From Pseudomonadota bacterium (GTDB lineage Bacteria > Pseudomonadota > Gammaproteobacteria > Burkholderiales > Sulfuriferulaceae), in assembly GCA_021782795.1 (NCBI GenBank), contig JAJXUP010000008.1, positions 1 through 33,479 of the forward strand: a DNA stretch of 33,479 nt. Direction: 5' to 3'. The position numbers were made by a program, and so were the translations under genes. Each line of letters begins with the position of its first letter. Positions within the stretch are counted from its first letter, which is position 1. The notes beneath the pieces were generated by a model that had not been told where the DNA came from, ran no database searches, and was given only the letters and a program-made list of their open reading frames with translations. Shown here piece after piece: positions 1 to 33,479 of this stretch.

Positions 1-2
1 TT

Positions 3-431
3 GCCGGCAAGCAGATCGGCACCGTGCTTCCGGTAACCGATAACTCCGGACAGCACATTCCGCAAACACGTCTTCAGGAAGTTCACGATGCGCTGGTCGA
101 AACCCTGAAGCAGCAGGGGGTGTTGCTGTCGAAAACCGGAACCACACCACAAGATGACTCGCTGGTGGCGAAGGTCGGCATCATTTCCTTCAAAACCGGC
201 AGCGCTGCCGGACGCTGGCTCGGCTTTGGCGCGGGCGCGGCAAAATGCACGATGCGGGCGCAATTGCTCGACCCACACGACTCGGTGGTGGCCGAAGTGA
301 TCGAAACGCGCGTCGTCGACACTGGCGGCTTCTTCACGATCGGAACCGACAGCACGTTTCACATCGACCTGGCAAAATCGGTGGCAGATGCGCTAGCCAG
401 GATACTCAAGCCTGATGGAGCGAAGCAATGA
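3..431 (+). CDS. DUF4410-like protein, 5' partial (frame open to window edge)
   Basis: Frame stays open upstream of the GTG at 24 to the window edge. The GSAAGRWLGFGAGAAKCTM glycine-rich segment resembles DUF4410 proteins. Stop overlaps the next start (ATGA). Confidence 0.6.
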   Translation, partial: AGKQIGTVLPVTDNSGQHIPQTRLQEVHDALVETLKQQGVLLSKTGTTPQDDSLVAKVGIISFKTGSAAGRWLGFGAGAAKCTMRAQLLDPHDSVVAEVIETRVVDTGGFFTIGTDSTFHIDLAKSVADALARILKPDGAKQ

Positions 432-985
432 GCATATTGCGCACGATACCACTCATATTCCTGCTGGCCACCTTGCTGCTTGGCGGTTGCGCCACGCCTA
501 CGCCGCCGGCGGAAATGGTGCCCGAACTCGCCGCCACGCCGCAATCGCTCCACGGCACAGTCATTACCGTAACCGAAGTCACTGGCGGCATGGAAACCCA
601 ATCGTGGAATGTGGGCCGGATCGGCAATGCCGAATTCAGGACTGCGTTGCTGCAGACATTGCAAAATGCAGGCGCACGCACTACCCCGGCTGCGGCAAAC
701 GCACCGGCCTACACACTGTCCTGCGAAATCATTTCGCAAAATGTGGTGGGCAACTTTGACAACACGATCACCTTGCTGGTGCACTACAGCCTGAAAAACC
801 CGAACAGCCAGCGCATCTGGGCAGAAAACATCCTGTCGGAAAAAGAGCTTTCCGTGAAAGACGTCTTCGATGGACAGACCCGCAGGCAAAAACTGCAAAC
901 CAGCGCCATCCAGGACAACTTCACCACCCTGATCGGCAAGTTGGCCAATGCCATCGAAGCGGACAAACGGCGTTCCGGCCAGTAA
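428..985 (+). CDS. Putative outer-membrane lipoprotein
   Basis: N-terminal signal with lipobox (LATLLLGGCATPT). 4-nt overlap with the upstream ORF. Confidence 0.7.
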   Translation: MSILRTIPLIFLLATLLLGGCATPTPPAEMVPELAATPQSLHGTVITVTEVTGGMETQSWNVGRIGNAEFRTALLQTLQNAGARTTPAAANAPAYTLSCEIISQNVVGNFDNTITLLVHYSLKNPNSQRIWAENILSEKELSVKDVFDGQTRRQKLQTSAIQDNFTTLIGKLANAIEADKRRSGQ

Positions 986-1195
986 ACATGTCACCAAAGG
1001 CGGGATTCCCCCTTATGCAAACTGCGGTTAGCCATAGATGCGTGCTTTATGTAACGATGGGCAACGATTTGTACCAGCTGATCCAAACACATGAAAAGAT
1101 TGAGCCGCATTTTTAACAATTTCCCTATACACTTCAACCCATCGTTCCATCAACAGTCCGCCACCTGACTTGCCTCGCAAGAACTCACCAGCACA

Positions 1196-1987
1196 ATGTC
1201 TACTCCGCAATCGCCTGAAATCAGCGTCAGCATCGTCAGCCACGGGCAAATGCCACTGGTGACCGCACTACTGCATGATCTGGCGCAGCATGCCGCGCCC
1301 TATGTCACCGAAGTGTTGCTCACGTTGAATCTGCCAGAAGAATTACCTTTTGAAAACAGTGAATTCCAATTTCCGCTTCGGGTCATCCGCAATACCGCCC
1401 CCATGGGATTCGGCGCCAACCACAATCAGGCTGCTGCACGTGCTGTCGGGAAATATGTCTGCATTCTGAACCCGGATATCCGTCTTGGGTCAGATGTATT
1501 CGGGCCTTTGTTGCACGTGCTGAAAACCTCGCCGGATGTCGGTCTGGTGGCGCCAGGCGTACTGAATGCGCACGGTCAGCTGGAAGACAGCGCACGGTAT
1601 TTTCCGACACCGTGGGAAATATTGGGCAAGGCGCTGGGTCGGCGCTCACGCCGGTTCGTCGCGCGAGACCATGAGTTGTCATATCCGGATTGGGTGGGCG
1701 GAATGTTCATGTTGCTGTCACTGGATACGTTCCAAGCACACAACGGTTTCGATGAACGGTATTTCCTGTACTACGAAGATGTGGATTTGTGCGCAAGGCT
1801 TCAATTGGCGCATGTGCGGGTAGCCTGGTTGCCAGCCGTCTCGGTAATCCATGACGCGCAACGCACCAGCCATCGCAACCTGAAATATCTGCGCTGGCAC
1901 ATCAGTAGCATGCTGCGGTATTTCATGTCATCGGTATACTGGGATGCCTCGTCAAGAAAGTGGATCATGAAAAGCACAAGGCACTGA
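1196..1987 (+). CDS. Family 2 glycosyltransferase (WbbL-like rhamnosyltransferase type)
   Basis: SVSIVSHGQ start, GFGANHNQAAARAVGKYVCILNPDI, and YFLYYEDVDLCARL motifs typical of GT2. Confidence 0.85.
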   Translation: MSTPQSPEISVSIVSHGQMPLVTALLHDLAQHAAPYVTEVLLTLNLPEELPFENSEFQFPLRVIRNTAPMGFGANHNQAAARAVGKYVCILNPDIRLGSDVFGPLLHVLKTSPDVGLVAPGVLNAHGQLEDSARYFPTPWEILGKALGRRSRRFVARDHELSYPDWVGGMFMLLSLDTFQAHNGFDERYFLYYEDVDLCARLQLAHVRVAWLPAVSVIHDAQRTSHRNLKYLRWHISSMLRYFMSSVYWDASSRKWIMKSTRH

Positions 1988-2032
1988 TTTATTGTGGCGA
2001 TTTAAAAGCGGCAGGAATTAATAAACATCCAT

Positions 2033-4930
2033 ATGAATACTAAAAACTCAATTAATAAATTTTTTCATGAAAATAATACAAGTAAAAAATCACTGTTAAA
2101 AACATTTGTGAAAAGCCAAATCAAGAAAATTGCTGTTTTAGGTTTTGAATATGTAAAATCGCGACCAAATCTAAGCAGAAAATTTATTCAACTGGCACGA
2201 AAAGCAGGGATGACTAGATTTATTTACAGACTGCATGATCGCATACACATATATAGCTTTAATGAGAATCAACCTTTGTGTCAAAAAGTCACTTCATCAT
2301 ATCAAGTTTGGTCGTCACATTTTGATACACCAAGTGCAGAAATAATTTCAAGGATAGAAACCAGTTTAAACCCTGATTCTACGGTATTTGTTATTGCGCG
2401 TATTGAAAAGAGTTCGGAACAGTATGCAGAAGAACTTGCTATCCGGCTGGTTGAAAGTATTGGGCAACAGTGGCGCGCCATTTTCCTATTCGACCCAGAT
2501 TGCAACACCGATGCAAATGTTTCCAATATTCGCCGCATAACCAATAATGACAAACGAATATTTTTTGACTCATGTAAAATTGATGAAAGTGCAGAGTTTA
2601 TTTTATTTATTCAAGGGGGTGCACTTCCTCGTTCCCATGCGTTACGAATTTTTGCAGATGCGCTGCGCAATGAACCTAACGCATTAATTGCATATTCGGA
2701 TGAAGATCAGATAAATCAAGATAAATCAATCGGAAATCCATGGTTCAAGCCACAATTTTCCGCGCTCCTGATCGGTCAAAACGCATTGCTTGGTCGCATG
2801 ATAGCTTTTCGTCCTAATGAGCACCTTTCAAAAATTATTGACAAGATGGTTTCAACTGATGAAAATCCTGCTGTTTTACTGCGGGACTATGCATTGGAAG
2901 TGGGTGAGCCAAACATATTGCATATTCCGCATGTGCTTTACCATGACGCTCTGACCACGCAACTCCTCCCAATCAATTTAACATTATCGGGAAATTTCCC
3001 GATGGTAAGCATTATTATTCCTACAAAGGATCGATGGGATCTTCTCGGGCCATGTATTGAAAGCATACAAGGCACCGACTGGCCGGCAGAACGTATGGAA
3101 ATAATTGTGGTAGATAATGGTTCCAGAGATGCATTGACCCTGAAAATGCTGGATGATGCGGCGCGATCAAATCTTATCAGAATAATTCATGATGATCTAC
3201 CGTTCAATTGGTCTAGATTGAATAACCTAGCCGTAAGAAAATCCAGAAGTGATCTGTATGTTTTTCTCAACAATGACACGGAAGCCATAGACAAATGCTG
3301 GCTAATTAAACTTGCAACCCACGCACTTCAACCCGGTTCCGGAGCGGTTGGCTGCAAGCTTTTATATCCTGATGGCACAGTTCAGCATGGTGGGGTGATT
3401 GCTGGTATACAAGGTATTGTAGCTCATGCACACCTGTATGCTAAAGCTAACGATGGTGGTTATCGCGGTATGGCAAATATCACCCATGAGGTAGCGGCAG
3501 TAACAGGTGCATGCCTGGCTGTTACACGCGAAAATTTCAATTCTGTAGGGGGATTTAATGAAGATTTCCCGGTAGCGTTTAACGATATTATGTTCTGTTT
3601 TGATTTACATGTGACTGGAAAACGTAATTTATTTGTTGCTGATGCCTTGTTTATTCACCATGAAAGCAAATCCCGAGGATACGAGGATTCTCCGGAAAAA
3701 TTGGCGAGATTTCGTATTGATGGGCGTAAGTTGTGGAACTTGCATCCCGGTTTAATGCGCCATGATCCGTTTTATTCGCCCAATTTGTCTCTTGCAAGAC
3801 CGTTTGAACTTAGCTTTGCGCCTCGGCGACGTCCTTTCTGGGACGATTACTGCAGTCGACCACGTCGTGTAATGATACTTTCGTCCACGTACAGCATCTG
3901 GGCGGGCGTTTCTGAAGTTGTTGCACAACAGGCAAAGGCATTACTGCAGCATGGTTATGAAGTGATTGTAGCCGGTCCGAAAAATATTAATGATTTGCAA
4001 TATCCAAACTGTGAACGTCTCGAAGTGCACGATTCATTGTCGGCGGCAGCACTTGCGGTTAGTAAGATTGTTGACCTTGTCATAGCTCATACCAACCCTT
4101 TTTATGTCGTTGCTCAGTGGACGGGTGACCACCCCCCTGTTGTTGCTTATGATTACGGTGAGCCAAAACTAGAGCTGTATGGAGATGCTGAAAGGCAACC
4201 TAGTATTTTAGCTGAAAAGACTCAGGCGCTCATGATGGCATCCGCTGTCTTTTCCATTTCGGATGCAGTAGCTGTTGAAAATCATGCTCCAGAATTTTCC
4301 TTGCCTTCGCTTGCCAATTCTCAATTTACTCAATGGAACGACGCATCTAATACGAGGCGACAGCAGCTGAGAAGGCTGCGAGGCTGGGATGACCAATTTA
4401 TCGTATTGAATGTGAGTAATTTTCATGAAAGTGAGCAACAACATAATGGCATTGATACCTATCTATCAGTTCGAACTGCATTACAGAAGCTGCATCCAGA
4501 ATTGTTCAAACGAACTATTTTTGTCCTGTGCGGAAAAGCCACTGAAAAAGATGTGAAAGAAATGTCTAAATGTGGGCTGACTGTCGCAGCAAATGCAAGG
4601 AGTGACGAAATAGATGATTTATATTGCGCGGCAGATGCGTATGCCAATTTCTCGAAATTGGCTGATTATAACCGCGGTATCGGGCAAGCCCTGGCAATGG
4701 GGCTGCCTGTAATTGCATCGAATATCCCCGCACACAGATTTTATGGTGTTGAAACCACCGACCACGTATCAGAAGCTGCCAGCTGGATGCTCAAAACCTC
4801 AGCGAGTCATGAAAACAGGGTAGCTAGAGTTGGGATTTGGGATAAACCTTTGTCTAAACTTATCAATACGGCAGGTTCAATTTGTGCAACACAAGACAAT
4901 GGCTTACAGCATACCCATCCGACCAATTAA
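2033..4930 (+). CDS. Large multidomain glycosyltransferase (degenerate GT2-like N-terminus, GT2, C-terminal GT4/GT1-like)
   Basis: N-terminal YSDEDQINQ remnant. Full GT2 core VSIIIPTKDRWDLLGPCIESI...VVDNGSRD...FLNNDTEAI. C-terminal SIWAGVSEVVAQQAKALLQHGYEVIVAGP and QALAMGLPVIASNIPAH. Confidence 0.8.
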   Translation: MNTKNSINKFFHENNTSKKSLLKTFVKSQIKKIAVLGFEYVKSRPNLSRKFIQLARKAGMTRFIYRLHDRIHIYSFNENQPLCQKVTSSYQVWSSHFDTPSAEIISRIETSLNPDSTVFVIARIEKSSEQYAEELAIRLVESIGQQWRAIFLFDPDCNTDANVSNIRRITNNDKRIFFDSCKIDESAEFILFIQGGALPRSHALRIFADALRNEPNALIAYSDEDQINQDKSIGNPWFKPQFSALLIGQNALLGRMIAFRPNEHLSKIIDKMVSTDENPAVLLRDYALEVGEPNILHIPHVLYHDALTTQLLPINLTLSGNFPMVSIIIPTKDRWDLLGPCIESIQGTDWPAERMEIIVVDNGSRDALTLKMLDDAARSNLIRIIHDDLPFNWSRLNNLAVRKSRSDLYVFLNNDTEAIDKCWLIKLATHALQPGSGAVGCKLLYPDGTVQHGGVIAGIQGIVAHAHLYAKANDGGYRGMANITHEVAAVTGACLAVTRENFNSVGGFNEDFPVAFNDIMFCFDLHVTGKRNLFVADALFIHHESKSRGYEDSPEKLARFRIDGRKLWNLHPGLMRHDPFYSPNLSLARPFELSFAPRRRPFWDDYCSRPRRVMILSSTYSIWAGVSEVVAQQAKALLQHGYEVIVAGPKNINDLQYPNCERLEVHDSLSAAALAVSKIVDLVIAHTNPFYVVAQWTGDHPPVVAYDYGEPKLELYGDAERQPSILAEKTQALMMASAVFSISDAVAVENHAPEFSLPSLANSQFTQWNDASNTRRQQLRRLRGWDDQFIVLNVSNFHESEQQHNGIDTYLSVRTALQKLHPELFKRTIFVLCGKATEKDVKEMSKCGLTVAANARSDEIDDLYCAADAYANFSKLADYNRGIGQALAMGLPVIASNIPAHRFYGVETTDHVSEAASWMLKTSASHENRVARVGIWDKPLSKLINTAGSICATQDNGLQHTHPTN

Positions 4931-5809
4931 GCCATGCCAGATTCCTAACGACATCATTGAAAGATATCGTAATCTAGGCGCAACAAACAGAGGGTAAATC
5001 ACCATCCTGCTGATGATTACTCGAAGAAAACGCATACGCCAGCCTAGAGGGGTATTTGATCTGAACAGCAAACGAATGGCATTCCGGAAAATATAATAAT
5101 GACGGAGCGGGCCGTGATTCAGCATTCGCAAACCAAATATACTCAATGGAGTTTCACCCAAAGCGTGCTTCATCACAGCAGCACATACACCATAAGATTG
5201 ATAGCCAAGAGACTGTGCCCGCAATCCCCATTCAATATCAACCTGATCAATAAAAAATGGCTCACACATATTTCCAACCGTCTCCAGTGTCTGCATGGAA
5301 ATCAATGAGCCGGATGCAATTACAAAATCCACGAGGAATATGTCGTTATTTGAACGACAAGCCAGTCTATGAAGACGCAAGCCAGAAATTCTTGAAAAAG
5401 AAGGTCTATCAGGGGAACGTTCGTCGATATAACGCGGACCTACTGCAGCTACCCGTACGCCACTATCAACCAATCTGGTATGCGCTAAATACAATTTCTG
5501 CGCCATGTCGACCATAGGCATACTATCCTGGTCCAGCAACAGCACGAATTTTGCGTTGCACAATTTGGCGAATTGGATACCAGTATTTTGCGCTTTGGCA
5601 ATTCCATAATTCTGACCAAGCATGATTATTTTTCCAGGACAAGCGCTTTGCTTGCTATGCCACCATGAGGCTAAATTCAATTCCGAGCCATTATCCACAA
5701 CCACGATCTGGTCCACCTGGCTAGATACTCTTTCCAGGAGCTCACTCAGAACGGCTAGGTTTGGATGATAGGTCACAACCACCGCAAAAATACCAGAAAA
5801 ATTACTCAT
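4904..5809 (-). CDS. Family 2 glycosyltransferase (rhamnosyltransferase-like)
   Basis: AVVVTYHPNLAVLSELLERV...IVVVDNGS...NYGIAKAQNTGIQFA...LLLDQDSMP, characteristic of RfbF-type GT2. Confidence 0.85.
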   Translation of the reverse strand: MSNFSGIFAVVVTYHPNLAVLSELLERVSSQVDQIVVVDNGSELNLASWWHSKQSACPGKIIMLGQNYGIAKAQNTGIQFAKLCNAKFVLLLDQDSMPMVDMAQKLYLAHTRLVDSGVRVAAVGPRYIDERSPDRPSFSRISGLRLHRLACRSNNDIFLVDFVIASGSLISMQTLETVGNMCEPFFIDQVDIEWGLRAQSLGYQSYGVCAAVMKHALGETPLSIFGLRMLNHGPLRHYYIFRNAIRLLFRSNTPLGWRMRFLRVIISRMVIYPLFVAPRLRYLSMMSLGIWHGLIGRMGML

Positions 5810-6026
5810 TGTTCTTATGCATATTGTGCTGATGAATTCTTACGACACTGATTTCACCTTTCATAGCAGAGTCCCTGTCGCGAGAGAATTTCGACGAAGC
5901 GATAAGACAGCCTAGCAAATTCAGGGGGATCGCACCAATAATTCCTGACCCGACCGTATCACAATTTAATTTACGACAAATCCTTATCAATAAAATGGAT
6001 TCAACCCGCTGAATAATAAATTATGA

Positions 6027-6923
6027 TTATAAATAACCCGAGTAATAATCATCCACATACTCTTTCAAGCATATTCTCCAATCTCTCATAATATTCAGGC
6101 CGCGCAAGTCCAGTTTCTTATTAATCAAGCGTTCAGATGGGGGGCGCTTTGCAAAATAAGTTTTTTCCCAAAATTCAGAACCAACTGGTGTAACTTGTAT
6201 TTTTTCAGCCATACCAAGAACGCGTATTAGCTCATGCGCAACTTCCAAGCGGCCTGTAATTCCCCCACATACCATATTGTAAAGGCCCCAGTATTCGCGT
6301 TGAAGCAACAGCTCCACATTTCTTGCAAAATCTACAGTATATGTTGGGGTACCCAATTTATCATTTACAATATGCAACTCCCGGCTACCCGCCTTAATTT
6401 GCCCCATTAATTTCTGAATAAATTTTTTATCTTTTCTTGGGCCAGAACCCATCATCCAGCCTGCCCGGCATATTAAATACCTGGAGGCATTCTTCTCAAC
6501 AAAAACTTCACCATGGTATTTACTGCGAGCGTAATGACCAAGGGGGTTAGGCAAGTCCCAATCATCAAAAACATCCTGAACACCATCAAATATCCCTGCG
6601 GTGCTGATGTACAGAATAGGTATTTCAAGCTTGTTTGCAATAAATACAGCATTCTCAACTGAAATGGTGTTTGTCAAATAAGCTGCATCCTGATTCAGCT
6701 CACAATATTCAAGGTCAGTGTAGGCTCCAAGATGAAACAAATAGTCCGGCTTGAATGCGGCAACATCTTTTGAATAGGCCTCAAAATCACGGAAATCCAA
6801 ATAACTAAGCCAGGGTTCATTAACATCGATGTCGGTACATTTTAATTCATAATTCTGGCTGAAAACTTTATAAAAAGCCTCACCAAGCATTCCGCCACAA
6901 CCGGCAATATAAATCTTTTTCAT
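6027..6923 (-). CDS. RmlD-like NAD(P)-dependent SDR (dTDP-4-dehydrorhamnose reductase family)
   Basis: KKIYIAGCGGMLGEAFYKVF, FHLGAYTDLEYCELNQDAAYLTN, YARSKYHGE. Start set at the internal ATG (6923) preceded by a G-rich RBS-like stretch. Confidence 0.8.
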   Translation of the reverse strand: MKKIYIAGCGGMLGEAFYKVFSQNYELKCTDIDVNEPWLSYLDFRDFEAYSKDVAAFKPDYLFHLGAYTDLEYCELNQDAAYLTNTISVENAVFIANKLEIPILYISTAGIFDGVQDVFDDWDLPNPLGHYARSKYHGEVFVEKNASRYLICRAGWMMGSGPRKDKKFIQKLMGQIKAGSRELHIVNDKLGTPTYTVDFARNVELLLQREYWGLYNMVCGGITGRLEVAHELIRVLGMAEKIQVTPVGSEFWEKTYFAKRPPSERLINKKLDLRGLNIMRDWRICLKEYVDDYYSGYL

Positions 6924-6983
6924 ACCACACCCCACATCTAGACTATAAAATTTTTAAATTTTGTTTAAATACACTCATCATCT

Positions 6984-8261
6984 CTATATATTTCCCGAGA
7001 CGATACCATCTGCATAAAAATATATTTTTTCCATTTCATTAGTCCAGTCCAAGTCAGCCATGGTTTTAAGTCCACCGGTTGCGATTTTTTGTCTCAACTC
7101 TTTTGATTCAATTAATTGAGTTACGCCATCGAGAATTGCTTCTGGAACTGGGTCGCACAGGAACGAGTTCTGGAGATGTGTACAATGCCACTCGACGTGC
7201 GCCCCATTATTAGAAACAACAGGCACTCCACACGACATCAATTCAATGGGAAGATATGACAGGTTTGTTCCAGAAAATGCAATCCCGATATCGCATGTTC
7301 TGTACAAATCACCGGTAGCCGCCAATGACAGATTCCCTAATAGCGTTGCTTTAAACGGCGGAACTGATTTTAAGTCAAGCCCAGCAATTACGATTTCAAT
7401 ATCAGGGAATTTTTCAGAGATTTTTTTTAACGCAACGATCCCCAGCTCGAAGCATCTTCGCTCTGTTGATGGCCGGCCATAGAAGAATATTTTTTTAACC
7501 TTATCTCTAACGACGCCCATTTTATCTGCGGGGTAAAATATGGTCCTATCCGCTGCAAACCTGTAATTTACTGCGCGTCCTCCGTGCGATTCATAGCACT
7601 TTTTTAACCATCCTCCGCCAGTGATTCCATGGAACCCAAAACCGTAGGTCGCATTGGCTTGCATGGCACTTGTGCCATGCGCATAAAACAAGCTTTCATA
7701 ATCCTGCATGAAATAAAATTTATTTTTTGCAAATGGGAATGCCCGTACGGAATATGCCGATTGCCATGTTGTTGCGATCGCCCCATCGCATTCTGGTAAC
7801 ATTTTAGGGTCAACGATTACTTTTATTTTGCAACCGGTTAAGGCATTATCAAGTTCATTCTGGAGATGCTCTGGTGTGCTATGCCGCTCATTGTTGTAGA
7901 TAAATATAATATTCTCTGTATTATGCCCTGCAAAATGATTTGCAAAGCGAAACAAAGTGTAATGCCCTCCGCCCCAAACATTAGTCCAATCAGGCACAAA
8001 CCATATAAACACCTTTTTATTTTCGTCTTGTCTTCGCATCGGAGTTGAGCCACCCCCGAGTTCATCCCATGGCTTATATCCAAAGACGCCGTCCATTAAA
8101 TATTTATAGTTCACACCCTCAGTATTACCCAGCCCAGGTTGTGAAAACCTCATTGCAAGCACTGAAAAATACCTAGGTTTCAGTTTATATAAAATCAATA
8201 CAACTGTATTTATTAACCCAAACGTTACAATATATTTTTTTGCTGCAGCCAGTTTTCTCAT
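6984..8261 (-). CDS. GT4-type glycosyltransferase (WsaF-like)
   Basis: FIWFVPDWTNVWGGGHYTLFRFANHF; C-terminal KIFFYGRPSTERRCFELGI...ELMSCGVPVVSNNGAHVEW. Confidence 0.75.
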   Translation of the reverse strand: MRKLAAAKKYIVTFGLINTVVLILYKLKPRYFSVLAMRFSQPGLGNTEGVNYKYLMDGVFGYKPWDELGGGSTPMRRQDENKKVFIWFVPDWTNVWGGGHYTLFRFANHFAGHNTENIIFIYNNERHSTPEHLQNELDNALTGCKIKVIVDPKMLPECDGAIATTWQSAYSVRAFPFAKNKFYFMQDYESLFYAHGTSAMQANATYGFGFHGITGGGWLKKCYESHGGRAVNYRFAADRTIFYPADKMGVVRDKVKKIFFYGRPSTERRCFELGIVALKKISEKFPDIEIVIAGLDLKSVPPFKATLLGNLSLAATGDLYRTCDIGIAFSGTNLSYLPIELMSCGVPVVSNNGAHVEWHCTHLQNSFLCDPVPEAILDGVTQLIESKELRQKIATGGLKTMADLDWTNEMEKIYFYADGIVSGNI

Positions 8262-8281
8262 TGCGCTCTCTGAAATTAGTG

Positions 8282-8305
8282 ATTTTTATTTATTAAAATA
8301 AAAAT
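8282..8305. repeat. Perfect 10-bp AT inverted repeat (ATTTTTATTT-atta-AAATAAAAAT)
   Basis: Read directly; lies 20-44 nt upstream of the GT4 gene start (8261). Confidence 0.8.
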
Positions 8306-8440
8306 TCGTCCACATATTAGCACCCTATGCTCCTGTTTACCGAAAACAACATACTTTAATCCTGATTTGCAGCATCAGCGACATTCCTAAACTATAAACA
8401 TGGAATTCTGACATGGATTTTGAGTATCATCATCGACAAC

Positions 8441-9160
8441 TCAAAACCACGTCATAGCAATCTCACTCAGATTGCCATGCTCCAGTCGAAACACCCGCTT
8501 GCAGAACTGCCGTATCAGTTCCGGGTCATGTGACGCAAACACGAAGATCTTGGCGGCGTCGATCAGGTCTGCCATGCGGCTGCGCGCTTTTTTCTGGAAC
8601 TCGGCGTCGCCGGTGGAGAACATTTCATCGATGAGCAGTATCTCCGGCTGCACCGAAGTTGCCACGGCAAACATCAGCCGCATGACCATGCCGGACGAGT
8701 AGGTACGCACCGGCACCTTGAGAAAATCGCCCAGTTCGGTGAAGCGCTCGATGTCTTCGGTGCGGGCGTCCATCTGTTGCCGGCTGCTGCCCAGCATCAG
8801 CCCCATGCGCAGGATGTTTTCGTAACCGGACAGCTCCGGGTCCATGCCCGCGCCCAGGTCGATGATGGTGGAGGTGCTGCCCTCGATGCTGACCTTGCCG
8901 GCAATCGGCTTGTAGATGCCGGCCATGGCGCGCAGCAGTGTGGTCTTGCCGGCGCCGTTGTGGCCGACCAGGCCGATGGCATCGCCGTCGCGCAGCTCGA
9001 AATTCACCTGGTTGAGCGCCGTCACCGCCACGATGTCGGACGATTCCTGCGACAGGGTGCCGCCGGTGCCGATACGCGCCAGCTGGTTGCGCAGCGACAT
9101 GTTCTTGCTGTTGTAGATGGGGTATTGCAGCGTTACGTTGTCGAAAACAATATGCGCCAT
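8441..9160 (-). CDS. wzt: ABC transporter ATP-binding protein, polysaccharide export (Wzt/KpsT-like, no C-terminal carbohydrate-binding domain)
   Basis: Walker A GHNGAGKTTLL, signature YSSGMVMRLMFA, Walker B ILLIDE. Only 239 aa. Confidence 0.85.
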   Translation of the reverse strand: MAHIVFDNVTLQYPIYNSKNMSLRNQLARIGTGGTLSQESSDIVAVTALNQVNFELRDGDAIGLVGHNGAGKTTLLRAMAGIYKPIAGKVSIEGSTSTIIDLGAGMDPELSGYENILRMGLMLGSSRQQMDARTEDIERFTELGDFLKVPVRTYSSGMVMRLMFAVATSVQPEILLIDEMFSTGDAEFQKKARSRMADLIDAAKIFVFASHDPELIRQFCKRVFRLEHGNLSEIAMTWF

Positions 9161-9163
9161 GGC

Positions 9164-9946
9164 TTACACCCAGAAGGCAATGCGTTTGTGCCGCCCTTGC
9201 AGCAGCCACAGGGCGAACAGCCAGCCGCCAGCCAGCATGCCCAGCGCTCCCGCATAGACGAACGCTGCGGGCACGACGCCCTGCACCGGATCGCGCACCA
9301 CAGTAATGAGGTAGCTGAACGGGTTGACCCACGCCAGCACGGACTTGATGCCGAGCTGGTCGGGCCGGTAGATCACCGGGCTGAGGAAGAACAGCAGCGG
9401 CATGAATGCGCCTATCAACGGTTCGAGGTCGCGAAAGCGCGCGCCCATCATGCCCAGCACCAGCGCCACCCACCACAGGTTGCCCACCACCAGCAGCAGG
9501 CCGGGCAGCACCAGCAGTTGCGCCAGGCCGAGCGGTGGCGGGTAGATCAGCAACACTACGAGAATGACCAGCGCGTTGTGGGCAAAGTTCACCAGTTGCC
9601 GCATGATGAGCTGGGTCGGATAAAAGCCGAACGGGATCGACAGGTTGCGGATCAGCAGCCAGTTATTGATGAAGGTACGCGAACTCTCGGTGACCGTACC
9701 GCTGATGAACTGCCACACCACCAGCCCGACCGTCAGCGAGGGAATGAACTGCGCACGGTTGCTGTGCAGCAGCACGCTCCACAGCAGGCCCAGCCCGGTC
9801 ACGCCGATGGCGGTGCCGAACACCAGCCACAACGGTCCGAGCACGCTGCGCTGGTAGCGGGCCTTGAGATCGCTGCGCGCAAAATAGAACGCGACCGGCA
9901 GCATGGCCAGCGTGCGTCTCAGGTCGGAAATGGCATAAGAAAACAT
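9164..9946 (-). CDS. wzm: ABC-2 type polysaccharide export permease (Wzm-like)
   Basis: FYFARSDLKARYQRSVLGPLWLVFGTAIGV and multiple hydrophobic helices. Start placed at internal Met (MFSYAISDLRR) because the upstream extension looks non-coding. Confidence 0.85.
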   Translation of the reverse strand: MFSYAISDLRRTLAMLPVAFYFARSDLKARYQRSVLGPLWLVFGTAIGVTGLGLLWSVLLHSNRAQFIPSLTVGLVVWQFISGTVTESSRTFINNWLLIRNLSIPFGFYPTQLIMRQLVNFAHNALVILVVLLIYPPPLGLAQLLVLPGLLLVVGNLWWVALVLGMMGARFRDLEPLIGAFMPLLFFLSPVIYRPDQLGIKSVLAWVNPFSYLITVVRDPVQGVVPAAFVYAGALGMLAGGWLFALWLLQGRHKRIAFWV

Positions 9947-10258
9947 GAATGCGGGCTGCGTTGGCGGCACGAATGAAGCGGGGATTCTAGCACAACTGCC
10001 AGATGCATGGCTGGCGAATCCAGACGGGTCACGATGCCGGCGCGGATCGTGGAGCCGGCCATTGCCGGACGGCTGACTTCCTTTGAATTCATGGTGACGA
10101 ATTTCGTTTCCATCGCCGCCATTGGCTGACCTGATGTGTTTGCGGTGCAAATGCGCTCCATCATGACCGACAAGATACACCCAAAAACCATCATCGGTTC
10201 ACCTGAATTCCAGCCCAGACCGTCTTGAGTCGCAACATTTATTTCGCATCAACTTTTT

Positions 10259-10304
10259 ATTCAGCTATACTTCATATTCACCAATCAATTCATTATTCAA
10301 TTCA
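10259..10304 (+). repeat. Five direct ATTCA repeats over candidate HipA promoter
   Basis: ATTCA at 10259, 10276, 10288, 10295 and 10300, flanking TATACT (10266-10271). Confidence 0.55.
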
Positions 10305-10308
10305 CCCC

Positions 10309-11652
10309 ATGTCACCGCACGCTGAAGCCATACGGAAGCGATTATCCATTGGGCCGATGTCTGCAAGGCAACTCGTTGAAAGTATTTCTGTAAGCCAGCC
10401 AACCATCTCCCGTGCATTGGCCGAACTTGGCGATCAGATCATACAGACCGGCTCTGCGCAATCAATTCAATACACGCTGCGCGATCCCATGCGCGGATTG
10501 CCAGATATCCCGATTTATCGGGTCAATGCAGAAGGCCGCATCAAGAAACTGGGAACGCTGATCCCGGTGCGGCAAGACGGGTTCGTCATGCGCCAGGAGG
10601 ACGGTCTAAACTTGTACAGTGACGGCCTGCCATGGTGGTTGTTCGACATGCGCCCCCAAGGATATCTCGGGCGGGCGTACGCAGCCCGCCATGGTGCTGA
10701 ACTTGGACTACCGGAGCGGATCACCGACTGGAGCGATTCCCACGCCTTGCGAGCACTACTTGCGCATGGACATGATGTGGTAGGAAATCTCCTGTTAGGC
10801 GATATTGCGCGGGATCGATTCCTTGCTGCACCTGTGTCTGACCCCATCAAAGAGGAACAGAAGGCCGAAGAGTATGCCCGGTTGGCGCTGGAAGCTGCCC
10901 GCGGTGAGCTAACAGGATCGTCAGCCGGGGGAGAACAGCCGAAGTTCACTGCCTATGCCCTGACGTCCGATGAGGCCCGGCACGTTATCGTGAAGTTCAG
11001 CGAGTTGGAGGAAAGCCCCGTCAGCGAACGCTGGCGCGATTTGCTGCTGGCCGAACATTTAGCGCTGGACACATTGCGAGAAGCCGGTATCCCCGCCGCC
11101 AGGACGCGGATATTGGACCACAATGGTCAGCGCTTTCTGGAGGTCGAGCGCTTTGATCGCATCAACGAACTGGGCCGACGTGCGCTTATTTCCCTGGCCG
11201 CGATGGATGCTGAATTCGCAGGAACCGGAAAAGGGGTCTGGCCAATCATTGCGCACCAACTTGCTGCCACCGGCCACATCCACTCGGAAGCCGCGGACAG
11301 TGCAGCCATCCTGTGGGCCTTTGGCACACTGATCGGCAACTCCGATATGCACAACGGCAACCTGTCATTTGTTTCCGAGCATGGTCGGCCTTACGACATT
11401 GCACCAGCCTACGACATGACGCCAATGGCCTTTGCACCTCGTAGTGGCGGCGGAATACCTGACAGCCTCCCTGAGGCGACGATTCACGCCAGTGTGGCCA
11501 ATGAAACCTGGAGGCGCGCACAAGAACTGGCGCGCACGCTCCTCGCCCGGATCAGGGTCACAACAGGATTTAGCCAGCGATTTGGGTCATGCATCGTCGC
11601 GATGGAACAACACATCGAGACGGCCAGTCGCAAGATCGGACGACTGGAGTGA
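10309..11652 (+). CDS. yjjJ: HipA-family Ser/Thr kinase with fused N-terminal winged HTH (YjjJ-like)
   Basis: N-terminal MSARQLVESISVSQPTISRALAELG HTH. Gly-rich loop SSAGGEQPKFTAY, catalytic GNSDMHNGNLSF, YDIAPAYDMTPM. Confidence 0.85.
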   Translation: MSPHAEAIRKRLSIGPMSARQLVESISVSQPTISRALAELGDQIIQTGSAQSIQYTLRDPMRGLPDIPIYRVNAEGRIKKLGTLIPVRQDGFVMRQEDGLNLYSDGLPWWLFDMRPQGYLGRAYAARHGAELGLPERITDWSDSHALRALLAHGHDVVGNLLLGDIARDRFLAAPVSDPIKEEQKAEEYARLALEAARGELTGSSAGGEQPKFTAYALTSDEARHVIVKFSELEESPVSERWRDLLLAEHLALDTLREAGIPAARTRILDHNGQRFLEVERFDRINELGRRALISLAAMDAEFAGTGKGVWPIIAHQLAATGHIHSEAADSAAILWAFGTLIGNSDMHNGNLSFVSEHGRPYDIAPAYDMTPMAFAPRSGGGIPDSLPEATIHASVANETWRRAQELARTLLARIRVTTGFSQRFGSCIVAMEQHIETASRKIGRLE

Positions 11653-11769
11653 GTCTGGCGCAAACCACATCGGAACCGGGTGGCTGACCGACTCTACACG
11701 CTGCCCGGGGGCGGCCATGGCTGGGAAGCATTGGGGGTGGTCAAGGTTCTGGCAGGTTTGCGGTGCGGT

Positions 11770-12264
11770 TCACCTCCCGGGCAGATTGCCTGCAGCATCC
11801 GGGAAACACAGCGCGTGGCATACGGCCTCCAGCATGGGCACCAGCTCCATTGCACGTAACACATGCTGCCGTAACGTCGCCATGTCTTCCGTATATTCAT
11901 GCACCAGCAGATTGCGTAGGCTGCGCGCTTCGATCCAATCGGCGACGCTCGGTAGCACACCAAGTTTTTCGGCACGATTGAGATTATCCAGCACCGTACC
12001 GACAGGTTCCAGATGCACATTCAGCCAGACGGGTAACAGTTTGTCCCCCAGCGTATCCTGCAAACGCGAAAAACGGCTCACAAACGCGTCCAGACGCTCA
12101 GTCAGCGCTGCGTTCTGGTCAACAGCATCCAGCCAGCCGAACTCGGGATCGGCTCGGCTCAACCCGTGCGCCGAATACAGCAGATACTGACGTTCCCTGG
12201 CGGCAACCTGCCGCAAATGCGCCAGTCTTGCCAGTTGTGCCAGATATGCTGCGCTGTCGCTCAC
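11770..12264 (-). CDS. HEPN-domain protein (HepT/HI0074-like), partner of adjacent nucleotidyltransferase
   Basis: Intact RX4HXY motif (RNLLVHEY). ATGA overlap with the upstream MNT ORF. Confidence 0.8.
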   Translation of the reverse strand: MSDSAAYLAQLARLAHLRQVAARERQYLLYSAHGLSRADPEFGWLDAVDQNAALTERLDAFVSRFSRLQDTLGDKLLPVWLNVHLEPVGTVLDNLNRAEKLGVLPSVADWIEARSLRNLLVHEYTEDMATLRQHVLRAMELVPMLEAVCHALCFPDAAGNLPGR

Positions 12265-12560
12265 AGGCGCACTCCGGTGGCAAGGGCATGCCGATGGATC
12301 GGCTCCAGTACAGTCAATGGATCGATGACCAGCACATCGAATTTTTGCATGCCCAGTTTTTGTTGCAGCAATGCGTTGTATCGGGCGGACAGGCGGCCTT
12401 TGTCCGCAACGGGTGCATCGAGCTGGATCAACACATCGATATCACCACCTTTGGCAGCATCATCGAGGCGGGAACCAAACAGCACAACCTCAGCCTGCGG
12501 GCCGAACACCTGCCCGGCAAGACGGGTCAGGACGGATTGATAATCAGGTGGCAGACGCAT
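12261..12560 (-). CDS. Minimal nucleotidyltransferase (MntA-like)
   Basis: VVLFGSRLDDAAKGGDIDVLI (GSX9DXD), third acidic site in KFDVLVID. Start at MRLPPDYQ. Confidence 0.85.
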   Translation of the reverse strand: MRLPPDYQSVLTRLAGQVFGPQAEVVLFGSRLDDAAKGGDIDVLIQLDAPVADKGRLSARYNALLQQKLGMQKFDVLVIDPLTVLEPIHRHALATGVRL

Positions 12561-12811
12561 TATGCTCACTTTTGCGAAGCAAATCCCACACCGCGGCGTT
12601 GGCAGAGGCAACGCGACCATCCCTGTATCATGGTGACCGTGCGACGAAATGTCAACACGACCCGGATGATGCCTTGCCCGTGGCCACGAGGCACACCACG
12701 AAACGAACATCCCGCGTAACGCGCCAGGCTTCTGTCTCGTGGACGGGACTCGCCTCTGCTACACGCGCCGCCCAACTGACGCCACACATACGCCCGGGAC
12801 TGCTGCGCAGG

Positions 12812-14125
12812 CTATTTTGCCTCGGGCGGTGCCATGCGCTGCACATAGCGAAACACGAGGCCACGCCCTTGCGGGTTGTCCATCAGCGAGACCTGCCCAC
12901 CCAGACGTGCCGCCGCTTCGCGCACGATCGCCAGACCCAGCCCGCTGCCGGGCACATCCGTGTTTTCCACACGGTGAAACGGGTTGAACACCTGTTCGCG
13001 TTCGGCGGGCGGAATGCCCGGGCCGTTGTCAGCCACGTCAATCACCGCATCATCACCCAGCCGTTGCAGCCGCAGGGTAACCGTGCCTCCTTCGGGCGTG
13101 TATTTCAGCGCATTGTCCAGCGCATTGAACACAATCAGCCGCACGCTCTGCGTATCAGCCAGAATTTCCGGCGGTGCCAGATCTTCGAGGCCGAGATCGA
13201 TGTGCCGGGCTTCGGCCACGGGCAGCAACTCGGCCACGATTTCCCGCGCCAGTGCAGACAGTTGCACCCGCTGCTTTTTTTCTTCTCCGGCCTGGAGCCT
13301 GGCCAGATCGAGCAGTTGCGCCGTCAGTACCTGGGCACGCTCGATTCCCGCCCGCAGCGGTACCAGCCGTTCCTGCACCGCTTCCATGTCGTGCGCCCGC
13401 GCAAGATTCTGTGCCTGAAACGACAGTGCCGCCAGCGGCGTGCGCAATTCGTGCGAAGCATCGGCGACGAAGCGTCGCTGTTCGGCGACCAGGATATTGG
13501 CACGGCCCAGCAGGCGGTTGATCGCCTGCACGAATGGCACGATTTCTGCGGGCAGTTCCTGCACGGGCAACGGCGACAGCTGGTTGGCCAGCTGATTGTC
13601 CAGTTGATCGGACAGGTGCTTTACCGGTTTGAGTTCGCTGCGGACGATCTGCACGATCAGCCCCGCAAGAATCGGCAACAGGATCAACAGGGGGATCAAG
13701 GTGCGCAAGGCGCTGTTCATTGCAATTTCGTCGCGGCTTTCGGTAGACTGGAACACCGCGATGCGGTTGCCGGCAGCCGCTTCCCGCACGTACACCCGCT
13801 GCACACCAACGTCCTCTCCACCATTCAGCGTATGAAAACCCGGAGCCAACCCGTGCGGCATCCAGACAGGCTTCGGCTCCTGCGGCAGATGGATCACCCG
13901 GATCAACGAATCCTCATCGTCACTTCCGTTGTCGGCCGCAGACAGACGCGCGTTTCCGTGCCGGTATGCGCCATTCAGTATGGCCACCTGGCGCAAAGCG
14001 TCATCCTGGAATTCTTCGGCCTCGCCATAGGAAAAATAAAACGATACTGCCGTTGCCACAATGCCCGCCACCAGAATGGCCAAGGCCAGCGAGCGCGTCA
14101 GATGGCTTTGAATAGAACGTTTCAT
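12812..14125 (-). CDS. Sensor histidine kinase (QseC-like)
   Basis: H-box DASHELRTPLAAL, N-box NALDNALKYTPEGG, DNGPGIP, GSGLGLAIVREAA. N-terminal TM segment. Confidence 0.9.
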   Translation of the reverse strand: MKRSIQSHLTRSLALAILVAGIVATAVSFYFSYGEAEEFQDDALRQVAILNGAYRHGNARLSAADNGSDDEDSLIRVIHLPQEPKPVWMPHGLAPGFHTLNGGEDVGVQRVYVREAAAGNRIAVFQSTESRDEIAMNSALRTLIPLLILLPILAGLIVQIVRSELKPVKHLSDQLDNQLANQLSPLPVQELPAEIVPFVQAINRLLGRANILVAEQRRFVADASHELRTPLAALSFQAQNLARAHDMEAVQERLVPLRAGIERAQVLTAQLLDLARLQAGEEKKQRVQLSALAREIVAELLPVAEARHIDLGLEDLAPPEILADTQSVRLIVFNALDNALKYTPEGGTVTLRLQRLGDDAVIDVADNGPGIPPAEREQVFNPFHRVENTDVPGSGLGLAIVREAAARLGGQVSLMDNPQGRGLVFRYVQRMAPPEAK

Positions 14126-14281
14126 GCAGCCCCACCCTTGTATCGTTGTTTGACATTTTCCCTGGCCCGGGCCGGATGAGGCTGTCAGAACCCAGTTCAC
14201 CGTTGCGGCCAGGCGCAGCGTCCGGTGATCAGGCCGAAGCGGTCGATGACGTGACAGACGTTGCCACCGCGCCCGCCGCCA

Positions 14282-14947
14282 TCAGGTACGCGGCTTGTCG
14301 ACCAGCCAGCCCGCCCCGCGTATATTCTTGATGACATCGCCGCCCAGTTTCTTGCGGATGCTGTGTATCAGAAAATCGACCACATTGCTTTCGACTTCTT
14401 CATTCCACCCATAAATCCGTTCTTCCAGCGCCGTGCGGCTGAAGATCGTGCCCGGCGCAAGCAGCAGGGTGTGCAATAACGCAAACTCGCGCGCGGACAG
14501 CGTCACGGTCACGTCGCCATGATGCGCTTCGTGCGAGGCCGGGTCCAGGCTCACGGTGCCATTGGTAAGCCACGGCGCAGCCCGGCCGCCGTGACGCCGG
14601 ACGACCGCCCGCAACCGGGCAATGAGTTCGTTCAGGTCAAACGGCTTGATCATGTAATCATCGGCACCCAGATCCAGCCCCTTGATCCGGTCCTGGATAC
14701 TGTCGCGTGCGGTGATGATGATGACCGGGAGGTCATTGCCAGCCTGTCTCAGGCGATGCAGCAATTCAAATCCGTCGCGACGCGGCAGGCCAAGATCCAG
14801 CAGCATGGCCTGATATTCGCCGGTCTCGATCACCTGCGCAGCGGTGACGCCATCCTTGACCCAGTCGACCGCACAGGCAGAATCCCGGAGAAACAGCGAC
14901 ACTGCCTCGCCAATCATGGCGTCGTCTTCAACCAGCAGGATACGCAC
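14282..14947 (-). CDS. OmpR-family response regulator (QseB-like)
   Basis: RILLVEDDAMIGEAV, MLLDLGLPRRDG, DDYMIKPFDLNELIARLRA; winged-helix C-terminus. GTG start at 14947 with GAGGAT upstream. Confidence 0.88.
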   Translation of the reverse strand: MRILLVEDDAMIGEAVSLFLRDSACAVDWVKDGVTAAQVIETGEYQAMLLDLGLPRRDGFELLHRLRQAGNDLPVIIITARDSIQDRIKGLDLGADDYMIKPFDLNELIARLRAVVRRHGGRAAPWLTNGTVSLDPASHEAHHGDVTVTLSAREFALLHTLLLAPGTIFSRTALEERIYGWNEEVESNVVDFLIHSIRKKLGGDVIKNIRGAGWLVDKPRT

Positions 14948-15028
14948 GTCAGAGAATCCTCCGCATAAAAAAGACCGTTCCGGAGGTGATATTCCGGTAA
15001 CGGTCGGGGTCATGCTGCCGGGTTCACA

Positions 15029-15337
15029 TCAATCCGAATCGGGGCCTTCGGTGCTGTTTTCCAGGACCGCGCCGGTTTTGGCATCCACGCCGACTTCTCT
15101 GGTGGCCGATCCGTTCCGGATATCGAACGAGTAGCGCAACCCGCTACCGCCGCTCTCTTTCTCCAGCTCTTCATCCACGATCTTGCCAGGGCTGGCCTTG
15201 AGCGCAATTTCGCGGGCCTGCTGGATGCTGATTTTTGCGTCACCCTGAAATTGCTCGCCCGAATACGCCATGGCTGCCGAAGCGCCTGTCGCCAGCACGC
15301 ACACCAGACCCAGAGCAATCACCTTCCGTTGTTTCAT
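15029..15337 (-). CDS. PepSY domain-containing secreted protein
   Basis: Signal peptide MKQRKVIALGLVCVLATGASAAMA, then ISIQQAREIALKASPGKIVDEELEKE...GVDAKTGAVL. Confidence 0.85.
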   Translation of the reverse strand: MKQRKVIALGLVCVLATGASAAMAYSGEQFQGDAKISIQQAREIALKASPGKIVDEELEKESGGSGLRYSFDIRNGSATREVGVDAKTGAVLENSTEGPDSD

Positions 15338-15674
15338 GTTCGACTCCTTCATGTGAGGTTCAGACGGGCCGGAACATTTCCGACCTGACGAACACAGCAT
15401 AACGAAGCAGAATTAGGTGCCGATGAGGCAATGTGCAGTTGCTCTGGTTCCGGATTCCTGCAGTATAACGGTTCGGGCGAATGATGGCCGCCCGGCTCAG
15501 GCCCGAATTGAACAGGACCGGTCTTTGCACCGGCCTGAACATGTTTTCCGGAACGTTATCTGCGATCGATGCCGGATCATGCGAAGCAGAAACGAAGCTG
15601 CCAGAACGGCATGCCGATCTGGCCAAAGCCGCAGCAATCACGGGACTGCCGATCCTGGACGCACACCGACTGCG

Positions 15675-16490
15675 CTATTTATCCTGCCATTTGACCACAT
15701 GCACCGGATTCAGGCTGCGGCCGAGGAAACGCTCGCCGATGGTCTGGAATTTTACCGGCACATCGGTCACGTAATACTCGTAACGCGATGGGGTGCTGCC
15801 GGGGTTGAGCAGGCTGCGCTCGGCGAGCAGCGCGGCGGTCAGGTTGGCCATGGCTTCAGCCGAATCGACCAGGCGCACGTCCTCGCCCACCACCTGGCGC
15901 AACAACGGCTTGATCAGCGGATAATGCGTGCAGCCGAGCACCAGCGTGTCCACGTGCTCGGCCATCACCGGCCGCAGGTATTCTTCCGCAGTAAGCCGGG
16001 TGACTTCATGGTCCAGCCAGCCTTCTTCCACCAGCGGCACAAACAGCGGGCACGCCTGCGAATAGATGCGCGCCTCGCGCTGCTGTGCATGGATGGCGCG
16101 CGCGTAGGCATTGCTGTTGACCGTGGTCGGCGTGCCGATCACACCGATCCGCCCGCCCGGGCTGGCCTGCGCCGCGGCCCAGGCTCCCGCCTCGATCACA
16201 TCGAGTACCGGCACCGGGGACATGTCACGGACCGTCTGCGCCGCCACGGCGGCCATGGTATTGCAGGCGATGATCAGCGTCTTGACGTTTTTTTCCAGCA
16301 GGAACTGTGCGATCTGTGTCGTGTAGTGGGCGATGGTCTCCACCGACTTCACGCCGTAAGGCACGCGCGCGGTATCGCCGAAATAGACGATATGCTCGAA
16401 CGGCAGGCGTTCCATCAGCGCCCGCACCACGGTCAGCCCACCGATGCCGGAATCGAACACGCCTATGGGCTGCGAAGGGTCGATCTGCAT
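15675..16490 (-). CDS. murI: Glutamate racemase
   Basis: IGVFDSGIGGLTVVRAL, IACNTMAAVA, LVLGCTHYPLI. Confidence 0.95.
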   Translation of the reverse strand: MQIDPSQPIGVFDSGIGGLTVVRALMERLPFEHIVYFGDTARVPYGVKSVETIAHYTTQIAQFLLEKNVKTLIIACNTMAAVAAQTVRDMSPVPVLDVIEAGAWAAAQASPGGRIGVIGTPTTVNSNAYARAIHAQQREARIYSQACPLFVPLVEEGWLDHEVTRLTAEEYLRPVMAEHVDTLVLGCTHYPLIKPLLRQVVGEDVRLVDSAEAMANLTAALLAERSLLNPGSTPSRYEYYVTDVPVKFQTIGERFLGRSLNPVHVVKWQDK

Positions 16491-16582
16491 GACAACACCC
16501 GAATCAAATGCCCCATGCTAGCACAGGCGGCCCCCGCTCCGCACGCCCCCCGCTGCGCAGCCGGCGCGGAAGGTCCACCGGC

Positions 16583-17065
16583 TCAGGGCGAAACCGCTGT
16601 CGGCAACCCGCCCTGCCGCTCAAGCCAGGCGACCACACCGTCCAGAATTGCCAGCAAAGACCGCGCTGCCTCGATAGCCCGGTTCAATATCGCAGCCTGC
16701 ACGGCAGGATCATCAGGATAATCTTGCGCGAATGCATTGCGCAATTCGCGCAGGCGGATCCACTCGTCGGCCGAGGCGATGACGCCAATTTTTTCCAGGC
16801 GGGCCAGTTTATCCAGAAAAGCCGACAGATCGCCAGGTTCCTGCGCCCGATCCAGCACGGCAGGAAACAGGCTTTGCCCCATGACATCCAGCAAACGGGC
16901 AAACCGTCCAGTGAACTGATCCAGCACCGCCAGATCCATGTCGCTCAGACCGGCCAACCGTTGGGCATCGAACGGAACACTGACAGACAGCTGTTGCATC
17001 GCCCACCGCAATCGGTCTGCGTGGCGACGGCACACTGCAAGTATCGGCTCCAGAACCTGCGTCAT
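16583..17065 (-). CDS. HEPN-domain protein (HepT/HI0074-like) with degenerate catalytic motif
   Basis: Aligns along its length with the 11770-12264 HEPN protein. Motif reads RNAFAQDY (H to Q). ATGA overlap with MNT. Confidence 0.8.
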   Translation of the reverse strand: MTQVLEPILAVCRRHADRLRWAMQQLSVSVPFDAQRLAGLSDMDLAVLDQFTGRFARLLDVMGQSLFPAVLDRAQEPGDLSAFLDKLARLEKIGVIASADEWIRLRELRNAFAQDYPDDPAVQAAILNRAIEAARSLLAILDGVVAWLERQGGLPTAVSP

Positions 17066-17370
17066 GTGAGTTCCACCCCGGTGCTGCGCGCAAGGCGCCA
17101 GATCGGCACATCCGCAGTGGACTGGGCGCGACGCACGGCCATATCGATCTTGCGTTCACCCAGTTGTCTGTGCAGGCGGGCCAGCACACCGAGCCTGGCT
17201 TCCACGACCTGTTCCGCATCGCTGATTGCCGACTCCACGTACAGGTCGATGTCCCCTCCGCGCGCGGTATCATCGACGCGGGAACCGAACAGCCAGACCC
17301 GGCTGTCGCTGCCGAACGCCTGCCGCACGGCAGACACGATTTCCGTCCGCTGTTGTTCGCTCAAACGCAT
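17062..17370 (-). CDS. Minimal nucleotidyltransferase (MntA-like)
   Basis: VWLFGSRVDDTARGGDIDLYV (GSX9DXD), ERKIDMAV. Alternative ATG at 17391. Confidence 0.85.
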   Translation of the reverse strand: MRLSEQQRTEIVSAVRQAFGSDSRVWLFGSRVDDTARGGDIDLYVESAISDAEQVVEARLGVLARLHRQLGERKIDMAVRRAQSTADVPIWRLARSTGVELT

Positions 17371-17410
17371 CTCCGCTCCGCCGGTTGACACCGAATGCCG
17401 GTACCGGACA

Positions 17411-17419
17411 TGCTATCAT
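17411..17419 (+). promoter_or_regulatory. Candidate extended -10 promoter for tsaE-amiC-mutL
   Basis: TGCTATCAT ~64 nt upstream of the TsaE start. Confidence 0.4.
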
Positions 17420-17482
17420 GGGACATTGAGCCGTTCCAACACGCAGCACACAAGATGCCGTGTGTTCGATTGCCTCGGACTG

Positions 17483-17980
17483 ATGCCCATGCCCCAACCC
17501 TCATCTCCCCGATCATCCACCGCACTACAGCGCCATCTCGCCAGCGAGACCGACACGCTGCGCCTGGGCGCCCAGCTTGCGCGGGCGTTGCGTCCGGGCC
17601 TGATGGTGTACCTCAGCGGCGACCTCGGCGCAGGCAAGACCACGCTGGTGCGCGGACTGCTGCGCGAGATGGGCTGGAGCGGCCCGGTCAAGAGTCCGAC
17701 CTACGCCCTGGTCGAGATATACAGTTTGTTTAACTTCGACTTATACCACTTTGATTTATATCGCTTCAATAATGCGCTAGAATGGGAGGACAGCGGGTTT
17801 GGAGAATACTGCCATTCCGGCAGCGTGTGCCTGGTCGAATGGCCGGAAAAGGCGGCCGGTGTGCTGCCCGATGCGGATCTGCGCATCGATCTCCAGCCCC
17901 GAGACGACACGCGCGACGCGCAGATTCTCGCCCTGACCGCCAGAGGTGAAGCATGCTTGCACGAATTGCCCGATTTCTGA
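17483..17980 (+). CDS. tsaE: tRNA threonylcarbamoyladenosine biosynthesis ATPase TsaE
   Basis: LSGDLGAGKTTLVRGLLREMGW, VKSPTYALVEIY, VCLVEWPEKA. Confidence 0.92.
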   Translation: MPMPQPSSPRSSTALQRHLASETDTLRLGAQLARALRPGLMVYLSGDLGAGKTTLVRGLLREMGWSGPVKSPTYALVEIYSLFNFDLYHFDLYRFNNALEWEDSGFGEYCHSGSVCLVEWPEKAAGVLPDADLRIDLQPRDDTRDAQILALTARGEACLHELPDF

Positions 17981-19314
17981 AACTGGCCCGACTGCCCGTA
18001 CTGGGCGGGCTGCTGCTGCTCGGCGGTCTGCCGGCGCTGGCCAGCAACACGCTGCAGGCGGTGCGCTACTGGCCATCGCTCGATTACAGCCGGCTCACCT
18101 TCGAATCGCCTGCGCCGCTGCATTACACGCTGTTTACGCTCGACCATCCTGCCCGGCTGGTGCTCGACCTGCAAGACGTCGCATCCACTGCAGCGTTGCA
18201 GGCCGTGAGCGACGACATCAATCACGGCGGTGATCCGTGGATCAGCAAGATGCGTTTTGCCGTCAACCGTCCCGGCGTGGTACGGCTGGTGCTCGATCTG
18301 CGCGATACCGTACGGCCCAGCGCATTCAGCCTGCAGCCTGTCGGCGAGTACGCCTGGCGGCTGGTGCTCGATGTCTATCCGGGCGGCGCGCAAGGCACGA
18401 ACGGCGCCGCACCGCCGGCTGCCCAGGTGACGCCGGAGATTCCGGCGCATCCGGCGACAGCGGATACCGGAACGCCTCCGGCTGGGGCTGCCGTGCTGCC
18501 ACCATCGCCCACTCCCGTCCAGTCAAGCGAAACACTGACCGCAACCGGCCGCAGCCACCATCGCGCAGACGGCAGCAGCGATACGCCCATCATCACGCGA
18601 CTCATCACCGTGGCGATCGATCCGGGCCATGGCGGCGAAGACCCCGGCGCGCACGGCGAAGGCGGTTCACTGGAGAAAAACGTCACGCTGGCCATCGCAC
18701 GCCGGGTGCAGGCCAAACTCAATGCTGTCGACAACATGCATGCCGTGCTCACGCGCGACAGCGATTACTTCATTCCGCTGGCCGAGCGGGTCAACAAGGC
18801 GCGCCGCATGAATGCCGACCTGTTCGTCTCCATCCACGCCGATGCATACATTTCACCGGACGCACGCGGTTCGAGCGTGTTCACGCTGTCCGAGCACGGT
18901 GCGAGCAGCGCTGCCGCACGCTGGCTGGCCAAATCGGAAAACGATGCCGATCTGGTGGGCGGCATCAATGTCGCCACCAAAGACCGCGATCTGGCACGGA
19001 CCCTGATCGACCTGTCGCAGACCGCGACCAACAACGACAGCCGGCGACTGGCGCACGACGTGCTCGACCAGTTGTCCGAGGTCAACCAGTTGCACCACGG
19101 TGGCATCGAACAGGCGGGCTTTGCCGTGCTCAAGGCACCGGATATTCCGTCGATTCTGGTGGAAACCGCGTTCATCTCCAACCCACAGGAAGAAAAACGT
19201 CTTGATGACGATGCCTATCAGGACAAGATCGCCGGCGCCATCGCGCAAGGCATCCTGCGTTATCTCGCCAGCAATCCGGCCACGGTGCGCGGCAAGCTGG
19301 CGGTGCGCGATTAG
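17953..19314 (+). CDS. amiC: N-acetylmuramoyl-L-alanine amidase (AMIN + Amidase_3)
   Basis: Signal peptide; VAIDPGHGGEDPGAHGEGGSLEKNVTLAIA; FVSIHADA; ILVETAFISNPQEE. Confidence 0.9.
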   Translation: MLARIARFLKLARLPVLGGLLLLGGLPALASNTLQAVRYWPSLDYSRLTFESPAPLHYTLFTLDHPARLVLDLQDVASTAALQAVSDDINHGGDPWISKMRFAVNRPGVVRLVLDLRDTVRPSAFSLQPVGEYAWRLVLDVYPGGAQGTNGAAPPAAQVTPEIPAHPATADTGTPPAGAAVLPPSPTPVQSSETLTATGRSHHRADGSSDTPIITRLITVAIDPGHGGEDPGAHGEGGSLEKNVTLAIARRVQAKLNAVDNMHAVLTRDSDYFIPLAERVNKARRMNADLFVSIHADAYISPDARGSSVFTLSEHGASSAAARWLAKSENDADLVGGINVATKDRDLARTLIDLSQTATNNDSRRLAHDVLDQLSEVNQLHHGGIEQAGFAVLKAPDIPSILVETAFISNPQEEKRLDDDAYQDKIAGAIAQGILRYLASNPATVRGKLAVRD

Positions 19315-19356
19315 CGCCGCCGTCATTGACTTCACAGCAAGGATGCTTCTGGCACC

Positions 19357-21156
19357 ATGTCCGCGATTCGCCTGCTTCCCGATGTACTGATCAGCCAGAT
19401 TGCCGCCGGCGAAGTCGTCGAACGTCCCGCGTCGGCACTCAAGGAGCTGCTGGAAAACAGCCTCGACGCAGGCGCCACCGAACTGCGTATCCAGATCGAA
19501 GATGGCGGCATGCAGCTCATTCGCGTCAGCGACAACGGGCGCGGCATTCCTGCCGACCAGATCGGCCTTGCCATCGCACGCCATGCCACCAGCAAGATCA
19601 CCAGCCTGGACGATCTCGAACGGGTGGGCAGCTTCGGCTTCCGTGGCGAGGCGCTGGCCAGTATTGCCGCCGTATCGCGCCTACGACTGGTCAGCCGCAC
19701 GCAGGAAGAGCCGCATGCCAGCGAACTCGGCTGTGAGGGCGGTCGCCCGACGCGACTTGCGCCGGCTGCGCTGACTGGCGGCACGCTGATCGAAGTGCGC
19801 GACCTGTATTTCAATACCCCGGCGCGACGCAAGTTCCTCAAGACCGCCGCCACCGAATGGGCGCATTGCAGCACAGTGGTGGAACGCATTGCGCTTGCGC
19901 GCCCGGATGTGAGCATTCACCTCGAACACAACGGCCGCACGGCGCTGAAACTGCGTGAGCAGTCGTTGTCCGAACGCATGCACAGCGTGCTGGGCGAGCG
20001 CTTCGCCGCCATGGCCATCGAGGTCGACGAACCCGGCCCGCCGCTTGCGCTGGCCGGCCTGCTGGCCCGGCCCCAGCCGGGTGAATCCGGTCTGCAGGAC
20101 GCGCAATACCTGTTCGTCAACGGCCGTTTCGTGCGCGACAAACTGATCCAGCATGCGCTGCGCCAGGCGTGGCAGGATGTGCTGCACCACGACCAGAAAG
20201 CCGGCTGGTGCCTGTTCCTGCACATCGATCCGGCCACCGTGGATGTCAATGTCCATCCGGCAAAAACCGAAATCCGCTTTCGGGATGGCCAGGCAGTGCA
20301 CCGTTTCGTGTATCACAGCGTGCACCGCGCGCTGTCGCGCCCGGCTGGCGCTGCCCCCGCAAGTGGACAACAGCCTGTCGCAGGCAGCGGCGCCGGTGCG
20401 CCTGGCCCCGGCAGCCCGGCAATGACACGCGCGCCGCAGCAGCAGACATCGCTGGCCGGGCTGGTGACCGAGCCGACATCGCGCTACGGCTGGACGCAGG
20501 CCGCCACGCCTGCGCACACTGCGACCGCACACACGCCGTTCATCGCGCACGCTGCAACCGCAACGGAGGACGTGCCGCCGCTGGGCTTTGCCCTGGCACA
20601 ACTGCATGGCGTCTACATCCTGGCGCAAAACCGTGACGGGCTGGTGGTGGTGGACATGCATGCCGCACACGAGCGCATCGTCTACGAACGGCTGCGTCAG
20701 TCGTTCGACCGCCAGGGCATGCCGAGCCAGCCGCTACTGATCCCGCTGGTGGTGCAGGCCGATGCGCTCACGCTGGCGGCTGCCCGGGAGCATGCCGCCA
20801 CGCTCGACGCGCTGGGCGTGCAACTGAGTGAACTGTCGCCCACCCAGCTGGCGATCCGGGCGCTGCCACCCGAGCTGCACACCGTCAATGCACTGGAGAT
20901 GGTGCGCACCCTGCTGCACGAGTTGCGTCAGTACGACACCAGCCGGGCCGTGGAAGAACAGCGCGACCAGCTGCTTGCCACCATGGCCTGCCACGGCGCA
21001 GTGCGCGCTCACCGCGACCTGACCATTGCCGAGATGAATGCGCTGCTGCGGGACATGGAACGCACCGAACGCGCCGGACAGTGCAACCACGGCCGGCCCA
21101 CCTGGCACCAGTTCCCCCTCGACGCGCTCGACCGGCTGTTTCTGCGTGGCCAGTGA
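19357..21156 (+). CDS. mutL: DNA mismatch repair protein MutL with endonuclease motifs
   Basis: IAAGEVVERPASALKELLENSLDAGA, GFRGEALASIAAV; C-terminal DMHAAHERIVYE and CNHGRPT. Confidence 0.95.
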   Translation: MSAIRLLPDVLISQIAAGEVVERPASALKELLENSLDAGATELRIQIEDGGMQLIRVSDNGRGIPADQIGLAIARHATSKITSLDDLERVGSFGFRGEALASIAAVSRLRLVSRTQEEPHASELGCEGGRPTRLAPAALTGGTLIEVRDLYFNTPARRKFLKTAATEWAHCSTVVERIALARPDVSIHLEHNGRTALKLREQSLSERMHSVLGERFAAMAIEVDEPGPPLALAGLLARPQPGESGLQDAQYLFVNGRFVRDKLIQHALRQAWQDVLHHDQKAGWCLFLHIDPATVDVNVHPAKTEIRFRDGQAVHRFVYHSVHRALSRPAGAAPASGQQPVAGSGAGAPGPGSPAMTRAPQQQTSLAGLVTEPTSRYGWTQAATPAHTATAHTPFIAHAATATEDVPPLGFALAQLHGVYILAQNRDGLVVVDMHAAHERIVYERLRQSFDRQGMPSQPLLIPLVVQADALTLAAAREHAATLDALGVQLSELSPTQLAIRALPPELHTVNALEMVRTLLHELRQYDTSRAVEEQRDQLLATMACHGAVRAHRDLTIAEMNALLRDMERTERAGQCNHGRPTWHQFPLDALDRLFLRGQ

Positions 21157-21184
21157 TCCCGCGCCGATGACACACCGGCGACAA

Positions 21185-21193
21185 TGCTATAAT
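21185..21193 (+). promoter_or_regulatory. Candidate extended -10 promoter for the WbpM-like gene
   Basis: TGCTATAAT in the mutL downstream intergenic region. No good -35. Confidence 0.5.
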
Positions 21194-21237
21194 CGCGCGC
21201 AATATTCGCACCAGGCGCTTCGCCGGGCCGCCTCTTC

Positions 21238-23106
<1,869 letters not shown>

Positions 23107-23154
23107 CACCGCGCAGCCCCGCTTCCGCCAGCAGGCGCCCGGCGCATCCTTCAG

Positions 23155-23202
23155 CCTGACCGGCGGCACCGAAGGACTGGATTTGCCTCACCTCCGGTCG
23201 GG
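23155..23202. terminator. Possible hairpin between convergent WbpM-like gene and hypE
   Basis: CCTGACCGGCGG / CCTCCGGTCGGG: 12-position stem with one G:U and one mismatch, 24-nt loop, no U-tract. Confidence 0.25.
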
Positions 23203-23230
23203 CCTCGGCGTCTGCCGCACACCCGCCACG

Positions 23231-24238
23231 TCAGCAGATGCGCGGCAGTGGATCGTCTTCCAGTTCCTGCAGCAGACGGCGACCGCCCAATGGCGTATGC
23301 AGCACCACGCCTGGGGCCTGCAGCGTCATCCGTCCGATCAGGGCGGCCTCGTTCCCCTGCGGCAAGGCTTGCCAGCGCTGCAGCGCAATTTCGGCCTGCT
23401 GCGCTTCGAGCACCGCCACGACGCGACCTTCGCACGCCAGATAATAAGGATCGTAACCCAGGATGTCGCACACCGCCGCCACGGGCTCGCGCACCGGAAT
23501 GGCCGACTGTTCGAGCTCGATGCACAGGCCGGTGGCCTGGCTGATCTCGTGCGCGACGCTGGCCAGCCCACCGCGCGTCGGATCGCGCATGAAGCGCAGC
23601 CCCGGCAGGTCGAGCAACGCACTGGTGAGTGGCAGCACGCTGGCCGCATCCGAGCACAGGTCACCGCGCAGGCCGAACTGCTCGCGCGCAAGCAGCACAG
23701 CCATGCCGTGATCGCCAACCGGCCCGCTCACCAGCACACAATCGCCCGGCCGGATGTGGTTGAGGCCGAGCGCCAGGCCGGGCGCAACGAACCCCACCCC
23801 GGTCGTCGCCAGATACAGTCCGCCACCCTCGCCCCGTCTGAGCACTTTGGTATCGCCCGCCACCACGCAGACAGCCGACTCGCGCGCCGCTGCGGCCAGG
23901 CTGGCGACGATGCGTTCCAGCTGCGCCAGCTCGAATCCTTCTTCGATGAAGGCGTTGAGCGTGAGATACTGCGGCACGGCGCCCGACACGGCCAGATCGT
24001 TGACCGTGCCATGCACAGCCAGCGAGCCGATGGTGCCGCCGGGGAATTCGAGCGGCTGCACGGTGAAACCGTCCGTGGTGAGCAGGATCTCGCTGCCCTG
24101 CACCGGCAGCCGCGCCGCATCGGTCTGCACGTCGAGCAGGGGGTTGGCCAGATGACGCGCGAACACCTGTTCGATGAGTTCGCGCATGTAGCGTCCGCCG
24201 TTGCCATGCGCCAGTGAAATGTGCTGTTCGTCCATCAT
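23231..24238 (-). CDS. hypE: Hydrogenase maturation protein HypE
   Basis: ISLAHGNGGRYMRELI; DPTRGG; canonical C-terminal PRIC. Overlaps HypF stop (ATGA). Confidence 0.95.
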   Translation of the reverse strand: MMDEQHISLAHGNGGRYMRELIEQVFARHLANPLLDVQTDAARLPVQGSEILLTTDGFTVQPLEFPGGTIGSLAVHGTVNDLAVSGAVPQYLTLNAFIEEGFELAQLERIVASLAAAARESAVCVVAGDTKVLRRGEGGGLYLATTGVGFVAPGLALGLNHIRPGDCVLVSGPVGDHGMAVLLAREQFGLRGDLCSDAASVLPLTSALLDLPGLRFMRDPTRGGLASVAHEISQATGLCIELEQSAIPVREPVAAVCDILGYDPYYLACEGRVVAVLEAQQAEIALQRWQALPQGNEAALIGRMTLQAPGVVLHTPLGGRRLLQELEDDPLPRIC

Positions 24239-26499
24239 GATGTTGCCTGACTCCCCACCTCGATGACCTGCCCGAAACTCAAACCGCCGTCGTTGACCGG
24301 TACCCGCTCGCCGCTGCGCACGTCGAACCCGGCCCGACGCAGGGCAGCCATGGTGTGTTCGACCAGCAGCCGGTTCTGAAACACGCCACCGCACAGGCCG
24401 ACGACGAATGATCTTCCCTGCCGTTCGCGTTGCAGCACCGCCTGACGGCAGATGGCGCGCGCCAGACTGGCATGCAGGCTGCCGGAACGCTGCGCCAGCG
24501 GCAGGCTGGCGTCGGCCAGCAGCGGCAGCAGCGGCGACCAGTCGCACTGCGACAGTCCGCCTGGCTCGTCATGCCATGGCAGATCGAGCGCCGGCGCATC
24601 CGGATCGGCCACGTCTTCCAGCCACAGCGGTGCCTGCGCATCGAAACTCGCCTCGCGCAGCACTCCACTGATCGCCGCAGCTGCATCGAACAGGCGGCCA
24701 GCCGAGGTGGTACGTGGACAGTTGAGGCCGCGCAGCCACGCCTGGTACAGCAAATCCTGTTGCGGCCGATGCGGTAGCTCACGGCCACATTCCCAGTTGA
24801 CCCCGGCCGCGCTGCGCCACGGTTCGCGTATCGCCTGTTCTCCGCCGGGCAGACGGAATGGTCGCAGTCGCGCCACCCGTTGCCAGCCGCTTGGTGCGCC
24901 CGCGAGCGTGTCCCCGCCCCACAGTTCGCCATCCTCGCCCAGTCCGGTGCCGTCCCAGGCGAACACCAGCCAGCGCCGCACATCGGTATGCTCGCCGGCC
25001 AGCGCCGAGGCATGCGCATGATGATGCCACACCTGCACCACCGGCAAGGACTGGCGACCTGCCCAGCGCGAACTGCCATAACCGGGATGTGCGTCACGTA
25101 CCAGCCGTCGCGCCTCGACACCGTACAACTGCTGCAATCCGGCCAGCGTCTGTTCGAACACCGCCAACCCGCGCGGAGTGTCGAGATCGCCAATGTGCGG
25201 GGAAATCACCACGCGGTCGTCCCAGGCCAGCGCCACGGTATTCTTCATGTGTCCGCCCAGCGCCAGCAACGGCTCGGACAAGCGAAACGGCAAGCCGACT
25301 TCCAGTGGCGCATCGCCGCGACCGATGCGCAACCGGGCCGGATGTCCGGCAATGCGCCGTATCACGCTGTCTTCCGCCGGACGCACGATTTCACGGTTGT
25401 GGTGCAAGAAAGCATCGGCGATGCCGACCAGTTCCTGCTCTGCCTCAAGCACGCCGGTCAGCACCGGCTCGCCGCCCCGATTGGCGGAAGTCGCCACCAG
25501 CGGCCCGCCGTACCCGTCGAGCAACAGATGATGCAGCGGGCTGTAAGGCAGCAACGCGCCCACGCTCGTCAACCCCGGCGCAAGCTGCGCCGACAGTGCC
25601 GTATCGTCCCGACGCTGCAGCCAGACCACCGGGCGGCGCGAATCGGTGAGCCAGCGCGCTTCGTCAGCGTCCAGATACGCCGTGGCGCGTACCGCATCCA
25701 GCCCGTCGGCGCCGCGTGCGGGAAACATCACCGCAAACGGCTTGTGCGGACGATGCTTGCGCAAGCGCAGTCGTGCCAGCGTCACGTCATTGGCCGCATC
25801 ACACAGCAGATGGTAGCCGCCAACACCGCGCACGGCGACGATCGCTCCCGCTCGCAGCGCAGCGATACACGCCATCAGCGCCGGCGCATTTCCGCTGACC
25901 GGCTCGTCATCCGCCGTGGCAAACCAGAGCGCCGGCCCGCACTCGGGACAGGCCAGCGGTTCGGCATGAAACCGGCGATCACGGGGGTCGTCGTATTCGG
26001 CCTGACAGCGTGCGCACAGCGCAAAATCCGCCATCGATGTCCGGGCGCGGTCGTATGGCAGCTGGCGGATCAGGGTGTAGCGCGGACCGCACTGGGTACA
26101 ATTGATGAACGGGTAGCCATGACGGCGGTCGGTCGGATCGCGCAGCTCGGCAAGGCACGCTTCGCACACGAAACGGTCGGAGGGCACGCTTGCCCGCGCA
26201 CTGGCATCATCGACACTGTTCAGGATGGCAAAGCCTTCGAGATCGCTGCAGGCGACCGGCGTTTCCTCAAGCAGATGGGGTTCGGCGAGCGGCGGCGCCG
26301 CATGCAGCAGGGTGTCGAGCAGGCGGTCGAGCGTGGCGGCATCGCCTTGCGCGAACACTTCCACCTGTCCGCGCAGATTGCGCACCCACCCACAGAGCGC
26401 CAGCGCCTGCGCGCTGCGCCAGACGAACGGCCGGAACCCCACGCCCTGCACCTGTCCACCCAGCAGCCAGCGTCGCGCCGCACATGCCGCAGGGTTCAA
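24235..26499 (-). CDS. hypF: Carbamoyltransferase HypF (TTG start proposed; ORF track gives ATG at 26547)
   Basis: Acylphosphatase GQVQGVGFRPFVWRSA; zinc motifs CEACLAEL...INCTQCGPRY...CARCQAEYDD...CPECGP; YrdC-like and carbamoyltransferase motifs. Confidence 0.93.
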   Translation of the reverse strand: MNPAACAARRWLLGGQVQGVGFRPFVWRSAQALALCGWVRNLRGQVEVFAQGDAATLDRLLDTLLHAAPPLAEPHLLEETPVACSDLEGFAILNSVDDASARASVPSDRFVCEACLAELRDPTDRRHGYPFINCTQCGPRYTLIRQLPYDRARTSMADFALCARCQAEYDDPRDRRFHAEPLACPECGPALWFATADDEPVSGNAPALMACIAALRAGAIVAVRGVGGYHLLCDAANDVTLARLRLRKHRPHKPFAVMFPARGADGLDAVRATAYLDADEARWLTDSRRPVVWLQRRDDTALSAQLAPGLTSVGALLPYSPLHHLLLDGYGGPLVATSANRGGEPVLTGVLEAEQELVGIADAFLHHNREIVRPAEDSVIRRIAGHPARLRIGRGDAPLEVGLPFRLSEPLLALGGHMKNTVALAWDDRVVISPHIGDLDTPRGLAVFEQTLAGLQQLYGVEARRLVRDAHPGYGSSRWAGRQSLPVVQVWHHHAHASALAGEHTDVRRWLVFAWDGTGLGEDGELWGGDTLAGAPSGWQRVARLRPFRLPGGEQAIREPWRSAAGVNWECGRELPHRPQQDLLYQAWLRGLNCPRTTSAGRLFDAAAAISGVLREASFDAQAPLWLEDVADPDAPALDLPWHDEPGGLSQCDWSPLLPLLADASLPLAQRSGSLHASLARAICRQAVLQRERQGRSFVVGLCGGVFQNRLLVEHTMAALRRAGFDVRSGERVPVNDGGLSFGQVIEVGSQATS

Positions 26500-27617
26500 T
26501 GCGCGAGCTCCGCAGTACGCACACCGCCTGCCCACCAGATGCGGCACGCACCTTCATCCGACACCATGCACGGCCCCACCGGCTTGCGCGGCGTGCACGC
26601 CTTGCCATACAGCCGGCACTGGTCGGGATACAGACGTCCCAACACCACCTGGGCGCAATCGCAGCCCGGGGGCATCTGGCCGGCACGGCGGCGCATTGCG
26701 GGTTCCGGGTCGGGGAAACGCTCGCGTGCGTCCCACGCCCGCCACTCGGGCCGCAACGTGTAGCCGGATGCCGGGATGGTGCCGATGCCGCGCCAGACGG
26801 CGTCACCGACGGCGAACATCCGGTCAAGCTGGCGGCGCGCGCCCGGATTGCCGCCAGGACGCACCACCGTACCATAGCAGTTGTCGAGCATGCGCCGGCC
26901 TTCGAGCTGCTGGCGCAGCACCGAATACATGGCGGCCAGCAGGCTTTCAGAGGTAAAACCGGCCACGGCCGCAGGCAATCCATGCCGTTCCACGACAAAA
27001 GTCCATTCTTCCGGCCCCATCACCGTCGAGACATGACCGGGCGCAATCAGGGCATCAAAACCCGGAGTGTCCGATTCGAGCAACATGGCCACCGCAGGCC
27101 AGGTCAGCCGCCCGGACAGCAGCAGGGAAAAATTGGCCGGAAGGTCTTGTGCATCGCTGGCCTGCGCCAGCATCGCCGCCACCGGCGCGCTGGTGGTCTC
27201 GAAACCGGCGGCGAAAAACACCACCGGTCGGTCCGGCATGGCACGCGCCAGCTGCAAGGCCTCGTCCGGCGAGGCCACCGGCCGCACGTCTGCCCCGAGC
27301 GCCGCAGCCTGCGCCAGTGATCGCGCCTCGCCGACCGGTGTGTTGACCGGTACGCGCAGCATGTCGCCAAACGCGACCAGCGTGACCCGTTCCTGCAACG
27401 CCAGCCGGATGGCCTGATAAATGTCTTCTTCCGGGCAGACACACACCGGACAGCCCGGCCCGGGAATCAGCTCCACCGCTGCGGGCAATGCGCCGCGCAA
27501 TCCGGCATGGGTGATCGACCGCTCGTGCCCGCCGCACACATTCATGATACGTACGCGCTGCTGCAGCGGCAGCGCGTGGATTTTTTCCAGCCAATAGCGT
27601 GCGCGCGCCTCGCTCAT
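26496..27617 (-). CDS. hypD: Hydrogenase formation protein HypD
   Basis: MNVCGGHERSITHAGLRGALP; GPGCPVCVCP; conserved cysteines. Confidence 0.95.
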   Translation of the reverse strand: MSEARARYWLEKIHALPLQQRVRIMNVCGGHERSITHAGLRGALPAAVELIPGPGCPVCVCPEEDIYQAIRLALQERVTLVAFGDMLRVPVNTPVGEARSLAQAAALGADVRPVASPDEALQLARAMPDRPVVFFAAGFETTSAPVAAMLAQASDAQDLPANFSLLLSGRLTWPAVAMLLESDTPGFDALIAPGHVSTVMGPEEWTFVVERHGLPAAVAGFTSESLLAAMYSVLRQQLEGRRMLDNCYGTVVRPGGNPGARRQLDRMFAVGDAVWRGIGTIPASGYTLRPEWRAWDARERFPDPEPAMRRRAGQMPPGCDCAQVVLGRLYPDQCRLYGKACTPRKPVGPCMVSDEGACRIWWAGGVRTAELAH

Positions 27618-28420
27618 GCCGATTGCCCGAGCCCGACCGGCCGGTAACGCAGCGCGGGCGCAGAAGCTGCGCGTTGCGTCCCGGCATCCGCCCGGTGCTG
27701 CTGCAGCCGGCCGAGCAGCCAGTCGGTCCAGGCGCGCAGCCCATCTTGCTGCCGCGCAGAAACTTCGATGACCGGCGCAGCATTGGCCAGTTCGCGCACC
27801 TGCTGCCGCGCACGTCCGGGATCGAAATCGCCCAGCACCGGCAACAGGTCGGCCTTGCTCAGCACCACCAGGTCGGCGGCACGGAACATGACCGGATATT
27901 TGGCCGGCTTGTCATCGCCTTCGGTCACCGACAGCAACACCACGTCACAGTGTTGTCCGAGGTCGAAACCGGCCGGACAAACCAGATTGCCGACATTTTC
28001 CACAAACAGGATGTCCAGTGAAGACAGCGGCAGATGGTCGAGCACGCCGGCGACCATGTGGGCATCGAGATGACAGGCGCTGCCGGTGGTGATCTGTTCT
28101 GCCGGCACGCCATGCGCCCGGATGCGACGGGCGTCATTCTCGGTTTCGAGATCGCCTTCGATCACGCCGATACGCACCCGGTCGGCCAGGGCGTCGATGG
28201 TGGCTTCAAGCAGGCTGGTCTTGCCCGAACCGGGCGAGGACATGAGGTTGATCACGAGCAGACCGGTCGCATCGAATCGCGTCCGGTTGCCGGCTGCGCA
28301 GGCGTCGTTTCCCGACAGCAACCGCTGCAGCACCTCGACGGCAGTCGTGCCGGCCGGCTGGGTCCGGCGCGCCAGATGGCGGTTGCCCGGCGTGATGTTG
28401 CATCCGCAGGTATTGCACAT
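27614..28420 (-). CDS. hypB: Hydrogenase nickel incorporation GTPase HypB
   Basis: N-terminal MCNTCGCN; LMSSPGSGKTSLLEATI; no His-rich nickel-storage stretch. Confidence 0.95.
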   Translation of the reverse strand: MCNTCGCNITPGNRHLARRTQPAGTTAVEVLQRLLSGNDACAAGNRTRFDATGLLVINLMSSPGSGKTSLLEATIDALADRVRIGVIEGDLETENDARRIRAHGVPAEQITTGSACHLDAHMVAGVLDHLPLSSLDILFVENVGNLVCPAGFDLGQHCDVVLLSVTEGDDKPAKYPVMFRAADLVVLSKADLLPVLGDFDPGRARQQVRELANAAPVIEVSARQQDGLRAWTDWLLGRLQQHRADAGTQRAASAPALRYRPVGLGQSA

Positions 28421-28442
28421 GCGTCGTTCCTCCGCTCAACGT

Positions 28443-28790
28443 TCAGTCGTGCACCAGTTCCACGCGCGTCAGCATCAGTTCGTCGCCGCTGACCAGATCG
28501 GTCTGCCAGTTCCCGCATGCGCCGCACACCAGCCGGTTGGCCTGCGCTTCGCTCTCGGCGCCACACTGACGGCACACGACGCGCACCGACGACGGCTGCA
28601 GGTGCAGCACCGCATGTTCGGCCACGGTGCCGGCGCAGGCAAACGGCCACGCGTTGCGCAGCAGTTCCGCCTCGACGCCGGACAGCGGTCCGATACTGAC
28701 CCAGATGGCGCTCATGCCGCTCGCCCCGTTCTGACGCGCCACGCCGTCGAGCTGCTCGACCAGCGCCTGACAGATGGCCAGTTCATGCAC
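28443..28790 (-). CDS. hypA: Hydrogenase nickel incorporation protein HypA
   Basis: MHELAICQALVEQL; zinc CRQCG...CGACG. Confidence 0.95.
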   Translation of the reverse strand: MHELAICQALVEQLDGVARQNGASGMSAIWVSIGPLSGVEAELLRNAWPFACAGTVAEHAVLHLQPSSVRVVCRQCGAESEAQANRLVCGACGNWQTDLVSGDELMLTRVELVHD

Positions 28791-29025
28791 TGCCGGGCAA
28801 GCCTTCCGCCGCCAGCATTTCGTCGTAGATCTGCCAGGCCGACTCGGCGTGTTCGGGCGTCATCTTCTGAATCGCGTGCCCGACATGCACCATGACGAAA
28901 TCGCCGGTTTCGAGCGGTTCGTCCTGCAGCAGGAACAGACTGACCTCGCGCTCCACGCCTCGCGCGGCACATCGCGCGACATAACCATTGATCTCGATCA
29001 CCTGCATCGGTATCGCCAGACACAT
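28783..29025 (-). CDS. hypC: Hydrogenase assembly chaperone HypC
   Basis: MCLAIPMQVIEING; GDFVMVHVGHAIQKM. Confidence 0.95.
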   Translation of the reverse strand: MCLAIPMQVIEINGYVARCAARGVEREVSLFLLQDEPLETGDFVMVHVGHAIQKMTPEHAESAWQIYDEMLAAEGLPGSA

Positions 29026-29056
29026 GACTTCGCCCGTCCCTCAGCTGCCTGAGCAC

Positions 29057-29085
29057 AGTATAGGCACGATGTCGGCGCTTGACAA
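29057..29085 (-). promoter_or_regulatory. Candidate sigma70 promoter for hypCABDFE
   Basis: Minus strand TTGTCA-N17-TATACT, ~32 nt upstream of the HypC start. Confidence 0.6.
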
Positions 29086-29135
29086 TTTCCTGCCAACGCG
29101 GATTTTTACCAAATCGGATACCCATGTCATCAAGC

Positions 29136-29164
29136 TTGAATTGTCCTGCGGCCCATGCTAGGCT
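29136..29164 (+). promoter_or_regulatory. Candidate sigma70 promoter for hydrogenase structural operon
   Basis: TTGAAT-N17-TAGGCT with TG extension before the -10. Weak match. Confidence 0.3.
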
Positions 29165-29198
29165 GGTCAGCACATCGTCATGTTGTGAGTGGGCGCGT

Positions 29199-29699
29199 AT
29201 GGCTTCGGTCAGCAACTGCGGCAACACCGGCAAACCGGAAATCCTCGTTCTGGGCATCGGCAACACGCTGCTCAGCGACGAAGGCATCGGCGTCCACGCG
29301 TTGCGTCAGCTCGAAGCCGAGTTTTCCTCCCGGGACGACCTGCATTTCATCGACGGCGGCACCCTCGGTTTCATACTGTCCGGCCCGATAGCCTCCACCC
29401 GCCACCTGATCGTCATCGATGCCGCCCAACTGGATGCGTCACCCGGCACCGTGCGCGTGTTCGTCGATGCCGACATGGACCGGTTCGTCGGTTATGGACG
29501 CAGCAGCGCACACGAAATCGGCCTGACCGACCTGATGCACGTTGCCCACCTGACCGGCAACCTGCCGGAACGCCGTGCGCTGATCGGCATCCAGCCTGCC
29601 CATATCGGGCTGGGAGAACGCCCCACACCGGCGGTGGCCGATGCCCTGCCCAACATATGCGACGCCGTGCGCCACCTGATCGGAGAATGGCAGTCATGA
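29199..29699 (+). CDS. hynD: [NiFe]-hydrogenase maturation protease (HyaD/HupD/HynD family)
   Basis: EILVLGIGNTLLSDEGIGVHAL; IDGGTLGF; DLMHVAHLTG. Start set at 29199. Confidence 0.9.
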   Translation: MASVSNCGNTGKPEILVLGIGNTLLSDEGIGVHALRQLEAEFSSRDDLHFIDGGTLGFILSGPIASTRHLIVIDAAQLDASPGTVRVFVDADMDRFVGYGRSSAHEIGLTDLMHVAHLTGNLPERRALIGIQPAHIGLGERPTPAVADALPNICDAVRHLIGEWQS

Positions 29700-30142
29700 G
29701 CCGCCTGGACGAAATTCCCGTAAGGATCATGCCCGCCGAATCCGCTGCGGGCCAGGGCCAGGCGCTGTTGCACGAACTGGCACACATGCTCGATGTTCTG
29801 TTGCGCGAAGGGCGCAGCGGGATGATCGACCTGCGCGCGCTGCCGCTCGCGGCAGCAGATTTCGCCCGTCTGCGCGCCGTGCTCGGCGAAGGCGAAGTGC
29901 ATGCCCGCATCGACGCCATGGGCGAAGCGAGTATCGTCGAAACCGGCATTCCCGGCATCTGGTGGCACACCTATCGCAGCCACGATGGCGACATCATCAC
30001 GGAAATGCTGGAAACCACCTGGTGCCCTGACATCCTGAACAGTCAGCCGGAAGATGTGACCTCCGGCCTGCAGCGACTGCGCGAGCAGTTGACCGGCGAT
30101 GCCGCGCCATCCATCCCTGCCAAGGAGGAACAGCATGCGTGA
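29696..30142 (+). CDS. Short HupH/HyaF C-terminal-domain-like hydrogenase expression/formation protein
   Basis: GEASIVETGIPGIWWHTYRSHDGDIITEMLETTWCPDIL resembles the HupH_C domain. Position between protease and small subunit. Confidence 0.65.
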   Translation: MSRLDEIPVRIMPAESAAGQGQALLHELAHMLDVLLREGRSGMIDLRALPLAAADFARLRAVLGEGEVHARIDAMGEASIVETGIPGIWWHTYRSHDGDIITEMLETTWCPDILNSQPEDVTSGLQRLREQLTGDAAPSIPAKEEQHA

Positions 30143-31187
30143 AACCCTCGACCAGTCACTGCGCAGGCAAGGCGTCAGCCGACGCGCCTTTCTCAAATAC
30201 TGCACCGCGCTGGCCTCGCTGATGGCGCTGCCGCCCGGCATGGCGCCCGCGATTGCCGCAGCGCTCGGCAAGGCAATGCGGCCTTCGGTGATCTGGCTGT
30301 CATTCCAGGAATGCACCGGGTGTACCGAATCGCTGACACGCTCGAACGCGCCCACGCTCGAAGACCTGATCTTCAACAGCATTTCACTGGATTACCATGA
30401 AACCCTGCAGGCGGCCTCCGGTACGGCTGCCGAGGCCGCACGCGAGCAGGCGATGAAAGCGTTTTACGGCAAATACCTGCTGATCGTCGACGGTTCGGTG
30501 GCCACCGGATTGCAAGGCGCCTATTCGACCGTGGCCGGCGTCACCAATCTGGACGAACTGAAAAAAGTGGCGGCCGGCGCCGCCGCGGTGGTCGCGGTCG
30601 GTTCGTGTTCGTCGTTCGGTGGCCTGCCGATGGCTCACCCCAACCCGACCGGTGCGGTGGCGGTATCCGACATCATCACCGACAAGCCCGTGATCAACGT
30701 GCCGGGTTGCCCACCCATTCCTGTGGTCATCACCGGCGTGCTGGCACACTTTCTCACCTATGGCACGCTGCCGGAAACCGACCTGCACCGGCGGCCGAAA
30801 ATGTTCTACGGTGAGACCATTCATGATCGCTGCTACCGGCGACCGTTCTACGATCAGGGCAAGTTCGCCCACACCTTCGACGACGAAGGTGCACGCAACG
30901 GCTGGTGTCTGTACGAACTCGGCTGCAAGGGGCCGATCACCTACAACAGCTGTGCCACGCTGAAATGGAATGAAGGCACCAGCTTCCCCATCGAATCCGG
31001 GCATGGTTGTCTGGGGTGTTCGGAGCCGAAGTTCTGGGACAAGGGCAGTTTCTACCAGCCGCTGTCCGGTGGCACCTGGACTGACAGCGGCACGCTGCTG
31101 GCGGCGGCGGCAGCCGGAGTCGCTGTCGGCGCCGGTGCGGCAGTACTGTCGCGCGCCCGCCAGCATCACGCGCAAGAGGAGAAATGA
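30135..31187 (+). CDS. hynS: [NiFe]-hydrogenase small subunit (Tat signal, C-terminal TM anchor)
   Basis: Tat motif SRRAFLKYC; WLSFQECTGCTES; GSCSSFGGLP; HDRCYRRPFYDQGKFA; GCLGCSEPKFWD. AAGGAGG upstream. Confidence 0.93.
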   Translation: MRETLDQSLRRQGVSRRAFLKYCTALASLMALPPGMAPAIAAALGKAMRPSVIWLSFQECTGCTESLTRSNAPTLEDLIFNSISLDYHETLQAASGTAAEAAREQAMKAFYGKYLLIVDGSVATGLQGAYSTVAGVTNLDELKKVAAGAAAVVAVGSCSSFGGLPMAHPNPTGAVAVSDIITDKPVINVPGCPPIPVVITGVLAHFLTYGTLPETDLHRRPKMFYGETIHDRCYRRPFYDQGKFAHTFDDEGARNGWCLYELGCKGPITYNSCATLKWNEGTSFPIESGHGCLGCSEPKFWDKGSFYQPLSGGTWTDSGTLLAAAAAGVAVGAGAAVLSRARQHHAQEEK

Positions 31188-31841
31188 ATGGACATGCTCG
31201 CCTTTGCCCGCGGACCGGGGCTGCACTGGTCGCTCACCATCCTGTTCGTCGGCGTGTTCTGGCGCCTGACCGGTATCCTGCTGCTGCGCCGCAGTCCGGA
31301 CTACAGTGTCGCGCGCATCTCCGGCTGGTGGACGGGCGCGCTCAGGCTGATCGCGCTGCGCTCGTGGCCAAGACGCGAATTCTCGGCCACGACCAGTTTC
31401 CCCACGCTGATCGGCTACCTGTTCCACATCGGACTGGCAGTGATCGTGTTCGGCCTGCAGCAACACATTCTGCTCATCCGCTCGCTGACCGGCCTGTCGT
31501 GGCCGAATCTGCCCAGCGGCCTCGTCAATCTGACCGCCGGCGTCACGGCGGCATCGATGCTGGCGCTGCTGATCCGCCGCATGACCAATCCGGTGCTGCG
31601 GTTACTGTCCAATTTTGACGATTATTTCAGCTGGCTGGTGGCCTTTCTGCCCGTCGCCACCGGCATGCTGGCGGTAGCGCATCTCGGCGCGCGCTACGAG
31701 ACCTTGCTGGCGCTGCACATGCTGTCTGCGGAACTGCTGTTTGTCTGGTTCCCGTTCGGCAAACTCATGCATGCCAGTCTGATCTTCCTGTCGCGCGGCA
31801 CCTCGGGTGCCCTGCTGACCCGCAAAGGAGCCGCGATATGA
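31188..31841 (+). CDS. isp1: Isp1-like cytochrome b membrane subunit (NarI/DsrM-like)
   Basis: Several TM segments with paired His (FHIGLAVIVFGLQQH and LHMLSAELLFVWFPFGKLMH). Lies between HynS and Isp2. Confidence 0.85.
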   Translation: MDMLAFARGPGLHWSLTILFVGVFWRLTGILLLRRSPDYSVARISGWWTGALRLIALRSWPRREFSATTSFPTLIGYLFHIGLAVIVFGLQQHILLIRSLTGLSWPNLPSGLVNLTAGVTAASMLALLIRRMTNPVLRLLSNFDDYFSWLVAFLPVATGMLAVAHLGARYETLLALHMLSAELLFVWFPFGKLMHASLIFLSRGTSGALLTRKGAAI

Positions 31842-33223
31842 ATACCGTGGAAATCGATGCAGTTCATCCGCTGATGACAGAAGGCCCGCGTCTGACCGTC
31901 GAACCGCCCGCAACCCGTTATGACAAGCAGGGTGATCTGCCCGACGGTGAACGCGCCGCACGTGCCGTACGCCAGTTCGTGCGCGATTTCGGCGCCACGG
32001 CGGCCACCTGGCTGGAATCCTGCATTCACTGCGGTCAGTGCGCCGAAGCCTGTCATTACTACGTCCAGACCGGCGAAGCCAAATACACCCCCGTGTGGAA
32101 ACTCGAACCGTTCAAGCAAGCCTACAAGCGTGAAGCCGGTCCGTTTGCGCCACTGTACCGGGCGCTGAACCTCAAGCGCGACGTCAGTGCCGCAGAACTC
32201 GAATCCTGGCAGGAACTCATTTACGACTCGTGCACGCTGTGCGGCCGCTGCAGCCTGATCTGCCCGATGGGCATCGATCTGGCCAGCCTGATTTCCCAGG
32301 CGCGTCACGGCATGGCGAAGGCCGGGCTGGTGCCGCACGAACTGTGGGCGGTGGCCGAACGCGCCAGCGTCGAGGGCAGCCCGCTCGGTGCCACGCCCAA
32401 GGTCTTCCGCGAACGTTGCGAATGGCTTGCCGACGAACACAACGTGGCGATCCACGTCGATCTGCCCGAAGCCGACATCCTGGTGAGCATGTCATCGATC
32501 GAGATCATGAAATATCCGGATTCGATCGTGGCCACGGCGCGCATCCTCAATTATCTGGGAACGAGCTGGACATTCCGCACCGACGGTTATGAAGCCACCA
32601 ATTTCGGCATGCTGTCGGGCAACGCCGACTGGCAGAGGGAAAGCAGCCTGCGGCTGATCAATGCAGCCGTTGCCTGCAAGGCGAAGCGACTCATCCTGCC
32701 CGAATGCGGGCATGCCTATGGTGCATTGCGCTGGCAGGGCGCCAACGTCTATGGTCAGCCGCTGCCGTTCGAAGTGGAACACATCTCCGAATTTCTTGCC
32801 CGCGAAATGCAGGCAGGCCACCTGCCCGTCAAACCGATGCCGGCCAGCGTGACTTTTCACGACCCGTGCCAGATCAGCCGGCGCGGGGGCGCGACACAGG
32901 CGCCGCGTGTCGTGCTCGACAAGCTCGGCGTCGACCTGCACGAAATGGAGATGCACGGCAACCTGAACTGGTGTTGCGGCGGCGGTGGCGGCGTGGTGAC
33001 CATCCATCGCGCCGATGCCCTGCGTTACAAGGTATTCCAGCTCAAGATGCGGCAGGTGGAAGACACTGGCGCGTCCATGCTGGTCAGCAGCTGCTCGAAC
33101 TGCCGTCAGACCTTCGATGACGGCCAGGCACATTTCCACTGGGACAAAACCATGCACAGCCTGCTCGAACTGGTGGCTGACCACCTGATCGAACCGGCCG
33201 CCAGCAAGGAGAATGCAGCATGA
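31838..33223 (+). CDS. isp2: Isp2-like iron-sulfur protein (HdrD/DsrK-like)
   Basis: Two 4Fe-4S motifs ([22 protein letters not shown]) and an intact CCG domain (NWCCGGGGG...SSCSNC). Lies before HynL. Confidence 0.9.
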
Positions 33224-33479
33224 ACACCCGTACCGTCGTGGTCGACCCGATCACCCGCATCGAAGGCCACCTGCGCATCGAGGCCGAAACCAGCGATTCG
33301 GGCGAGATCCTGCGCGCATCGAGCGCCGGCACCATGGTGCGCGGCATCGAGATCATTCTGCGTGGCCGCGACCCACGCGATGCCTGGGCCTTCGCCCAGC
33401 GCATCTGTGGTGTGTGCACACTGGTCCATGGCATCGCCTCGGTGCGGGCGGTGGAAAACGCGCTGAACATCGATATTCC
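33220..33479 (+). CDS. hynL: [NiFe]-hydrogenase large subunit, 3' partial
   Basis: [42 protein letters not shown]. Truncated by window end. Confidence 0.95.

Follow-up and report, generated by a model that had tools for sequence, protein, structure and literature searches.

In the Shewanella HEPN toxin SO_3166, the replacements R97G or H102A abolish toxicity, while Y104A does not (PMC4621449), and the antitoxin MntA puts three AMPs on Y104, which blocks the RNase (PMC7641770). The picture is different in a Legionella HEPN, where H103A and R98A have a negligible effect and the active site is a Mg2+ site formed by Q44 and E47 (PMC11586414). Hence, the claim of an earlier sequence-only reading of the locus studied here, that the His/Arg pair of such proteins is the RNase site, holds for SO_3166 but is not universal. 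HEPN proteins devoid of this pair have also been described. Class II HEPN/MNT pairs (PF05168; Yao et al. 2020) lack RX4H and conserve the Tyr (PMC7641770), and in the HEPN-M group the motif is reportedly conserved in no more than 83% of members. Anantharaman et al. (2013) proposed that MNT-HEPN systems have been domesticated; MNT-fused HEPNs are typically without RNase residues (PMC3710099).

The window analyzed in this work, the whole stretch of 33,479 nucleotides, contains two pairs of a HEPN gene and a minimal nucleotidyltransferase (MNT) gene (Table 1). In one of them, the HEPN protein (RLRELRNAFAQDYPDDP, minus strand) has an incomplete RX4HXY motif, with a Gln codon at the position where the family has His (CAA at 16726-16724; ttg at 16724-16726 on the plus strand). 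Both Arg109 (16739-16741) and Tyr116 (TAT, 16718-16720) are present. The sequence-only reading had described exactly this, a Gln in the place of the His with the Tyr kept, and the sequence and the alignment of homologues bear it out. It had anchored its alignment on the other HEPN of the window (SLRNLLVHEY), to which we can add homologues 51-58% identical that read RNxFSHDYPDD or RNxFAHDYPDD. Judging by sequence comparison, the His-to-Gln replacement is not random noise within an unrelated ORF. The MNT gene lies upstream of the HEPN gene, overlaps its start by an ATGA, and the same gene order is found in relatives. The partner had been described as intact and indeed carries the GSX9DXD motif (GSRVDDTARGGDID) and KID, with no violation in the 14 columns whose conservation among MNT homologues reaches 95% or more. 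We regard it as probable that the window carries a horizontally acquired type VII-like MNT-HEPN pair, of which the toxin was recently disarmed (H114 and Q59 are replaced) and the antitoxin gene is intact. The RNase activity of this HEPN would then have been lost.

Table 1. Coordinates of the two MNT-HEPN pairs of the window and of their relevant motifs.
Feature	Position	Strand	Basis and remarks
HEPN-domain protein (toxin homologue), second gene of the pair	16583..17065	-	160 aa; ORF list; relatives with adjacent MNT
Altered RX4HXY motif, R109-NAFA-Q114-D-Y116	16718..16741	-	Sequence; His in 206/215 homologues
L59 where the (K/R)LQDxMG helix motif has a near-invariant Gln (Q59L)	16889..16891	-	Gln in 206/214 homologues >60 bits and 94/95 >150 bits, counts subject to some ascertainment bias, as LQD was part of one search pattern
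MNT (minimal nucleotidyltransferase), antitoxin homologue	17062..17391	-	GTG start at 17391, likelier ATG at 17370; PF01909 above cut-off
GSX9DXD catalytic motif of the MNT (GSRVDDTARGGDID)	17245..17286	-	Sequence
Third catalytic Asp of the MNT (KID)	17143..17145	-	Sequence and alignment
Second HEPN of the genome, motif intact (RNLLVHEY)	11770..12264	-	SLRNLLVHEY; 38% identity over ~108 aa to the window HEPN with Gln
Second MNT, partner of the intact HEPN	12261..12710	-	PF01909 match

The pair has the organization of a type VII module: adjacent genes with the MNT upstream, GSXnDXD and a third Asp in the MNT, and a HEPN fold in the partner. Neither HEPN of the window passes any cut-off in Pfam, NCBIfam or PADLOC. 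The window HEPN is thus placed by curated cut-offs neither in the PF05168 family of Class II nor in PF08780/HI0074. It has a partial match, over about 60 residues, to the profile of HI0074 (1JOG, E-values of 0.0009 and 0.00026), and a relation to HI0074 is proposed because of this match and of the fold. Among solved structures, those closest in fold to the AlphaFold model (pLDDT 90, pTM 0.86) are type VII HEPN toxins, namely those of Legionella (8XDJ/8YUF/8XEH), A. flos-aquae (7AE6 and related entries) and Shewanella (5YEP). Foldseek gives these matches a probability of ~1.0, with weak E-values (0.005 upward) and TM scores of 0.42-0.59 by query length. PDB matches to protein A were discarded as a short chance likeness (RNAFxQ..DDP). 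On the basis of sequence and predicted structure, we assign this protein to the MNT-linked HEPNs, as a member of a separate subfamily with the hallmarks RFxKLQDxMG, DKLNRLEKxG and RNxFxHDYPDD.

Like the type VII MntA-HepT pairs (SO_3165/SO_3166; HEPN/MNT of A. flos-aquae), the window pair has the MNT first and the HEPN second, a Pol-beta-like MNT with GS..DXD, and a HEPN fold with the Arg and the Tyr of RX4HXY. It differs from them by the Gln in place of His, by GSX9DXD instead of GSX10DXD, and by a HEPN that belongs to a distinct sequence subfamily lying below the Pfam and NCBIfam cut-offs. The best fold match is with the Legionella HEPN-MNT pair (lpg2920/lpg2921; PF08780, HI0074 type), with the RX4HXY loop at the corresponding place. 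One could imagine that the HEPN with Gln still cuts RNA by means of other residues, as the Legionella HEPN does with its Q44/E47 Mg2+ site, since in that protein R98A and H103A hardly matter (PMC11586414). However, Q44 and E47 fall on columns 53 and 56 in a profile-profile alignment that may be off by one helix turn, and the subfamily has there mostly T/L/V/S and S/G/A/T, with neither Gln nor Glu among the common residues. The Legionella site therefore seems to lack a counterpart in the subfamily, which makes the Shewanella-type reading likelier here, within the uncertainty of the alignment along the helix. A further near-invariant polar residue, Q59, is missing from the window HEPN as well. 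An active Gln form is in our view very unlikely. As in Class II HEPN/MNT pairs, the toxin presumed to be disarmed has no RX4H, a conserved Tyr and a partner with an intact motif, but the lack of RX4H is a class-wide trait in Class II, whereas here it is a private loss inside a His-bearing family. What the window adds is one more private case of a kind already known, since HEPN-MNT pairs without RX4H but with the Tyr have been published.

Homologues were drawn from the relatives of the window, its class, its phylum and GTDB contigs. They are not a random sample, because GTDB was scanned with patterns from two other motifs. A single-protein search of genome contigs found no close relatives, whereas a profile search did, and a search of plasmids gave no match. 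At column 114, the 215 hits above 60 bits comprise 206 with His, 5 with Gln, 2 with Tyr and 2 with Pro, and each of these replacements is one base away from a His codon. The nearest homologues (~51-62% identical, from Gallionellales, Methylomonas and others) carry His. In a tree of 185 rows, built without column 114, the 9 non-His tips require at least 7 changes, to be compared with 1 at Tyr116, 2 at Asn110, 3 at Arg109 and 3 at Gln59. The excess at the His column is modest; still, these sequence comparisons show repeated separate loss, at or near the tips. Whether the Gln is conserved in a clade was a question raised by the sequence-only reading, and the answer is negative: there is no old conserved Gln clade on the tree, and none that includes the window. 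The other His-less members of the subfamily (L006, L064, L086/L087, L105, L115, L234, L239) have Gln, Pro or Tyr for His in an otherwise ordinary HEPN. They represent events separate from that of the window, and L115 and L087 have decayed further than it has.

This distribution also bears on whether the pair could have been domesticated, with an MNT that still modifies or binds the HEPN and a complex that acts as a regulator, or as a nucleotidyltransferase of which the HEPN is the substrate-binding subunit. Both ORFs are intact and start-stop coupled, their divergence is ordinary, domestication of MNT-HEPN systems has been proposed by Anantharaman et al. (PMC3710099), and Class II pairs keep the Tyr in the absence of RX4H (PMC7641770). 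Yet an old Gln clade is lacking, the non-His forms are scattered at the tips with some decaying further, the pair has no conserved neighbour and is absent from the site in related genomes, and Q59L is found in the window alone. We consider domestication unlikely. The recent disarming of the toxin, which we prefer, fits with the state of the rest of the protein. Besides H114, the window HEPN differs at 1 of 19 near-invariant columns, and Q59L was seen nowhere else among the homologues gathered. The divergence of the HEPN relative to its MNT is ordinary, and given these two observations the change is possibly recent. We looked for decay of the whole HEPN gene and did not see it, as the violations of conserved columns and the HEPN-versus-MNT divergence are both ordinary. 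From the sequence, the disarming looks recent, or else the HEPN looks still constrained. An error of base calling or assembly at the Gln114 codon could also be invoked, given that the source is a draft genome of 205 contigs with 91% completeness. However, the change is a single transversion without frameshift, the protein has a second unusual residue (L59), and similar private changes occur in genomes other than this one, some of them from named strains (L064, L105), so that such an error is extremely unlikely.

Several relatives show what may follow the loss of the His. We considered only cases of decay read by eye, because an automatic tally of broken HEPN versus broken MNT scored divergent homologues as broken and was discarded. 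One HEPN (L115:1609-1974) reads CAA GAC TAA, i.e., the His has become Gln and the codon of the AMPylation Tyr has become a stop. Two Endozoicomonas species both have CAA: the HEPN is whole in one (L086), and in the other (L087) unrelated sequence has taken the place of the C-terminal part. The remaining Endozoicomonas HEPNs that we found retain His. We assumed a single common event for the two species, which are paired by synonymous distance and not by the protein tree. Lamprobacter has Pro at the His column, and a 94% identical protein of Halochromatium has His. Within the genus of the window, the HEPN of one genome (G008, L006) has Pro at this column. A 92% identical HEPN of another genome (G003, L010) keeps His and is split by an IS605-type OrfB/TnpB gene (L010:281-1489, 402 aa), with an intact MNT just upstream. 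The dN/dS of the two Endozoicomonas sequences that share the Gln (L086/L087) is 0.28 versus 0.11 for a pair with His (L083/L088), and it is 0.13 for L105/L106; these values, which are informative for close pairs only, mix the time before and after the loss of His and rest on few sites, suggest a constraint that is relaxed and still present. The decayed toxin, one half of what the sequence-only reading had proposed, is therefore the better supported half, with His in close homologues, losses scattered at the tips and further decay in several of them. The same reading had regarded close homologues with His together with many strain-level inactivations as evidence against its proposal. Our results come near to this, as several relatives have decayed, but the differences were seen between species and not between strains.

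These observations can be arranged in a putative order of events. In an active pair, the HEPN would cut RNA and the MNT would neutralize it by AMPylating the Tyr. If the MNT or the Tyr were lost first, the toxin would be set free, and the tolerated first step would therefore be the loss of a toxin residue. From then on nothing would hold the toxin gene together, it would decay, and the Tyr would persist for a while by default. The HEPN of L115, with its Gln and then its stop at the Tyr, fits this order, and that of L075 goes against it. In the latter (L075:2474-2950), the His is kept, the modifiable Tyr is replaced by Asp and the MNT beside it is intact, which makes it either an active toxin beyond AMPylation at that site or a toxin disarmed by another route. 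We infer the recency of the disarming, the horizontal gain and the selective order of the losses. Some points speak against a disarmed toxin in the window: the HEPN ORF is unbroken and, apart from these replacements, well conserved, and with its MNT intact too the pair may have kept a function; the His of the Legionella HEPN is dispensable for RNase activity (PMC11586414); and the recency of the change is judged against a nearest relative that is only ~62% identical. The other half of the earlier proposal, an AMPylation sink, decoy or regulator, received no positive support. Since Tyr116 is kept in 183 of 184 homologues, its retention is no special sign of such a sink. It is very doubtful that the His-to-Gln HEPNs are functional non-nuclease partners on which the MNT still AMPylates the Tyr, and which serve as decoys or exert a dominant-negative effect, as partners, on the active HEPN located at a distance of 4.3 kb.

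The pair is inserted between murI and tsaE. In two related genomes (L143, L144), the gap between these genes is ~200-280 bp and the pair is absent; the pair was therefore gained at this site in the lineage of the window, or lost in those two. MNT-HEPN pairs are numerous in the genus, one genome having as many as 8 MNT matches. In such a background, the MNT might be kept against the homologous HEPNs of incoming elements or of the second pair of the window, as an anti-addiction gene, with its dead HEPN as baggage. The MNT is indeed intact in the window, G008 and G003 despite a hit in the HEPN of each. However, an intact MNT is equally expected if the loss of the toxin must come first, and the window's own MNTs share only 40% identity with each other, so that we hold this role to be quite improbable, if somewhat less so than an active Gln form. 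The surroundings of the pair include another toxin homologue, a YjjJ-type HipA (10225-11652, plus strand; NF007297, E-value 2.7e-178) that ends ~120 bases from the second HEPN. Counted with the two MNT-HEPN pairs, it brings the toxin-related loci in a stretch of ~7 kb to three, and a QseC/PmrB-like two-component system and murI are encoded in the spaces between them. In a further genome (G006, L151:1498-3804), an MNT-HEPN pair adjoins murI on its 3' side and is followed by a second pair, while in the window (region 15675-17391) the pair is on the other side. murI may be a recurrent neighbour of MNT-HEPN pairs, or this may be a coincidence.

Taken alone, the window pair would be one more case of a disarmed toxin, and the Tyr that it retains is no evidence of retained AMPylation. 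Taken with its relatives, it belongs to a small natural disarmament series, from HEPNs that are intact to those that lost the His and then those that lost the Tyr or the C-terminus, or were split by a transposon, and the MNT is still intact in several of its members. With this natural series, it becomes possible to test in what order a toxin-antitoxin pair dies.
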